NCBI RefSeq assembly: GCF_900177665.1
Contig: NZ_FXAW01000004.1
Location: 124,001 to 188,000, forward strand
DNA from: Marivirga sericea
GTDB taxonomy: Bacteria > Bacteroidota > Bacteroidia > Cytophagales > Cyclobacteriaceae
Direction of reading: 5' to 3'
DNA: 64,000 nucleotides
Part shown: positions 1-64,000 of the stretch, piece after piece
Position numbering within the stretch: position 1 is the first letter of the stretch
Layout of the letters: each line of letters starts with the position of its first letter
The notes under the pieces: model-generated
Told to the model about the DNA's origin: nothing
The model's database searches: none
Seen by the model: only the letters and a program-made list of their open reading frames with translations
Made by a program: the position numbers and the translations under genes

Positions 1-2
1 TA

Positions 3-437
3 AACCAAAAATCATTAAATGAGACTATAAATTTCAAAGACATGCAACTCAATATGATGAATAGTCTTTTAGGAAAACTTTATGAAGGAATGCTGTTTAT
101 CAATAAAGATTATCAAATAGAAGCTTCTAATGATTATTTAATGGATGAGCTTCAATACAATCAAAATGATTTGTTAGGAAACCATCCAGAATTGATTTTC
201 AAGACCTCCTTAAAGAAGAATATAGAGGGCTTACAAAATGATCCAAACTTCATTTTGACAGGAATTTCTGAAAGACATGAGGCCAAAATAATGGACAAAT
301 TCGGCAATATTTTTGATTCAAGATTTGTGATTACTCAAATAGAAAATAAAGGAGAAATTTATCATGCAGTACTTTTCAATAAAAAAGATGCAGAGTTTGG
401 GAAAAGAGTCCTGAAACATCTGTTTCAAGCTAAATAA
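3..437 (+). CDS. PAS-domain protein, C-terminal part (5' end outside the window)
   Basis: The reading frame is open from the left edge with no stop before the first ATG at 42, and the residues before that ATG continue a helical linker, so this is probably the 3' end of a longer gene. About 110 residues form one PAS-like sensor domain: the stretch GMLFINKDYQIEASND is typical of the first PAS strands, followed by a LLG-HP segment and a closing strand pair. PAS domains sense small ligands or mediate signalling contacts. No kinase, GGDEF or DNA-binding domain follows; the protein ends 17 residues after the PAS fold. The gene runs convergently into the PIN toxin, whose stop follows directly. The fold call is fairly safe; the role of the full protein cannot be seen here. 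Confidence 0.7.
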   Translation, partial: NQKSLNETINFKDMQLNMMNSLLGKLYEGMLFINKDYQIEASNDYLMDELQYNQNDLLGNHPELIFKTSLKKNIEGLQNDPNFILTGISERHEAKIMDKFGNIFDSRFVITQIENKGEIYHAVLFNKKDAEFGKRVLKHLFQAK

Positions 438-851
438 TTACACTTTCTGAGCAATAAATTCACTGGAATTTAAGACTTCTATTTCACTAAAGTAAAAGTC
501 ATCTTTATCTTCAGTCAGGATAACTTTGCACCCAACTCGTTCGGCTGCATAATATTCAAAACCATCTTCCAAATCATGGATTTTTTTATTAGTTAATGCT
601 TTTTTAACTCCATCTTGATCAGCGTCTGCAATTTTAATGTGCTGGCATAAGAAGGCGATTTTCTCTTTAGCTTTTTCCTCATTCACTTTCTTGGAAGCAA
701 AGAAAAAAGCAATAGCTAAACAAATTGGAGAAGTATAAAATTCAAATTTAGATTGACCTACTAAACTTAAGATTCTAGCACTATAGTTAAAAAGAGGATA
801 TTCTTTATTGAGAACAGACACAAGAATATTGGCATCCAAAAAGACTTTCAT
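438..851 (-). CDS. PIN-domain toxin (VapC-like ribonuclease)
   Basis: A 137-residue PIN-fold protein, probably the ribonuclease toxin of a type II toxin-antitoxin pair. The first strand carries the conserved acid (FLDANIL, Asp6) and the C-terminal half has the second acidic patch (DLEDGFEYYAA) followed by the strand VILTEDKDDF typical of PIN proteins. The glutamate often found in the middle of VapC proteins is not obvious, because that helix reads SPICLAIAFFFASKK; this fits the PIN subfamily common in Bacteroidota better than classical VapC. The start overlaps the antitoxin stop by four bases (ATGA), the normal translational coupling of such modules. Targets are unknown. Length and overlap make the toxin call strong. 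Confidence 0.82.
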   Translation of the reverse strand: MKVFLDANILVSVLNKEYPLFNYSARILSLVGQSKFEFYTSPICLAIAFFFASKKVNEEKAKEKIAFLCQHIKIADADQDGVKKALTNKKIHDLEDGFEYYAAERVGCKVILTEDKDDFYFSEIEVLNSSEFIAQKV

Positions 852-1105
852 TTTTTGGAAGATAAATATTCTGCCTTCATATCTTTTCTTTTACGAGCTT
901 TGGTGTGATATTCAGCCTTTCCTTCCGCTACTTGATTCACCCAATCAGCAACTGGTAATTCATCTAATGATTTATATTCGCCCGTGGTCATTTGCTTGTA
1001 AAGAAACTCCGTAAGGCGAGATAAACTGATATTATTTTGCTCCGCAAATTGCTTTGCCTTGCCAATAATTTCTTCATTAAAAGATAAAGTAACTTTAGTG
1101 TCCAT
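848..1105 (-). CDS. Antitoxin, ribbon-helix-helix type (DUF6364-like)
   Basis: An 85-residue protein directly upstream of the PIN toxin. The N-terminus (KVTLSFNEEII) is a beta strand followed by two helices with SLSRLTEFLYKQM, the pattern of a ribbon-helix-helix DNA-binding domain as in DUF6364 antitoxins. The basic C-terminal tail (about residues 60-85, rich in Lys and Arg) is the likely toxin-neutralising segment. The gene is first in the pair and shares four bases with the toxin, so both are made from one mRNA. RHH antitoxins normally repress their own promoter; inverted repeats that could be operators lie upstream at 1121-1153. The exact family name is less sure than the role. Confidence 0.78.
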   Translation of the reverse strand: MDTKVTLSFNEEIIGKAKQFAEQNNISLSRLTEFLYKQMTTGEYKSLDELPVADWVNQVAEGKAEYHTKARKRKDMKAEYLSSKK

Positions 1106-1120
1106 ATCCCCTTTATTTTA

Positions 1121-1153
1121 TTATACCACTAACTTATAATTTCTATACGTATA
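1121..1153 (-). promoter_or_regulatory. Candidate operator of the toxin-antitoxin module
   Basis: TATACGTATA at 1144-1153 is a perfect ten-base palindrome, and nearer the antitoxin there is an ATTATA/TATAAT inverted pair with a short spacer. Both lie 15-50 bases upstream of the antitoxin start, where RHH antitoxins usually bind. The assignment is by position and symmetry only. Confidence 0.35.
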
Positions 1154-1410
1154 AAACAAATGATTGTTGAAATTCTATTGAATCCACCCTGCAATGATTT
1201 TTGTATATGTTCATTATGTCACCAAACGTGGATATTGCCTAAATCAATAGGTGGTGAAATAAATTCCACTGAACAGTTAACTTCTTCCGAACAAGTCGTC
1301 TTTAGTTTCAAGATCATGAACGTTCCCATTCTGTTTTAATCATGAATGAAAGCTATCTGTCTTAATATTGATGAGATTGAGCTAATTATTGCACCACAAT
1401 AAATTCCGTG

Positions 1411-1436
1411 CCGTCATCCCTGCGCAGGGATGACGG
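1411..1436. repeat. Perfect 26-bp GC-rich palindrome (REP-like)
   Basis: The left arm CCGTCATCCCTGC is followed directly by its exact reverse complement, giving a perfect 13+13 palindrome in an AT-rich neighbourhood. GTCATCCC-type palindromes are known as dispersed intergenic elements in many bacteria. No T-run follows on either strand, so a simple terminator role is unlikely. Confidence 0.6.
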
Positions 1437-1504
1437 CTCGAATCAAGATTGTAGATATCCAACGATTAGTGACTTAACAACTATTTACTGGATTCTTCCT
1501 ATAA

Positions 1505-2602
1505 TTACAAAGCCCCTTTAGTTGAAGGCAAATCATTCAAGCGACTCTCATCACGACTTACCGCCATTTTAATAGCTCGAGCCCATCCCTTGAAAATTGC
1601 TTCAATCTTATGGTGTTCATTATCACCAGTCACCTGAATATCCAAATTGCATTGTGCTGCATCCGAGAATGATTTAAAGAAATGGAAAAACATTTCTGTG
1701 GGCATATCCCCTACCATCTCTCTATTAAACTCAGCTTTCCAATTTATCCAAGGTCGGCCACCGAAGTCAATGGCTACTTGTGCCAATGCATCATCCATAG
1801 GCAAAAGAAATCCATAGCGATATATTCCCTTCTTATTACCCAACGCTTGCTTAAATGCTTCGCCCAAAGCCAAAGCAGTATCTTCTATAGTATGGTGCTC
1901 ATCCACTTCTAAATCGCCATCCACTTGAATGGATAAATCTAAGCCACCATGTTTTCCCAATTGATCCAGCATGTGATCAAAGAATTTCAATCCTGTTGAA
2001 TTTTCAGCTTTCCCACTACCATCTAGATCTAAATTGATATTAATATTCGTCTCGTTCGTTTTACGGGAGATAGCAGCCGTTCTTGCTGGCATTACTAAAT
2101 ATCGAGCTATTTCTCTCCAATCTTTGGAGGTTAAAGTAGCTTCCGCTAATTCATCACCAATAAAAATCGACTTTGCTCCTAAATTATCTGCCAACTGCAC
2201 ATCAGTTTTTCGATCACCTATGACATAACTGTTGGATAGATCATAAGCATCAGAGAAATATTTCTGCAGAAGACCAGTGCCTGGTTTGCGAGTATCCTTG
2301 CCTTCCTTTTCAAAAGTTCTGTCGATATGCTGCTCTGCAAATATGACCCCTTCTATCTCCAATTGCTTCAGCATCTTATTATGTGCCGGCCAGAAAGTAT
2401 CTTCCGGATAGGATTCTGTTCCCAAACCGTCTTGATTCGTTACCATTACTAGCTCATAATCCGAATTTTGAGCTATAAATTGCAAAGCACTTACCGCATA
2501 AGGAAGAAACTCTAATTTTTCTAAAGAATCTACCTGAAAATCAATGGGTGGCTCCTGGATTATAGTGCCATCTCTATCTATAAATAATACTTTCTTTTTC
2601 AT
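1505..2602 (-). CDS. hisB: Bifunctional histidinol-phosphatase / imidazoleglycerol-phosphate dehydratase
   Basis: A two-domain enzyme of histidine biosynthesis, cytoplasmic. Residues 1-165 are a HAD-type histidinol-phosphate phosphatase: the nucleophile motif DRDGT is at 9-13 and a GDRKTD motif is near 145. Residues 175-365 are imidazoleglycerol-phosphate dehydratase, with the metal-binding motif [10 protein letters not shown] and a second histidine cluster (DNEHHKIEA) near the end. The 365-residue length matches the fused HisB of E. coli and many Bacteroidota. No other his gene is next to it. It lies downstream of rnr but behind a terminator hairpin and has its own TAGTTTTG box, so it is probably transcribed alone. 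Confidence 0.95.
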
Positions 2603-2621
2603 TTGATAGTAATTAAAAATG

Positions 2622-2629
2622 CAAAACTA
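2622..2629 (-). promoter_or_regulatory. Promoter -7 element of hisB (TAGTTTTG)
   Basis: On the minus strand the sequence reads TAGTTTTG, an exact match to the Bacteroidota -7 consensus TAnnTTTG, 20 bases before the hisB ATG and just past the rnr terminator. No clear -33 TTTG was seen. Confidence 0.5.
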
Positions 2630-2651
2630 GTGAATTGAATTTGATTTAAAA

Positions 2652-2687
2652 CAAAAAAAGAAATATCTGAGTACCTCAAATATTTCT
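2652..2687 (-). terminator. Rho-independent terminator of rnr
   Basis: On the minus strand a stem of about 13 pairs (one G-T type mismatch) with a three-base loop is followed by a T-run (TTTTTTTG). It lies 34 bases past the rnr stop and separates rnr from hisB. Confidence 0.75.
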
Positions 2688-2720
2688 TCTCTTAAAATAC
2701 GAATTACACCTGCTTAAATT

Positions 2721-4904
2721 CTATTTTAGAATATCATCATGGATCTTTTCCTTCTCACAAAACTCCAAATCGATAGTCCTCTTATCGATATCTGTTGCTT
2801 TAACGCGAACTGTACAGGGGTCTCCAAGCGTAATCATTCGTTTGTTGTTTTGCCCAATAATTCTGTAGTTCTTTTCATCAAATTCATAATAATCATCAGT
2901 CATATCTACTAATCGAACCATACCTTCGCATTTAGTTTCTATGATTTCTACAAAGATCCCCCATTCCGTAACACCAGTTACCAAGCCATCAAATGCCTTA
3001 TCTTCAACAGAGGCCATAAATTCAACTTGTTTGTACTTGATTGAAGCCCTTTCTGCATCCGAAGCTCTTTTCTCCATTTCAGATGAATGCAAACATTTAC
3101 TTTCGAACTCTTCTGCATTAACAGATTTTCCTTGGTCTAAATAATGTTGTAATAATCTATGGACCATCACATCAGGATACCTTCTAATAGGAGAAGTAAA
3201 ATGGGTATAATATTGAAAAGCTAAGCCAAAATGAAATGAACTCTTTGTGGTATATTTAGCTTTAGCCATTGAACGTATTGCCAAACTTTCCAAGACATTT
3301 TGCTCGGGTTTACCTTGTATTTCGTTCATCAAGGAGTTCAAAGACTTGGCTACTGCCTTCTCTTCAATTTCTAATTCGTGACCAAATCTTTTGGCAAAAA
3401 TAGAGAACGTACTGAGCTTTTCTGGATCAGGATAATCGTGCTGTCGATATACAAAAGTTAGTTTTTGATCACCTTTCTTTTTGGTAGCAATAAATTCAGC
3501 CACTTTTCTATTAGCCAGTAGCATATACTCCTCCACTAGTTTATGGGCATCCTTTCTAACTTTTGGAATGACGCCTAAAGGCTTTCCTTTTTCGTCCAGC
3601 TTGAATTTTACTTCCACCGATTCAAAAGCAATAGCTCCATGTTTGAAACGAGTATCTTTCAATTTTTTTGCTATCGCATTGAGTGTGGTTAATTCTTCTG
3701 CATGATCCCCAATTCCTGTCTCCAATACGGCTTGAGCATCCTCATAAGTAAACCTTCGATCCGAATGTGTAATAGTTCTGCCAAACCATTCATTATGAAT
3801 TGTTCCGTTTTCATCCAATTCAAAAACAGCTGAAAAAGTAAATTTATCTTCATTGGGTCTTAATGAACAAAGTCCGTTAGATAGCCTTTCAGGCAACATA
3901 GGGATCGTTCTATCCACCAAATACACAGAAGTGGCTCTAAAATAAGCTTCCTCTTCCAGAAGTGTGCCTGGCTGAACATAATAGGTCACATCAGCAATAT
4001 GAATTCCGATTTCGAAATGACCATTATCTAATTTCTTAAAGGAAATGGCATCATCAAAATCTTTCGCATCTTCAGGGTCGATGGTGAAAGTGGTGGTACT
4101 GCGCATATCCCTTCGCTTCGAAATTTCCTTGTCTGGCAATTGGTCACTTATCTTTTCAGACTCTCTTACCACAGCCTCAGGAAATTCCATTGGCAACTCA
4201 AATTCCGCCATGATTGAATGGATTTCCGCCTCGTTCTCCCCTGCTTTCCCTAATACCTTAATCACTTTGGCTTCAGGCTTTCTGTTTATATCTCCCCAGC
4301 TTTTGATTTCGGCAATTACTTTATCTTGATGCTGGGCTCCTCCCAATTTATCGTTATTGATGAAGAAATCGGTATGGATGTATCGGCTGTCAGGAATCAT
4401 AAATGCATAACGAACAGACTTATCTATTCGCCCCACAAATTGGGTTTTTGCCCTTTCCACTATTTCAATTACTTTTCCTTCCTCTCTTCCATCTCTATTC
4501 TTTTTAGTGACTACCACTTTGACGGTATCCTTATGAAATGCTCCTTTAAGATTATCGGATTTCACGATGATATCAGTCTCTCTGTCATCAGAAATGATAA
4601 AAGCCATTCTTGGATTTACATGATCGACTTTTCCTATGATAAACTCAGGTTCCCTAGTGGAGACGTAGGTAGCTCGAGAGCCTTTTTCAATTCTACCTTC
4701 TTTCAGTAGTTCCACTAAAACTTTATCGATCAATCGCTTAGCCTCAGCTGTATTACTCCCAACAGCTTTCGCAATATTTCTAACCGTAAAAGATTTATGA
4801 AGATTATAATCTAGAATTTGAAGAACTTCTTGTTTAAGTTCTGGTATGCTTTTAATTATTCTTTTGGCCTTTTTTGGGCCTTTTTTATTTCTTTTTTTAC
4901 TCAT
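2721..4904 (-). CDS. rnr: Ribonuclease R, 3'-5' exoribonuclease
   Basis: A processive 3'-5' hydrolase that degrades structured RNA, including rRNA and mRNA decay products. Its 727 residues show the full RNase R order: a basic N-terminal tail (KKRNKKGPKKAKR), a winged-helix segment (about 20-85), cold-shock OB folds (about 85-240), the RNB catalytic domain with the metal-binding motif DPEDAKDFDDA (about 275-285), and a C-terminal S1 domain (FDGLVTGVTEWGIFVEI, about 640-715). The length is close to that of other Bacteroidota RNase R proteins. The gene follows the PolB-like exonuclease by 58 bases on the same strand and may share its transcript; a strong terminator follows it. Confidence 0.96.
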   Translation of the reverse strand: MSKKRNKKGPKKAKRIIKSIPELKQEVLQILDYNLHKSFTVRNIAKAVGSNTAEAKRLIDKVLVELLKEGRIEKGSRATYVSTREPEFIIGKVDHVNPRMAFIISDDRETDIIVKSDNLKGAFHKDTVKVVVTKKNRDGREEGKVIEIVERAKTQFVGRIDKSVRYAFMIPDSRYIHTDFFINNDKLGGAQHQDKVIAEIKSWGDINRKPEAKVIKVLGKAGENEAEIHSIMAEFELPMEFPEAVVRESEKISDQLPDKEISKRRDMRSTTTFTIDPEDAKDFDDAISFKKLDNGHFEIGIHIADVTYYVQPGTLLEEEAYFRATSVYLVDRTIPMLPERLSNGLCSLRPNEDKFTFSAVFELDENGTIHNEWFGRTITHSDRRFTYEDAQAVLETGIGDHAEELTTLNAIAKKLKDTRFKHGAIAFESVEVKFKLDEKGKPLGVIPKVRKDAHKLVEEYMLLANRKVAEFIATKKKGDQKLTFVYRQHDYPDPEKLSTFSIFAKRFGHELEIEEKAVAKSLNSLMNEIQGKPEQNVLESLAIRSMAKAKYTTKSSFHFGLAFQYYTHFTSPIRRYPDVMVHRLLQHYLDQGKSVNAEEFESKCLHSSEMEKRASDAERASIKYKQVEFMASVEDKAFDGLVTGVTEWGIFVEIIETKCEGMVRLVDMTDDYYEFDEKNYRIIGQNNKRMITLGDPCTVRVKATDIDKRTIDLEFCEKEKIHDDILK

Positions 4905-4962
4905 GTTTAAATTTAAAATGTTTTGAAAAGGATCTGATTAAGAGAATATAAAGAAATCAATA

Positions 4963-5664
4963 TCATTCATCCTTAACTTTAATTATTTGCTCATCTTGCA
5001 AGATGGGTTGGCCCTTCATTTTTAGGTACAATTGGCAAGTGAGCACTACATCTTTCTCACAATATTCGGCAATTCTTTTTAAATCACCCTCTTTATAATA
5101 GACTTCATATACTTGACTTCCATCAATATCGTCTTTACTGGTGGGTAAATCAAATATATGAGCCAATAAATCTAATTTGGTATAATGTTTTCGGTCTCCG
5201 AATTTCCACATTTCTAATGTGTCCAAATAAGGAGTTTGCCATGGTTTCATAGTTGAAACGTCCAATATTGAAGGAAGTTTTAAACCATTGACCAATATCC
5301 GTCTGCAAATATACGGAATATCAAACTCTTTTATGTTATGTCCGCAAATGATGGAATTTGTATCTTCCATTTTTTGCAAGATTGGAATAAGCCTACTAAG
5401 CAATTTTGTTTCATCCTCATCCGCTAAAGTAGTTACTCTCAACTGCCTATTTTTCTCAGCACCAAACATCCAACCTAAAGAAACGACCACAATTCTACCA
5501 AATTCAGCATAAATGCCAGCCCTTGAATAAATTTCTTCTGCTGTTTCTCCATTTTTGGCTAGAAATGATGCTTTATGTTGCCAAAGCAATTGGTCTTTTT
5601 CGGACAAGTCATTGTAGTTTTCAGCTTGCGGAACGGTTTCTATATCAATAAAAAGTATGGCCAT
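4963..5664 (-). CDS. PolB-like 3'-5' exonuclease (DNA_pol_B_exo2 family)
   Basis: A 233-residue RNase H-fold exonuclease. The three DEDD motifs are visible: ExoI with Asp7 and Glu9 (FIDIET), ExoII around 112-120 (GHNIKEFDIPYI) and ExoIII near 200 (YCEKDVVLT, the Tyr-x3-Asp form). This matches stand-alone exonucleases related to the proofreading domain of family B polymerases, which Bacteroidota often carry without a polymerase. Its substrate is not known from the sequence; a DNA repair or RNA processing role is possible. It is followed by rnr 58 bases later, so two 3'-5' nucleases may be made together. Confidence 0.85.
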   Translation of the reverse strand: MAILFIDIETVPQAENYNDLSEKDQLLWQHKASFLAKNGETAEEIYSRAGIYAEFGRIVVVSLGWMFGAEKNRQLRVTTLADEDETKLLSRLIPILQKMEDTNSIICGHNIKEFDIPYICRRILVNGLKLPSILDVSTMKPWQTPYLDTLEMWKFGDRKHYTKLDLLAHIFDLPTSKDDIDGSQVYEVYYKEGDLKRIAEYCEKDVVLTCQLYLKMKGQPILQDEQIIKVKDE

Positions 5665-5910
5665 TTTGGTTGATTACTGGTTGAAGTTCGGTTTAAATTA
5701 TGGAAAATATTTTACAGAAGGAAGTATGGAAGCTGGAAGTTTGAAGCTCAGACTTGATGTTTCAAGAATGTAGTGGGGAAAATGGAACGAGGAACGAGCT
5801 GGGAAACTCGTTACAGCGATGTGATGTAGGAAGTTGGGAGTGTTGTGCAGGATGATGGGTGAAGCTCCTTAATACGGCAATGCTATAAAGTCAATGAAAT
5901 TTCCTTATCG

Positions 5911-5943
5911 AGTTTTTCGCTAAAGCGAAAAAACTTTTTTTTT
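5911..5943 (+). terminator. Strong terminator-like hairpin with no plus-strand gene upstream
   Basis: AGTTTTTCGCT and its complement pair around a two-base loop, then a run of nine T with one C. It has the shape of a rho-independent terminator on the plus strand, yet no plus-strand gene precedes it. It could end an unrecognised small RNA, stop antisense transcription, or be a chance or repeat-derived hairpin. Confidence 0.45.
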
Positions 5944-6034
5944 CTTTTGTATCTACTGTGTTGGGACTTTGCTAATGTTGGTGCAGATTTCCACATTCTT
6001 TTTTTAACAAAATAGATACAATAGAACACAAAGG

Positions 6035-6054
6035 AAAATAACCAAGGTTATTTT
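6035..6054. repeat. Inverted repeat AAAATAACC-aa-GGTTATTTT
   Basis: A perfect nine-base inverted repeat with a two-base loop, followed by two further T. It could be a weak hairpin terminator or a protein-binding site. Nothing in the surrounding bases decides. Confidence 0.4.
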
Positions 6055-6270
6055 TTAGGATTATAGTAAAAGATGAGACTGCACAGCTTAACTTAGTAGC
6101 ATTGAATTCCCCAATGAGGGAAATATGAGTAGTTAAAGCTCGAGCTATGAAATCTAGTAACTTAATACTTGCTACTAGATACTGTGTCCCGTCTTGATTC
6201 TTGAATCTAAAATCTAGTCTCTAATTTCAACAAAATTCTTACTAAGACTATCTTTTTACAGGATAGGCTT

Positions 6271-6278
6271 TAACTTTG
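6271..6278 (+). promoter_or_regulatory. Promoter -7 element of pgi (TAACTTTG)
   Basis: Exact TAnnTTTG match 33 bases before the pgi ATG, which would leave a 5' leader of about 27 bases. No convincing -33 TTTG at the usual distance. Confidence 0.5.
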
Positions 6279-6310
6279 CATCTATTTTTAAGCAAAGACT
6301 TTAAATAACA

Positions 6311-7963
6311 ATGACCTATATTTCACCTATTGAAACCAAAAGTTGGAAAAAACTACAGGAGCACTATAAGAATACTAAGGATATTCATCTCAAAACACTT
6401 TTTGAAGATGACAAAGGGAGATTTGATAAATTCACTTTAAATACTGAATCACTTTATATAGATTTTTCAAAGAATAAAATTACAGAGGAAACACTCAGTC
6501 TACTTTTGGATTTGGCAGTGGAAATGGAAATTCCTGAAGCCATTGAATCTATGTTTAAGGGTGATAAAATCAATCAAACTGAAGGAAGAGCGGTATTGCA
6601 TACTGCTTTAAGAGATTTTTCTGACAATCCTGTCATTGATTCTGGTCAGGATGTTATGCCGTTGGTAAAAAAGGTGAAAAAACAAATGGAGTCATTCAGC
6701 CTAAAAATTCATTCAGGTGACTGGAAAGGATATTCAAACAAAAAAATCAAAAGTATTGTCAATATCGGTATAGGTGGATCTGACTTAGGACCAGTTATGG
6801 TGACCGAAGCTTTAAAACCGTATAAGGTTAAGGGAATCGACAGCTATTTTGTGTCCAATGTTGATGCCACCCATATAGCAGAGGTCTTGCAAAAAATAGA
6901 TCCTGAAACAACATTGTTTTTAATTGCTTCCAAAACATTCACTACGCAAGAAACGATGACCAATGCCCATACTGCTAGAAGATGGTTTTTGGAAAATGGA
7001 GGTTCAGAAGAGACCATTAAAAAACATTTCGTAGCCCTAAGCACTAACAAATCGGGTGTAGAAAAATTTGGGATTGACCCAGCCAATATGTTTGAATTTT
7101 GGGATTGGGTTGGTGGAAGGTATTCGCTTTGGTCTGCCATTGGTTTATCCATTGCATTAAATATTGGGTATGATAACTTTGAAGAATTACTAAGAGGCGC
7201 TCATGAAATGGATATTCACTTAAAAGAAGCCCCTATATCTGAAAATGCGCCAGTAATTTTAGCTTTGATTGGCGTATGGTATAATAATTTTTACGGAGCC
7301 GAAACTGAAGCTATTTTACCATATGACCAATATTTACATCGGTTTGCTGCTTACTTTCAACAAGGAAATATGGAGAGCAATGGGAAGTCGGTAGATAGAA
7401 ATGGGAATTCAGTTAATTACCAGACAGGGCCAATTGTTTGGGGAGAACCTGGTACCAATGGACAACATGCTTTTTATCAATTAATTCATCAAGGGACTAA
7501 AATGATTCCATGTGATTTTATCGCTCCTGCTATTTCTCACAATCCGATTGGCGATCATCATCAAAAACTATTGGCTAACTTTTTTGCCCAAACAGAGGCT
7601 TTAATGAATGGAAAAACGGAGAAAGAAGCTAGACAGGAATTAGAGCAAAAAGGTTTAAGTTCTGATGAAATCGAGAAACTACTGCCTTTTAAAGTCTTTA
7701 CTGGTGATAATCCTACTAATTCCATATTGATGAAGCAAATCACCCCTAAGAGTTTGGGAAGTTTGATTGCGCTTTACGAACATAAAATATTCGTGCAAGG
7801 TATCATCTGGAATATCTTTAGTTTTGATCAATGGGGAGTAGAGCTAGGAAAGCAATTAGCTGGTTTAATCCTGCCTGAATTAGAGCATGACAATCCTGTT
7901 ATTGGACATGATGCTTCTACTAATGGTTTGATTAATGAGTTTAAAAGGATGAGAAAGGGGTAA
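6311..7963 (+). CDS. pgi: Glucose-6-phosphate isomerase
   Basis: Interconverts glucose-6-phosphate and fructose-6-phosphate in the cytoplasm, linking glycolysis, gluconeogenesis and sugar-nucleotide supply. The 550-residue length fits the long bacterial/eukaryotic PGI class. Visible signatures are the phosphate-binding loop [11 protein letters not shown] (about 153-163), the catalytic glutamate in GNMESNGKS (Glu355) and the histidine segment [13 protein letters not shown]. The C-terminal signature ([17 protein letters not shown]) is intact. The gene starts a plus-strand pair with the flavoprotein gene six bases later. Its place just before a glycogen-metabolism region is sensible but proves no co-regulation. 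Confidence 0.97.
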
Positions 7964-7969
7964 TAAAGG

Positions 7970-9208
7970 TTGAGAAAAATCATCATCATAGGAGCTGGCG
8001 CAGCAGGCATTTTCGGAGCTATCAGCATAGCGACTAAAAATCCTGATGCTGAGGTGGTGGTTTTAGAAAAATCGTCTAAACTACTTTCCAAAGTTAAGAT
8101 ATCTGGTGGTGGAAGGTGCAATGTGACCAATGTTTGCCAAGAACCTAAAGAACTCATCAAACACTACCCACGAGGCCACAAAAAACTCAAAAAAGCGTTT
8201 GAAGAATTTGGCTCTAAAGAAATAGTTCAGTGGTTTGAAAGCAGAGGCGTAAACCTCAAATCGGAGGCAGATGGCCGAATTTTCCCCGTAACAGATGATT
8301 CGCAAACCATCATCAATTGCTTATTGAATGAATGCAAGAAGCACAAAGTAGTAATTAGAACAAAAGTGGCTGTAGAATCCATCAGTAAAACTGAAAAAGG
8401 ATTTTCATTGAATATAAAGGGTTCAGAGAATATTGAATGCGATAAAGTTTTAGTTGCTACAGGAGGACACAATAAATTAGGAGCCTTCCAATGGTTAATC
8501 GATTTGGGACACAGTATTACTGAGCCTGTCCCCTCTCTATTTACATTCAATTTACCAGCTTCTAGTATAACAGCTTTATCAGGAGTTTCAGTTTCTGAAG
8601 TTGAAGTAAAAATTGCGGGCACTAAACTATCTTATCAAGGTCCTTTATTAATCACACATTGGGGATTAAGTGGTCCTGCAGTTTTGAAACTTTCTGCTTG
8701 GGGAGCCAGGATGCTACATGAAAAGAATTATGAATATTCGGTAGTGGTCAATTGGTTGAAAATTGACAGTGAAGAAGATGCCCGACAGAAACTTATTGAA
8801 TTTCAATCTCAGAATCCTAAAAAGATGCTATTCAATAGTAATCCATTTCAATTACCGAAAAGACTTTGGGATTATCTGTTGACAAAATCCGAAATCGATG
8901 AAGAATTACGCTGGAATAATTTTTCAGGAAAGAAATTTAATAAGCTTATTAACCACTTGGTTGCGGACCTTTATGAAGCATCTGGTAAAACTACCTTCAA
9001 AGAAGAATTTGTTACCGCTGGCGGAGTAAAATTAGGAGATATCAATATGCAAACTATGGAAAGCAGAAGGTACCCTGGCTTATATTTTGCGGGAGAAATC
9101 CTAGATATTGATGGAGTTACAGGCGGATTCAATTTTCAAGCTGCTTGGACAACAGCGTGGTTAGCCTCGGAGGGGATTTTAGAAAATGAAAAAGCCCTTC
9201 AAAATTAA
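7970..9208 (+). CDS. HI0933/YhiN-family FAD-dependent oxidoreductase (TTG start)
   Basis: A 412-residue flavoprotein of the HI0933 (BaiN/YhiN) family. The N-terminal Rossmann motif GAGAAG (residues 8-13) binds FAD, followed by the family block SGGGRCNVTN (about 45-54); the C-terminal FAD loop FAGEILDIDGVTGGFNFQ is complete. The substrate is unknown for most members. The start is TTG, six bases after the pgi stop: no ATG lies close enough to keep the Rossmann strand, and an AAAGG sequence precedes it. The gene probably shares the pgi transcript. The call is secure at family level, not at substrate level. Confidence 0.87.
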   Translation: MRKIIIIGAGAAGIFGAISIATKNPDAEVVVLEKSSKLLSKVKISGGGRCNVTNVCQEPKELIKHYPRGHKKLKKAFEEFGSKEIVQWFESRGVNLKSEADGRIFPVTDDSQTIINCLLNECKKHKVVIRTKVAVESISKTEKGFSLNIKGSENIECDKVLVATGGHNKLGAFQWLIDLGHSITEPVPSLFTFNLPASSITALSGVSVSEVEVKIAGTKLSYQGPLLITHWGLSGPAVLKLSAWGARMLHEKNYEYSVVVNWLKIDSEEDARQKLIEFQSQNPKKMLFNSNPFQLPKRLWDYLLTKSEIDEELRWNNFSGKKFNKLINHLVADLYEASGKTTFKEEFVTAGGVKLGDINMQTMESRRYPGLYFAGEILDIDGVTGGFNFQAAWTTAWLASEGILENEKALQN

Positions 9209-9249
9209 TCAAAAGGCTTTCTATTATTCTTAAGAGCTATTTTCAAAAA

Positions 9250-10755
9250 TCACCCTGCTTGATGCTCTGCCCTTAGTAAATCATTAACTGTCTTTACAGG
9301 GTTAAATGTTGACAATGGCACTTCTACAAAAAGTGTGATCCAATCTGACATAGCGCCATTCCACAAGCCTGGAAGTTCCAAAGCTTTTAATTCCTTGCCA
9401 TCTTTGGATTTGCTGGTTATGAATCCTGTTTCTGGGTTTCTGTATTTGATCAGATCAAATTTTCTTCCATGTAAATCTTTAATACCACAAACTAAATCAA
9501 CTGGATTAAAGTGCGTAGCACTTTGCAATGCTTTTTGTGCATTTTTATCATCAGGGTCTATTTGAGAAGTTTCTGCTATTTGCAGGTTTAATGAACCATC
9601 CTCTTCTTTTACCCAGAAGGGCCCTCCGCCTGGCTCTCCAGTATTCTTGACCATTCCACATACTCGGATAGGTCGGTGCAATAGATACTGCAGGTAGCCC
9701 ACTTTCTCTGAAAATTCTAATTGGGCATAGTCGTCCTTAAATACCACAAACAAGTCTTTTCTTGCAAAATTCTCGATCTCCAGTAATTCTAGCTCATTGA
9801 TATTTCTTTCCAACTGATTCTGATATCCGAATAATTTACTTTGAACACTCATTAATAATCCTGCTAAGGCTTTTTTATAATGTATTGTGTTCAATTTTAA
9901 ATGGTCTGGCACCACATTATCAATATTCTTAATAAAAACTATATCATTATCTAAATCATTCAGATTTTCTAATAAAGCACCATGACCAGCTGGGCGAAAT
10001 AAAATACTGCCATCGACATTGTAAAAAGGAGTATTATCAGGATTTACTGCTATAGTATCAGTTTCTGGCTTTTGTTGGGAAAATGTGATTTCAAACTGAT
10101 TAAAGCCTTTTCTGACAGATTCAGCATGTTCTTGAAACAGCTTTTGGTGCTCTGGTGAGACTGTAAAATGTAATCGTACTTTTCCTTGAGCACCTCGCGC
10201 GTAATTTTCCCCTTCAGTAAAGTGCTCTCCAACAGGAGTTTTGATTCCCGATTTATAATCATGAAAATCCAATAATCCTTTTGGTAAATTACCATAGTTT
10301 AATCCTTCCTCCAGTAACAGAGCTTTTACTATTGCATGAAACTCTTTATTCTTTAAAGCTTCATCTAATCCATTTCCCTTCTCCTGCATTTTTTTATCCA
10401 AAGCATCAGAAAAAGCAAATTTGTGAATGTTCTCAAAGAAAGATTTTAGAAAATCATCTTGTTCAGCCTTGGATTCATCTTCTTCAAGAAAGGAATACAA
10501 ATTTTTGAACATACGACTAGCGGCACCACTGGCTGGTACAAATTTAGTCATACTGTAATCGTGAGATTGCTTTTCATAAAAAGCTATAAATTCATCCTTA
10601 CTTTTTTCAGATAATTGAATCAAACCATCCCCTACCGTTGCTGGTCTATCAATTGGCAAATAAGGAAATCCTTTTTTAAATCTTAATAATTGCTGCTCTA
10701 CCAACTCCACTGATTTTCCTGCCTTCTGAATATCATCTTTTAATCTATTATCCAT
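9250..10755 (-). CDS. DUF4301 protein with UDP-sugar-pyrophosphorylase-like motifs
   Basis: A 501-residue cytoplasmic protein of the DUF4301 family, known mainly from Bacteroidota and without an assigned reaction that I know of. Two stretches look like nucleotidyltransferase motifs: VPASGAASRM (residues 73-82) sits like the nucleotide-binding loop LAGGxGTRL, and PAGHGALLENL...FIKNIDN (about 253-280) resembles the PGGHG...NIDN block of UDP-glucose/UDP-GlcNAc pyrophosphorylases. Further conserved-looking blocks are TGEPGGGPFWVK and the tail PLSTFNPVKTVNDLL. The gene lies 18 bases after the GT3 glycogen synthase on the same strand. I infer a sugar-1-phosphate uridylyltransferase-like role that could feed glycogen synthesis; this is unproven. 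Confidence 0.8.
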   Translation of the reverse strand: MDNRLKDDIQKAGKSVELVEQQLLRFKKGFPYLPIDRPATVGDGLIQLSEKSKDEFIAFYEKQSHDYSMTKFVPASGAASRMFKNLYSFLEEDESKAEQDDFLKSFFENIHKFAFSDALDKKMQEKGNGLDEALKNKEFHAIVKALLLEEGLNYGNLPKGLLDFHDYKSGIKTPVGEHFTEGENYARGAQGKVRLHFTVSPEHQKLFQEHAESVRKGFNQFEITFSQQKPETDTIAVNPDNTPFYNVDGSILFRPAGHGALLENLNDLDNDIVFIKNIDNVVPDHLKLNTIHYKKALAGLLMSVQSKLFGYQNQLERNINELELLEIENFARKDLFVVFKDDYAQLEFSEKVGYLQYLLHRPIRVCGMVKNTGEPGGGPFWVKEEDGSLNLQIAETSQIDPDDKNAQKALQSATHFNPVDLVCGIKDLHGRKFDLIKYRNPETGFITSKSKDGKELKALELPGLWNGAMSDWITLFVEVPLSTFNPVKTVNDLLRAEHQAG

Positions 10756-10773
10756 TTTATCGGGTTGTTAGGT

Positions 10774-12597
10774 TTAAAAATAAGTTTCTAAAGCCATTTT
10801 ATAACTTTTTTCATAGGCTTCATATAAATTCTTCCAATCAAAAACTTCTGATAAATCCTCTGACATATTTCGCATGTCAATTCTTTCTCTACTTGTGATT
10901 TGAGTAAAATCCCACATCACATTAGTCAGTTCTTCAGCAGCTTCATCAAAATTTTTATTGGTTCTTTTTACTATAAACATTCCGTGTTTTCTATCTCCAA
11001 TACTCACATTTTTCATATAATCACCGAATCCTGATAAATCAGAAGTCACTGACGCCACTCCTCTTGCCAAAGACTCCAAAGGTGTGTAACCCCAGGGCTC
11101 ATAGTAACTTGGAAAAACTCCTAAATGACAAGCCCTTACAAAATCATCATACTCCATCCCAAATAAAGGATTGGTAGAAGAAATGAAATCAGGATGATAG
11201 ACTACTTTAACTTTATCGGATTCCTGGTTGACAAGGTTTGCTGTTCTTAAGAAATTCAGAATTGCATCATTGTCATCATCTACTAAATTATGCGTTACAA
11301 CAGGAGGCAAACCACCTGACTTCCAAGCCTGTATAGCTCTTCTATGTCGTAGTTTCCAGTAGTCATCTACCATGTCATTTAAATTCGGTAGTTTATGATC
11401 TCCTATACTAGATGCGGCCTGACGATATAATCTATTCTTAATCTGTTCCACTATAGCATTTGAATTGGTATTGATTTTATCCAACATCGCTCTTGCATTT
11501 AAAACATCAGGATTGATAGATTGGACCGGCTGGCGTGTAATAAAAAACATGACCACCGTCAAAGGAGATTTGGCTTGTTTCAACCTATGATTTAAGCGCG
11601 CTAATGCTTCCAATGTTAAATCGTAGCCCTTATTGGAATACTCAAACCTTCCTGATGTAAAAAAATATAGGGTTTTGTTCAAATCAAATGAATAACTTTT
11701 GAAAAAGTGCCCCATTATAAACTGTTCAAGTAAAAGCTTATATTTATGATGCAAATTTTGAACCTCATGCAATACAGAAAACCTCTCGATATTCAAACCA
11801 TTGGGTAATATTTTATCAGGACTTCTTCCAAGCAAGTGAAAACATTCCTTCCCAGTCACCTCACTTACCGTAGTAAAAACATGTGCCCCATGTACACAAG
11901 CCCTTTCTAACTTCACATTTGCTTCTACATTAAAATGAACAGCCTCTTTATGCCAATCCATAAATGGCAGATGATCATAAAATTGCGGATCATTCATAGC
12001 TAAATATCTACCTAGTAGTGTGGCATGAGTCGTAAATACAGTTTGCAAAGGAACTTGATCTCTTCGTAAATTAGGAATTGCAGAACCTGCCATCCATTCA
12101 TGAAAATGCGATAAAGGCTTAATTTTTTTATCGATGGCCACACGAGTCATTTCTGATAGAAAAATATGCACCATATATCCGAAAGCCAAAACCTCATCCA
12201 TCAGCGGATCATGATTTTTGAAGTCTATACCATGATTCTGCCAATAATAATATTTAATATCACCCAAATGATGAAATGAAGATTTATGGTCAAATAATAA
12301 GGTTTGGGGCCTTCCTGAAACTAACCAATAGCCACTCTTTATATTCAACCCTTTTTCCCTACATATCCGCAAGGTTTCATCTATTACATTATGACCGAAT
12401 TCTGCTTCTTCAAAATCTGTGGCTGCTTCTTTAGGAGCGTAGGGTCCCATTAGAAAATAATTTTTACCCCAATTTTTCACCATAGTAGGTACTTTGGAGC
12501 GAATCACCGTATAAATACCTCCTACTTGATTGCAAACTTCCCAGGCAACCTCAGTTAAAATATGTTTTTCATTATCAATCGTTTGACTTTCCTTCAT
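10774..12597 (-). CDS. Glycogen synthase, GT3 (eukaryote-like) family
   Basis: Transfers glucose, in characterised GT3 enzymes from UDP-glucose, to the growing alpha-1,4-glucan. The N-terminal GGIYTVIRSK loop and the C-terminal acceptor/donor motif YYEPWGYTPLE with its two glutamates mark GT3 rather than bacterial ADP-glucose GlgA (GT5); the roughly 600-residue length also fits GT3. A longer frame begins with GTG at 12612, but I prefer the ATG at 12597 because AAAGGA lies six bases before it and the extra residues (MKGTI) are not part of the family. The DUF4301 gene follows 18 bases later, and the GH31 gene is divergent across a 330-base promoter region. Confidence 0.92.
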   Translation of the reverse strand: MKESQTIDNEKHILTEVAWEVCNQVGGIYTVIRSKVPTMVKNWGKNYFLMGPYAPKEAATDFEEAEFGHNVIDETLRICREKGLNIKSGYWLVSGRPQTLLFDHKSSFHHLGDIKYYYWQNHGIDFKNHDPLMDEVLAFGYMVHIFLSEMTRVAIDKKIKPLSHFHEWMAGSAIPNLRRDQVPLQTVFTTHATLLGRYLAMNDPQFYDHLPFMDWHKEAVHFNVEANVKLERACVHGAHVFTTVSEVTGKECFHLLGRSPDKILPNGLNIERFSVLHEVQNLHHKYKLLLEQFIMGHFFKSYSFDLNKTLYFFTSGRFEYSNKGYDLTLEALARLNHRLKQAKSPLTVVMFFITRQPVQSINPDVLNARAMLDKINTNSNAIVEQIKNRLYRQAASSIGDHKLPNLNDMVDDYWKLRHRRAIQAWKSGGLPPVVTHNLVDDDNDAILNFLRTANLVNQESDKVKVVYHPDFISSTNPLFGMEYDDFVRACHLGVFPSYYEPWGYTPLESLARGVASVTSDLSGFGDYMKNVSIGDRKHGMFIVKRTNKNFDEAAEELTNVMWDFTQITSRERIDMRNMSEDLSEVFDWKNLYEAYEKSYKMALETYF

Positions 12598-12857
12598 AAT
12601 AGTTCCTTTCACAATAGTTGCGATAGCTTTTATATAAGACTATCAATATTAAATCACACTAAATATCATCTTTTTAAAGCTGATTTCATCTTGAGCAATC
12701 AATCCTTTTGAGCAATTGTTCAATACACTCTTTTTAATTTATGAGAATATTCCCAAATAATGTCAGAATACGTTAAAATTTACCGGATTTTCTTTAAAAA
12801 ATTTGAGCGTAGACTTATAAAACTTTAATTTAAAAAAAATAAAGAAATACTTAGTGT

Positions 12858-12880
12858 ATTAACTACAATAAGTAGTTAAT
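12858..12880. promoter_or_regulatory. Candidate operator: 9-bp dyad overlapping the GH31 -7 box
   Basis: ATTAACTAC and its exact complement flank a five-base spacer. The right arm runs into the -7 element, so a bound protein would block transcription of the GH31-GT4-GH57-like genes. No regulator gene is adjacent; the link to carbon control is inference. Confidence 0.45.
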
Positions 12881-12884
12881 TTTG
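12877..12884 (+). promoter_or_regulatory. Promoter -7 element of the GH31 operon (TAATTTTG)
   Basis: Exact TAnnTTTG match 43 bases before the GH31 start, overlapped by the 12858-12880 dyad. Confidence 0.5.
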
Positions 12885-12926
12885 TAAATAATGTGGCGAT
12901 AAATCGCTAAATATTAATAGGTTAAA

Positions 12927-15350
12927 ATGGAAGAAAATAAAGATAAAACCCAAGAGTCTGAAAAGGATTTCGAGGGAAACTATATAGAGAAATTTCAGGA
13001 GCAGAAGGAGGAAGAATTCTACCCGGGTGGAATTATTAGCTGGAAACAAAAGAAAGGTAGAGTAAAGATTTATGCTCAACATTCTACTTTGGAATTAAGC
13101 ATCATAAGTGAGAAAATTCTAAAATTCCGCTATGCTAATGACGGGTATTTCGAGGATGATTTTTCTTATGCCATTGATCCAGAATTCGAATCTGGAAATA
13201 CGCATTATCATTTCGAAACAACCGAAGAAGCATTGATAATCAAAACTGATTTACTGCAGTGCGCCATTAAAAAGTCAGATGCGACTATTAAAATCCTTGA
13301 TAATAATGGTAAAATTCTCATCGAAGATGAAAAAGGATATCATTGGAAAGACGAAAGAAGATTTGGAGGGCACGTGGTCATTTCTACCTTAAAATCTTCA
13401 AAAACCAATAAATATTATGGTCTTGGCGATAAAACTGGAAGCTTAAACTTAAACGGAACTCGCAGAGAATTGTGGGGTACTGATTGCTACGGATATGGCA
13501 ACGAAACAGATCCTGTTTACAAAAACATACCGTTTTTCATGGGTTTAAACGATGGAGAAGGCTATGGTATTTTCTTAGACAACTCTTTTAGAACTTTCTT
13601 TGATTTTGGACAGGAAAGAAAAGAGGCGCTGAGTTTCTGGGCGCAAGGTGGTGAAATGCGCTATTACTTCATTTATGGACCTAAGCTTGAAAATGTGGTG
13701 CAAGATTATACAGAACTCACGGGAAGATCCCCGCTCCCACCAAAATGGGCCTTAGGCTATCATCAAAGTAAATGGAGCTATTATCCTGAAAAAACAGTTC
13801 GAGAATTAGCTAAAAATTTCCGAGACAAGAAAATTCCATGTGATGTTATTCATTTAGATATTGATTACATGGATGGCTACAGAATCTTTACATGGAATAA
13901 TGAAAGGTTTCCAAACCCTAAACAAATGATCGCTGATTTGAAGGAAGATGGCTTCAAAACCATAGTTATCGTAGATCCAGGTATTAAGATCGATCCACTT
14001 TACACGGTCTTTCAGCAAGGGGTTCATCATAATTATTTCTGCCAAAGAATGGATGGCGCTAGATTTAAGGGCAGCGTTTGGCCTGGACCGTGTCATTTCC
14101 CAGACTTTACAAATCCTGCTGCAAGGAAATGGTGGTCAGGATTATTCGGAGGTCTTATTCAAGATGGTGTGGCTGGAGTATGGAATGACATGAACGAACC
14201 GGCTGTATTTGAAGAAGGTACATTTCCACGTGATGTAAGACATGATTATGACGGTCACCCATGTAGTCATCGAAAAGGACATAATGTTTACGGAATGCAA
14301 ATGGCCAGGGCCACCTATGAAGGCTTAGAACAATTTTCGGGCAATAACAGAAGCTTTACCATTACTCGGTCCGCATATGCAGGAATTCAAAGATTCAGTT
14401 CTGTTTGGACAGGCGATAATCTAGCATCATGGGAGCATTTAAAAATTGCCAACATTCAATGCCAGAGACTCAGTGCATCGGGTGTTTCCTTTGCAGGCTC
14501 TGACGTTGGTGGTTTCATTGGCGCTCCTGATGGTGAATTATATACACGCTGGATTCAAATGGCAACTTTTCATCCATTTTTTAGAACGCATTCATCCGGT
14601 GATCATGGCGATAAAGAACCTTGGCAATTCGAAGAAAAATATTTGAATATTGTCAGAAAATTTATCGAAATGAGGTACGAAATTATGCCTTATCTGTATA
14701 CTACCTACTGGCAATATTCAGAATATGCAAAACCTATGTTGCGTGCTATATCTTTGGCTTATCAGCATGATAAAGAGACTTTAGATAGGGAAGAAGAGTT
14801 TTTACTTGGACAACACATATTAATTTGTCCAGTTTCCGCCCCTAAAGTGAATCAAAGAATGATGTACTTACCTGAGGGTGAATGGTATAATTTCTGGACA
14901 GATGAGTTATTGTCTGGAAAAAGAGAAATTAATGTTGAGACGCCTTTAGAGCAAATACCGATGTTTATTAAAGCAGGAGCAATTCTCACTATGCAGGATA
15001 AAATGCAGTATGTGGATGAATTTGTTCCCGAAAACATCAAACTGCATGTTTATAAAGCATTGGGTGAAACGGAAAGTGAATTATATGAAGATGATGGGCT
15101 TTCAAAAGATTTTGAATTGGGCATCAGTACATTGCACACTTTTACTCAAAAGCCCGTTGATAATGGAATAGTTATTCTTCATACAATAGATACAGAATAT
15201 GATGCCGGTTATACAGGATTCGAAGTGTGTTTGCATGGTTTTGAAGATCCATACAAAGTAATAGTAGACGGCAATACCATTAATATAGATCAAACGTCAA
15301 CTTTTATTGTCGGTAAAGAATTTACTGCCATTGAAATCGTAAAACAGTAA
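12927..15350 (+). CDS. Glycoside hydrolase family 31 alpha-glucosidase
   Basis: An 807-residue GH31 enzyme, probably an intracellular alpha-glucosidase, since no signal peptide is seen (the N-terminus is acidic and charged). An N-terminal beta-sandwich (about 50-270) precedes the TIM barrel. The nucleophile motif WNDMNEP is near 418-424, and the acid/base region WTGDNLASW near 492-500 is followed by the family hallmark GSDVGGF. A C-terminal beta domain completes the fold. It begins a plus-strand set with a GT4 enzyme (18 bases on) and a GH57-like protein, opposite the glycogen synthase, so turnover of stored alpha-glucan is the likely setting. The exact linkage preference cannot be read from sequence. 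Confidence 0.93.
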   Translation: MEENKDKTQESEKDFEGNYIEKFQEQKEEEFYPGGIISWKQKKGRVKIYAQHSTLELSIISEKILKFRYANDGYFEDDFSYAIDPEFESGNTHYHFETTEEALIIKTDLLQCAIKKSDATIKILDNNGKILIEDEKGYHWKDERRFGGHVVISTLKSSKTNKYYGLGDKTGSLNLNGTRRELWGTDCYGYGNETDPVYKNIPFFMGLNDGEGYGIFLDNSFRTFFDFGQERKEALSFWAQGGEMRYYFIYGPKLENVVQDYTELTGRSPLPPKWALGYHQSKWSYYPEKTVRELAKNFRDKKIPCDVIHLDIDYMDGYRIFTWNNERFPNPKQMIADLKEDGFKTIVIVDPGIKIDPLYTVFQQGVHHNYFCQRMDGARFKGSVWPGPCHFPDFTNPAARKWWSGLFGGLIQDGVAGVWNDMNEPAVFEEGTFPRDVRHDYDGHPCSHRKGHNVYGMQMARATYEGLEQFSGNNRSFTITRSAYAGIQRFSSVWTGDNLASWEHLKIANIQCQRLSASGVSFAGSDVGGFIGAPDGELYTRWIQMATFHPFFRTHSSGDHGDKEPWQFEEKYLNIVRKFIEMRYEIMPYLYTTYWQYSEYAKPMLRAISLAYQHDKETLDREEEFLLGQHILICPVSAPKVNQRMMYLPEGEWYNFWTDELLSGKREINVETPLEQIPMFIKAGAILTMQDKMQYVDEFVPENIKLHVYKALGETESELYEDDGLSKDFELGISTLHTFTQKPVDNGIVILHTIDTEYDAGYTGFEVCLHGFEDPYKVIVDGNTINIDQTSTFIVGKEFTAIEIVKQ

Positions 15351-15368
15351 CCTTATAAAAAATTGCTC

Positions 15369-16574
15369 ATGGAAGTATTGATGATCGGACCAGGAAAACC
15401 AAGCCCACAGAACAGCGGATTGGGAATCGCATGCTATCATATTGCCCAACATTTAGCTGAAAACGTGCATTTGAAATTATTCTCGGTCGACAGCGCAAAT
15501 GAATTAGCAGAACAGGAAACTGAGCAAAGCAGAATTGAAACAATTAATTGGCAAAAGCTCACCAATAAACAGCAATTAAATGCCGATTTGGTTCACCTAT
15601 CTGTTAAAAGCGGACTCAACCCGTATTTTTATGCAGGAAGTATAGAAATTGAAGAGCGTCATAATGATACCATTGAAGTATCTGTGCAGGAAGCATTAGA
15701 AGACTTCAGTCAAAAAATCATCTCCAAAAGCAGAAATTTAGATTTTGATATTATCTATGCCCATGATTGGACCGCCATCCCTGCAGCAAAGAAATTAAAA
15801 GAGTTGAGGAAAAAACCTTTCGTTTTACACATCCATGCTTTGGACTATGATCGAAGCGGAAAAAAGAGCAATTCTTGGTTATTTGACTTAGAAAAAGACG
15901 GTATGCAAAAAGCTGATTTAGTGATAGCTGTTAGTGAATACCATAAAAATATTATGGTCAAAGAATATGGTATTTCAGCTTCCAAAATTAAAGTAATCCA
16001 TCACGGACTAGCGGAATTAAATCCATCTGATTACAAAGCTCCTTTCAAAGAAGATATTGTCCTTTTTTGCGGAAGATTAAGTCAGCAAAAAGGTGCTATG
16101 ACTTTTATTGAAATTGCAGAAACTCTAGTGAAAAAAGAGGATAAGCTTCGGTTTGTAGTTTGCGGGCAGGGTGAATTAATGGAAGAAATGATTGCTTCCG
16201 CTACTGAAAAAGGGCTGATGGATAAGATACATTTTACCGGTCACTTGCCACAGGAGGATATTTTTGCAGTCATGAAAGCTTCCCAAGTTATGGTAATGCC
16301 TTCATTATCAGAACCCTTTGGCTTATCAGCTTTGGAGGCCGTAGGTTTAGAAGTTCCCTTAGTTCTGTCCAAAAATTGCGGTGTGGCTGATGTTTTAAAG
16401 AATGCAAAAACAGTTGCTACAAAAAATGTAGACGCTTATGCGACCGCTGTACGAGAGATATTGGCAGACAAAAAGCAAGCGATCAAGGTCGCAAAAGAAG
16501 ACGCAGTATCGGTTAAGAAAAGAAACTGGAAAGATGTTTCATCGGAAATTTTATCAGCCTTAAAGCAAGTATAA
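15369..16574 (+). CDS. Glycosyltransferase family 4, glycogen-cluster type
   Basis: A 401-residue GT-B enzyme. The N-terminus (MEVLMIGPGKPSPQNSGLG) holds the glycine loop for the acceptor side, and the C-terminal half has the GT4 donor motif SEPFGLSALEA with both glutamates of the E-x7-E pattern. A TTG lies six bases further upstream; I chose the ATG at 15369 because family members begin at this strand. It lies between the GH31 enzyme and a GH57-like protein. GT4-GH57 pairs next to glycogen genes are common in Bacteroidota (for example in Bacteroides), so alpha-glucan synthesis or remodelling is likely. The next gene starts three bases after its stop. Confidence 0.87.
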   Translation: MEVLMIGPGKPSPQNSGLGIACYHIAQHLAENVHLKLFSVDSANELAEQETEQSRIETINWQKLTNKQQLNADLVHLSVKSGLNPYFYAGSIEIEERHNDTIEVSVQEALEDFSQKIISKSRNLDFDIIYAHDWTAIPAAKKLKELRKKPFVLHIHALDYDRSGKKSNSWLFDLEKDGMQKADLVIAVSEYHKNIMVKEYGISASKIKVIHHGLAELNPSDYKAPFKEDIVLFCGRLSQQKGAMTFIEIAETLVKKEDKLRFVVCGQGELMEEMIASATEKGLMDKIHFTGHLPQEDIFAVMKASQVMVMPSLSEPFGLSALEAVGLEVPLVLSKNCGVADVLKNAKTVATKNVDAYATAVREILADKKQAIKVAKEDAVSVKKRNWKDVSSEILSALKQV

Positions 16575-16576
16575 AA

Positions 16577-17572
16577 ATGGATAATTACCAAATCATACAT
16601 TTTAATCATCCCATCGAGGTGAAAAGCTTGTCATTTTTAGACATTGGAAAAGATCTTTCAGCTGTAGATGAGGATAAAAGTCAGCAAGACTTTGTTGATG
16701 ATTTCGCTGACCTGATTCACTCAAAGCTGAAAACCGTTTTAAAAATGGCAGATCAAGAAAAATCTCCTTTGGTATTTTTCAGCTTGCCTTTTTTGAAGTT
16801 TCTCAAAAAGCAGGATCTGAATTTGATGTTGGAGATCAAAAAACAAGTAGATTCCGGAAAAATACAACTGGTCGGCTCCTGCGCTTATCATTCTTTCAGC
16901 TATCTATGTTCTCCACTTTTATTTAAAAAAGAGGTGGAATTGTATTTGAATGGATTGAAGGAATATTTTAAAAAGAAACCAGGTATTTTCATCAATACTG
17001 CTTGTTTGTATGATGATCAGGTGGCCGAAATAGTAAAGTCATTGGGTTACCAAGGAATCATTGCCACCGCAAATCCTTGGCATTTAGCGGGGAAACATTC
17101 AGGGCAAGTATATAAATCGAATACTGCTCAGCCCTTCAATATTTTATTATCAAATGGCGATGGTCCAGATAATTTCCAAATTAGCCTGGTTAATGGTTAT
17201 GGAAGTGCTTATAACTCAGACTTCATAGATAAATCAGTTTCCAATGAGAAACAAATTCAAGAATTATTCATGATGGACAGTTCAGTTGAGCACTCTGTCT
17301 ATGCTGTGAGTTTACCTTTAAGCTCTCCTTCATGGGAACATAAAATTCCTGATTACACCAATAATCCACTACAAAAGGCATTATTGAAGCAAGGAGCTGA
17401 TTTGGTTAAGCAATTTCATGACAAATTATCGGCTGAAGACTTCAAGCTATTAATGCTTTTATGCCAACCCGAACACCTTTTGCAAATCAATCAAACTAGC
17501 AAAGAAGAAGGCTATGACCATTTTATTAGCAGCATGAATTGGTTGACAGATATTAGTTTGAGGTATAAGTAA
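16577..17572 (+). CDS. Degenerate GH57-like protein, probable pseudoenzyme
   Basis: A 331-residue protein that follows the layout of Bacteroidota GH57 alpha-amylases but has lost key residues. The usual start FQVHQPFRL...FFDIG is here IHFNHPIEV...FLDIGKD: the HQP motif has become NHP (10-12). The nucleophile segment, normally NTE-IYD/N followed by IA...GY/F, reads INTACLYDD (139-147), so the glutamate is replaced by alanine. The tail YDHFISSMNWLTD still matches the family's SDHFYYM...D end. It is also well short of the roughly 450-480 residues usual for the family, lacking most of the segment with the catalytic aspartate. The frame is intact and coupled to the GT4 gene, suggesting a kept non-catalytic (binding or scaffolding) role. 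This is inference. Confidence 0.68.
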   Translation: MDNYQIIHFNHPIEVKSLSFLDIGKDLSAVDEDKSQQDFVDDFADLIHSKLKTVLKMADQEKSPLVFFSLPFLKFLKKQDLNLMLEIKKQVDSGKIQLVGSCAYHSFSYLCSPLLFKKEVELYLNGLKEYFKKKPGIFINTACLYDDQVAEIVKSLGYQGIIATANPWHLAGKHSGQVYKSNTAQPFNILLSNGDGPDNFQISLVNGYGSAYNSDFIDKSVSNEKQIQELFMMDSSVEHSVYAVSLPLSSPSWEHKIPDYTNNPLQKALLKQGADLVKQFHDKLSAEDFKLLMLLCQPEHLLQINQTSKEEGYDHFISSMNWLTDISLRYK

Positions 17573-17735
17573 CTAGAAATTAGTACTAAGTTTTAGGTTG
17601 TAAATTGTAAATAAGTAATTCTGCTTCGGCAGATGGTAAGAATATTGAATCGCTTTTTTTGGAAACACCCTATTTATGATCTCTTCTATTAACTTAGTTC
17701 CATGCCCCCTTTTTGTGGGGAAAAAATGAAGCTAC
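17573..17735. other. Short convergent intergenic region with dispersed-repeat-like sequence
   Basis: It separates the GH57-like gene from the convergent GT4 gene. It contains TAGAAATTAGTACTAAG-type sequence and a CCCC...GGGG hairpin at about 17703-17720 related to the one near 46890. No canonical terminator was found. Confidence 0.4.
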
Positions 17736-18869
17736 CTATTTCTGATACAGTTTCATTATATCACCTGCAATCTTTTCAGATGAAAACTTTGCCAAATGTT
17801 CTTCCAAACCAATTAGCATCTGCTCATTAAACTCATTATCATCTGCTAATCTCACCATTTGAGAAGCTAACTCTTCATGATTTTTTGGATCAGCATATAA
17901 AGCTTGTTTCCCTCCTGCTTCTTTCATTGCAGATTGCTTGCCCGTAACTACAGAAGTACCAACAGCAAGGGACTCCAAAACAGGAATACCAAAGCCTTCA
18001 AAACTTGATGGGTAGACAGAAGCGACTGCTCCTTTATACAAATACGGCAATTCTGTAAAGGGAATATTGTTGTAAATTCTAACGCTTTGATCAAGCTTTA
18101 GCCTCTTAATTTCCTTTTCTACTTCTCTTTGATAATCCGTCTTCTTACCCACAATCAGAAGCAATAGATCATGTTTAACTTGATCCAGAACCAATTTAAA
18201 AGCCTGAACCAAATCCTTGGCATTTTTCCTATCTTCAATTGAGCCTACATACAAAAAATAAGGTTGATGCAAACTATACTGATCTAATAAGTATAGTAGT
18301 CTTCTCGTTTTCAAATCTTGTTTATAGATAGGGTGTACTCCCTGATATATAACATTAATTTTGGATGAATCAATGCCCAAAAATTCAACGATATCTTCCT
18401 TTGTCTGCTCACTTATAGCAATAATCTGATCTGCTCTTTTACAAGCTGATTTAAATTTCCTTTTATATATCTTTCTGTCTAAAAATGGATAAAAATCAGG
18501 GTAGCGTAAAAAGATTAAATCATGTATAGTAACAATTTTCTTTGTTTTGCTATTCAATCCACTTGGCAATTCATTACTCAACCCATGGAAAACATCTGCC
18601 TTTTGCTTAACTGCTAGCTTACCTATTTTCCGAGATCGCCATCCACTTTTCATCGAACCTACTTTCCAAAGACCTGAGGGCAAAATTGTCACATCCTTAT
18701 TTTCTTTATAGAAAAGAGCTGCTTCTTCACGTTTTGATGTTTTTGGTGTAAAAAGTGAATACTGGTCAGCAGGGTAATGCTCTTTTAAAGCCGAAATCAC
18801 AAATCGGCTATAGTTGCCTAATCCTGTAAAATTATTGAAAGCACGTTTGGCTTCAAAAGCTATATGCAT
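17736..18869 (-). CDS. Glycosyltransferase family 4
   Basis: A 377-residue GT-B glycosyltransferase, cytoplasmic or peripheral to the membrane. The N-terminal loop FTGLGNYSR is the GT4 acceptor-domain signature; the C-terminal donor domain has GSIEDRKN and SSFEGFGIPVLESLA, with the two glutamates of the retaining GT4 family. Such enzymes (mannosyl- or rhamnosyltransferase type) usually act in surface polysaccharide or glycan assembly. It is a single minus-strand gene, so its pathway is not shown by neighbours. A TAGTTTTG box lies 35 bases upstream, back to back with the promoter of the M16 peptidase. Confidence 0.88.
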   Translation of the reverse strand: MHIAFEAKRAFNNFTGLGNYSRFVISALKEHYPADQYSLFTPKTSKREEAALFYKENKDVTILPSGLWKVGSMKSGWRSRKIGKLAVKQKADVFHGLSNELPSGLNSKTKKIVTIHDLIFLRYPDFYPFLDRKIYKRKFKSACKRADQIIAISEQTKEDIVEFLGIDSSKINVIYQGVHPIYKQDLKTRRLLYLLDQYSLHQPYFLYVGSIEDRKNAKDLVQAFKLVLDQVKHDLLLLIVGKKTDYQREVEKEIKRLKLDQSVRIYNNIPFTELPYLYKGAVASVYPSSFEGFGIPVLESLAVGTSVVTGKQSAMKEAGGKQALYADPKNHEELASQMVRLADDNEFNEQMLIGLEEHLAKFSSEKIAGDIMKLYQK

Positions 18870-18903
18870 ATTAAAAAATTAAATCAGTGAATAAGTATCT
18901 ACC

Positions 18904-18911
18904 CAAAACTA
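18904..18911 (-). promoter_or_regulatory. Promoter -7 element of the GT4 gene (TAGTTTTG)
   Basis: Exact TAnnTTTG match on the minus strand, 35 bases before the GT4 start at 18869. No clear -33 box. Confidence 0.45.
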
Positions 18912-18963
18912 AATAAATTTCTTTTGTGGTACCCATTACTTCTTTAAAAAGAAAGATAATTTG

Positions 18964-18971
18964 TAGTTTTG
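18964..18971 (+). promoter_or_regulatory. Promoter -7 element of the M16 peptidase operon (TAGTTTTG)
   Basis: Exact TAnnTTTG match with a TCTTT tract 18 bases upstream as a possible -33 box. It lies 19 bases before the ATG at 18990, giving a very short leader. Confidence 0.5.
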
Positions 18972-18989
18972 CACTCAAGCGGGGAATGA

Positions 18990-20228
18990 ATGAATCAATT
19001 TAAAGTAAAGACATTAGAAAACGGGATCAGAGTAATCCATCAGCCAGTAAGTAACTCCAAAATCGTGCATTGCGGATTCGCTTTGGACATTGGAAGTCGT
19101 GATGAAAAACCACATCAAGTAGGCATTGCCCATTTTTGGGAACATATGGCTTTCAAAGGCACCAAAAAACGTAAAGCTTTCCACATTCTCAATAGATTAG
19201 ACTCAGTAGGTGGTGAATTGAATGCTTATACTACCAAAGAAAAAATCTTCTTCCACGCTTCTGTTTTAGAGCAATACCTAGATAAAGCAATGGATTTATT
19301 GGTAGATATCACATTCCAATCCATTTTTCCAGAAAGACAAATTGAAAAAGAACGACAGGTCATTCTTGAGGAAATGGCGATGTATAAAGATTCACCTGAG
19401 GACGATATTCAAGATCAATTTGATGAGGTGATTTTCTCAGACCACCCACTTGGAAACAATATCTTAGGAACTGAAGAAAGTCTCAAAAGCTTTACTCGAA
19501 ATCATTTTTTAGATTTTTTAGAAGAAAATTTGGATACTGAACGTACCGTTTTTTCTATAGTTGGAGATATTTCTGACAAAAAACTAGAGCGTTATGTTAA
19601 AAAATATTTAGAGCCCATTACTCATCATAAAAGAAAAAGAGAAAGAGTTCTTTTTGAGATTTATCAGCCTAAAACATTAAATTTCAATAAAGAAATTTCT
19701 CAATCCCAATGTGCTATTGGAACTACCGCCTACCCAATTCATCATCCTAAACGGCTAGCCTTTTTCATGTTGGTTAACATTTTAGGAGGGCCAGGTATGA
19801 ACAGTCGGTTAAACATGGCTTTGCGAGAAAAATACGGATTTGTGTACGCTATTGATGCGGGTTATCACCCATTTACCGATACTGCCCTTTTTAGTATATT
19901 TTTCGGAACAGATCCTGGACAGCTTCCGAAAAGCATAATGTTGGTAAAGAAGGAACTCAAGAAGTTGCAAGATAAGTCTTTGGGAAGTTTACAATTGCAT
20001 GTTGCAAAACAACAGTTGATGGGCCAATTAGCAATGGCCGAAGAAAACAATATGAGTTATATGTTAATGCTAGGCAGAAGCTTGTTGGATAAGGATAAAA
20101 TCGAATCATTAGACGATTTATTTGCTCAAATAAAACAGATCAGTGCTAAAGATTTACAAGATACGGCCAATGAGATTTTTAATGATGATCGATTGAGTAT
20201 CTTAACTTACAAAGCAAAAAGAAGATAA
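18990..20228 (+). CDS. M16-family zinc metallopeptidase (processing-peptidase-like)
   Basis: A 412-residue M16 (pitrilysin/MPP-like) peptidase. The inverted zinc motif HxxEH is intact as HFWEH (48-52), and the distal glutamate lies in EEMAMYKD (about 127-128), the usual 75 or so residues later. The C-terminal M16 half (about 190-405) includes GGPGMNSRLNMALREK, typical of the second domain. The length is that of the single-chain PqqL/YmxG-like class. No signal peptide is seen, so a cytoplasmic role in peptide processing is likely. It is first in a plus-strand set with an O-methyltransferase (2-base gap) and a lytic transglycosylase. The substrate is unknown. Confidence 0.92.
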   Translation: MNQFKVKTLENGIRVIHQPVSNSKIVHCGFALDIGSRDEKPHQVGIAHFWEHMAFKGTKKRKAFHILNRLDSVGGELNAYTTKEKIFFHASVLEQYLDKAMDLLVDITFQSIFPERQIEKERQVILEEMAMYKDSPEDDIQDQFDEVIFSDHPLGNNILGTEESLKSFTRNHFLDFLEENLDTERTVFSIVGDISDKKLERYVKKYLEPITHHKRKRERVLFEIYQPKTLNFNKEISQSQCAIGTTAYPIHHPKRLAFFMLVNILGGPGMNSRLNMALREKYGFVYAIDAGYHPFTDTALFSIFFGTDPGQLPKSIMLVKKELKKLQDKSLGSLQLHVAKQQLMGQLAMAEENNMSYMLMLGRSLLDKDKIESLDDLFAQIKQISAKDLQDTANEIFNDDRLSILTYKAKRR

Positions 20229-20230
20229 TT

Positions 20231-20875
20231 ATGGAATTTTTAGATCCTGATTTAGAAAAATATATTGATGCCCATACAGAGCCTGAGAACGAACTGCTCT
20301 ATAACATCAATAGAGAAACCCATACGGAAGTGTTAAAGCCAAGAATGTTGAGCGGACATTTACAAGGTAGAGTTCTTTCCATGCTATCTCACATGATTCA
20401 GCCAGAAAATATTTTAGAAATCGGTACCTATACCGGTTATTCAGCACTCTGCATGGCAGAAGGCTTAAGAGAAAATGGACATCTCATCACCTTAGATGTA
20501 AATGAAGAATTAGCAGAAAGAGTGCAAGGTTATTTCAAGTCTTCTGAATTTTCCAGTAGAATTGAGATGAAAATAGGAAAGGCCCTAGAGATAATTCCCA
20601 CACTAGATAAAAATTGGGATATGGTCTTTATTGATGCAGATAAATCAAATTATTTGAACTACTATAAACTTTGTATAAAACAGGTCAGAAGTGGTGGATA
20701 TATTTTGGTGGATAATGTATTATGGAGTGGAAAAGTACTAGAGAAAAATAGAAAAAAACTAGATAAAGACACGGCTAGTATGCTCGAATTCAACGAATTT
20801 GTGCATCACGATGACAGGGTTCAAAACGTATTATTTCCAATCCGAGATGGATTAATGATTTTAAGAAAAAAATGA
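20231..20875 (+). CDS. SAM-dependent O-methyltransferase (COMT-like, family 3)
   Basis: A 214-residue class I methyltransferase close to the catechol/caffeoyl-CoA O-methyltransferase group. The SAM-binding motif is LEIGTYTGYSA (about 57-67), the acidic ribose-binding loop TLDVNEE follows, and the metal/catalytic segment FIDADKSNY with DNVLWSG downstream matches the family. Such enzymes methylate hydroxyls on small aromatic compounds, or in some cases tRNA uridine (TrmR-like); the substrate is open. The gene lies two bases after the M16 gene and overlaps the transglycosylase start by four bases (ATGA), so the three are coupled. Confidence 0.9.
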   Translation: MEFLDPDLEKYIDAHTEPENELLYNINRETHTEVLKPRMLSGHLQGRVLSMLSHMIQPENILEIGTYTGYSALCMAEGLRENGHLITLDVNEELAERVQGYFKSSEFSSRIEMKIGKALEIIPTLDKNWDMVFIDADKSNYLNYYKLCIKQVRSGGYILVDNVLWSGKVLEKNRKKLDKDTASMLEFNEFVHHDDRVQNVLFPIRDGLMILRKK

Positions 20876-22914
20876 AAATAAAACTTCCTCTTTTAATAGC
20901 AGCTATTTCTTTTCTCTCTACTGAGTTGTGGGCACAACAAGTTCCTGCACGTATAGAATTTGCTAATATGGACTTTAGACTGACATCAGGGGCCATAAGA
21001 GATATACAGGCTGATGTCGATGCATTGACTCGTAGTGAAAAATACTTCCAGAAGAAATTGGAACGTGTAGATATGTATATGCCTATAATTGAAAGAATAT
21101 TTAAAGAGGAAGGGTTACCAGAAGACTTTAAATATTTGGTGATTCAAGAAAGTGCACTGGTTTCGGATGCAGTTTCGAGTAGCAATGCAGTGGGGTTTTG
21201 GCAGTTTAAGGAAATTTCAGGATTGGAAAATGATTTAAGAATTGACCGGAATGTTGATGAACGGATGAATATTGTTTCATCTAGTCGTGCTGCAGCAAAT
21301 TATCTAAAAGATCATAATAAATACTTTGATAACTGGGCTTATGCTTTAATTGCCTATCAAAGAGGAAGAGGTGGCGCAGCGGATGTGATTGATGAGCGCA
21401 ATTTTGGCAACAGTAAATTAAAAATAACCAGTGATACATATTGGTATTTGAAAAAATTTCTTGCTCATAAAATCGCTTTTGAAAACACTCTAGGCACTTC
21501 AAAACCTCCCTACTATTTAAAAGAAATTGAAAATGCAAAAGGAACCACTTTGAAAGATATTTCCAAAGAAGAAAACGTTTCTGTTGAGCTGTTAGAAGAA
21601 TATAATAAATGGATAAGGAGAGGTAAAATTCCTAATGACAAAAACTACACGGTTATTGTACCGCTAAGTAATTTAGAAAAAATTGAAAAGCTACAGAATC
21701 AAAAGAAAACCGATTTAGAGAATTTACCAGGAAATATTGATGACTCATTGCAGCAAAATTTCCCTTTGGTAGATCAGTACCCTAGCAAGTCTGATCGTTC
21801 AATACCGCATGAAGTGGAAATCAATGGATTAGATGGCATTTATGCCCCAGCTGGATATACTGTCGAAAAGTTAGCTGCATCAGCGGGAGTAGATGAATAC
21901 AAATTTAGAAAATGGAATGACCTAAAAATTAGAGAAGGATTAAATACAGGGAAAATATATTATTTAAAAAGAAAAAGAAACAGGGCTAAGTTTTACTATC
22001 ATACGGTGGGCAAAAATGAGAATATGTGGGAGATCAGCCAGAAATACGGACTAAAATTGAAGAAGCTCTACAGAAAAAACAGGATGGAACCTCCTCAACA
22101 ACCTAAAACAGGGCGAGTTCTATGGTTGCGCCACAATCGACCGTCCAATGTTCCTGTTGAATATAGGAATTCTCCTAACTATCCGACTAAAGAAGAGACG
22201 GACAAAAGAAACCCTAAAGTTGAAAACAAGGAGCAAACAGGAGAAATTGCTGGTCAGGAATATCAATCTGAATCACCTAAAGTTCTGAATGATAGTCTAG
22301 CCAATGATAACATTTCCATTTCAACCGATTCAACTGATTTAGATTTTGAGCAAGGTAAAAATATTAGTAATGCTCCAGATAAAGAGCACGATAGCCTTCT
22401 TACTTCCAAAAAGGAATTAAATGTAGCCCAAGACTCTTCTCTTATTAAAACCGGAAAAATAAGCTCTTCAGTTCAGGAAGAAACTGATACACAAATAGAA
22501 AATGATGAGTTCCCTCAATTTGATGAAAAAGAATTCATAGACTATTCTATCAAAAAAGGAGATACCTTTTTTGCAATAGCTAACCGATTCAACATGAAGA
22601 TTTCCACTTTATTAAATGTTAATGATTTAGGAATAAGAGATACTTTATCAATAGGGCAAGTAATAAAGGTGAATAAAAACGGATATTCTAAAGAAAATTC
22701 AATTCCAGAAAAACAGGAGATTAATTCTAGTGCAACCGTAAATCCAGCTGAGCAAGTCATTCAAAAAAACATAGAACACAGAGTCACCTCTGGTGACACC
22801 ATGTATGCATTGGCAAAGAAATATAACGTCAGCTTGAAAGAACTAATGGAATGGAATAATAAGGAGGATTACAGCTTAAAGCAAGGAGAATTAATTCTAA
22901 TTAAGCAGAAATAA
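20872..22914 (+). CDS. MltD-like lytic murein transglycosylase with LysM repeats
   Basis: A 680-residue secreted cell-wall enzyme that cleaves peptidoglycan glycan strands. A signal peptide (about 1-21, ending LWAQQ) is followed by an SLT-type lysozyme fold with the catalytic glutamate in LVIQESAL (Glu93) and the family block SNAVGFWQF. Carbohydrate-binding LysM-type repeats lie near 374-415, 557-600 (IKKGDTFFAIANRF) and 636-680 (VTSGDTMYALAKKY), with a weaker one near 325-360. A low-complexity acidic linker (about 440-550) separates them. It is the third gene of a coupled set. The architecture matches MltD of Bacteroidota; the substrate is known from the family only. Confidence 0.93.
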   Translation: MKIKLPLLIAAISFLSTELWAQQVPARIEFANMDFRLTSGAIRDIQADVDALTRSEKYFQKKLERVDMYMPIIERIFKEEGLPEDFKYLVIQESALVSDAVSSSNAVGFWQFKEISGLENDLRIDRNVDERMNIVSSSRAAANYLKDHNKYFDNWAYALIAYQRGRGGAADVIDERNFGNSKLKITSDTYWYLKKFLAHKIAFENTLGTSKPPYYLKEIENAKGTTLKDISKEENVSVELLEEYNKWIRRGKIPNDKNYTVIVPLSNLEKIEKLQNQKKTDLENLPGNIDDSLQQNFPLVDQYPSKSDRSIPHEVEINGLDGIYAPAGYTVEKLAASAGVDEYKFRKWNDLKIREGLNTGKIYYLKRKRNRAKFYYHTVGKNENMWEISQKYGLKLKKLYRKNRMEPPQQPKTGRVLWLRHNRPSNVPVEYRNSPNYPTKEETDKRNPKVENKEQTGEIAGQEYQSESPKVLNDSLANDNISISTDSTDLDFEQGKNISNAPDKEHDSLLTSKKELNVAQDSSLIKTGKISSSVQEETDTQIENDEFPQFDEKEFIDYSIKKGDTFFAIANRFNMKISTLLNVNDLGIRDTLSIGQVIKVNKNGYSKENSIPEKQEINSSATVNPAEQVIQKNIEHRVTSGDTMYALAKKYNVSLKELMEWNNKEDYSLKQGELILIKQK

Positions 22915-22950
22915 ATACAGTCAATAGATAAATTCTTGCTAACAATACCG

Positions 22951-22958
22951 TACATTTG
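22951..22958 (+). promoter_or_regulatory. Candidate promoter -7 element for the response regulator (TACATTTG)
   Basis: Exact TAnnTTTG match 125 bases before the regulator start, which would leave a long leader. No -33 box at the right distance was seen. Confidence 0.35.
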
Positions 22959-23082
22959 TGACATCTATCGAAAAAATTTAGCATTTCGGTAGATTTATGT
23001 TTTAATTAAAAAAAACTTTACTTATGTTTAGAAATATCTCTAAACAGAGAAAGTTAATCAATAGATTACAAGGGTAAATTTC

Positions 23083-23499
23083 ATGGTAACAGCTACAAAA
23101 ACTGTTGATTTAGTGATGCTTGTCGATGATAATGATACTGATAATTTCATTAGCAAGCGTATTATAGAAATAACTGAGTTCGCAAAGTATGTCGAAATCA
23201 AAAATTCAGGTAAAAGTGCTTTAGAGTATCTGGAACAGCATAAAGATGATGCTGATAAACTTCCTAATATCATTTTTCTAGACATTAATATGCCAATTGT
23301 TGATGGATTTGTATTTCTATACGAATTTGAGAAGTTTTCAGATATCGTAAAGGACAAATGCAAAGTTATTATTTTATCAAGTTCTGATAATAAAAGAGAT
23401 ATTGATAAGATTGTAAATAATGATCACGTTATAAAATTCATTACCAAACCCCTGACTGAGAATGCTTTGAATGAAATTCGTTCTCTTGATCTGTACTAA
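23083..23499 (+). CDS. Single-domain response regulator (CheY/Rcp1-like)
   Basis: A 138-residue stand-alone receiver domain with no output domain. The acidic pair is Asp15-Asp16 (LVDDND), the phospho-acceptor is Asp67 (FLDINMP), the Thr/Ser switch is in ILSSSD and the conserved lysine is Lys122 (FITKPL), so phosphotransfer should work. Receivers of this kind act in phosphorelays or by protein contact, often with hybrid histidine kinases. No kinase gene is adjacent. The DUF3078 gene follows 32 bases later on the same strand and may be co-transcribed. The partner kinase and output are unknown. Confidence 0.93.
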   Translation: MVTATKTVDLVMLVDDNDTDNFISKRIIEITEFAKYVEIKNSGKSALEYLEQHKDDADKLPNIIFLDINMPIVDGFVFLYEFEKFSDIVKDKCKVIILSSSDNKRDIDKIVNNDHVIKFITKPLTENALNEIRSLDLY

Positions 23500-23531
23500 A
23501 TAATCAATTCTTTTAACTATATCTTTATTCT

Positions 23532-24428
23532 ATGAAGATAATTCAATCGTTGCTTTTAGTTTTATTTGTTGCTACAACAGCCTTTGCTCAAACTGACAGC
23601 ATTCAATCTGACACCACCTACTGGCACAAGGGTGCCGTTCTCAATTTGAATTTCTCTCAAGTTGATTTAACTAATTGGAACGGTGGAGGTCAAAGCTCCA
23701 TTTCAATTGGAGGTTTAACTAATTTCAATCTCAAATATGCGAAAGGGAAAAACGCTTGGGATAATAGATTAGATATGGCATATGGGTTATTAAGACAAGG
23801 AGACGGAGATAATCCCTTCATCAAAACTGATGACAATATTATTTTAGCTTCAAGATACAGCCGACAACTTAAAAAAAGAATCTTTATTTCAGCTATTGTA
23901 GATTTTAGGACGCAATTCGACCAAGGGCTGGATGAAGAGAATGAAGTTATTTCACGTTTCATGGCACCTGGATTTTTATTAGCCAATATTGGACTTACTT
24001 ATCGATATAAAGAAATTTTCACAGCGACTCTATCTCCTCTCTCATCAAAAACAACCATTGTAACAGACGACAGTCTGTCTAATGCAGGAGCTTATGGAGT
24101 TGATGCAGGTGATACCTATAGATTTCAAGCGGGTGTAAACTTTTCTTCCTCTTTTCAAAAAGACCTCTGGGAGAATGTAAACTTATCTACAAACCTAAAC
24201 CTGTTTTCTGATTATGAAAAATTAGGTAATATTGACATCAATTGGGAAACTGCACTAAATTTCAAAATCAATGAATTCCTATCAGCAAGCTACAGTACTC
24301 AATTAATCTATGATGACGATATAAAGTCGAAAGAAATTATTATCAATGAAGCAACTGGAGAAACTAGAAGTGTTGCAGGTATACAATTTAAAAGCGTGAT
24401 GAATATTGGCTTAAACATAAAAATATAA
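23532..24428 (+). CDS. DUF3078 outer-membrane protein
   Basis: A 298-residue protein with a signal peptide (about 1-19, ATTAFAQ) and repeated amphipathic strands ending in the beta-barrel-like tail SVMNIGLNIKI. The sequence fits DUF3078, a family of Bacteroidota envelope proteins of unknown function; the block WNGGGQSSISIGG near residue 40 is typical of it. The strand pattern and the C-terminal aliphatic/basic end suggest an outer-membrane barrel. It sits 32 bases after a response regulator, which may only be a transcriptional link. No reaction can be assigned. Confidence 0.78.
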   Translation: MKIIQSLLLVLFVATTAFAQTDSIQSDTTYWHKGAVLNLNFSQVDLTNWNGGGQSSISIGGLTNFNLKYAKGKNAWDNRLDMAYGLLRQGDGDNPFIKTDDNIILASRYSRQLKKRIFISAIVDFRTQFDQGLDEENEVISRFMAPGFLLANIGLTYRYKEIFTATLSPLSSKTTIVTDDSLSNAGAYGVDAGDTYRFQAGVNFSSSFQKDLWENVNLSTNLNLFSDYEKLGNIDINWETALNFKINEFLSASYSTQLIYDDDIKSKEIIINEATGETRSVAGIQFKSVMNIGLNIKI

Positions 24429-24452
24429 ATAACTTTTTAATACAGAATTAAT

Positions 24453-25364
24453 TTGTTCAACCTACTAAAAACCCACTTTAAGGATTACCTTAACTTTCTA
24501 AAAGAACCAAATCCAAATCCGAATCATAAAAAATCTCAACTTAATAAAAAATGGCAAACCCTGTTCATTTTTATTATAATCGATTTTTTGATGATTCTTC
24601 CTGCTATTTTACTAATACAGCTAATCCAAGAAATCACTGCTATAGATTTAGATGATCATGCCCTTGCAGACCTAAGCAATCAATTTGGGATTATGGGTCT
24701 AATTCTTTTGGGAGGAATAGTAGGTCCACTTATTGAAGAAATCATTTTTCGCCTTCCCCTAAACTACAAAAGAAACTATCTATTCAAGTTGGTAGGTGTT
24801 GTAGTAGGAAAAGAGTCCGTAAAGAGATTTTGGTTTAAGAATTATTCATTATTTTTTTACCTTTTTATTATTGCTTTTGCCTTAGTCCATATAACCAACT
24901 ATAAAAACGAATCACTCAGCATTCTTCTGTTATCCCCCATTTTAGTTTTGCCTCAAATTATCGGAGGAACAGTCCTAGCCTATTTAAGAATGAAAATTGG
25001 CTTCTTCTGGGGCTTTTTGCACCATGCTATCTTTAATTCAATCTTAATGATATTAGCATTATTTATCAATTTAGAAGAAAAAGTGATGATCGATAATGAA
25101 CATTATAGATTGAAAATAGAAGTGGCTGAGAACCGGTTTGGCAACCAAAAAGTAGTTGACATTAATAGAGACTTCGACTTTATCTCTGAAATCGAAATAG
25201 AATATGCTCAATTCAATCAAATAGCTAAACAAATGGACTGGGACACGGTAAGCCAAAAGCAGAACCGTAAATTCTTCAATATTGAATTCAATATAAAAAA
25301 TTTACAGATTAACAGTGACTCTGTTTTAAAATACCATCTGAAAGAAATAATTGAAGATCAATAA
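24453..25364 (+). CDS. CPBP (CAAX-like) family intramembrane metalloprotease, TTG start
   Basis: A 303-residue membrane protein with several hydrophobic segments and the three motifs of the CPBP/Abi family: EEIIFR (Glu95-Arg100), FALVH (His146) and HHAIFN (His190/191-Asn195). CPBP members cleave membrane-embedded or prenylated substrates, or act in peptide maturation and immunity; the target here is unknown. About 80 soluble C-terminal residues are unusual extra sequence. The start is TTG; no ATG precedes the first membrane segment in frame. The 3' end overlaps the end of the dnaX tau frame on the other strand by seven bases. Confidence 0.83.
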   Translation: MFNLLKTHFKDYLNFLKEPNPNPNHKKSQLNKKWQTLFIFIIIDFLMILPAILLIQLIQEITAIDLDDHALADLSNQFGIMGLILLGGIVGPLIEEIIFRLPLNYKRNYLFKLVGVVVGKESVKRFWFKNYSLFFYLFIIAFALVHITNYKNESLSILLLSPILVLPQIIGGTVLAYLRMKIGFFWGFLHHAIFNSILMILALFINLEEKVMIDNEHYRLKIEVAENRFGNQKVVDINRDFDFISEIEIEYAQFNQIAKQMDWDTVSQKQNRKFFNIEFNIKNLQINSDSVLKYHLKEIIEDQ

Positions 25365-27051
25365 TCAGTATCGAGTCCAAAAGTATCTCTTAACTTTCCC
25401 AACAAAGGATTTTCTTTCAACATGGCCTCAAACTTTTCTTTAGGAGTATAAGGTCTTTCTGCAGCCTTTTCAATATTGACATGGTGCTGCAATTGAATTC
25501 CCTTATTTTGAAATCTCTTCCTAATAAATCCCAATAAATCAGCTCTTATTTTTTCAATTCCATCAACCTCAACCGGATTTGTCAATTCAATAGTGATCAT
25601 CTCCCCTTCTAATTGCACAGCGCTTTTCAATGAGTTTGCAATTACAGGGCCAATATTATTCTGTTTGATGAATTCTAAAATTATCAACTTTACTTCACCT
25701 TCATTGAGTTCTTTTGAATCTTCATCGTGAATGTCCTCATCCAATTTTTGAATAGTTTCTTCAGGCGTTTCTTCTACTAAATTTTTACTATCACTGGACT
25801 TGATTTTCTCTCCAGGTTTTGGAATTGAAGGCGAAGATTTTAACGGCTTCTTTTGAGTAGCCTTCTCTGAAATCTGCTCAGCTAAAGATTTGTTTTTATT
25901 ATTGGCTGATTCTGAACTATTAATATTGCTAGAAGAGTCCTCTAGCTCACTTTTTTTTTTAAAACTGCATCTTGTTGTTTTGCTAAATCAACTGCATTAT
26001 TAATTTTTGCCAGCTTCATTAAAGCTAATTCCACTGCAAGTCGTTGGTTTTTACTACCCTTATATGATTGGTCCGTTTGATTTAAAACCTGCAAACCAGA
26101 TAGGATAAAAGAAGGAGATACTTCTTGAGCTTGTTGTTTGTACTGAGCCTTCACTTGTTCTGAAACTTCTAAAAGTTGTAAAGTAGACTCATCTTTACAA
26201 ACCAATAAATCTCTTAAATGAGCAGCAAGTCCATTTATGAAGTTATGACCATCAAAGCCTTTTTTTAGAATCTCATCGAACAGTAATAACGCTTCAGGTA
26301 TTTTTTCATGGTTTAAGGCATCTGTTACTTTAAAATAATAATCGTAATCTAAAATATGAAGATTATCTATTGTAGCTTGATAAGTGATTTTATTGTCAGT
26401 AGAAAAAGTAACGATCAAATCGAAAATGGACAGCGCATCACGTAAGGCGCCATCAGCTTTTTGAGCTATCAAATGCAGTGCAGCTTCTTCCGCTTCAATT
26501 CCTTCCCTGTCTGCAATATCTTTTAAATGGTCTGAAATATCAGAAACTTTAATTCTGTTAAAGTCATAAATTTGACATCTTGACAGAATAGTGGGTATTA
26601 CTTTATGTTTTTCTGTAGTGGCTAAAATGAAAATAGCATAAGAAGGAGGCTCCTCAAGTGTTTTCAAAAACGCATTAAAAGCTGCGTTGGAAAGCATGTG
26701 AACCTCATCAATAATGTAGACTTTGTATTTCCCGTGCTGAGGAGGTACTCTGACTTTGTCAATAAGATTACGAACGTCATCCACAGAGTTATTTGACGCT
26801 GCATCTAATTCGTAGATATTTAATGAAGAAGAGCCCTCCATATTATCTACCTCAAAATCATTGATCAGTCTAGCCAAAATTCTGGCGCAGGTGGTCTTCC
26901 CTACTCCTCTAGGCCCGCAAAACAATAATGATTGCGCTAAGTGATCATTGTCTATTGCGTTCTTTAAGGTAGTGGTGATGTGTTTTTGACCTACTACTTC
27001 ATCAAAACCTTTTGGTCTATATTTCCTTGCTGATACAACAAAATTTTCCAT
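25358..27051 (-). CDS. dnaX: DNA polymerase III subunit gamma/tau, with predicted -1 slippage
   Basis: The clamp-loader ATPase of the replisome. In the start frame (27051 to 25942) it encodes 369 residues: Walker A GPRGVGKTT (about 45-53), the CxRC-containing lid, DEVHML Walker B and the clamp-loader collar, then stops two codons after an A10 run. In the -1 frame the sequence is open without a stop from the A-run to 25358 and adds about 197 residues, including the tau-type C-terminus (EKFEAMLKENPLLGKLRDTF) typical of Bacteroidota DnaX. Together they give about 564 residues. A hairpin just after the A-run supports programmed frameshifting or transcript slippage, giving a short gamma and a long tau. 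A homopolymer sequencing error is the alternative. Confidence 0.9.
25928..25960 (-). promoter_or_regulatory. dnaX slippage site: A10 run plus downstream hairpin
   Basis: On the minus strand TTTT is followed by ten A (25960-25951), then GTGA, then an eight-pair stem GCTAGAGG/CTTCTAGC with a three-base loop (25946-25928, one G-T pair). The zero-frame TAG stop lies inside the stem. Slippery A-runs followed by a hairpin are the known layout in dnaX of E. coli; A-run transcript slippage is known in Thermus dnaX. Confidence 0.72.
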
Positions 27052-27151
27052 TAGCGCAATTTATAAATACCCTTTTGATTTTAGGATATGAAATAAGGAT
27101 AATTATACTTTTTTTTCAAGATTTTTCTGAGTTGAAATCTGTAACAGAATC

Positions 27152-27568
27152 TCAACCATAAAATTCCACGAAATTTCTAGGTGTTTCGTAGAGCGTCAAT
27201 TTATGAAGACTTGAACCCTCCTGAAGGTCCTTCACCTTTGGCTCCAATATTTTCCAAAATTCAGCAATAATTATTTCGCAACTGGCCATTTTACCTTCCA
27301 AGAAAGGGACGTCCATATTAAGGTTTTTATGATCCACCTTGTCAATGACTTCAGACTTGATTAAATTACTTAGCTTTTTTAAATCAACTACGAATCCTGT
27401 GTCAGGATCAGGCTCTCCTTTTACTGTTACAATGAGCTCAAAATTGTGACCATGCCAATTTTCATTGGCGCATGGACCAAAAACTTCTTCATTCTTCTCC
27501 CTGCTCCAGTTAGGATTAAAAAGCTTGTGCGCTGCGTTAAAATGTTCTTTACGATTAACGTAAACCAT
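27152..27568 (-). CDS. queD: 6-carboxytetrahydropterin synthase / PTPS family (QueD-like)
   Basis: A 138-residue T-fold enzyme that converts dihydroneopterin triphosphate, the second step of queuosine (preQ0) synthesis in the QueD class. The zinc histidines are in NAAHKLF and WHGHNF, the catalytic cysteine in FGPC, and DHKNLN plus the C-terminal YETPRNFVEFYG supply the remaining active-site residues. Queuosine synthesis also fits queG in the same window (47776-48705). A biopterin-type PTPS role cannot be excluded by sequence alone. It is divergent from hldD, with its own TATATTTG promoter box. Confidence 0.88.
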   Translation of the reverse strand: MVYVNRKEHFNAAHKLFNPNWSREKNEEVFGPCANENWHGHNFELIVTVKGEPDPDTGFVVDLKKLSNLIKSEVIDKVDHKNLNMDVPFLEGKMASCEIIIAEFWKILEPKVKDLQEGSSLHKLTLYETPRNFVEFYG

Positions 27569-27590
27569 GTCAATCTTAATTTTTAGGGTG

Positions 27591-27598
27591 CAAATATA
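27591..27598 (-). promoter_or_regulatory. Promoter -7 element of queD (TATATTTG)
   Basis: Exact TAnnTTTG match on the minus strand, 22 bases before the queD ATG at 27568. Confidence 0.5.
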
Positions 27599-27619
27599 CG
27601 TTTATTCATTTATAATAAA

Positions 27620-27627
27620 TAGTTTTG
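27620..27627 (+). promoter_or_regulatory. Promoter -7 element of hldD (TAGTTTTG)
   Basis: Exact TAnnTTTG match 32 bases before the hldD ATG at 27660, back to back with the queD box. Confidence 0.5.
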
Positions 27628-27659
27628 CTTAAAGAGCTTATTACAAAAACATACTTTTT

Positions 27660-28613
27660 ATGATAATAGTTACTGGAGCCGCAGGATTTATTGCATCAAA
27701 TCTCATCAAAAAACTCAATTCTGAAGGTTTTAACCACATAATTGCAGTAGATAGATTTGATAATCCTGAAAAAAATAAAAATCTGGAAGACTTAAAAATT
27801 CAAAAAAAAATCGAGCGAGAACAATTTTTTGAATGGTTAGACAAGCAAAATGAGAAAGAAGTTGAATTTATTTTCCACCTAGGGGCTCGAACAGATACAG
27901 CTGAATTTGATGTTGATCTATTAAACAAACTCAACACCGAATACACTAAAAAAATGTGGGAAAAATGTATTGATATGCAGATCCCACTTATTTACGCTAG
28001 CTCTGCTGCAACCTATGGGCTAGGTGAATTTGGTTATGAAGATGATGAAAATAAAATTTCAGAACTGAAACCTTTGAATCCTTATGGAATCTCGAAAAAT
28101 GAATTTGACAAATGGGCACTGAAACAAGATAAAAAGCCCTTCTTTTGGACTGGGTTGAAATTTTTTAACGTTTATGGCCCCAGAGAATATCATAAAGGCA
28201 GAATGGCTAGTGTGATATTACATGCCTACAAGCAAATATCTGATACTGGAAAGATGAAATTATTCAGATCTCACAATCCCGATTTCAAAGATGGGGAGCA
28301 AATGAGAGACTTCGTTTTTGTATACGATGTGGTAAATGTTATGATTTGGTTAATGCATCATAGAAAAAATTCAGGAATTTACAATCTGGGCAGCGGAAAG
28401 GCTCGTACTTTCTTAGACTTAGTTAAAGCCGTTTTCAGATCGATGAATAAAAAAGAGGATATTAGCTTTATTGATACTCCCGAAGATATAAGAGACAAAT
28501 ATCAGTACTTTACAGAGGCAAAAATGGAGAAATTAAAATCGATAGGGTATCCGCATGAATTTACAGATCTAGAATCTGGAGTAGATGCTTACATGCAAGA
28601 AATGAAACTATAA
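27660..28613 (+). CDS. hldD: ADP-L-glycero-D-manno-heptose 6-epimerase
   Basis: An extended short-chain dehydrogenase that inverts C6 of ADP-heptose for the lipopolysaccharide core. The NAD(P) loop is TGAAGFIASN (residues 5-14), the catalytic Ser/Tyr/Lys set is SSAATYG and YGISK (142-146), and the long insert with KFFNVYGPREYHKGRMAS matches HldD/RfaD rather than GalE. The 317-residue length fits. No other heptose gene is adjacent. It is transcribed away from queD with its own promoter and is followed by an MscS gene 80 bases later, with a 7-bp inverted repeat between them. Confidence 0.93.
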   Translation: MIIVTGAAGFIASNLIKKLNSEGFNHIIAVDRFDNPEKNKNLEDLKIQKKIEREQFFEWLDKQNEKEVEFIFHLGARTDTAEFDVDLLNKLNTEYTKKMWEKCIDMQIPLIYASSAATYGLGEFGYEDDENKISELKPLNPYGISKNEFDKWALKQDKKPFFWTGLKFFNVYGPREYHKGRMASVILHAYKQISDTGKMKLFRSHNPDFKDGEQMRDFVFVYDVVNVMIWLMHHRKNSGIYNLGSGKARTFLDLVKAVFRSMNKKEDISFIDTPEDIRDKYQYFTEAKMEKLKSIGYPHEFTDLESGVDAYMQEMKL

Positions 28614-28621
28614 AGAAATAT

Positions 28622-28640
28622 ATACGATTAATTATCGTAT
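28622..28640. repeat. Inverted repeat between hldD and mscS
   Basis: ATACGAT and its exact complement around a five-base loop (TAATT). It is too AT-rich and lacks a T-run for a good terminator; it could be a protein-binding site for the MscS gene. Confidence 0.35.
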
Positions 28641-28693
28641 GTTACAACATTTAATTTCACATTTGAACTATTAATTTACCAAATCCAAAAAAT

Positions 28694-29515
28694 ATGTTTG
28701 AACAATTAGATCCAGAATTACTAGATAAAATTCAGTCCTACGCATTTGAAATAGGAATCAGTTTAATTAAGGTGATTCTCATATTCATTGTAGGTAGAAT
28801 CGCTATTAGTTATATCATGAAAGGTCTAAACAAAGCCTTCAAAAAATCTGAATTAGATGTGTCGCTCGTCTCATTCCTAGGGTCATTCTTTAGGTTTGTT
28901 CTGTACATTGCACTGGTATTAGTAATCGCGCAAAGCATTAATATAAAGATTGCTGCTCTACTTGGAGTATTAGGTGCTGCCGGTTTAGCAATTGGTTTAG
29001 CCTTGCAAGGTAGTTTATCCAACTTTGCAGGAGGTATACTCATTTTAGTCACCAAACCGTTCAGAGTTGATGATATCATTGAAGCTAAGGGGTACTTTGG
29101 AGTAGTAGAAAAAATCGATATTCTTCATACTTATGTCAGGACATTTGATAATCAGGTTATAGTGATGCCAAATGGAGCCTTAGCTAACGCAGATGTGACC
29201 AACACGACTTTGAAAGACACTCGGAGAGCTGAACTTAAAGTAGGAGTAGCGTATGGCTCTGACATTTCCAAGGTCAGAGAGATCATTTTAGATGTTGTAT
29301 CTAGAGATGAAAGAATTCATGCTGATCCGGAACCAGCTGTGAAATTTACCAACTTTGGCGATAGCTCTTTGGATTTAAGTGTGCGCGTTTGGACAGATAC
29401 TGAGAATCTGTGGCCAGTATACTTCGATAATTTAGAAGAATTAAATGTAGCATTTATGAAAGCTGGAATTGAAATTCCATTTCCTCAAAGGGATGTACAT
29501 ATGAAAACGAAATAG
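28694..29515 (+). CDS. mscS: Small-conductance mechanosensitive channel (MscS family)
   Basis: A 273-residue inner-membrane channel that opens under membrane tension to release solutes after hypo-osmotic shock. Three N-terminal membrane segments lead to the pore helix with the glycine/alanine pattern GAAGLAIGLALQGSLSNFAGG (split about residues 96-116), followed by the beta domain (VDDIIEAKGYFGVVEKI) and the cytoplasmic alpha/beta domain. Length and the conserved PNGALANADVTN block match the minimal MscS type. It stands alone between hldD and a strong terminator. Confidence 0.95.
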   Translation: MFEQLDPELLDKIQSYAFEIGISLIKVILIFIVGRIAISYIMKGLNKAFKKSELDVSLVSFLGSFFRFVLYIALVLVIAQSINIKIAALLGVLGAAGLAIGLALQGSLSNFAGGILILVTKPFRVDDIIEAKGYFGVVEKIDILHTYVRTFDNQVIVMPNGALANADVTNTTLKDTRRAELKVGVAYGSDISKVREIILDVVSRDERIHADPEPAVKFTNFGDSSLDLSVRVWTDTENLWPVYFDNLEELNVAFMKAGIEIPFPQRDVHMKTK

Positions 29516-29537
29516 AGCTCACAAATAATGTAAATGG

Positions 29538-29566
29538 AGCCTTCGACTAATCGAGGGCTTTTTTTT
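29538..29566 (+). terminator. Rho-independent terminator of mscS
   Basis: A nine-pair stem (AGCCTTCGA with TCGAGGGCT, one G-T pair) and a four-base loop, then eight T. It lies 22 bases past the mscS stop. Confidence 0.9.
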
Positions 29567-29638
29567 GCAAAAAAAATAGAAAAATAAACAACTAATGAAT
29601 CTAATATCGTTCTTTTGAGAAATAATAAATGACAGCTC

Positions 29639-30793
29639 GTGAATAAACTAAAGAACTTCCTTTCCAAAGCAATATTCATCACTACACTACTTCTAATTAC
29701 AGAAATCGCCTATTCTCAAAATTTCGTAAAAAAATATATTAATAGCATAGTAAATGACACTAGTGATATATCAAAGCCGCAATTTTTAATCTACCCTACA
29801 GTTGCTTATGCTCCTGAAACCAGCTGGGAATTTGGATTAAGCTCGCTGCTTGTCTTTTATGCTAAACAAGATACAACGAATCGTTTAAGTGAAGTCAACG
29901 GTTTTACCTTTTTCACCTTAGAAAATCAATATGGCTTGTGGTTTGATCATGCTATATATTCTGATCAAGATAAATGGTTCCTTTTAGGTCGCCTTCGTTT
30001 TCAAAGCTTTCCGCTTTTCTATCACGGCATTGGTATTAATTCTCCAGAAAAATACATAGCCAGAGTAGATGCCAATCAAATATTTATCAAAGAACGACTT
30101 CTCCGTAAAGTCAAAAAGAATTTATTTGTTGGTTTGGAAATGGATTTTCAGCACCTGAGTTCAGTAGACTTTGTTGCTGCCGAAGATAGCAATATCGAAC
30201 AGCTACCTTTGCCACTAGGAAATCAAGGATCAACGAATTTAGGCTTTGGAATCGGCCTAGTGCATGATAATCGACATAACGTTCTTAATGTGCGGAAAGG
30301 ATTCTTTTCGGAATTGGCATTACTTCACTATAACCAAAGCTGGGGAAGCTCCTATGATTTCACCTCAGTAGTCTCTGACACAAGACTTTATCGGTCGGTA
30401 GGAAAAAATAATGTCTTCGCAGCTCAACTGCTGGGACAATTTAATTCAGGAAATGTTCCATTTAATCAATTGGCACTGTTAGGAGGAGAAAGCATTATGC
30501 GTGGGTACTATTACGGAAGATATAGAGACCGAAATCAATTAGCTGCTCAGATCGAGTATCGTTTCCTGCCAATTCCATTTAGTTTTACAGATCGAATTGG
30601 AGCTGCAATCTTTGCGGGTGCAGGAAAAGTATTTCCAGAAATAAGAAGTTTTGACCTCTCTAATATTGTGGTATCTGGAGGTGCGGGCATTCGTTTTCTG
30701 CTTTTTCCAAAAAAAGACATTTACACCAGATTGGATATAGCATTCACAAATGAAGGACCGGGCTACTATTTATTTATAGGGGAATCCTTTTGA
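29639..30793 (+). CDS. BamA/TamA-family outer-membrane protein, GTG start
   Basis: A 384-residue protein with an N-terminal signal peptide (about 1-26, IAYSQ) and an Omp85-type barrel. The hallmark block LGGESIMRGYYYGRYRDRN (about 284-302) matches the conserved RGY..GRYRD region of the bacterial surface antigen domain. No POTRA repeats are visible, so this is the short barrel-only type common in Bacteroidota, whose role in outer-membrane transport is not settled. The start must be GTG at 29639: the nearest upstream ATG is closed by stops and no ATG lies within the signal peptide. Confidence 0.85.
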   Translation: MNKLKNFLSKAIFITTLLLITEIAYSQNFVKKYINSIVNDTSDISKPQFLIYPTVAYAPETSWEFGLSSLLVFYAKQDTTNRLSEVNGFTFFTLENQYGLWFDHAIYSDQDKWFLLGRLRFQSFPLFYHGIGINSPEKYIARVDANQIFIKERLLRKVKKNLFVGLEMDFQHLSSVDFVAAEDSNIEQLPLPLGNQGSTNLGFGIGLVHDNRHNVLNVRKGFFSELALLHYNQSWGSSYDFTSVVSDTRLYRSVGKNNVFAAQLLGQFNSGNVPFNQLALLGGESIMRGYYYGRYRDRNQLAAQIEYRFLPIPFSFTDRIGAAIFAGAGKVFPEIRSFDLSNIVVSGGAGIRFLLFPKKDIYTRLDIAFTNEGPGYYLFIGESF

Positions 30794-31048
30794 GACACGC
30801 ATACCTTTTAATAGTTAAATGTTTATGCCATTAAGAAACAGAAAATGAGGTAACTTCAACTATTCAAAAAATAAAATGCCTGTCCTAAAATCAATAATCT
30901 GATATTTTAGATAATCCAGACATGAAAAATCTTCCCATGCCAAATTGCATTTACGGTAGAATGCCAGTTAATTTTGAATCATCATAACAGTAGCGTGAAA
31001 ATATTGTCCAAACAATCGGCAAATCAGCAGGATTTTTTTGCTAGGGTG

Positions 31049-31079
31049 TTGTTTTTCAATTAATAAGCATCTATCTTTG
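31049..31079 (+). promoter_or_regulatory. Promoter of rplM (-33 TTG, -7 TATCTTTG)
   Basis: TTG at 31049-31051, then 20 bases, then an exact TAnnTTTG (TATCTTTG, 31072-31079). This is the best complete Bacteroidota-type promoter in the window; transcription would start near 31085. Confidence 0.65.
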
Positions 31080-31085
31080 TGTCCC

Positions 31086-31132
31086 TTTTAGCGGATAGTT
31101 CGCCCGATCATAAATGTTTACTATCTGTAAAA
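31086..31132 (+). promoter_or_regulatory. Candidate ribosomal-protein leader hairpin before rplM
   Basis: TTTTA-GC-GGATAGT pairs with ACTATCT-G-TAAAA around a 20-base loop, starting at the predicted transcription start. A structured leader fits autogenous control of L13/S9 expression as known in other bacteria. No match to a named Rfam family is claimed. Confidence 0.4.
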
Positions 31133-31175
31133 AGCTAATTAATAAGGAGTTAAGAACTAACAAAAAGAAAAAATA

Positions 31176-31619
31176 GTGGATACGCTTAGTTACAAAACCA
31201 TCTCGGCAAATAAAGCAACAGTTGAAAAAGACTGGGTTGTAGTAGATGCTGCAGGAAAAGTATTAGGTAGATTTGCCAGCGATGTAGCCAAAATTCTTCG
31301 TGGTAAAAATAAACCAAGTTTTACGCCTAATGTGGACTGTGGAGATAACGTTATTGTTATCAATGCAGACAAAATCCTTATGACTGGAAAGAAATGGGAT
31401 GATAGAGTTTACCAGCACTACACAGGATATCCTGGTGGTCAGCGTGAAATCACCCCTCGTCAGTTGAAAGCAAAATCTTCTACTTTATTAGTAGAAAGAG
31501 CTATACGAGGCATGTTGCCGAAAAACAGATTGGGCAGAGACTTGTTCAGAAACCTTTATGTATATGAAGGAACAGAACACGGTCATGAAGCACAAAAACC
31601 TAAAGTTAAAGAAATCTAA
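31176..31619 (+). CDS. rplM: 50S ribosomal protein L13
   Basis: The 147-residue large-subunit protein L13. The signatures VVDAAGKVLGRFAS and the C-terminal RGMLPKNRLGR with NLYVYEG are those of the family. The start is GTG at 31176; it gives the N-terminus MDTLSYKTISANKATV that is normal for Bacteroidota L13, and no ATG is available. It leads the usual rplM-rpsI-rpsB-tsf order, with rpsI 11 bases downstream. Its leader carries a hairpin that may allow feedback control. Confidence 0.98.
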   Translation: MDTLSYKTISANKATVEKDWVVVDAAGKVLGRFASDVAKILRGKNKPSFTPNVDCGDNVIVINADKILMTGKKWDDRVYQHYTGYPGGQREITPRQLKAKSSTLLVERAIRGMLPKNRLGRDLFRNLYVYEGTEHGHEAQKPKVKEI

Positions 31620-31630
31620 AAAATCAATAG

Positions 31631-32017
31631 ATGGAAATTATAAACACCATTGGTAGAAGAAAAACATCTGTTGCTAGATTGTACATGCAGTCAGGCAAAG
31701 GTGCTATTACCGTTAATACAAAAGACGTTAAGGATTATTTCCCAACTGAAATTCTTCAAGCAATCGTAAACCAACCATTTGCTACAACAAAAACTGAGGG
31801 TTCTTTTGACCTTAAGGTAAACGTTGATGGTGGTGGAGTTGCAGGTCAAGCTGAAGCAGTACGTTTAGCAATTGCTCGTGCTCTTTGCGAACTTGATCCG
31901 GAACATAGACCAGCATTGAAAGCAGAAGGATTCCTTACTAGAGACCCAAGAATGGTTGAACGTAAGAAATACGGACGTAGAAAAGCGAGAAGAGCATTCC
32001 AGTTCTCAAAACGTTAA
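31631..32017 (+). CDS. rpsI: 30S ribosomal protein S9
   Basis: The 128-residue small-subunit protein S9, whose basic C-terminal tail ([11 protein letters not shown]) reaches the P-site tRNA. The start block [15 protein letters not shown] and the [19 protein letters not shown] signature are complete. It is co-transcribed with rplM, 11 bases before it, and followed by rpsB after 33 bases. Confidence 0.98.
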
Positions 32018-32050
32018 TTTTTTATTTACAATATATAAATTTAAACACTT

Positions 32051-32845
32051 ATGGCTAAGCTTGAGTACAACGACTTACTTGAAGCTGGTGTCCATTTCGG
32101 ACACTTAACAAGAAAGTGGGATCCAAAAATGGCTCCTTACATTTTCATGGAGCGTAATGGCATCCACATTATTGATTTGAATAAAACCTTGGCTGCTCTA
32201 GATGAAGCATGTCATGCTATCAAGAACCATGTTCGTTCTGGTAAAAAGGTTTTATTCGTTGCTACGAAAAAACAAGCACAAGACATTGTGATGGAAGAGG
32301 CAAAAAGATTAAATATGCCTTACGTAGTAGATAGATGGCAAGGTGGAATGATGACCAACTTTGCAACTATCAGAAAGTCATTGAAAAAATTGGCTAACAT
32401 CGATAAGATGCAAAAAGAAGAGTCATATCTTAATCTTGCAAAAAGAGAAAGATTGATGATTCAAAGAGAGAAAGAAAAAATGGAGAGAGTTTTAGGCGGT
32501 ATCGCTGACTTGAACAGGCTTCCTTCTGCACTTTTTGTTATCGATATTAAAAGAGAGCACATTGCAATCAAAGAAGCTCAGAAATTAAATATCCCAGTTT
32601 TCGCAATGGTGGATACTAACTCTGACCCTACTCAAGTTGATTATCCAATTCCTGCTAATGATGATGCATGGAAATCAATCAGCTTAATCTTAAAATCTTT
32701 CGGTAAAGCAATTGAAGAAGGATTGATGGAAAGAAAGGCAGAGAAAGATGATGCGAAAATGAAGCAGGCTGAAGAAGAGAAAAAAGCAGTAGACGCAAAA
32801 GAAGAATCTAAGAAAGAAGAGTCTTCGGAAAAATCTGCTGAATAA
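32051..32845 (+). CDS. rpsB: 30S ribosomal protein S2
   Basis: The 264-residue protein S2 with the N-terminal LLEAGVHFGHLTRKWDPKM block and the central RWQGGMMTNF and PSALFVID signatures. A highly charged Lys/Glu-rich tail (about 235-264) extends beyond the folded domain, as in many Bacteroidota S2 proteins. A hairpin with a T-run follows, so part of the transcription may stop before tsf. Confidence 0.98.
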   Translation: MAKLEYNDLLEAGVHFGHLTRKWDPKMAPYIFMERNGIHIIDLNKTLAALDEACHAIKNHVRSGKKVLFVATKKQAQDIVMEEAKRLNMPYVVDRWQGGMMTNFATIRKSLKKLANIDKMQKEESYLNLAKRERLMIQREKEKMERVLGGIADLNRLPSALFVIDIKREHIAIKEAQKLNIPVFAMVDTNSDPTQVDYPIPANDDAWKSISLILKSFGKAIEEGLMERKAEKDDAKMKQAEEEKKAVDAKEESKKEESSEKSAE

Positions 32846-32882
32846 ATTCTTTAATGAACAATATTGAATACTTTCAAAAAAT

Positions 32883-32916
32883 TGAACATCGGGCTAGTTT
32901 CGGTGTTCATTTTTTT
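32883..32916 (+). terminator. Terminator or attenuator between rpsB and tsf
   Basis: TGAACATCG pairs with CGGTGTTCA (one G-T pair) around a nine-base loop, then TTTTTTT. It could set the ratio of S2 to EF-Ts or fully separate them; tsf begins 50 bases later. Confidence 0.75.
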
Positions 32917-32965
32917 ATTTAAACCCATTCACAATACAATATTTAAAACTTAAAATCAAATAAGC

Positions 32966-33796
32966 ATGGCTATTACAGCACAAGAAGTAAAAAAGCTTAG
33001 AGAAATAACAGGTGCCGGCATGATGGATTGCAAAAAGGCATTAACTGAAGCTGATGGTGATTTTGACAAAGCCATTGAGTTTTTAAGAAAAAAGGGACAG
33101 AAATTATCTGAGAAAAGAGCAGATAGAGAAACTACAGAAGGTAATGTATTCATTAAAACCAATGATGATGAAACCCAAGCTTTCTTAATTTCTTTAACTT
33201 GTGAAACTGACTTTGTTTCTAAGAATGAAGACTTTCAAAAATTTGGTCAAGACATCATAGAAAAAGTTGCAACAGAAAAGCCAGCTGATATGGACGCACT
33301 TAAGGCCATTCCTTATGAAGATATCACCATTGGTGACAAGGTTATAGAAATGGTCGGTAAAATCGGTGAAAAAATCGAAATCAGCCACTACGAAACTTTG
33401 GAAGGTGAAAAGGTTGTTTCTTATGTTCACGCTGGAGCAAAATTAGGCGTATTAGTTGCTTTGAAAAATACCGGCGGAGTTGATGTTAAGGAAGCTGGTA
33501 GAGATGTAGCAATGCAGATTGCTGCGATGAATCCAGTAGCTGTTGACAAAGATGGTGTGGATTCTTCTGTAGTAGAGAAAGAAATCGAAATAGGAAAAGA
33601 AACTGCTCGTCAGGAAGGGAAGCCAGAAGAAATGTTGGAGAAAATTGCTCAAGGTAAATTGAACAAATTCTTCAAAGAAAGCACTTTATTACCTCAAGCT
33701 TTCGTAAAAGATAACAAAACTTCTATCGCTCAATATTTAGATTCAGTTAACAAAGGAATGACTGTTACTGAATTCAAGAGAGTAGCAATTGGATAA
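32966..33796 (+). CDS. tsf: Elongation factor Ts
   Basis: The guanine-nucleotide exchange factor for EF-Tu. The 276-residue protein has the N-terminal UBA-like domain (ITAQEVKKLREITGAGMMDCKKALTEA, about 2-28), the EF-Tu contact motif TCETDFVSKN (about 80-89) and the C-terminal coiled-coil and core parts. It lies after rpsB as in most bacteria but behind a terminator-like hairpin. A second strong terminator follows tsf. Confidence 0.98.
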   Translation: MAITAQEVKKLREITGAGMMDCKKALTEADGDFDKAIEFLRKKGQKLSEKRADRETTEGNVFIKTNDDETQAFLISLTCETDFVSKNEDFQKFGQDIIEKVATEKPADMDALKAIPYEDITIGDKVIEMVGKIGEKIEISHYETLEGEKVVSYVHAGAKLGVLVALKNTGGVDVKEAGRDVAMQIAAMNPVAVDKDGVDSSVVEKEIEIGKETARQEGKPEEMLEKIAQGKLNKFFKESTLLPQAFVKDNKTSIAQYLDSVNKGMTVTEFKRVAIG

Positions 33797-33838
33797 GATA
33801 GATTCTAGAATCTGGATTTAAGATTCAAGACAATAGAT
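33797..33838. repeat. Degenerate GATTCTAGAATCT-type repeat after tsf
   Basis: Repeated short units around GATTCTAGAATCT and AAGATTCAAGA; the reverse complement resembles the stretch at 6191-6229, and GATTCTAG recurs near 47061. Likely a dispersed, slipped-strand-prone intergenic sequence. Confidence 0.45.
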
Positions 33839-33839
33839 A

Positions 33840-33873
33840 AAGCCTTTGGATGATATGTTCAAAGGCTTTTTTT
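33840..33873 (+). terminator. Rho-independent terminator of tsf
   Basis: AAGCCTTTG pairs exactly with CAAAGGCTT around an eleven-base loop, then TTTTT. It ends the ribosomal-protein/tsf operon and lies just before the convergent DUF2064 gene. Confidence 0.88.
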
Positions 33874-33884
33874 GTGTTTAGTAA

Positions 33885-34508
33885 CTATTTCAGAAGTTGC
33901 TTTACAACAGTATCAGGGATTGATTTCAAATCCTCCTCATTATCAATATCTGTTAACTGTTCAAGTAAATAATATTTCACATTGAGGCTCTTGAAATCTT
34001 GAATTGTATCTGGGGCAACACTTTCAGTACTCCATTCCTTCTGTTCAAAGAGCTGGGTATATAATTGATTCATTCCCAATAAATAATATCCTCCATCATT
34101 GCTTGGACCTAAAACGGCACCTTTACTTTCCAATGTCTTAAAAGCCTCTGCTATAACTTTCTCATCCAACGCATAACAATCACTACCGATAACACAAACA
34201 GATTCATATCCTGTGTCAAATGCTTCTGAAAAAGCAGATTGCATTTTAGCACCTAAATCAGGATCTTGATTTTGTAATCGCTTATAAAAAGGTGCTTGAT
34301 TTGGCCATAAATCATCTTCATCTATAAATGACGAATAGTAGATTGCTTTATCTGCTTCCACTTTTTCTGCAATTTCTTTAGTACTCTGAAGCATATTCTT
34401 ATAAAAAGTAAGTGCCTTTTCATCACCAATGGTGGCTGCCAGTCTGGTTTTGCACTTACCCAATTCAGGATTTTTGACGAAAATAATGAGTAAACGCTTC
34501 TTATTCAT
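33885..34508 (-). CDS. TIGR04282/DUF2064-family glycosyltransferase
   Basis: A 207-residue GT-A-fold protein. The N-terminal FVKNPELGKCKTRLA and the block VIGSDCYALDE and GPSNDGGYYLLGM are typical of the TIGR04282 (DUF2064) group, named for arsenosugar biosynthesis or radical-SAM-linked clusters. I start it at the ATG at 34508; a longer frame begins upstream inside the rhodanese gene, but its extra residues are unlike the family. The start overlaps the rhodanese stop by eight bases. No radical-SAM ArsS gene is in the window, so an arsenosugar role is unsupported; transfer of a sugar in the glycolipid pathway of this cluster is a better guess. Confidence 0.83.
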   Translation of the reverse strand: MNKKRLLIIFVKNPELGKCKTRLAATIGDEKALTFYKNMLQSTKEIAEKVEADKAIYYSSFIDEDDLWPNQAPFYKRLQNQDPDLGAKMQSAFSEAFDTGYESVCVIGSDCYALDEKVIAEAFKTLESKGAVLGPSNDGGYYLLGMNQLYTQLFEQKEWSTESVAPDTIQDFKSLNVKYYLLEQLTDIDNEEDLKSIPDTVVKQLLK

Positions 34509-35010
34509 AAACTTTAATTCCTTTACCTTCTTCCAACCATTTGCTCCATCGTTTATTGTAAGTATGCACACTATCGGTAATTTCTCCTTGTTGGTTAACT
34601 ACATCAAAATCTTCATTCTTCCACTGGAAAATACCACCATACATATTACTTACATTTCCAAATCCTGCCTTCTTGAGTTTCTCTCCTATCTTCTCGCTCC
34701 TATAACCTACTGAGCAATAAACTACCACTTCCTTATCTTTTGGAATATCTTGTACTTGACTAATATCAAATCGGTCGTAATCAATAAATTTAGCGTAAGG
34801 TAAATGACTAACACTATATTCTTTTGCTGATCGAATATCTAAAATAACCACATCCTCTTGATTAAGTTTTTCTTTAACTTCTTTAGCCTGAACAAGAGGT
34901 ACGGTATTGCTATAAAGTGATTGCAGTTTCTGGTCGTAAGTCTGCTGACCACAAGCCATGAAAGATTGTAGAAATGATATTAACATGATATTTAGCCAAA
35001 TTTTAAGCAT
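34501..35010 (-). CDS. Rhodanese-like lipoprotein
   Basis: A 169-residue protein with a lipoprotein signal (lipobox FMAC, cysteine at about 20) and one rhodanese domain. The active-site cysteine loop is YCSVGYRS and the start of the fold is VVILDIRSAKEY. Rhodanese domains move sulfur atoms or bind anionic substrates; as a lipoprotein it would act in the periplasm on a membrane. It sits inside a glycosyltransferase set: its start overlaps the end of the GT-C gene by eight bases and its end overlaps the DUF2064 gene by eight, so it is translationally coupled on both sides. Its role there is unknown. Confidence 0.88.
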   Translation of the reverse strand: MLKIWLNIMLISFLQSFMACGQQTYDQKLQSLYSNTVPLVQAKEVKEKLNQEDVVILDIRSAKEYSVSHLPYAKFIDYDRFDISQVQDIPKDKEVVVYCSVGYRSEKIGEKLKKAGFGNVSNMYGGIFQWKNEDFDVVNQQGEITDSVHTYNKRWSKWLEEGKGIKVYE

Positions 35011-36301
35011 AAAGTCCCTTATTATTTTTTGTTCTCTGTATCAATTCAAATACGATAAAAGCTCCCAAAGAGATGTATTCTACCGCAACTATTCCTAAAT
35101 ATTCTTGATATCCTGAAACGCTATAGCCCCAATAGGTGAAGAAAATTGTAAAAGACCATAACACAGGAAATTTATATTCACTTAATATCCCCAAAACCAA
35201 AATAGGCAATACATACCACGGATGAACAGTAGTAGCAAAAAAGAAGTAAATGAGATAGGTCCACATCATTCTTTCTGGTAATTTCATTTTTGAGGGGGCT
35301 GAAATATTAAAAAGCACCATTGCTGAAAATGATAAAACACCCATGAGTGGTCCTGCAGTTGCAATAATATTATAACCTTTCACTCCATACCCTATTTTCC
35401 GAATCAGGTAATAAATACTGGCATTAAATTCAAAGTTCTGGAAATATAATGAAGTGCTGTTCAAAATTCCTTTTACAGCATCTGAAAACATGAAGGGGAT
35501 AAAACTGATAATCGCGATCAAAACAGCAACAGTACTGAATGTCAAATATCTTCTTAAAGACAGCTTCTTGAAAAAACTTGCTAGCAGAATCATCGGTACA
35601 AGTTTAAAACTAATAGCTAAACCGGTGGCTAGTGCTGATTTAGTTCGATTTCCTCTATCGAATTCATAGATTGCCAACATCAAAAAGAATATAACAAAAA
35701 CTTCGAAATGCAGATTTCCGGTTAATTCTAATAGCACTAAAGGATTAAAAGCATAATAAATCAAGAGTTTAGGGTCCTTCTGATATTGGATCAACACTTT
35801 TGGAAGCAGTATCAATACACCAAATTCTGCTAGAATCACAAAAACTCTAATTGTGATAATCCCAGCATTGACATTTTCAAAAACTCCTGCTATCAAAAAC
35901 AAGAACTGATTAATTGGTGGATAAATACTGTAGTAATCAGGTGAATTGAGCTTCGAGAACAATTCAGGATTCAAAGCCTTGGCCTTTATCAATTCGGAAG
36001 GCATGAAGGCATAAGCATCTATTCCTTCCCACCATAATTTACCATCCCATAGAAAACGATAGACATCTTCTGATAAATTGGGGCTTAGAATTAATAAAAG
36101 CGCCCTTAGCAAAATCCCAAAAGCAATTATTTCCTTTAAGGAGAAGTCTTTTCTGCGATAAGCTAAGAATAGATGTAGAGCGAACAGCCCTACATATTGA
36201 GTACTCAAGATCAGACTCTCATATCGAAAAGTGAAGTAACTGATACTGATGAGTACTATACCCAATATCAGCAGCGCAATATACTTCAGAGAACCTTTCA
36301 A
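35003..36301 (-). CDS. GT-C-type polyprenyl-phosphate-sugar glycosyltransferase
   Basis: A 432-residue integral membrane protein with about eleven hydrophobic segments. The segment LSEDVYRFLWDG in the first large loop (about 75-86) looks like the acidic catalytic loop of GT-C mannosyltransferases that use polyprenyl-phosphate sugars as donors. A late HPWYVLP motif also recurs in this group. It follows the CesA-like GT2 gene by one base and overlaps the rhodanese gene, so it is co-expressed with them. I expect it to add a sugar on the outer face of the inner membrane; donor and acceptor are unknown. Confidence 0.75.
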   Translation of the reverse strand: MKGSLKYIALLILGIVLISISYFTFRYESLILSTQYVGLFALHLFLAYRRKDFSLKEIIAFGILLRALLLILSPNLSEDVYRFLWDGKLWWEGIDAYAFMPSELIKAKALNPELFSKLNSPDYYSIYPPINQFLFLIAGVFENVNAGIITIRVFVILAEFGVLILLPKVLIQYQKDPKLLIYYAFNPLVLLELTGNLHFEVFVIFFLMLAIYEFDRGNRTKSALATGLAISFKLVPMILLASFFKKLSLRRYLTFSTVAVLIAIISFIPFMFSDAVKGILNSTSLYFQNFEFNASIYYLIRKIGYGVKGYNIIATAGPLMGVLSFSAMVLFNISAPSKMKLPERMMWTYLIYFFFATTVHPWYVLPILVLGILSEYKFPVLWSFTIFFTYWGYSVSGYQEYLGIVAVEYISLGAFIVFELIQRTKNNKGLYA

Positions 36302-36302
36302 C

Positions 36303-37784
36303 TTATTTGAGTTGCGGTTTAACAGAGTGATAAAACACCATGAGAAACCCCAGCATTAACATCAAATGGAAGATGATTAAACCGTAATCACCTAAGGAAA
36401 CTCCTAGAAAGATAGCAAAAGCAAAATATAAGGCTAATAGCATTTCTATAACACTTAGCCAGCTAAATTGGAGCTTTATGTACTTATTATCTTTCCAACT
36501 TTTATTACTTTCAGAAATATTGAACTTGGGGGTTCTGATAAAAGCTGACTTAAAGCCGAGCAAACCTTCGGCTACTGCTAGCGCATTATGCAGAGACAAG
36601 CCCATCGAAACAGTAATGAACAAGGGGAAAGTTTTGAAAAAATACCTACCATGAGCCCTTCCTTTCATCAAATGCTTATTCGCAACCCAATAAAAGATAG
36701 CAATAGAGAAAAAACCTAATAGAAACACACTTCCCACTTGAAATAACAGCTTTAACTCAGGATGAATACTTTTGATCCAAAGCATTGGAACGCTAAGTAC
36801 AGCTGTTATTAAAATTGCAATGAAAATAGAGCTATTGAATAAATGAAAAAATGCATGAAGCTTATTGGCAAGCCCAATTGGTGCTCGTAATACTTTTAAG
36901 AAGTTTTTCCTGGCAGTTTCTGCCCCACCTTTATTCCATCTAAACTGTTGGGATTTAATTGCAGGCATTATAATAGGCAATTCCGCAGGTGATTCAACAT
37001 CTTCTCTATATAGAAATTCCCAGCCCTTCAGTTGAGAACGGTAGCTCAAATCAAGGTCTTCAGTTAAAGTATCCGCTGACCATCCACCTGCATCTTCTAT
37101 GGTCTTTTTTCGCCAAACACCGCCTGTTCCATTAAAATTTATGTACGATCCAGCAGTATTCCTCCCTACTTGCTCCACTGTGAAATGGGCATCCAAACCA
37201 AAGGCTTGCAACCTAGTAAGCAAGGAATAGTCTTTATTAACATGCCCCCATCGAGTTTGAACGACTCCTATCTTCTCATTTTGAAAATGAGGAATAGTCG
37301 CTTTCAAGAAATGGGGTTGCGGTAGAAAATCAGCATCGAAAATTGCAATAAACTCTGCATCGGTTATTCCCATTCCGTATTTCAAAGCGCCCGCTTTAAA
37401 ATCAACTCTTTCTGGCCTTCTGATCAGGGCTATATTGATTCCTTGAGACTTCCAAGATTGTACTTTAGCTTCCAGCAATTCAGTCGTTTCGTCATTAGAA
37501 TCATCTAACAGTTGGATCTCCAATTTATCAGATGGATAATCTAAATTACATACTGAATCTACCAATCTATTGACTACGTACTTTTCATTAAAAACCGGCA
37601 ATTGCACACAAACTTTAGGGAAATCTCCCTTCATTTCTGGTGTTTGAATCGATTGATTTTTTTGAAGTCTCTTAGCTTTCAAATAATGATAGGTAAGGTG
37701 TAATTGCCCTAAACTAAAAAAGAATATAAACAATAAGCTAAGTCCGTAAAGTCCAATAATAATCCACTCCCAAATCATGATCAC
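36303..37784 (-). CDS. Membrane glycosyltransferase family 2, CesA/CsbB-like
   Basis: A 493-residue processive-type GT2 enzyme. One N-terminal membrane helix, then a cytoplasmic GT-A domain with the DAD motif (IFDADFLP), the TED motif (TLTEDLDLSY) and QQFRW (the QxxRW signature), then about four C-terminal membrane segments. This layout is that of cellulose-synthase-like and glucomannan 4-beta-mannosyltransferase-like proteins. The start overlaps the end of the DPM1-like GT2 gene by four bases. It may lengthen a beta-linked glycan or transfer one sugar to a lipid; the sequence does not decide. Confidence 0.85.
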   Translation of the reverse strand: MIMIWEWIIIGLYGLSLLFIFFFSLGQLHLTYHYLKAKRLQKNQSIQTPEMKGDFPKVCVQLPVFNEKYVVNRLVDSVCNLDYPSDKLEIQLLDDSNDETTELLEAKVQSWKSQGINIALIRRPERVDFKAGALKYGMGITDAEFIAIFDADFLPQPHFLKATIPHFQNEKIGVVQTRWGHVNKDYSLLTRLQAFGLDAHFTVEQVGRNTAGSYINFNGTGGVWRKKTIEDAGGWSADTLTEDLDLSYRSQLKGWEFLYREDVESPAELPIIMPAIKSQQFRWNKGGAETARKNFLKVLRAPIGLANKLHAFFHLFNSSIFIAILITAVLSVPMLWIKSIHPELKLLFQVGSVFLLGFFSIAIFYWVANKHLMKGRAHGRYFFKTFPLFITVSMGLSLHNALAVAEGLLGFKSAFIRTPKFNISESNKSWKDNKYIKLQFSWLSVIEMLLALYFAFAIFLGVSLGDYGLIIFHLMLMLGFLMVFYHSVKPQLK

Positions 37785-38470
37785 AAATATTTAAAAATGG
37801 TATATAAAATTTTATATCCTGCCATTACTGTTCCGTATACTGTTCCAGAAACCTTCGATTTTCCGATTCGGTTCCTATACTGCATGGGTACTTCTGTGCA
37901 ATTAAACTTCTTTTTGGCTGCTTTCACTTGCATTTCTACCGTCCAGCCAAAGGTTTTATCCGACATATCTAGTTCCACCAATCGGTTCCACCGAATCGCT
38001 CTAAAAGGCCCTAAATCAGTGAATTTATATCCATAAAAAAGTCTGATCAACCTAGTAGCTAACCAGTTTCCAAAAACTTGCGGAATAGTCATACTTCCTC
38101 CTTCTCTTTGGCCTAAAGCTCGCGAACCTATCACCAAATCCACACCATCATCTACTACAGGTTTTACCAACTCCGGTAATTGCTCCGGATAATCTGAATA
38201 ATCTGCATCTAAAAAAACAATAATATCTGGTTTCTGCTCTTTGGACTGTACATATTCTATCCCCTTTAAACAAGCATTTCCATATCCTTTAGTCGGCTGA
38301 TCTAAAACAATGGCTCCCTCCTGCTCTGCTGCCTCCCTTGTTCGGTCTGTGGAATTGTTATTCACAACAATGATTTCATCTACCAAGTGCTTAGGAATAG
38401 CCTTCACTACCTTACCTACGGCATTTTCTTCATTAAAGGCGGGAATGATGACTACTATTTTTGAATTCAT
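37781..38470 (-). CDS. Glycosyltransferase family 2 (dolichyl-phosphate-mannose-synthase-like)
   Basis: A 229-residue soluble GT2 enzyme. VIIPAFNEENAV opens the nucleotide-binding fold, VVNNNSTDRT follows, the metal-binding DAD motif is FLDADYSD, and the C-terminal TFGWTVEMQVKAA block is typical of polyprenyl-phosphate sugar synthases. Such enzymes make the lipid-linked sugar that GT-C enzymes use, which fits the GT-C gene two places downstream. It is first in a five-gene overlapping minus-strand set and has a TACTTTTG promoter box 17 bases upstream. Confidence 0.88.
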   Translation of the reverse strand: MNSKIVVIIPAFNEENAVGKVVKAIPKHLVDEIIVVNNNSTDRTREAAEQEGAIVLDQPTKGYGNACLKGIEYVQSKEQKPDIIVFLDADYSDYPEQLPELVKPVVDDGVDLVIGSRALGQREGGSMTIPQVFGNWLATRLIRLFYGYKFTDLGPFRAIRWNRLVELDMSDKTFGWTVEMQVKAAKKKFNCTEVPMQYRNRIGKSKVSGTVYGTVMAGYKILYTIFKYL

Positions 38471-38486
38471 TTGCTTTATTAGACTG

Positions 38487-38494
38487 CAAAAGTA
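38487..38494 (-). promoter_or_regulatory. Promoter -7 element of the glycosyltransferase cluster (TACTTTTG)
   Basis: Exact TAnnTTTG match on the minus strand, 16 bases before the first ATG at 38470, giving a leader of about ten bases. Confidence 0.5.
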
Positions 38495-38661
38495 CGAATT
38501 CGCTACTTTTAATATGTCTCAGCATAGACAAATTTCACTATTACGATGGAAAAATTGTCATGTACCGAAAATCAAACAATGTCATTCTGACTTGATTTTG
38601 CAAACATTTTCTTTTGGAATAAGTTTTGATGTTGATACATCGATTAAAAAAATTCAATACT

Positions 38662-39054
38662 ATGAATTTACTAAAAAATAGAGACGTATTAAGAAATTTA
38701 TTATTTCAAGGTGACCAATTAAATACCTTAGCAGGAGGTGTTGCTAAAGTTGATTTCAAAATTGAAAACCAAACAGATGGTTTCTTGATTGAATTGAACG
38801 CACCAAGCATTGAAGCTAAACAATTTAAGGTAATATCAGAGCAGAATTCCTTACAGGTATTCGCTACGATAAATCATCCTGCTGAAAACCATGGAGTAAT
38901 GATTCCACTTTTTTTCAGAAAGGTGCAACTACCAGCTTTTGCTAATACGAATGATGTGGAAGCTGTGTATCGCGACAATAAACTAGAAATATTTGTACCC
39001 ATAGGAAAAAACAGCACAAGTAGTAAAAAAGAAATTAATATCAAACAATCATAA
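38662..39054 (+). CDS. Hsp20/alpha-crystallin-like small heat-shock protein
   Basis: A 130-residue protein with the alpha-crystallin beta-sandwich pattern: an N-terminal helix, strands from VDFKIENQTDGF, and the C-terminal signature AVYRDNKLEIFVPI in which N-x-L takes the place of the usual NGVL, followed by a basic tail (KKEINIKQS). The match is weak in the middle, so this is a divergent member. A frame extends 36 bases further upstream to a TTG, but the ATG at 38662 is the natural start; a TAAGTTTTG near 38620 is a near-match promoter box. Likely an ATP-independent holdase. It stands alone, ended by a strong terminator. Confidence 0.68.
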   Translation: MNLLKNRDVLRNLLFQGDQLNTLAGGVAKVDFKIENQTDGFLIELNAPSIEAKQFKVISEQNSLQVFATINHPAENHGVMIPLFFRKVQLPAFANTNDVEAVYRDNKLEIFVPIGKNSTSSKKEINIKQS

Positions 39055-39102
39055 ACCTGCGTGTAGAAAATCTATTTCTGCATTGAATTGCAATAGTACC
39101 AA

Positions 39103-39136
39103 AATCCTCTTCCTTATACTGGAGAGGATTTTTTTT
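39103..39136 (+). terminator. Rho-independent terminator of the Hsp20-like gene
   Basis: AATCCTCTTC pairs with GGAGAGGATT (ten pairs, one G-T) around an eight-base loop, then eight T. Confidence 0.88.
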
Positions 39137-39197
39137 ACACTCTTATTTTCTTAGTTTTAATAACAATTAATGTCTTAGGCATAAAAGAACCAAAACT

Positions 39198-39830
39198 ATG
39201 CATACTAAATACCTTGCCCTATTAGCCTTTTTACTTTACTCATTCGTACCATTTGCGCAGGAACAAGAACAAAAATTCCCCATCTCTTACTATGCTGGCA
39301 CAGGAATGGGTGGGCACGACTTTTTAATGGGGCAGCATCATTACGTAGGAATCGACCAAAGTGTCTGGAAATTCTTGTATGCTAGTACTCATATGAGCTT
39401 TATACATGCAAACAACCAGAAGTATTTCAAAACTGAGGACTTATATCTGGATCAGCATTCCTATAATTTAATAATGCAATTGGACGCCAATATTAGAATT
39501 AAGATTGGTCCTATCACATTAACACCTCATGCTGGAATTTCATATCGTTACTCAGATGAAGTAATGTATTTATTAGGTTCAAATCAACCTCCAGAAACAC
39601 CTCTTGAAGATTTCAAATCCTATAGAAAAGTAGGCTTTTCGGGCATAAGCTTTGGAAAGGCTGTCGGACTCAATTTAGAGTTTATGGTATTTGAACACAC
39701 TTCCTTTGGTTTAAGAACTGATTTTCAAGAATATAACAATAATCCTACTAGTCTTACTACACTCACTTTTCAATTGAGAACAAATTTTACTCAACTTATT
39801 AAAGATTTGAAGGCTCCAATAGAGCATTAA
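39198..39830 (+). CDS. Outer-membrane beta-barrel-like protein, function unknown
   Basis: A 210-residue protein with a signal peptide (about 1-20, FVPFAQ) and alternating amphipathic strands such as IGPITLTPHAGISYRYS and TSFGLRTDF, ending in a strand-rich tail. It looks like a small outer-membrane barrel protein, but I recognise no named family and no catalytic motif. It ends four bases inside the stop region of the convergent dnaE gene (overlap 39827-39830). Its own promoter must lie in the 60 bases after the Hsp20 terminator. Confidence 0.6.
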   Translation: MHTKYLALLAFLLYSFVPFAQEQEQKFPISYYAGTGMGGHDFLMGQHHYVGIDQSVWKFLYASTHMSFIHANNQKYFKTEDLYLDQHSYNLIMQLDANIRIKIGPITLTPHAGISYRYSDEVMYLLGSNQPPETPLEDFKSYRKVGFSGISFGKAVGLNLEFMVFEHTSFGLRTDFQEYNNNPTSLTTLTFQLRTNFTQLIKDLKAPIEH

Positions 39831-42800
39831 GTCAAAATCCTATAATTCAAATCTGGAATTCTATTCAATCCTTCTATCAATTCATTGCTAGGATTCACTT
39901 TATATTTTCTTGATTTAGTCTCAACTTTATATCCATTCACTTTATCTTGAAGCTCCAATTTCACCTCACATTCTCCTTTGAAGGTCTGGCATAAATTATC
40001 CAATTCGACAATTAAATCTTCGGTAATGGCATTCAAATCTATGCTGATAGCCAAACTTTTGGTTCTTTTATCCCTTAATTCTGAAAGTAACTCGACCTTA
40101 CTAATTTTGAATTCAAGTGCTTGATCACCCCATGGTTTTTTGCCTACTCTGCCTGAAATAAAAATAAACCAGCCATTTTCATAAAATTGCTTATTAGCCA
40201 AATAATCATCCCCAAACATAAAGAAGGTAAAAGAACCGCCATAGTCCTCCAAGGTTAAGGTTCCAAATGGCTTACCCGTTTTTGTTTGTCTATGCGCAAT
40301 TGCCGTAACAATACCTCCCACTTTCACCTCATTTTTAGAAGCTAAGCTTTCCAGATCGTTTAATTCCGATACTTGAGTATTACAGAAGCTTTCCATTTCA
40401 AATCTATATTCATCCAATGGATGACCAGAAATAAATAGTCCTACTACCTCCTTTTCAATATTAAGCTTCTCTAATTCGGAATAGGGCTCCATTTCCATCA
40501 CTCTTGGTGGTGGAATAGCTACTCCGCCCTCTCCTCCAAATAAAGAGGTTTGTGCACTGTCCTTCTCATGTTGGAGCTTTTGAGCATATTTAATGATCTT
40601 CTCAATTAAAGTACCTTCTCCATTATCGGAAACCAAAAACTGCTTCCTGTGATATTCCTTAAAACAGTCAAATCCACCAGCCATTGCCAGCGATTCAAAG
40701 GTCTTTTTATTAACACTCTTTAATGGAATTCGCTCTGCGAAATCAAAGATATCCTTGTACTGTCCATTTCCTTTTCGTTCTTGGATAATACTCTCCACTG
40801 CCGCGGAGCCAGCTCCTTTAATCGCTGCTAAACCAAAACGAATCTGTCCATTTTCATTTACCGTAAAGCCAGGATTTGATTCATTGACATCTGGTCCTAA
40901 AACTTCTATGCCCGCTCGTTTACATTCTTCCATGAAGAAAGTAACATCCGTGATTTGCCCCATATTGTTACTCAATACAGACGCCATGTACTCAGCAGGA
41001 TAATGAGCCTTTAAATAGGCTGTTTGATAAGCTACCCAAGCGTAGCAAGTTGAGTGAGATTTATTGAATGCGTAGGCAGCAAAGGCTTCCCAATCTTTCC
41101 ATATCTTCTCAAGTACATCTTTTGGATGTCCTTTTTCTGCTCCCTGATTAATGAATTTTGGTTTTAGCTCTTCCAGTAAGGCAAAGATTTTCTTTCCCAT
41201 TGCTTTACGCAAGACATCAGCTTCACCCTTCGTAAAGCCAGCTAATTTCTGAGAAAGCAACATCACCTGCTCCTGATAAACCGTAATTCCGTAAGTCTCT
41301 TTGAGGTATTCCTCCATTTCGGGGAGGTCATAACTGATTTCTTCTAATCCGTTTTTTCGTTTCACGAAATTGGGAATGTATTCTAAAGGCCCTGGTCGGT
41401 ACAAAGCATTCATTGCGATCAAATCAGAAAATTCTGTAGGCTTCAAATCACGCAAATACTTTTGCATTCCCGCAGATTCGTACTGAAAGATACCTACGGT
41501 TTCTCCCCTTTGAAAAAGCTCATAAGTCTTAGGATCATCTATTTGAAATTCATCTGGATCAAGCTTAACACCATGTCTTTCCTCTACAATTCGAACTGCA
41601 TCTTTGATAAGGGTCAAAGTTTTTAAGCCCAAAAAGTCCATCTTTAGAAGACCTGCATTTTCCACCACCGCATTGTCAAACTGCGTGCAATACATATTCG
41701 AATCCTTAGCTAAAGCCACAGGTACGAATTTAGTGATGTCGTCTGGCGTGATAATCACCCCACAAGCATGAATACCTGTATTTCTAACGGAACCTTCCAA
41801 AACTCTGGCTTGATTGATTACTTTAGCAGAAGCATCATTAGCCTTCGCCAAATTCAATAACTCTTCAGCCTTACTAATGGCCTCACCATTATTCTTAAGC
41901 TTGGCTGATAATTTCTTTTTATCTGAAGCCAAATCAAATAATGCCTTGAGCTTAATGTCCGGTACCAGTTTGGCTATTCTATCGGCATCCATCAAGGGCA
42001 ATTCCATAACTCTGGCAGTATCCCTGATGGCCGATTTTGCTGCCATGGTACCATAAGTGGTAATCTGAGCCACCTGATTTGCTCCATATTTCTCAATTAC
42101 ATAATCAATCACTTTTTGCCTACCGTGATCGTCAAAGTCAATATCAATATCGGGCAATGATACCCTATCAGGATTCAAGAAACGCTCAAATAGTAAATCA
42201 TATTTAACGGGATCAATATTGGTAATTCCGGTACAATAGGCTACAGCAGAGCCTGCTGCTGAACCTCTTCCAGGACCAACAGAAACTCCCATTTCTCTGG
42301 CAGCCGTGGTGAAATCCTGAACAATCAAGAAGTACCCAGGATAACCTGTTCTTTCAATGGTCTCAAGTTCGAAATCGAGTCTCTCTTGGATTTCAGCTGT
42401 AATTTCAGAGTAACGCCTTTTAGCACCCTCAAATGTAATATGCTTTAAATATGCGTTTTCTCCTCTGTTGCCCCCATCTTCGGCATCTTTTGGATCGATA
42501 AATTCCTGTGGAATATCATATTTTGGTAAAAGAACATCACGTGCTAATTCAAAACCTTCTATTTTTTCCGCAATTTCAGCTGTACAAGTAATAGCTTCGG
42601 GATAATCAGCAAAAAGCTTTTTCATCTCGTCAGGAGACTTAATGTAGAACTCGTCATTAGGTAAGCCAAAACGATATTCTCTCCCTCTTTTTCCTACATA
42701 TTTTTTGAGCTTTCCTTGCTCACCCGTGGTTTCACCGTCTTTTACACAAAGTAAAATATCCTGTGCTTCGGCATCCTCTTTATTGGTGTAATAAGTGTTA

Positions 42801-44128
42801 TTGGCTGCGAAATATTTCACATCGTATTTCTTGGCAAATTTCAACAGTACCTCATTTACTTTTTGCTCTTCAGGAACTCCATGCTGGTTTAATTCAATGT
42901 AAAAATCTTCACCAAATTGTTCTTTCCACCAAAGGAAAGCTTCTTCTGCTTGACTTTCCCCTGCATTCAGAATTAAAAAGGGAATCTCTCCCCATAAACC
43001 ACCAGTGGTAGCAATAATATTTTCTTTGTATTGCACCAAGGATTCTCTGTCAATTCGAGGGACATAATAAAAACCTTCTACAAAGGCGATAGACGAAAGC
43101 TTTGCCAAATTATGGTAACCGGCTTTATTTTTAGCTAATAAGACAGTTTGAAAACCGTCATCTTTATTTTTCTTATTATTTCGATCTTGTGTTAAAAAAA
43201 ACTCGCAACCTACAATCGGCTTGATACCCGCCTTATTTGCATCCCGTACAAAGTTGTAGGCCCCCATCATATTCCCATGATCAGTCATGGCAATAGCAGG
43301 CATGCCCAATTCCTTGGCCTTATTGACCATTGATGGAATTTCAGTGGTCGACTGTAAAATAGAGAATTGAGTATGGCAATGAAGGTGCACAAATGATGTA
43401 TCCGATAATTCTGATATATCCGCATTTTTAGCTTGCTTCAAGGCATCAGCTGCAGCTTTTTCTTCTGATTTCGAACTACTAGCAAAATTAGCTACATCTA
43501 ATTTTGGAGGTTCATATTGAATCGCTTCAATGGGTGTGTTACCCAATGGTTTAACTACATTTTCTGAGATTAAACCAAAGAAACATTTGGCAGTGGCATC
43601 TACATCATAAGCAGCATCATGAGCATCGGCAAAATCTTGACCAAAAAGCTTCTTATGCAATTCAGTTAATGTTGGCCACTTATATCTTCCCCCTCTACCC
43701 CCTGGGATTTTACAGAAATCAGTTCCTTCATCTTTGGTATCAATAATGGGCTTTTCAGTTAACACTTCCACTGAAAGCTCTTTACGTAGCATTTCGGCTC
43801 CCATTATGGATACATCAAAGCTGATATTATGTCCAACGACTACATCGGTTTTCTCTAAAATAGTCTTGAAGGCTTCCAAAACCTCAGTCAGCGGTTTACC
43901 TTCTCTTTGGGCGCGTTCGGTTGAAATACCATGAACTTTCTCCGCATTATAAGGAATGTCGTATCCTTCCGGCTGGATGATATGATTTTGTGCATCCAAA
44001 AGCTCCCCATTTGCTCCATGCAATTGCCAAGCTATTTGGACACAACGAGGCCAATTGTCTGCATCACTTAAGGGTGCGTTGTAATTCTTTGGTAGTCCGG
44101 TGGTCTCGGTATCGTAAATTAAGTACAT
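39827..44128 (-). CDS. dnaE: DNA polymerase III alpha subunit with fused N-terminal exonuclease
   Basis: The replicative polymerase, 1433 residues from the ATG at 44128. A longer frame to 44200 only adds residues unlike the family. Residues 1-190 are a DnaQ-type 3'-5' proofreading exonuclease: DTET, VGHNISFD and the HDAAYD motif are all present. The PHP domain begins near 245 (VHLHCHTQFSI), the polymerase palm with PDIDIDFDD is near 655-663, followed by thumb, fingers (GRGSAAGSAV), helix-hairpin-helix and the OB-fold/C-terminal parts. The exonuclease at the very N-terminus, not inserted in PHP as in PolC, is a layout found in some Bacteroidota. Proofreading thus seems built into DnaE here. 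Confidence 0.96.
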   Translation of the reverse strand: MYLIYDTETTGLPKNYNAPLSDADNWPRCVQIAWQLHGANGELLDAQNHIIQPEGYDIPYNAEKVHGISTERAQREGKPLTEVLEAFKTILEKTDVVVGHNISFDVSIMGAEMLRKELSVEVLTEKPIIDTKDEGTDFCKIPGGRGGRYKWPTLTELHKKLFGQDFADAHDAAYDVDATAKCFFGLISENVVKPLGNTPIEAIQYEPPKLDVANFASSSKSEEKAAADALKQAKNADISELSDTSFVHLHCHTQFSILQSTTEIPSMVNKAKELGMPAIAMTDHGNMMGAYNFVRDANKAGIKPIVGCEFFLTQDRNNKKNKDDGFQTVLLAKNKAGYHNLAKLSSIAFVEGFYYVPRIDRESLVQYKENIIATTGGLWGEIPFLILNAGESQAEEAFLWWKEQFGEDFYIELNQHGVPEEQKVNEVLLKFAKKYDVKYFAANNTYYTNKEDAEAQDILLCVKDGETTGEQGKLKKYVGKRGREYRFGLPNDEFYIKSPDEMKKLFADYPEAITCTAEIAEKIEGFELARDVLLPKYDIPQEFIDPKDAEDGGNRGENAYLKHITFEGAKRRYSEITAEIQERLDFELETIERTGYPGYFLIVQDFTTAAREMGVSVGPGRGSAAGSAVAYCTGITNIDPVKYDLLFERFLNPDRVSLPDIDIDFDDHGRQKVIDYVIEKYGANQVAQITTYGTMAAKSAIRDTARVMELPLMDADRIAKLVPDIKLKALFDLASDKKKLSAKLKNNGEAISKAEELLNLAKANDASAKVINQARVLEGSVRNTGIHACGVIITPDDITKFVPVALAKDSNMYCTQFDNAVVENAGLLKMDFLGLKTLTLIKDAVRIVEERHGVKLDPDEFQIDDPKTYELFQRGETVGIFQYESAGMQKYLRDLKPTEFSDLIAMNALYRPGPLEYIPNFVKRKNGLEEISYDLPEMEEYLKETYGITVYQEQVMLLSQKLAGFTKGEADVLRKAMGKKIFALLEELKPKFINQGAEKGHPKDVLEKIWKDWEAFAAYAFNKSHSTCYAWVAYQTAYLKAHYPAEYMASVLSNNMGQITDVTFFMEECKRAGIEVLGPDVNESNPGFTVNENGQIRFGLAAIKGAGSAAVESIIQERKGNGQYKDIFDFAERIPLKSVNKKTFESLAMAGGFDCFKEYHRKQFLVSDNGEGTLIEKIIKYAQKLQHEKDSAQTSLFGGEGGVAIPPPRVMEMEPYSELEKLNIEKEVVGLFISGHPLDEYRFEMESFCNTQVSELNDLESLASKNEVKVGGIVTAIAHRQTKTGKPFGTLTLEDYGGSFTFFMFGDDYLANKQFYENGWFIFISGRVGKKPWGDQALEFKISKVELLSELRDKRTKSLAISIDLNAITEDLIVELDNLCQTFKGECEVKLELQDKVNGYKVETKSRKYKVNPSNELIEGLNRIPDLNYRILT

Positions 44129-44452
44129 ATAACTGTTGCTGAGAGGATGGTCATTTTTAGAGTTTGAAATTAGTGAAAGGCGGCAAGAATCGGAAGACAA
44201 AAAATAGATTTTTCGGAAGTTATGAAGTAAAGGTTCATTATGGTAATTAGATTATATTTTGGCAGCTTGTACAAATAAGGAATTGGAAGATGGAAGTAGG
44301 AAGTTTGTCGAACTTTAAATCACATTTCCATGCTTTTAAAAAGCAAACCATAGAAGATAAAGTACTTAAGATCTAAATTATGGTCAGTGAGAAATTATTA
44401 AAAAAACCGATTCTCAGCCAGATAAGCTAATAAAAGGAAAGCATAAAATCAA
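44129..44452. other. Intergenic region between dnaE and the permease gene
   Basis: About 320 bases. It includes a GGAAG-rich repeat (about 44280-44310) like that at 5717-5760 and should hold the dnaE promoter on the minus strand; no exact TAnnTTTG was found. No gene seen. Confidence 0.5.
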
Positions 44453-45670
44453 TCAATCAAATCGAATAGCCTTAATCGGTTTCATACGAGCTATGAACCA
44501 AACAGGCAGGAAAAGAGAGATCAAAACGACTACTAAAACCAATAAATTCAAACCAATAATCATTTTAAAATCCCACAGAATCGGTACAAAACTCATATAA
44601 TAATTTTCTTGATCAAGCGGAATGATTTGGAAGTAATACTGCATGGCTGCAAATCCAATTGCCACAACATTACCATATAGCAGACCTTTAAAAGTCAAAC
44701 GCAAACCACTCATTAAGAAAATATTTCTTATCAATTTATTATTTGCTCCCATAGACTTCAACATCCCGATCATGGGAGTTCTTTCCATAGTTAGGATAAA
44801 TATCACCGCTACCATATTAAAGCAGGCGACAAACAAAATCAAAGCTAAAAACAATCTCACATTCTGATTTAACAACTCTAGCCATTCGAAATATTGAGGA
44901 TATTTCTGACTAGTAAGATTCACAAATTGATCGGCTTCTACCTTATCAAATACAATGGATTCTGCCTCTTCCTCATCCAATTCATCATTTATAAAAACCT
45001 CATAACCACCTACCTGATCTTCATTCCAATCATTCAATCTTTGAATCATTTTGATATCTCCAATAATGATTCTATCGTCAAAATCTTCCAATCCGGTTTC
45101 ATAAATACCTACAATTTCCAATTGCCTGTACCGAGGAGGATTTTGCACAAAATACATGATCACTTTATCAAGTAATTCAAGCCTCAGCAACTGAGCAATC
45201 TCTTTGCTAATGATAACTTCCGTAGTATAATTTTCAGAATCAACGTTTGGAAACCTTCCCTTTATTAAATTAGAAGCAAAATTTGCAGTATCATAATCAG
45301 AACCTATTCCTTTAATCACTACGCCTTCCACCGCTTCTTCTGTTTTTAACAATCCTGCTTTATAGGCCACGCCTTGAACATGCTCAACGAAACTAAAATC
45401 TCGATGATTTTGAAAGAAACTAGTTTCGGTTGAAATAGGGGATTCATCAAAAGAATTGCTTAAGGTATATTTCGTCACTTGCATATGCCCCGCAAAACTG
45501 TAGACCTTATCTTTGATGGTTTTCTGAAATCCCCCCAAAATTAACAAGGCAACTAACATGATTGCTAAGCCAATCGCAATACTACTGATAGCAATCTTAA
45601 AAATGCTGCCAGAAAATTGACCGGTTTTAGAATTAATTGTTCGTTTCGCTATAAAATCAGGTAGATTCAA
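44453..45670 (-). CDS. ABC transporter permease, LolC/E (FtsX) family
   Basis: A 405-residue inner-membrane protein with one N-terminal membrane segment, a large periplasmic domain (about 50-265) and three C-terminal membrane segments, the FtsX/MacB permease layout. The N-terminal LPDFIAKRTIN and the ISSIAIGLAIMLVALLI helix match LolC/LolE, which release lipoproteins to LolA for the outer membrane. No ATPase (LolD) is adjacent. The start is only 22 bases from the divergent NamZ-like gene, so their promoters must lie within each other's coding sequence. Confidence 0.85.
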   Translation of the reverse strand: MNLPDFIAKRTINSKTGQFSGSIFKIAISSIAIGLAIMLVALLILGGFQKTIKDKVYSFAGHMQVTKYTLSNSFDESPISTETSFFQNHRDFSFVEHVQGVAYKAGLLKTEEAVEGVVIKGIGSDYDTANFASNLIKGRFPNVDSENYTTEVIISKEIAQLLRLELLDKVIMYFVQNPPRYRQLEIVGIYETGLEDFDDRIIIGDIKMIQRLNDWNEDQVGGYEVFINDELDEEEAESIVFDKVEADQFVNLTSQKYPQYFEWLELLNQNVRLFLALILFVACFNMVAVIFILTMERTPMIGMLKSMGANNKLIRNIFLMSGLRLTFKGLLYGNVVAIGFAAMQYYFQIIPLDQENYYMSFVPILWDFKMIIGLNLLVLVVVLISLFLPVWFIARMKPIKAIRFD

Positions 45671-45692
45671 GAATTAACTTTATTTTTGATTT

Positions 45693-46883
45693 ATGATTCA
45701 AACTGCAAATTACAATTTCATTAGCAAACTCATTCCGCTTTGCGGTCTATTTTTTGTGATTTTAATAAATGCTTGCGTAGCTCAAAAGAACACCATTTTA
45801 CCTGCCGCATCCCAAACTGAAGAATATCTACCCTATTTGACAGGAAAATCAGTCGGAATGGTAGTCAATCAGACCTCCACGATTGGCGGAACGCATTTAG
45901 TTGACACCTTAAGATCACATAAAATAAATATAGCAAAAGTCTTTGCACCAGAGCATGGTTTTAGAGGTGAGGCTGACGCTGGGGCCACAGTTGACTCAGG
46001 TATTGATAAAAAAACAGGCTTGTCTATTGTTTCTCTTTATGGAAAAAATAAAAAGCCCACTAGACAGCAACTAGAAGACATAGATATCCTAGTTTTTGAT
46101 ATTCAGGATGTTGGTGCTAGATTTTATACTTACATCAGCACCATGCATTATGTAATGGAGGCTTGTGCAGAAAATAATATTCCTTTATTGATTTTGGATA
46201 GACCTAATCCCAATGGCATGTATGTGGACGGCCCTATATTGGAAATGGAACATCAGTCATTTGTAGGAATGCATCCAATCCCAATTTTGCATGGATTAAC
46301 TGTAGCTGAGCTTGCACAAATGATCAATGGTCAAAAATGGTTGAAAAATGAATTGCAATGCGAATTGAAAATCATTAAGAATAAAAATTACAGTCACAGC
46401 GACCCTTATTCTCTGCCAATAAAACCCTCTCCAAATCTACCAAATGATCTAAGCATTGCACTCTATCCTTCTTTGTGTTTGTTTGAAGGTTCTGTGATTA
46501 GTGTCGGCAGAGGCACTAAAAAGCCATTTCAACAAATTGGCCATCCTGAATTAGTAGAGTTCGGACATACTTTTACACCTGTCAGTATGCCAGGAAGCAG
46601 TGCGAACCCACCTTTTGAGGATGAAAAATGTTTTGGGATTAATTTTGAAACAAAAGATTTTAAGGAGGGGATTTCAATAAAATACTTGATTGATTTTTAT
46701 AAAGCATTTCCCGATAAGGACGAATACTTCAATAGTTTCCTAAGCAAATTAGCAGGAACTGAATCACTACGCCAGCAGATTGAAGCAGGATTTTCTGAAG
46801 AAGAAATCAGAATGAGCTGGCAGCCTGGATTGGAAGAATATAAAAAGATGAGAGAAAAATATTTGATTTATGAAGCCCCTTAA
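45693..46883 (+). CDS. NamZ-like exo-beta-N-acetylmuramidase (DUF1343, GH171) lipoprotein
   Basis: A 396-residue lipoprotein (lipobox INAC, cysteine about 28) of the DUF1343 family. Members such as NamZ of Bacillus remove terminal N-acetylmuramic acid from peptidoglycan fragments. The conserved blocks GMVVNQTST, FAPEHGFRGEADAG, VFDIQDVGARFYTY and LDRPNPNGM are all present and the length fits. As a lipoprotein it would act in the periplasm in cell-wall recycling, in line with the LysM transglycosylase gene (20872) in this window. It is a single gene; a TAACTTTA near 45674 is a possible -7 box. Confidence 0.88.
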   Translation: MIQTANYNFISKLIPLCGLFFVILINACVAQKNTILPAASQTEEYLPYLTGKSVGMVVNQTSTIGGTHLVDTLRSHKINIAKVFAPEHGFRGEADAGATVDSGIDKKTGLSIVSLYGKNKKPTRQQLEDIDILVFDIQDVGARFYTYISTMHYVMEACAENNIPLLILDRPNPNGMYVDGPILEMEHQSFVGMHPIPILHGLTVAELAQMINGQKWLKNELQCELKIIKNKNYSHSDPYSLPIKPSPNLPNDLSIALYPSLCLFEGSVISVGRGTKKPFQQIGHPELVEFGHTFTPVSMPGSSANPPFEDEKCFGINFETKDFKEGISIKYLIDFYKAFPDKDEYFNSFLSKLAGTESLRQQIEAGFSEEEIRMSWQPGLEEYKKMREKYLIYEAP

Positions 46884-47168
46884 TCCTCATGAGCCCCCTA
46901 ACCCCCAAATGGGGGAATTGAAGGATGTTGGATGAAAAGGTCAGTACCGCAGGTCAGACCGGAAATAACAATGAAATGCTTAATTGAAATTATGAAGGTA
47001 GCATCTCGAAGTTTTTTTCAACCGTTTATTGTCAATTTTTATCTAGGTTCTTTACTCTAGATTCTAGACTATCGCCAAAAAACCCTGACTTTAATCATGT
47101 TAGCTCCTTATTAATCTCAGTACACTTCCGTTGTAATTTTGTCAATTTTGTAAAAAACAATCGGGAAG
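46884..47168. other. Intergenic region with dispersed-repeat-like sequences
   Basis: About 285 bases. CATGAGCCCCCTAACCCCC near 46888 is of a GGGGGTTAGGGGGC repeat type known in Bacteroidota; GGTCAGACCGGAAATAAC near 46950 and CTCTAGATTCTAGAC near 47057 also look repeat-derived. A TAATTTTG box at 47134 serves the next gene. Confidence 0.45.
47134..47141 (+). promoter_or_regulatory. Promoter -7 element of the Cys-motif gene (TAATTTTG)
   Basis: Exact TAnnTTTG match 28 bases before the ATG at 47169; no -33 TTTG at the usual distance. Confidence 0.45.
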
Positions 47169-47774
47169 ATGGAAGCGAAAACATTAGAAAATAAGAACTC
47201 TAGTATTCAAGCGAATGATTGGATACCAGCTAAATCATTTTACTCTTGTAAAAATGGAATCTGCAATAGTTGCTTATCCAGGCATGAAAACCGCAAACAA
47301 TTGGTTTTACCGCTATCAAAATTAAAAGAACCTAATTTTAAAATTGATTTAGGGAATTTCTTGAAGAGCTTGGCTAAATTTGATAGACCGGTGTTATTTT
47401 ATCATAGTGAACATCCTATCCAAGAACAAGTCTTAATAAAATTCACAGGTCATGAAAATTTCGAAAGCTCATTTAAAGTAGTCCAACCATTTTTACCAAA
47501 AACCATTATTCCAGCCACAATCATTTCACCATATGCTCTGAGCAAGAATAACAGATTAAAAGAGCACAAATTAGTAAGTTTGACAAAAAGATTTTTTCAA
47601 CCGCTCGGGTTTATCAAATTGCATCTCCATTCTGTTGCTGATTATCATGAATATGCAGATAGTGAAAAAGTTGGATTGTTGATGATGCCTTTAAAAGACT
47701 TACCAGATTACATACAATATGCTATGAATTCTGAAGACTTGGATAATGTGATCCCTGCTATTTTTCAACCTTAA
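47169..47774 (+). CDS. Unknown protein with N-terminal Cys cluster
   Basis: A 201-residue soluble protein I do not recognise. Residues 27-36 read CKNGICNSCL, a CxxxxCxxC cluster just after a 25-residue polar leader, then SRHENRK. That spacing is like the iron-sulfur loop of plant-type ferredoxins, but no ferredoxin fold follows and a fourth cysteine is missing. The rest is an alternating helix/strand sequence with a FFQPLGFIKLHLHSVADYHEYAD stretch (split across about 145-168) that has several His residues. No signal peptide or membrane segment. It has its own promoter and ends one base before the convergent queG gene. Function unknown. Confidence 0.7.
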   Translation: MEAKTLENKNSSIQANDWIPAKSFYSCKNGICNSCLSRHENRKQLVLPLSKLKEPNFKIDLGNFLKSLAKFDRPVLFYHSEHPIQEQVLIKFTGHENFESSFKVVQPFLPKTIIPATIISPYALSKNNRLKEHKLVSLTKRFFQPLGFIKLHLHSVADYHEYADSEKVGLLMMPLKDLPDYIQYAMNSEDLDNVIPAIFQP

Positions 47775-47775
47775 G

Positions 47776-48705
47776 TTAGGAGTTTATATAATCTATATTC
47801 CGCATTAGTCCAGTGTATTTGGTACGCTTCACTGCCGATTTTCTAAAAACCTCATTGAACACTTCTTTGGTCATCTCTTTCCAATCATTTTTGTCCATTT
47901 CCTTTAAAAGGGGATGAGGCTGAAAGGCTTTTTCTTTATGAGGTCTTGAAAAACGATTCCAAGGACAAACATCTTGGCAAATATCACAGCCAAAAACCCA
48001 ACTCTCCATTTTATCGGAAAATTCTTTGGGCAAATCATCTTTCAATTCAATCGTTAAATAGGAAATACATTTGGAAGCATCTACAATTGTATCTCCCACA
48101 ATAGCATCAGTCGGACAGGCATCAATACACTTCGTGCAGGTCCCACAATAATCTTGCATTGGACCATCTTCCTGCAGGTCTAAATCAATGATTAGCTCAG
48201 CCAAAAAATAAAAACTACCTCTTTGCTTATTTAATAACAAACTGTTTTTACCCAACCAGCCCAAACCACTTTTAGCTGCCCATTGTCTTTCCATCACTGG
48301 TGCTGAGTCTACAAAAACTCTTCCGTCCACCTCTCCTATTTCTTCATGGATACGGGACATAAAATCTTTCAACTTATCTTTTACGACAAAATGATAATCC
48401 TTTCCATAAGCATATTTGGCAAGTTTATAGGAGTCGCTTTTGGCAATATCTTGCTCAGGATAATAATTGTACATTAAAGAAACTACCGATTTTGCGCCTT
48501 CAACAAGTTTTGTGGGATCTAGTCTTTTATCAAAGTGGTTTTCCATGTACTGCATTTTACCATGGTAGCCTTTTTTGAGCCAGTTTTCCAGCTTTGGGGC
48601 TTCCTCTTCTAAAAATCCAGCTTTGGACACACCACAGAAGTCGAAGCCCAATTCAGCAGCTATGGATTTGATAATCTTGGTATTTTTTTCTTTCCTGAAG
48701 GACAT
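47776..48705 (-). CDS. queG: Epoxyqueuosine reductase
   Basis: The last enzyme of queuosine synthesis, reducing epoxyqueuosine in tRNA wobble position 34 with cobalamin and two [4Fe-4S] clusters. The 309-residue protein has the N-terminal LGFDFCGVS start, the central [21 protein letters not shown] block, and the two ferredoxin-like cysteine sets [11 protein letters not shown] and CDICQDVC. The C-terminal HEAT-like part of longer QueG proteins is absent, as usual in Bacteroidota. It overlaps the ruvB stop by one base (TAATG), so it is co-translated with ruvB. QueD-like at 27152 supplies an early step of the pathway. Confidence 0.95.
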
Positions 48706-49733
48706 TAATCAAATAAAGAACCTAATTGTGCAGGTGGTACATTCCCTAAATGCTTATAAGCCAATTCGGTGGCCTGACGACCCCTAGCCGTTCTTTTCAA
48801 ATAGCCTTCTTTGATTAAAAAAGGCTCATAAACTTCTTCAATGGTGTCAGCCTCTTCTCCTACTGCGGTGGCTATGGTACCCAATCCAACCGGACCACCT
48901 TTGAATTTATCAATAATGGTGGTCAGAATACGATTATCCATTTCATCCAGTCCGTGTTGGTCAACATCCAATGCATTTAAAGCAATTTCTGCTATAGCTT
49001 TAGTGATAGTGCCATCTCCTTTTATCTCAGCAAAATCACGAGTTCTCCTTAAAAGAGTATTCGCAATTCTTGGAGTCCCCCTGCTTCTTCGAGCTATTTC
49101 GTAAGCAGCATCTTCTTCCATTGGAGTATTTAAAATAGCTGCCGAACGTTTTAGAATTTTCTTTAACAGTTCAGCATCATAATATTCCAAACGGGCATTA
49201 ATACCGAAACGAGCTCTTAAAGGTGAGGTTAGCAAGCCCGAACGAGTAGTTGCTCCAATTAAAGTAAATGGACTCAAACTTATTTGAACTGATCTAGCAT
49301 TTGGACCACTGTCTAGCATAATGTCAATTCTGAAATCCTCCATGGCGGAATAAAGATATTCCTCTACCACTGCATTTAATCGATGGATTTCATCTATAAA
49401 CAACACATCACCTTCTTCCAGATTCGTTAATAAGCCTGCTAAATCACCAGGTTTATCTAAAACTGGACCAGAAGTAACTTTTAAACTTGATCCTAATTCA
49501 TTCGCAATTATATGGGAAAGCGTAGTTTTACCTAAGCCAGGAGGGCCGTGCAATAAGACGTGATCCAAAGGTTCAGACCTTTTTTTAGCTGCAAGAACAA
49601 AAACCTGAATATTATCAACTGTCTTTTGCTGGCCAGTAAAGTCGCCAAAAGAAAGGGGGCGAAGGGCTTTTTCAAACTCTCGCTCTTCAGGATTCAAATG
49701 TTCCTCATCTCCAGTTAGGAAATCTTCTCTCAT
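48705..49733 (-). CDS. ruvB: Holliday junction branch-migration ATPase
   Basis: The motor subunit of RuvAB that moves Holliday junctions in recombinational repair. The 342-residue AAA+ protein has Walker [10 protein letters not shown] (about 64-72), Walker B DEIHR, the sensor region GATTRSG and the C-terminal winged-helix domain with [11 protein letters not shown]. Length and order are standard. It precedes queG, which overlaps it by one base. No ruvA or ruvC is adjacent. Confidence 0.97.
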
Positions 49734-49910
49734 ATCATCTGATTATTTGTGGCAAGTTAATCAAAAATGAGGATTTCGAAGGGATATTCATTCTTGACTT
49801 TTATGACAGTATTCATCTTTGATCTGCATCCGTTCTTCTAGAAAATCATCCAGATAAAAAAAATGACCTGCCAAAGACAAGTCATTTAAGGGTTGATAGC
49901 TTAACGGTTC

Positions 49911-52061
49911 TTACTCTTGCTTAAGGTAAATTTCAATAACTCCATTTTTAGCTATATCTCCATATTTACCAATTGCTTTTTTATCTTTTAATACAACTAT
50001 GTGATCAATACTATTTGGTTCGATATCCTTGGGTCGGTAACCTAACTCTTTAACCTCACCTGCAATGACGAATAATATAGATTCATTTGTAAAATTAAGG
50101 ACATCCAATACATCTTCCTTTTCGAAATTCATTTCCATTTGACCTGAAAAGTCACCTTCATTAGTTTCATATCTGATGTCAATGACTATGGATTCACTCT
50201 CCTTTAGAACCTCTCCAACTTGTGCCCCCACTATTTCGTTTGTGATAATATCAATCTCTGCAGGTTTCGCATTCTTTGAAGGCATTACTATTTTTATATT
50301 GTCAATCTGCCGTACACCCAAAGCATTTTCAATGCTGATATTTTTCTCAAGTAACTTACCATCAATCTTTACTTTTACATCAGAATTTCCTTTTGCTTCA
50401 AATTTTTGAAGAAGGTTCTTCAAAAGTTCTAAACTACTCGTATCCTGGGCTTGCCTTTTCTGATCTTTAAAAACAAGTTTATCTGGCTTAGGAATGTCAA
50501 TTTCAGATAGATCTGCCACCTTTTGCTCAGTCTTTGCAATAATTTTTGACCTTCTAGTATCATCTTTTGTTAAGACATCAATCGTTGCTTTATCTATTTG
50601 ATCTGGTTTAGAATCAAAATTTTTAGCAGGTTTGAATGTGAAAAACTCTGTAGCATAGTCGAATACATAAGTATTGCGATATTCATTTTCCTTGGTCCAC
50701 TGCTCTCTATCATGAGTGTCAAAATATTTTCTTGTAAAGAAATGATATGATGCACCCTCATTGATCTCAAACATGGTAGCCATTTTATTTTCTCCAAATG
50801 GGAGTCGCTCATTTAAAGATTGACGTTCTTCATCCAGATATAATTTCACATTTGTATTATCTGTTTTTGCAATAAGCGTGTTTTGCGTCATTTCTAAGAC
50901 TACTCCTAATCGACTATTTTCTGACTTAAATAATACATCCTCATTTGGTTTTTTCAAGTTCTGAGTGTCTTTCTCATTTTCTTTCAATTCCTTTTTTTCT
51001 AATGATTTAGATAGTGGTTTCGGGTCTTCTAGTTTGTAAAAAGTGAAGCTCATTAAAAACACAACTATCACCAAAAGGCTTAAGAAAGGCTTTAAACCTA
51101 TATTTTTTTCAGGTTTCTGTTCAAAAATTCTCATAATTCTCATTTTAAGGTTTGATGGTTTATTTGAAAAAGGAATAGCATAGCTCATCGACTGCCTATA
51201 ACTCTCCATATTTAGCAATGCATGTGCATAAACCTTCTTATCCGCTAATTGTGTGACTTGGTCATCACATCTATTTTCTCGTTCTCTTCGGATGTTTTTT
51301 GAAAGCCACCACATTACAGGGTGATAAAAGAATATTATCTCAAAAGACATGGTCATTATATTAACCAGATAGTCTTTGTGCTTTATATGATACAATTCAT
51401 GCAATAAAACAGCTTCTATTTGCTCAGTTGGAATACTAGTAAAAAAACCAATTGGTAGAACAATCATTGGTTTTAAGAATCCAAAAGTAAAAGCAGTGTA
51501 GATTCTATGGCTCTCAAATACTTTCACATTGCATTTGATTTCTAGTTTTTCAAGCTCCTCAATAATAAAATGACTCCAATTTTCAGGTATAGTTTGTTGA
51601 GAGGAAATGATCAGAGATCGAGTATAAAAATAGCCTCCCATCATTTTTATCGTAAAAACTAAAGCACCAATCATCCAAAAAACTCCTAAATATTTTAACA
51701 ATGATCCACTATTGAAACTCTCACTCCCTTCAGGACCAGAAAAAAATAGATCATGATTAGTTTCTAAGACTGAAGCTTCAGCACTAAAATCGTCAGCAGT
51801 TTTAACCAATTCTTCGATATTTACCTTTTGCCTTTCTTCCTGAAGAGCGTACTCTTGAACATAAAAAGTACCTACCATATTCAAGAAAAAGAAGAACAAA
51901 ACGGCTGCTATACTTTTTTGATACTTATCAGCTGAAGATTGATTTGAGAAAATAGTGTCAAAAACCTTTAAGATCAGAAAAATCAGCAGTCCACTTAAAA
52001 AGCTGACTGCAACCCAAATACCGAATACTTGGATGATCGAAGACTGCAAGACATTCATCAT
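49911..52061 (-). CDS. M56-family membrane metallopeptidase (BlaR1-like) with plug-like tail
   Basis: A 716-residue sensor-protease of the BlaR1/MecR1 M56 type. Four membrane segments (about 10-30, 45-65, 125-145, 320-340) surround a cytosolic zinc peptidase with HELYH (about 219-223). It should cleave or relieve the BlaI repressor on an outside signal. Instead of a penicillin-binding domain, the C-terminal periplasmic half (about 345-716) is long, charged and ends in a block IDHIVVLKDKKAIGKYG...NGVIEIYLK that resembles the TonB-dependent receptor plug signature. This version is common in Bacteroidota. It is coupled to blaI by a four-base overlap (ATGA). The signal sensed is unknown. Confidence 0.87.
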   Translation of the reverse strand: MMNVLQSSIIQVFGIWVAVSFLSGLLIFLILKVFDTIFSNQSSADKYQKSIAAVLFFFFLNMVGTFYVQEYALQEERQKVNIEELVKTADDFSAEASVLETNHDLFFSGPEGSESFNSGSLLKYLGVFWMIGALVFTIKMMGGYFYTRSLIISSQQTIPENWSHFIIEELEKLEIKCNVKVFESHRIYTAFTFGFLKPMIVLPIGFFTSIPTEQIEAVLLHELYHIKHKDYLVNIMTMSFEIIFFYHPVMWWLSKNIRRERENRCDDQVTQLADKKVYAHALLNMESYRQSMSYAIPFSNKPSNLKMRIMRIFEQKPEKNIGLKPFLSLLVIVVFLMSFTFYKLEDPKPLSKSLEKKELKENEKDTQNLKKPNEDVLFKSENSRLGVVLEMTQNTLIAKTDNTNVKLYLDEERQSLNERLPFGENKMATMFEINEGASYHFFTRKYFDTHDREQWTKENEYRNTYVFDYATEFFTFKPAKNFDSKPDQIDKATIDVLTKDDTRRSKIIAKTEQKVADLSEIDIPKPDKLVFKDQKRQAQDTSSLELLKNLLQKFEAKGNSDVKVKIDGKLLEKNISIENALGVRQIDNIKIVMPSKNAKPAEIDIITNEIVGAQVGEVLKESESIVIDIRYETNEGDFSGQMEMNFEKEDVLDVLNFTNESILFVIAGEVKELGYRPKDIEPNSIDHIVVLKDKKAIGKYGDIAKNGVIEIYLKQE

Positions 52062-52447
52062 TTTGAACCTCCCTTCTCTTTTGCTTCAATCCACTGCCTT
52101 AATTCGCGCAGCTCTTCTTCTGTGGTTTCTTGATTTCCCAATAGATGCATCATCATGTCTTTGGCAGAACCCTTAAATAAAGTCTCTGATAGCTTACTAA
52201 AGATCGAATTTTTGATAAGCTGTTCATCAAGCTCAGCAAAATATATGAAAAGCTTCCCCTCCTTTTTCCTACTTAACATTCCCTTATCGTGCATCCGTTG
52301 CATTTGCTTCAAAGTGGTGGTGTAGCCTACCTGTTTTTTTGCTTCCAATTTTTGGTGAATGTCAGTAACGGTCAAACCTGGTTTATCCCACAACTCTTGA
52401 AGAATTTCGAGCTCTGCCTCTGATGGTTTTTGCTTTTGATTGCTCAT
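52058..52447 (-). CDS. BlaI/MecI/CopY-family transcriptional repressor
   Basis: A 129-residue winged-helix repressor. The N-terminal SEAELEILQELWDKPGLTVTDI begins the recognition domain, VGYTTTLKQMQRMHDKGML is the wing/recognition helix and the C-terminal half is the dimer and cleavage domain (FKGSAKDMMMHLLG). It pairs with the M56 peptidase that should inactivate it. Two ACGACA-nn-TGTCGT dyads upstream are its likely operators. Use of the word BlaI does not mean beta-lactamase control: no such gene is nearby. Confidence 0.93.
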   Translation of the reverse strand: MSNQKQKPSEAELEILQELWDKPGLTVTDIHQKLEAKKQVGYTTTLKQMQRMHDKGMLSRKKEGKLFIYFAELDEQLIKNSIFSKLSETLFKGSAKDMMMHLLGNQETTEEELRELRQWIEAKEKGGSK

Positions 52448-52473
52448 TTCATTTCTAATTTTACACTAAGTAA

Positions 52474-52487
52474 ACGACAACTGTCGT
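52474..52487. promoter_or_regulatory. BlaI-type operator 1 (ACGACA-AC-TGTCGT)
   Basis: A perfect 14-base dyad 27 bases upstream of the blaI start, between weak -33 and -7 matches for the minus-strand promoter. It is nearly identical to operator 2, and the dyad centres are 31 bases apart (three helical turns). Confidence 0.75.
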
Positions 52488-52504
52488 AATATCCAAATAC
52501 TTTC

Positions 52505-52518
52505 ACGACAAATGTCGT
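52505..52518. promoter_or_regulatory. BlaI-type operator 2 (ACGACA-AA-TGTCGT)
   Basis: The second perfect dyad, lying between blaI and the divergent 39-residue gene. Both operators together would allow one repressor to control both directions. Confidence 0.75.
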
Positions 52519-52573
52519 AACAATAAAAATAATTTTATGAAACTGACTTACTTTCTTAATCGAATACCGTAGA

Positions 52574-52599
52574 TAGTCTTGTTGCAGCACTTTCTGCAA
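52574..52599 (+). promoter_or_regulatory. Candidate promoter and leader hairpin of the 39-residue gene
   Basis: TAGTCTTG at 52574 is one base off TAnnTTTG and has TTTC 18 bases upstream. TTGCAG and CTGCAA (52582-52599) pair around a six-base loop in the leader, about 12 bases before the ATG. Confidence 0.35.
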
Positions 52600-52610
52600 T
52601 TTTACACAAA

Positions 52611-52730
52611 ATGAAAACTACAAATCAAAAAATCGTTTCTCCTCCCAACGAGGATGAAGTCAACTGGCCTGTTGTAATTGGGATCATTGTCGGAATGGTC
52701 ATTATCGTCCTACTATTAAATTTTGCTTAA
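52611..52730 (+). CDS. 39-residue single-span membrane peptide, divergent from blaI
   Basis: A small gene too short for normal gene finding. It encodes an N-terminal polar, acidic stretch (KTTNQKIVSPPNEDEVNWP) followed by one hydrophobic helix of about 18 residues (VVIGIIVGMVIIVLLLNF), so it is probably a membrane peptide with the N-terminus in the cytoplasm or periplasm. An ATG, a leader hairpin, a near-consensus promoter and a downstream terminator (52737-52760) all line up. It lies divergent from blaI beyond the twin operators, so it may be a target of the BlaI/M56 pair. No homology is recognised. Confidence 0.6.
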   Translation: MKTTNQKIVSPPNEDEVNWPVVIGIIVGMVIIVLLLNFA

Positions 52731-52736
52731 AATAGA

Positions 52737-52760
52737 AAGGCGGGAATAAAAACCCGCCTT
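52737..52760 (+). terminator. Terminator after the 39-residue gene
   Basis: AAGGCGGG pairs exactly with CCCGCCTT around an eight-base loop, followed by a T/C-rich tract. It lies seven bases past the stop, supporting real expression of the small gene. Confidence 0.7.
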
Positions 52761-52826
52761 CTTCTTTACAAACTTCAGTAGTTAGCAGTATCTTCTTTAA
52801 ACTTAAAAAATTATATTGTGGTAATT

Positions 52827-53555
52827 ATGGAAAATAAAGAAGAATTTATACATCAGGGAAGTAGCTTTTTGGGTAGACATCAAAATTACCTGTCTGAATT
52901 CGTTTACGGAGGCATTGATGGCAGTATTACTACATTCGCAGTAGTAGCAGGTGCTGTGGGTGCAGGATTAGATAATTCAGTGATCATCATTTTAGGCTTT
53001 GCAAATTTGTTTGCAGATGGCTTTTCCATGTCAATAGGAGCCTACATGTCTGCCAAATCTGAAAAGCAGCATTTTGAAAAACAAAAGGCTATTGAATATT
53101 GGGAAATTGATAATATGCCCGAAACCGAAAAACAGGAAATAAGAGAGATTTATATAGAAAAGGGATTTGAAGAACCTCTGTTAAGCCAGGTAGTGGGAGT
53201 CATTACCAAAGATAAAGATCGCTGGGTAGATGTAATGATGAAAGACGAACTGGGTCTAATAGAAGAAGATAAATCTCCATTTCAAACAGGATTATTTACT
53301 TTCATTTCTTTTGTGGTTATTGGGCTAATTCCGTTATTGGTTTTTGTTGCCGACTACATCAGAATTGAAATCACTCATAAATTCCTTTGGTCTAGTATTT
53401 TGACAGGAATTGGTTTTATTATCATTGGCTTTCTCAAATCTAAAGTAACCAATAATTCAATAATAAAAGGAGTCTCAGAAACTTTACTTTTAGGCAGTTT
53501 AGCTGCTGTTGTAGCTTACTTCGTAGGAGATTTTCTGGAACAAATTATTAAATAA
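52827..53555 (+). CDS. VIT1/CCC1-family iron/manganese transporter
   Basis: A 242-residue inner-membrane protein. FVYGGIDGSITTFAVVAGAVGAG is the VIT1/CCC1 first-helix signature (split about 18-40), FANLFADGFSMSIGAYMSAKSE the second, then a helical metal-binding loop (about 75-145) and three membrane segments with WSSILTGIGFIIIGFLKS and LGSLAAVVAYFVG. Relatives move Fe2+ or Mn2+ out of the cytoplasm. I use the ATG at 52827, not the GTG nine bases upstream. It is separated from the small membrane peptide by a terminator. Confidence 0.9.
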   Translation: MENKEEFIHQGSSFLGRHQNYLSEFVYGGIDGSITTFAVVAGAVGAGLDNSVIIILGFANLFADGFSMSIGAYMSAKSEKQHFEKQKAIEYWEIDNMPETEKQEIREIYIEKGFEEPLLSQVVGVITKDKDRWVDVMMKDELGLIEEDKSPFQTGLFTFISFVVIGLIPLLVFVADYIRIEITHKFLWSSILTGIGFIIIGFLKSKVTNNSIIKGVSETLLLGSLAAVVAYFVGDFLEQIIK

Positions 53556-53868
53556 AAAACATGAACATTTCGGTGAAATATAAGAAAGCAGTAAACATAT
53601 TTCAACCAATTCCTTATTTCAAAACCCGTTTGGAAGGAAATTGAGCTGCTATTCTACTGCTAAAAAGTAAATCATTAATGATACACAGCTCTGATGCAGA
53701 TGCGCTTTCAATCTACTTTAAAAGCAAAGTTTGCTATGAAGATGAGTACGATCAGGAATAATAACTTCCCAAAGTGGAATACACGGAAATAAAAGCTCCC
53801 TTAAAAAATGCGCTAGCATCCTTAATGTGCAGTCATGTACTTCTGTAAAGTGAGCTTACAAAAGGAGT
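53556..53868. other. Intergenic region, possible gene remnant
   Basis: About 310 bases between the VIT1-type gene and the convergent guanylyltransferase gene. It has two tiny open frames (53571-53644 and 53678-53761) without signals, and the sequence composition looks coding-like, as in a decayed gene; this cannot be shown. No terminator was found. Confidence 0.35.
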
Positions 53869-54942
53869 TTATACGAAACTATCTCCTTTTTCAGCTTTTA
53901 CCACATTTACAATTTCTTTTATTTCTTTCTCAGCATTTTTCCTACAAATTAAAATAACACCATCTTGCTCGGCTACCAGAAAATCATGTAAATCTTGAAT
54001 AACAACTAAATCACTCTTATCAGTAGTTACGATATTTCCTGTTGCATTAAAACTCATGACATTTTTAGGTAAAACATTATCTTGATCATCCTTCTCCCTT
54101 ATTTCATGCAAACTTTCCCAGTTTCCTAAATCTGACCAGCCTATATCGGTTAATAAGACAAAAACATTTTCAGCCTTTTCCATTATGCCAAAATCAATGG
54201 AAATATTAACACATTGAGTATAAGCTTTATTCACAAATAGATTTTCATTTACACTAAAATATTGAGACTTTCCATCTGCAAATATTTCTGCTAAATCTGG
54301 CAGATACTCTTCATAAGCTTTAATAATGCTTTTGGCTGACCAAATAAAAATACCTGCATTCCAAACAAAATCTCCACTTTCAATAAATTTTTGTGCTAAT
54401 CCAATCTCTGGTTTCTCAGTAAAAGTTTTCACTTTTTTAATGGTAGCAGAATCAGGAATATATTGAATATATCCATAGCCCGTTTCAGGCCTATTAGGAT
54501 GCATACCTAAAGTTATCAATTGGTCTTTTTTAGAAGCACTGTCTAGAGCCACTGCAATGGACTGATGGAAAATATCCTCTTTAAGGATTAAATGATCTGC
54601 GGGTGCAATTACCATAGAGGCTTCAGGATTCTTACTAGCAATCTTGTAGGCTGCATATGCTATGCATGGTGCAGTATTCCGCTTGTAAGGTTCTAGAAGC
54701 AATTGCTGACTGTCAATTCCTTCAATTTGCTCTTCAATCAAGCCTTCATATTCCTTATTTGTAACTATATAAATGTTTTCTTTAGGGAATTTTGCCAGAA
54801 ACCTTTCATAGGTCATTTGCAGCAAGGATTTGCCTAAGCCTAATAAATCATGAAATTGTTTGGGTCTTTTGGAAGTACTAACTGGCCAGAGACGAGTACC
54901 CGTTCCTCCAGCCATGATTATCACATAGTTATTTTGATTCAT
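53869..54942 (-). CDS. manC: Mannose-1-phosphate guanylyltransferase
   Basis: Makes GDP-mannose from mannose-1-phosphate and GTP for surface glycans. The 357-residue protein opens with YVIIMAGGTGTRLWPVS (GxGTRLWP pyrophosphorylase loop), has RPKQFHDLLG and EPYKRNTAPC, the FTEKP motif, and NAGIFIWSA, all typical of the ManC/Man1P-GTase group; it is the short form without the isomerase domain. I start at the ATG at 54942; a GTG 21 bases upstream is in frame but gives unrelated residues. GDP-mannose could feed the glycosyltransferases at 33.9-38.5 kb. It is a single gene. Confidence 0.93.
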   Translation of the reverse strand: MNQNNYVIIMAGGTGTRLWPVSTSKRPKQFHDLLGLGKSLLQMTYERFLAKFPKENIYIVTNKEYEGLIEEQIEGIDSQQLLLEPYKRNTAPCIAYAAYKIASKNPEASMVIAPADHLILKEDIFHQSIAVALDSASKKDQLITLGMHPNRPETGYGYIQYIPDSATIKKVKTFTEKPEIGLAQKFIESGDFVWNAGIFIWSAKSIIKAYEEYLPDLAEIFADGKSQYFSVNENLFVNKAYTQCVNISIDFGIMEKAENVFVLLTDIGWSDLGNWESLHEIREKDDQDNVLPKNVMSFNATGNIVTTDKSDLVVIQDLHDFLVAEQDGVILICRKNAEKEIKEIVNVVKAEKGDSFV

Positions 54943-55340
54943 AAGTTTTACGGTTCCGAGCACTTTAAAAAAAAGCTCGAATTAAAAAAATCCTCTTTAA
55001 TAGTATGTAAAGAATATATTCAATAATTAACGCCCCCCTTCATACAAAAGTTATACAGGGAATTTCAGGGTTCAAAAATGCAAAATTAATGCTGGACTGG
55101 AAAACATAATTGCATATTCAGCTCTAGCAAAAAATACCCTGCTAAATAAATACCACTCGTCTCTAATAGAAATTACACTTAAACGATAATATTCTTACAC
55201 TAAATACATTATATAAATAAAGATTTTAGGACAATCCTTTTAATATTTTTTACTAAATTCAAAGTATCTCATGAATAGCCATTAAATTTGACATGAGATT
55301 GAATAAATAAGTTTATAATTAAGCAATTTGTGCTAACGTG
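54943..55340. other. Divergent intergenic region between manC and recQ
   Basis: About 395 AT-rich bases with promoters for both sides. TTTG at 55287 and TAAGTTTA at 55308 form a weak promoter for recQ. No gene seen. Confidence 0.45.
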
Positions 55341-57518
55341 ATGATAGAAGAGCAAGAAGCTACTTTAAAAGATAAATTAAAAGAGGTATTTGGATATAAT
55401 CAATTCAGAGGAAATCAAGAATTGATTATGCAAAACCTAATAAACGGTAAAAATACCTTTGTGATCATGCCTACGGGCGCTGGAAAATCCCTTTGTTACC
55501 AGTTACCTGCAATTTCAAGAGAGGGGACTGCATTGGTCGTATCTCCTTTGATTGCTTTAATGAAAAACCAAGTGGATACGTTAGTGGCACTAGGAGTAAA
55601 TGCTGCCTTTTTAAATTCAACATTAACTAAAACAGAAACCAAACGGGTAAAAAAAGAAGTCATGAGTGGCAACTTAAAGCTTCTCTACGTAGCCCCTGAG
55701 TCTCTGACAAAAGAGGAAAATGTTGAATTCTTAAAACAAGCTAATATCTCATTTGCTGCAATAGATGAAGCACATTGCATTTCAGAATGGGGTCATGATT
55801 TCCGACCAGAATATAGGCGAATAAAATCTATATTACAGCAAATATCCAATATACCTATTATAGCACTTACGGCCACCGCGACACCAAAGGTGCAACTAGA
55901 TATTCAGAAAAACCTGAATATGGAAGAGGCTAACGTATTTAAATCCTCTTTTAATAGAGAAAATCTTTATTACGAAGTTCGACCAAAAAATCAGGCCAAG
56001 AAACAGCTCATCCGATTTTTGAACGAAAGAAAAGGAAAATGTGGTGTAATCTACTGTTTGAGCAGAAAAAAAGTAGAGGAAATTGCTGAATTCTTGAATG
56101 TAAATGGTTTTAATGCAGCTCCTTATCACGCTGGTTTAGAAAGTGCTACTCGCATGAAGAATCAAGATGACTTCTTAAATGAAGATACTGATATCATTGT
56201 TGCGACTATTGCCTTTGGTATGGGAATAGATAAACCAGATGTTCGGTTTGTAATTCATTATGACACTCCGAAATCTGTTGAAGGCTACTACCAAGAAACA
56301 GGAAGAGCTGGAAGAGATGGATTAGTGGGAGATTGTTTAATGTTTTACAGCTATAACGACATTCTTAAACTTGAGAAATTTAATAAAGATAAGCCTGTTA
56401 CGGAAAAGGAGAACGCTAAGCTCCTGTTAGAAGAAATGTCTTCTTACGCAGAATCTTCCGTCTGCAGAAGAAAACAATTACTTCATTATTTTGGTGAAGA
56501 ATTTGACGATTATTGTGGGAAATGTGATAATTGCAAGCATCCGAAAGAAAAATTTGAAGCCAAAGACGAAATGATAACAGTGTTAAAGACTGTTAAACTT
56601 ACAAAGCAAAGATTTGGGATAAACCATTTGGTAAACGTGATTAGAGGGTCGAAAGATCAGTATGTGACCAGCTATGACCACAATAAGTTGGATGTACATG
56701 GCGTGGGAGCGGATCAAGATCCTGAGTTTTGGAAATCAGTCATTCGACAAACAATGCTATATGGGTATCTATCAAAAGATATCGAGAATATTGGCGTTCT
56801 AAAAATTAATGATGCTGGAGAAGCGTTTCTAAAAAAACCGACTGATATTCAGTTTACTGTTAATCACATTTATACGGATGATGGGGATGAAGATCAGATA
56901 GAAAAAGATTCCGTCTCTGCTAAAGCGTTTGATGAAACCCTTTATTCACAGCTTAAGGCCTTACGGAAAAAGGTTGCTAAATCAAAAAACTTACCACCCT
57001 ACGTTATTTTTCAGGATCCTTCACTAGAGGAAATGGCCACCACCTACCCAACAACAAATGAGGAAATGGCCGCTGTTAACGGAGTGGGGCTAGGAAAAGT
57101 ACAGAAGTTTGGAAAGCCTTTCATGGAGTTGATTAAGGAGTATGTTGATGAAAATGATATTATTACTGCTGCTGATGTAATGGTGAAATCATCTGTCAAC
57201 AAATCCAAAATGAAAATTTTCATCATCCAACAAGTGGACAAGAAAATTGACTTGGAAGAAATTGCTGAAATGAAGGATATTTCATTTGAAGAATTAATTG
57301 ATGAAATAGAGCATATTTGCTATTCTGGAACAAGATTGAACCTGAATTACTACTTGAATCAAATTATCGATGATGAAAAGCAGGAAGAAATTATGGATTA
57401 CTTTCTTTCAGCAGAATCTGATAGCATAGATGATGCAATGGATGAATTTGAAGAGGAATTTAGTGAAGAAGACTTACGACTTATGCGGATTAAGTTTTTA
57501 TCGACCTATGCAAACTAA
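55341..57518 (+). CDS. recQ: ATP-dependent DNA helicase RecQ
   Basis: A 3'-5' helicase of recombination and repair. The 725-residue protein has Walker A MPTGAGKSLCYQ (about 43-54), DEAH box AIDEAHCISEWGHDFR, the GRAGRDG motif VI, the zinc site CRRKQLLHYF...CGKCDNC, an RQC winged helix (about 410-510), an HRDC domain (about 530-610) and a further helical C-terminal extension (about 615-725) as in Bacteroidota RecQ. The frame has GTG directly before the ATG; I use the ATG at 55341. A hairpin after the stop may terminate it. Confidence 0.96.
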   Translation: MIEEQEATLKDKLKEVFGYNQFRGNQELIMQNLINGKNTFVIMPTGAGKSLCYQLPAISREGTALVVSPLIALMKNQVDTLVALGVNAAFLNSTLTKTETKRVKKEVMSGNLKLLYVAPESLTKEENVEFLKQANISFAAIDEAHCISEWGHDFRPEYRRIKSILQQISNIPIIALTATATPKVQLDIQKNLNMEEANVFKSSFNRENLYYEVRPKNQAKKQLIRFLNERKGKCGVIYCLSRKKVEEIAEFLNVNGFNAAPYHAGLESATRMKNQDDFLNEDTDIIVATIAFGMGIDKPDVRFVIHYDTPKSVEGYYQETGRAGRDGLVGDCLMFYSYNDILKLEKFNKDKPVTEKENAKLLLEEMSSYAESSVCRRKQLLHYFGEEFDDYCGKCDNCKHPKEKFEAKDEMITVLKTVKLTKQRFGINHLVNVIRGSKDQYVTSYDHNKLDVHGVGADQDPEFWKSVIRQTMLYGYLSKDIENIGVLKINDAGEAFLKKPTDIQFTVNHIYTDDGDEDQIEKDSVSAKAFDETLYSQLKALRKKVAKSKNLPPYVIFQDPSLEEMATTYPTTNEEMAAVNGVGLGKVQKFGKPFMELIKEYVDENDIITAADVMVKSSVNKSKMKIFIIQQVDKKIDLEEIAEMKDISFEELIDEIEHICYSGTRLNLNYYLNQIIDDEKQEEIMDYFLSAESDSIDDAMDEFEEEFSEEDLRLMRIKFLSTYAN

Positions 57519-57523
57519 TTCTG

Positions 57524-57546
57524 ATGACTGCTTTAATCGCAGTCAT
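57524..57546 (+). terminator. Probable terminator of recQ
   Basis: ATGACTGC pairs exactly with GCAGTCAT around a seven-base loop, followed by TATTTT. The T-run is broken, so efficiency is uncertain. Confidence 0.55.
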
Positions 57547-57617
57547 TATTTTCATTAATTTTACTTTATATAAACTGCATTTTCTCAAAAGGAAATGAAT
57601 CAAATTGACTAAATTAA

Positions 57618-58907
57618 ATGAATATATTAATACTAGGCTCTGGAGGCAGAGAGTATGTTTTTTCAGAAAAAATATTAGAAAGTCCTAATTGCGAAAACCT
57701 ATTTGTTGCTCCTGGAAATGCAGGAACAGCTAAGATAGCTAAAAACGTAAATATATCGCCTACCGATTTCAAAAGCATAGCTGATTTCTGTTTAAAAAAC
57801 ACTATTGAAATGATTGTCGTTGGGCCGGAAGCACCCCTCGTAGCAGGAATTAGAGACTTTTTTGCTACAGATTCCAAATTAAATCAAATACAGATCATTG
57901 GCCCAGGAAAAGTAGGTGCTCAATTGGAAGGCAGTAAAGAATTTGCTAAGAGTTTTATGCACCGACATAATATTCCCACAGCAGCTTACTCCACCTTTAC
58001 CAAATCTACCTTAAAAGAAGGTTTATCCTACCTCAAAACGCTGACCCCTCCTTATGTATTAAAAGCAGATGGTCTGGCAGGTGGTAAAGGAGTTGTTATT
58101 TGTGAGAATTTACGAACTGCAGAGCAGAGCCTAACTGAAATGCTTCAAGATGAGAAATTTGGAGCTGCTAGTGAAAAAGTAGTAATAGAAGAGTTTTTAT
58201 CTGGAATTGAATTATCTGTTTTTGTCTTAACTGATGGAAAAAATTATAAAATATTACCAGCAGCAAAGGATTATAAAAGAATAGGTGAAGGAGATACGGG
58301 ATTAAATACTGGCGGCATGGGAGCAGTTTCTCCTGTGAAATTTGCTGATGCTCGTTTCATGGAAAAAGTAGAGGCTAAGGTTATTAAACCTACTATTAAA
58401 GGCCTACAAACTGATAAAATAGATTACCAGGGTTTTATTTTCATAGGTTTGATGAATGTTGCCGGAGAGCCTTATGTCATTGAATACAACGTGAGAATGG
58501 GAGATCCTGAAACACAAGTAGTATTACCAAGACTCAAAAGTGATCTTTTATCTATTTTTAAAAGTATGAGTACAAAAAGTCTAAAACAGGAGGACTTTAT
58601 AATTAGCGATCAAACTGCAGCTACGATTGTTTTGGTAGCAGGTGGCTATCCCGAAAAGTACGAAAAAGGGAAAATTATCAAAGGCCTAGACGATGTAGTA
58701 CATGCGAAAATATATCACGCAGGAACTGCAGATGAAAATAATGAAGTAATAACGGCCGGAGGCAGAGTGTTAGCTATTACAGGAATGGGAGACACATTAG
58801 ACATGGCCTTGAAAAATGCTTATGCAGGAGCGAACAAGGTATGCTGGGAGGATCTCTATTATAGAAAAGATATTGGCCAAGATTTATTGGCTTTAGATAG
58901 TCAGTGA
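57618..58907 (+). CDS. purD: Phosphoribosylamine-glycine ligase
   Basis: The second step of purine synthesis: joins glycine to phosphoribosylamine with ATP. The 429-residue protein shows NILILGSGGREYVF at the start, the ATP-grasp segments KADGLAGGKGVVI and EEFLSGIELSV, the signature RMGDPETQVVLPRL near 294-307 and the C-terminal GxGDTLDMAL block. Length and order are standard. It stands alone, about 100 bases after recQ. Confidence 0.96.
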   Translation: MNILILGSGGREYVFSEKILESPNCENLFVAPGNAGTAKIAKNVNISPTDFKSIADFCLKNTIEMIVVGPEAPLVAGIRDFFATDSKLNQIQIIGPGKVGAQLEGSKEFAKSFMHRHNIPTAAYSTFTKSTLKEGLSYLKTLTPPYVLKADGLAGGKGVVICENLRTAEQSLTEMLQDEKFGAASEKVVIEEFLSGIELSVFVLTDGKNYKILPAAKDYKRIGEGDTGLNTGGMGAVSPVKFADARFMEKVEAKVIKPTIKGLQTDKIDYQGFIFIGLMNVAGEPYVIEYNVRMGDPETQVVLPRLKSDLLSIFKSMSTKSLKQEDFIISDQTAATIVLVAGGYPEKYEKGKIIKGLDDVVHAKIYHAGTADENNEVITAGGRVLAITGMGDTLDMALKNAYAGANKVCWEDLYYRKDIGQDLLALDSQ

Positions 58908-59127
58908 CCAAATTAATGTTGGAATTCAAGTTCGCTTTATAGCCAGGGGCTCATTAGACCTATAATGGCATCTCTTCTAGCGATAGAAAGTTAAAAGTGG
59001 CAGGCTTGCAATTCTTGCGAAAATAAGATCAAGTGAATATCCCCCTACTTTTCTTTTGGGGCATTGGTATTCATTTAAATCAATTGTAAAATGCTGTAAA
59101 TAAGTACGGCTTTAAATAAGATATACT
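58908..59127. other. Intergenic region before the PSP1 gene
   Basis: About 220 bases with no gene, hairpin or repeat that I can support. It should hold the promoter of the PSP1-gldH pair. Confidence 0.4.
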
Positions 59128-60372
59128 ATGGGATGCTCATCATGCGGAACTAAAAATAAAGAGGGGACTACGACAGGTTGTCAAAACAATGGTGGTTGTA
59201 GCACAGGTGGATGCAATAAAATGAATTCTTTCGACTGGTTGTCAAATATGGATTTCCCAAATTATGATAATTTCGATATAGTAGAAATTAAATTTAAAGG
59301 AGGAAGAAAGGAGTTTTTTAGAAATATTCATAATCTTGATTTAGTTACTGGAGATGCTGTTGTGGTAGATGTGCCTAATGGCCATCATATTGGATATATT
59401 TCAATGCAAGGAGAATTAGTTCGTTTGCAAATGCAAAAGAAAAAAATTAAGAATGACGATGAAATAAAGGCCGTATATCGTATCGCAACAGATAAGGACC
59501 TCGAAAAATGGCATGAAGTTCAAAACAGGGAGATGCCGACCATGTATCGAGCGAGGGAAGTCATTCAGGAGCTTAAATTAAAGATGAAGCTTTCGGATGT
59601 TGAGTTTCAAGCTGATAATTCAAAAGCTACTTTCTATTACTCTGCAGAGGAACGAGTAGATTTTCGTGAATTGATTAAGAAACTGGCAGGAGAATTCAAA
59701 ATAAGAGTTGAAATGCGCCAAATATCGCTCAGACAGGAAGCTGGGAGAATTGGTGGAATCGGTAGCTGCGGAAGAGAATTATGCTGTAGCACCTGGTTAA
59801 CTGATTTCAAAAGTGTTTCCACTAGTGCAGCTCGATATCAAAATTTATCCTTAAACCCTAGCAAGCTTTCAGGCCAGTGCGGGAGATTGAAATGCTGTTT
59901 AAATTACGAATTGGACACTTATATGGAAGCATTAAGTGGAATTCCTGATGTTGAAAAGCCTATTCAGACCAAAAAAGGAAGTTTAGCTTTACAAAAAACT
60001 GATATTTTCCGAAAAATAATGTGGTTTAGCTATTCAGAAGACAACATCTGGCATCCTGTTAAAGTGGAAAGAGTTGCTGAAATAATAGCGCTAAATAAGC
60101 AAGGTGAAAAGCCTGATACTTTAATGGAAGATGTGCTCGAAATTGAAGATTCAGTCCAGATTAATAGTGATCTTATAAAGTTAGATCGCAAGTTTTCTAA
60201 ACCGAATAAGAAAAAGAAAAAGAGCGGTAAATTCAATCCAAAAAAAATAAAAGCGGACAAAGTACCGAATCCCGAAAATAAAGGAAAGCCACAGGGCAAC
60301 GCTAAGAAGCCAAAAAATAAAAAAAGGTTTAATAAAAATAAAAGCAATCCAAATAATAAGAAAGATCAATGA
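59128..60372 (+). CDS. PSP1-domain protein, RicT (YaaT)-like, with Cys-rich N-terminus
   Basis: A 414-residue protein of the PSP1 C-terminal domain family, related to RicT of Bacillus, which binds iron-sulfur clusters and aids RNase Y-dependent RNA processing. The core (about 45-290) has the Cys blocks GSCGRELCCSTW and GQCGRLKCCLNYE. Two additions stand out: an N-terminal Cys-rich part (CSSCGTKNKEG...TGCQNNGGCSTGGCN, six or seven Cys within 35 residues) and a Lys/Asn-rich, disordered tail (about 345-414). It overlaps gldH by four bases (ATGA), so the two are co-translated. A role in RNA or membrane-linked regulation is inference. Confidence 0.9.
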   Translation: MGCSSCGTKNKEGTTTGCQNNGGCSTGGCNKMNSFDWLSNMDFPNYDNFDIVEIKFKGGRKEFFRNIHNLDLVTGDAVVVDVPNGHHIGYISMQGELVRLQMQKKKIKNDDEIKAVYRIATDKDLEKWHEVQNREMPTMYRAREVIQELKLKMKLSDVEFQADNSKATFYYSAEERVDFRELIKKLAGEFKIRVEMRQISLRQEAGRIGGIGSCGRELCCSTWLTDFKSVSTSAARYQNLSLNPSKLSGQCGRLKCCLNYELDTYMEALSGIPDVEKPIQTKKGSLALQKTDIFRKIMWFSYSEDNIWHPVKVERVAEIIALNKQGEKPDTLMEDVLEIEDSVQINSDLIKLDRKFSKPNKKKKKSGKFNPKKIKADKVPNPENKGKPQGNAKKPKNKKRFNKNKSNPNNKKDQ

Positions 60373-60839
60373 GGGTAGTATGTAGTGTAATTTTTCTGAT
60401 GTTCTTTATTAGTAGCTGCACTGAAGAACGGTACTTTGAGGATAATTATGATTTCCAAGATCGGAGCTGGAATATGGAAGAATCCGCTGAATTTAATATA
60501 GAAATCGACAGCATTGAGCTACCCTATCAAATTAAATTGAATCTCAGAAACACTATGGATTATCCTTATAGAAATTTATATATAAAATACCAAGTGCGAG
60601 ATTCTACTTATGTGATGGAAGATAAATTATTAAATATTAAGTTGTTTGAAGCTAAAACAGGAAAACCTTATGGAAACAAGCAAAGTGATATTTATGCTCA
60701 TCAACTGTCACTGGTTGATTCTATGTTTTTTCCAGCAAAAGGAAAATATACGATAGAACTAAAGCAATATATGAGAGAAATGGAACTAGAAGGAATGATT
60801 TCTGCTGGAATTCGAATTGAGCAAATCAAGGAGCAATAA
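60369..60839 (+). CDS. gldH: Gliding motility lipoprotein GldH
   Basis: A 156-residue lipoprotein (lipobox ISSC, cysteine about 17) of the GldH family, needed for gliding and type IX secretion in Flavobacterium johnsoniae. The early EERYFEDNYDFQDRSWNM and the middle KYQVRDSTYVMEDKLLNIKL blocks match the family layout. It has no other domain and should sit on the inner face of the envelope as a lipoprotein. It overlaps the PSP1 gene by four bases; other gld genes are outside the window. It supports a gliding Bacteroidota source. Confidence 0.87.
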   Translation: MRVVCSVIFLMFFISSCTEERYFEDNYDFQDRSWNMEESAEFNIEIDSIELPYQIKLNLRNTMDYPYRNLYIKYQVRDSTYVMEDKLLNIKLFEAKTGKPYGNKQSDIYAHQLSLVDSMFFPAKGKYTIELKQYMREMELEGMISAGIRIEQIKEQ

Positions 60840-60869
60840 AGTCAGCATAGGTTTCGCAATCGTTTAGTA

Positions 60870-61628
60870 CTAACCTTTTTGGTTTTCAGATTTGAAAGTT
60901 TCATATCCTTTCAAAATTCTGGCAGCAATTTCATATTCGCTAGATCTTTTGATAAAAGCTGGATCAAGATCCAAATACTGCATAAAATGAACTAAATCAT
61001 CTCCTTTCAAACCAGTCAACTCAGTAACAATTTCCGAATTATACTTTTTATTGTTGGCGATTACGTTCCCCTGATTAGCTACCGTCTGATAATATTTCAC
61101 TTTATTTTTGTGCTTCTTACTAAGCTTCTTTACAATAAATGAAACTGGTTTATTAATGGCATAAGCTAATGATTTAGTATAATCAGGATCATAGTTTTTA
61201 GGAATACTCCCTTGTGATTTGTTTGGGGTCATTCCAAAAGGAACAAAAGTTTCATTTTCAACCTCTCCCATGTCAATAATTTTTTTTCGGAATTCAGCTT
61301 CAGTATCAGGCATATTACTCACTCTAACTTCATCTAGTTGAATCATAGCAGGATTTAAAGTGAGACTCAAAAACTGTTCATCATTGATAACGAACTGCTT
61401 GGTATTAAAATTAATATTGGAAGCAATTATGGTATCTCCTTTATTGGCAACCAGCATAAAGCGACCATTCTCATCAGAAACAGCCATATTATTTGCTGTT
61501 GTATTCACCAAATGCACTCCATCTATCGGCAATCCATCTTCGCTGGAAGTGACTTCACCTTTTAGGCTTTGAGCATGCAAACCAAAGGTGGAGAAAATTA
61601 AAAATATGAATAAGAGAAATGTCTTCAT
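60870..61628 (-). CDS. CarboxypepD_reg-like domain protein, paralog B
   Basis: A 252-residue secreted protein. A signal peptide (about 1-19, LHAQS) is followed by a carboxypeptidase-regulatory-like beta-sandwich (about 20-105: LKGEVTSSEDGLPIDGVHLVN, SDENGRFML) of the kind found at the N-terminus of SusC receptors, then a helical, basic C-terminal half (about 130-252) with FGMTPNKSQGSIPK and KKLSKKHKNKVKYY. It has no barrel or known enzyme. It is a close paralog of the next gene on the left-to-right order (61705-62484), with the same layout; the pair is a tandem duplication. Function unknown. Confidence 0.83.
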   Translation of the reverse strand: MKTFLLFIFLIFSTFGLHAQSLKGEVTSSEDGLPIDGVHLVNTTANNMAVSDENGRFMLVANKGDTIIASNINFNTKQFVINDEQFLSLTLNPAMIQLDEVRVSNMPDTEAEFRKKIIDMGEVENETFVPFGMTPNKSQGSIPKNYDPDYTKSLAYAINKPVSFIVKKLSKKHKNKVKYYQTVANQGNVIANNKKYNSEIVTELTGLKGDDLVHFMQYLDLDPAFIKRSSEYEIAARILKGYETFKSENQKG

Positions 61629-61704
61629 ATTACAGTAAAAACGTTCAAATTCGAATTGTTAGTATATAGAATTATTTAAGAAATGTCAAAAACTTAGTTT
61701 AAGT

Positions 61705-62484
61705 TCATTCCATTTCTGACTTTACGCTATACTTTTTATGCAAATCTATTATCTTTTTGGCTATTTCATAATCTGTAGATTCGGCTATGTAATCACTAGT
61801 TAGCTTCATAAAACTCATAAATTTCATTAATTCTTCACCTTTGAATCCAGTTAGTTTGGTCACTATTGCTTTATTGAACTTTTTGCTGCTTAAGATCTGC
61901 TGATCCTTTGCTGCTTTCACTTCATAATAATCACGTTTTGCTTTATGTCTTTTACTAAACTTCTTAGTAAAATAGGACATCGGAAGAGTTAATGTAGGCC
62001 AAAACTTTTCATTAGCTCCAAATTTCAAATTTGTTCCCCTCTCATACAATTTTGGTATTTCCCCTTTTGGTTTACCAGGAGTTACTCCAAACGGAATAAA
62101 GGAATCAATTTCAAGCACTCCCATCTTAACTACTTCTCTCTTAAACTCATGTTCATCCTTAGGTAAATTATAAACCTGTATTTCATCCAATTGAATTATT
62201 TCAGGAGTTAATAAAATAGATTGAAAATCTATCTTCTCAATAATTCTAAACTCTGATTTAAACCCTACAAAAGTAATTCTCAAAGTGTCGCCAACTTTAC
62301 CTAATATTCTAAACTTCCCTTCCTCGGAGCTAAAATCTACCTCATCATTCGCAACATTTAATAGATGCGCTCCAGCAATTGGCTTATAATTCTCAGAAGA
62401 ATAAACTACACCTTCAATATGATTTTGACAGAAGGAAGAAAAATGAATAATCAATAATAAGGTTGACAGATAATAAATACGCAT
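61705..62484 (-). CDS. CarboxypepD_reg-like domain protein, paralog A
   Basis: A 259-residue protein with the same layout as its neighbour: signal peptide (about 1-19, SSFCQN), CarboxypepD_reg-like domain (IEGVVYSSENYKPIAGAHLLN, SEEGKFRI), a LDEIQVYNLPKDEHEFKREV segment and a basic helical half (TKKFSKRHKAKRDYY, TKLTGFKGEELMKFM). The matching blocks (FIPFGVTPGKPKGEIPK versus FVPFGMTPNKSQGSIPK) show they are paralogs. A TACGTTTG box sits so close to the ATG that the mRNA may be leaderless. It lies 29 bases after rmuC. Function unknown; an envelope role is likely. Confidence 0.83.
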   Translation of the reverse strand: MRIYYLSTLLLIIHFSSFCQNHIEGVVYSSENYKPIAGAHLLNVANDEVDFSSEEGKFRILGKVGDTLRITFVGFKSEFRIIEKIDFQSILLTPEIIQLDEIQVYNLPKDEHEFKREVVKMGVLEIDSFIPFGVTPGKPKGEIPKLYERGTNLKFGANEKFWPTLTLPMSYFTKKFSKRHKAKRDYYEVKAAKDQQILSSKKFNKAIVTKLTGFKGEELMKFMSFMKLTSDYIAESTDYEIAKKIIDLHKKYSVKSEME

Positions 62485-62490
62485 TTAAAA

Positions 62491-62498
62491 CAAACGTA
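62491..62498 (-). promoter_or_regulatory. Promoter -7 element next to the paralog A start (TACGTTTG)
   Basis: Exact TAnnTTTG match on the minus strand that ends seven bases before the ATG at 62484. If used, transcription would start at or next to the start codon, giving a leaderless mRNA. Confidence 0.4.
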
Positions 62499-62513
62499 CT
62501 TACTTTTTCAATA

Positions 62514-63842
62514 TTACTCAGCTGACCTATCTAACAATCTCTTATCAATATTTTTGGTGGTTTTAGCCCCCAGTTCTCTAAGGATCTCAGTCCTTCTTAC
62601 TAGGTTGCCCTTACCGTCATAAAGCTTCTTCATTGCATCTGAATAACTATTTTGCGTAGTTTTAAGATTATTACCAACCTTAAGCAAATCATCTGTGAAA
62701 TTGGTGAATTTATCATAAAGAGCCCCTGCCTGAGTTGCAATTTCAATCGCATTTTTATTTTGTAAATCTTGTTTCCAAATATAGGAAATCGTCCTAAGAG
62801 TAGCCATCAGGGTGGTTGTAGAAACCAATACTATATTTTTATCCAGTGCTTTCTCATACAAACTTTGATCTTCTTTCAGCGCAATTGTTAATGCAGGCTC
62901 ATTTGCAATAAACATTAATACGTAATCCGGTTGATTAATATCATAAAGATTCTGGTAGTTTTTATCTCCCAATGTTTTTATGTGGGAATAAATACTATCA
63001 AGATGATTCTTTAGAAAGCGACTTTGCTTTTCATCATCTTCAGCATCAAAGTAATTGCTATATGCAGTTAAAGAAACCTTTGAATCTAAAACTAAATATT
63101 TATCATCTGGCATTTTGATGATGTAATCTAGTCGCTGGTTATCTCCCTCCTCATTCTTATAATTTTTCTCCTTCTCGTAATGTACTCCCTTTTGCAACCC
63201 TACCTTTTCTAAGATGGCTTCTAACTGCATCTCCCCCCAATTTCCTTGTGATTTAGAATCCCCTTTTAGAGCTCTTGTTAAGTTCTCGGCTTCTTTTGTT
63301 ATTTGAAGATTTAATTCTTTCAAGGAAGTGATCTGCTCCTTTAATGCGCTATTCCAAATTAGATTTTCTTTATTGCTTTTCTCTACTTTTTCTTCAAATT
63401 TATCTATCTTTTCCCGTAGCGGATTTAGCAATTCCCCAATATTTGTTTTATTCTGTTCTGTGAATTTTTTACTCTTTTCTTCAAAGATCTCTTGAGCCAA
63501 ATTTTTGAATTCGTTTTTAAATTGCTGTTGCAATTCTGCTAATTCAGTTTTATGTTCTTCTAATTTAATTTTAAGGTTTTTATAATCAGACTCAACGGTA
63601 GATAATTGTCTATTTAACTGAACATTCTTTTCTCGTTCCTGAGAATGCGCATTTTTTTCTTCTTTTAACTCTCCTAATAGGCTATCCTTCTGACTTTTTG
63701 CTACGCTAAGCTCAGTTAGAGCCTGTTGCTTTTCATCTTTTAAAACAGCTAATTCTCCTCCATTACTATTTTGAGATTTAAGAATGAAGTAAGCCAAAAT
63801 ACCTCCAACTACTAATCCGACCACTACTGCTATGATTTCCAT
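62514..63842 (-). CDS. rmuC: RmuC-family DNA recombination protein
   Basis: A 442-residue protein with one N-terminal membrane helix (about 4-22), a long coiled coil (about 28-180) and a C-terminal nuclease-like fold (about 190-400) of the PD-(D/E)xK type: LKGDSKSQGNWGEMQLEAILE and YLVLDSKVSLTAY are the RmuC signatures. In E. coli it limits inversions between short repeats; in phage contexts it restricts foreign DNA. It is followed by the two CarboxypepD_reg paralogs on the same strand and has a TAATTTTG box upstream. Confidence 0.93.
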   Translation of the reverse strand: MEIIAVVVGLVVGGILAYFILKSQNSNGGELAVLKDEKQQALTELSVAKSQKDSLLGELKEEKNAHSQEREKNVQLNRQLSTVESDYKNLKIKLEEHKTELAELQQQFKNEFKNLAQEIFEEKSKKFTEQNKTNIGELLNPLREKIDKFEEKVEKSNKENLIWNSALKEQITSLKELNLQITKEAENLTRALKGDSKSQGNWGEMQLEAILEKVGLQKGVHYEKEKNYKNEEGDNQRLDYIIKMPDDKYLVLDSKVSLTAYSNYFDAEDDEKQSRFLKNHLDSIYSHIKTLGDKNYQNLYDINQPDYVLMFIANEPALTIALKEDQSLYEKALDKNIVLVSTTTLMATLRTISYIWKQDLQNKNAIEIATQAGALYDKFTNFTDDLLKVGNNLKTTQNSYSDAMKKLYDGKGNLVRRTEILRELGAKTTKNIDKRLLDRSAE

Positions 63843-63877
63843 GATATTACTATTATAAAGATGCTCTTAAGAAAAAA

Positions 63878-63885
63878 CAAAATTA
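63878..63885 (-). promoter_or_regulatory. Promoter -7 element of rmuC (TAATTTTG)
   Basis: Exact TAnnTTTG match on the minus strand, 36 bases before the rmuC ATG at 63842. Confidence 0.45.
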
Positions 63886-63940
63886 AAGATTCAAAAAGAT
63901 AGATTTCCATAAATCCTGAAAAGTATTTTGAAGAGGGCAT

Positions 63941-63965
63941 AAAAAAAGCCGGATAAACCGGCTTT
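63941..63965 (-). terminator. Terminator of a gene beyond the right edge
   Basis: AAAGCCGG pairs exactly with CCGGCTTT around a five-base loop. On the minus strand a run of seven T follows, so it most likely ends a minus-strand transcript that enters from outside the window. Confidence 0.75.
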
Positions 63966-64000
63966 CTTTCATATGTATATGTAAATATGTAAAAGTTCTA

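Follow-up and report, generated by a model that had tools for sequence, protein, structure and literature searches.

Results

The dnaX locus and its two frames

The window, by which we mean the whole 64,000-nucleotide stretch of Marivirga sericea DNA that was analysed, carries on its minus strand a dnaX gene whose two parts lie in different reading frames (Table 1). The upstream frame ends GTT TTA AAA AAA AAA GTG AGC TAG, and from the A10 run onwards the -1 frame stays open through 197 codons, as far as a TGA at 25360-25358. The original prediction had described just this, namely ten A, two more codons and a TAG in the dnaX frame, followed by a -1 frame of about 197 codons with a tau-type C-terminus, and on both points it was confirmed.

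The 369-aa part is recognised as DnaX by its profile matches in Pfam and NCBIfam (TIGR02397, 2.2e-115; PF13177, PF22608 and PF12169); the AAA+ ATPase core, the lid and domain III are all present in it, and a tau C-terminal part follows, as in a complete DnaX. When compared with PRK14971, the DnaX gamma/tau model, the upstream frame covers model positions 1-372 (650 bits) and the -1 frame positions 418-613 (63 bits, 1.8e-17). Each frame taken singly stays below the cut-off of this model, 685 bits, as parts of one protein would be expected to, and the -1 frame part has no Pfam match. These matches indicate that the upstream and -1 frames are consecutive parts of a single protein, with predicted masses of 41.4 kDa for gamma (369 aa) and 63.3 kDa for tau (564 aa); across the junction, tau would read KKKSELEDSS. 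Judged from the genus genomes, the tau-coding -1 frame is under purifying selection: dN/dS lies between 0.08 and 0.42 in the 28 of 45 pairs in which it was computable, with the caveat of saturated dS values in 17 pairs and of high ones in most of the others.

Table 1. Features of the dnaX locus, in window coordinates
Feature	Positions	Strand	Basis
dnaX upstream frame, gamma, 369 aa, ATG start at 27051	25942..27051	-	ORF reading and family matches
A10 slippage run (candidate), gamma/tau junction	25951..25960	-	Sequence; exact A10 in 10/10 genus genomes, own included
Immediate +1-frame stop TGA after the run	25947..25949	-	Sequence; +1 stop here in 10/10 genus genomes
Gamma stop TAG, upstream frame, two codons past A10	25942..25944	-	Sequence
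8-pair hairpin, 3-base loop	25928..25946	-	Present in own genome, not conserved, probably incidental
Tau-specific C-terminal part, -1 frame, 197 codons + stop	25358..25951	-	PRK14971 match, dN/dS, sequence

The A10 run is constant within the genus

The dnaX run is exactly A10 in all ten genus genomes (the window's own plus nine), and in every one of them gamma ends two codons past the run and tau lies in the -1 frame. Directly after the run all ten carry the motif GTRAGYTAR, which closes both other frames, its first part, GTRAG, providing the instant +1-frame stop. At the level of the order, A10 or A11 is found at the homologous dnaX site in 34 of 38 genomes, again counting the window's own.

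On both strands together, the genome to which the window belongs holds 16 exact A10 runs, nine of which touch no long frame, while seven, including that of dnaX, lie within or at the edge of one. As a control we took the A10 of a dsbD-like gene (this and the other names of genes with A10 runs were assigned by eye) and followed an aligned 120-nt stretch through the same ten genus genomes. The longest A run in it measures 10, 5, 9, 7, 9, 9, 5, 5, 8 and 9, the last two values being found elsewhere in the stretch, and because its length varies in this way the dsbD-like run looks unselected. The run concerned (L069/L264, C8:319426-319437) is an in-frame A10 within the DsbD-like gene and is not conserved. 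Three further loci of the same genome (L068, L078 and L083) have coding-strand T10 runs within long open frames, and that of L083 is located near the frame start, a position at which a change in its length could work as a switch.

Assemblies often miscount homopolymers, and the split of dnaX could in principle reflect a sequencing error or a pseudogene. However, the A10 and the split frames recur in 10/10 genus genomes, the -1 arrangement is found in 70 of the 142 loci compared below, and the -1 frame is under purifying selection. We therefore find this explanation hardly credible: since the run is exact in all ten genomes and the -1 frame is selected, the comparisons indicate that the split is neither a sequencing error nor a pseudogene, and the plain sequencing error against which the original prediction had argued can be set aside.

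Alternatively, A10 could be a phase-variable DNA tract, in which replication slippage would switch tau on and off. Long A runs do mutate, and near relatives that differ by a single A exist (L064 and L221, see below), but the count stays at ten in 10/10 genus genomes, in which the dsbD-like A10 varies. Moreover, dnaX is expected to be essential, and the few A9 exceptions may stem from faulty assembly. We consider phase variation very unlikely, and the constancy of the run is the ground on which both it and sequencing error were rejected.

The hairpin downstream of the run

The original prediction also saw a hairpin as part of the device. Its description is accurate: GCTAGAGG / ACT / CTTCTAGC forms eight pairs, one of them G-U, around a three-base loop, begins four bases past the A10 run and encloses the gamma stop. 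Its role in the device did not stand. Indeed, the 81 nt around it fold with -12 kcal/mol (z = -1.54), and 18 of 200 shuffles fold at least equally well, so that on its own the hairpin does not exceed what chance would produce. Of the ten aligned genus genomes, one, the window's own, has the full stem; in one relative (L012) its place is taken by a different and imperfect stem, and in two others (L009 and L010) a stem begins about 24 nt after the run. An alignment of the site in relatives, which the original prediction had suggested, thus shows a conserved run and a hairpin that is not conserved.

Some pairing signal is nevertheless seen in the genus alignment, where the stem columns are paired at 61.6% against 57.0% in shuffles (23 of 500 equally high) and three stem pairs are changed on both sides (20 of 500 shuffles as high; slid versions pair less), in a test whose stem was derived from one of the tested rows and in which 38% of the cells are unpaired. 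Among the 142 loci with a run, perfect stems of at least seven pairs starting 2-12 nt past it number six, against 11% of 786 control positions. In the region of 25200-27200, Rfam gave four matches up to E = 5, none of which reached its gathering score.

A general tendency to fold was also observed in the 142 loci: the stretch 3-53 nt past the run folds slightly more strongly than the control does, the difference being larger for fused genes than for split ones. The mean folding energy downstream of the run is -7.6 kcal/mol, versus -6.8 kcal/mol in the control, and the mean folding z is -0.34 +/- 0.13 for split genes, -0.63 +/- 0.14 for fused genes and -0.15 +/- 0.07 for the control.

The genus alignment and the perfect-stem counts in the 142 loci led us to reject the hairpin as a conserved stimulator. 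As it is not conserved, we judge that here it is probably incidental, or at most modulating; structure may contribute weakly in some lineages.

Comparison across Bacteroidota

The wider comparison was made on 165 Bacteroidota dnaX loci, 38 of them from the genus, family and order (the window's own included) and 27 and 100 more from the phylum search matches listed. The genus, family and order set comprised 39 genomes, one of which (G017) was dropped, being without a full dnaX match. The phylum search found a match in 389 of 392 genomes, and the counts given here are limited to the 165 loci examined. The homologous site is occupied by a run of A9 to A12 in 142 of these loci (A10 in 106, A9 in 24, A11 in 11 and A12 in one); in 17 there is no run of at least seven A within the searched interval, and six more have A7 or A8. 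The 23 loci without an A9 or longer run are excluded from all counts on the 142. From among the matches listed, 25 of the 165 loci lie outside the window's class, 13 having A9 at the site and 12 being without an A9 run.

Where does tau lie in the 142 loci? It continues the upstream frame, in what we call the fused arrangement, in 70; it is in the -1 frame in another 70 and in the +1 frame in two. The fused arrangement is spread over 51 genera and the -1 split over 29, and the +1 split is confined to one, g43, in which tau follows an A10 in the +1 frame in L097 and L098. These two count as one case because their proteins are identical in the tree. On a tree of the upstream part, which was built quickly and contains several long branches, the arrangement labels need at least 14 changes, and the well-supported branches force six for the fused label.

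These counts also bear on the idea that the tau C-terminus is a protein in its own right, separate from gamma and made by re-initiation after the gamma stop. The two frames are separate in the DNA, and a 128-aa ORF with a TTG start does lie inside the -1 frame. However, in the window's own genome the first start comes 69 codons into the tau frame. In the split genomes, an ATG is present within the first 20 tau-frame codons in two of 72, and any of ATG, GTG and TTG in 10 of 72. Furthermore, both parts share one frame in 70 of the 142 loci. Re-initiation, rejected for the rarity of start codons early in the tau frame of the split genomes, appears extremely unlikely to us.

The arrangement can change between near relatives. 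In genus g43, fused A10, fused A11 and +1-split A10 are all found, and in genus g52 four loci have A10 and a fused gene (L055, L061, L065 and L088), the fifth having A9 and a split one (L064, genome G297). A set of 80 named genomes, the loci of which may overlap the set of 165, has A9 to A13 at the site in 69 and no run or A7 in 11; the 69 divide into 49 fused, 18 -1 and two +1. In this set, one locus (L201) combines an A10 run with a tau in the +1 frame, and the five Flavobacterium loci comprise four with a -1-split A10 (L217, L218, L225 and L228) and one, L221 of Flavobacterium sp. YO12, with A9 and tau in the +1 frame. No run is present at the dnaX site of the five named loci whose titles read Bacteroidaceae, Bacteroides or Prevotellaceae. 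In L064 and L221, a single-A difference within one genus, A9 versus A10, shifts tau to another frame; these A9 are either real variants tolerated through slippage or homopolymer errors of the assembly.

Stops close to the run are a regular feature of these genes. Both non-tau frames stop within ten codons in 133 of the 142 loci, compared to 30% of 55,784 control positions. In the -1 split genes the +1 frame stops within six codons in 60 of 70 loci, against 50% in the control (24 of 29 genera, p = 3e-4). In the fused genes a stop within six codons is found in the -1 frame in 66 of 70 loci (control 42%) and in the +1 frame in 54 of 70 (control 33%).

The elements that accompany ribosomal frameshifting in dnaX are scattered. 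The heptamer A_AAA_AAG is in frame in 27 of the 70 -1 split loci (three genera) and in 16 of the 70 fused loci (11 genera), and is absent in this genus. A Shine-Dalgarno (SD)-like core lies 3-16 nt upstream of the run in 29 of the 142 loci; before the run of the window, where the preceding bases are acaagatgcagtttt, there is none.

Independently of the run, we observed that the insert rich in cysteines (C, C..C..C) which can follow the Walker A motif is absent from the window's DnaX (about 26819-26862 on the minus strand, alignment columns 65-85). In a motif scan of the 165 loci, 54 have this insert, 85 lack it and 26 were not scored, and the window's family holds both states.

Discussion

The comparative data support the central claim of the original prediction, and we consider it probable that one dnaX gene gives both gamma and tau through slippage of RNA polymerase on its A10. 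According to this reading, RNA polymerase would slip on the run and produce dnaX mRNAs with varying numbers of A. Transcripts with ten A (or 10 +/- 3) would be translated as far as the TAG two codons past the run, giving gamma (369 aa), and those with one A more or two fewer would be read on in the -1 frame as tau (564 aa). All others would meet the immediate TGA and yield a gamma-like protein again. Ribosomal slippage on the same A10 run may add to this. That slippage occurs, that it does so at the level of RNA polymerase, and any gamma:tau ratio, is what we infer from the comparison of sequences.

Three features of slippage-type genes are found here: an uninterrupted run of at least nine A at the gamma/tau junction that is kept in relatives, nearby stops in both non-tau frames, and more than one direction of shift among orthologues. 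The last was given by Antonov et al. 2013 as a general criterion to tell transcript slippage from ribosomal frameshifting (PMC3711429). Transcript slippage predicts stops in both non-tau frames, +1 arrangements and switches of direction. Moreover, work on E. coli and Buchnera has shown that RNA-polymerase slips in A/T runs mostly insert single bases, deletions being rarer, and that these insertions rise exponentially with the length of the run (PMC5574713). One inserted A is what the window's dnaX needs for tau, and a bias to single-base insertions is more in keeping with the -1 arrangement than with the +1 one, which is rare. A counterpoint to this reading is that A10 or T10 runs also occur within a few other long frames of the same genome.

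The main alternative is a programmed -1 ribosomal frameshift on A_AAA_AAA, perhaps aided by the hairpin 4 nt downstream, which would make tau and thus be a reversed form of the E. coli device. The A10 does allow A_AAA_AAA in this frame, the stem exists in the window's own genome, and folding downstream of the run is slightly above the control over the 142 loci. In addition, Atkins et al. 2016 attribute the reversed layout of dnaX to ribosomal frameshifting and point to a candidate in Chlorobium whose stimulators resemble those of E. coli (PMC5009743). However, the full stem is missing in nine of ten genus genomes, the window reads TTA AAA AAA AAA GTG and no in-frame A_AAA_AAG occurs in this genus, and the SD-like core, present in only 29 of the 142 loci, is not among the elements of the window's genome. 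Furthermore, a -1 ribosomal shift could not serve the +1 arrangement, and if the ribosome alone were responsible the +1 frame would be free of selection, yet +1 stops are enriched in the split genes. We regard a ribosomal shift as the unlikely reading.

The original prediction had likened the layout to both the E. coli and the Thermus systems. The -1 ribosomal frameshift of Escherichia coli dnaX takes place in the same gene, at a similar place and on an A-rich slip site (PMC5009743, PMC3711429). The window differs from it in having no in-frame A_AAA_AAG, conserved stem or SD-like core, in the reversal of the roles of the two frames, and in the conservation of the +1-frame stops as well; the downstream hairpin that recalls E. 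coli is found in the window's genome alone of its genus. On the whole, the data favour slippage of RNA polymerase, as in Thermus, over a ribosomal shift, as in E. coli.

Transcriptional slippage in dnaX of Thermus thermophilus was reportedly demonstrated by Larsen et al. 2000. The Thermus case is described by Baranov et al. 2005 (PMC1088944) and shares with the window an A run, nearby stops in both other frames and the production of gamma and tau from one gene (PMC1088944, PMC5009743). However, Thermus belongs to a different phylum, its run is of 9 A rather than 10, and its template frame encodes tau, slippage leading to gamma; in the window, gamma is in the template frame and slippage would give tau. 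Of the two comparisons drawn originally it is thus the Thermus one that is favoured, with the roles reversed as Antonov et al. proposed for other species, and the E. coli one that is not.

Two-ORF dnaX genes with ten A and a proposed slippage have indeed been known since 2013. Antonov et al. reported 17 from 12 genera, nine of which have 10 As, and proposed transcriptional slippage for them; three Chlorobi relatives have 9, 8 and 7 As (PMC3711429). As in the window, gamma is in the upstream frame and tau in the -1 frame after the A run. Unlike the present set, the available portions of that paper describe no switching between split and fused genes around a constant run, and a search among openly accessible papers showed none on repeated dnaX frame switching across Bacteroidota. 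The breadth of the phenomenon and the repeated switching of frames around a fixed run are therefore its less familiar part.

Uninterrupted dnaX genes in relatives were the observation named at the outset as one that would speak against slippage. They do occur, in 70 loci, yet these keep an A9-A11 run, and slippage there would make gamma instead. This raises the idea, to which we give about even chances, that in Bacteroidota the dnaX run is a frame-neutral hub around which lineages drift repeatedly between slipping to make tau and slipping to make gamma. Single-base gains and losses in the run or close to it would then be tolerated because, whichever template from A9 to A12 is present, slippage by RNA polymerase would supply each of the three frames, and selection would keep only the run and the stops in the two non-tau frames.

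For annotation, the consequence is that software predicting genes one frame at a time would report a truncated or frameshifted dnaX in this genome and in others of the Bacteroidota, for example in Flavobacterium, although its conservation speaks for an intact gene with two products. The natural series of runs from A9 to A13, with tau in three frames, lets one ask how much slippage is needed, and the comparative set also suits the questions of whether gamma is selected for and how mobile a coding frame becomes when slippage buffers it. The fixed run with its moving frames is the more interesting part of the pattern: if the run is indeed such a hub, the coding frame of a replication gene would be near-neutral at the DNA level across much of the phylum.
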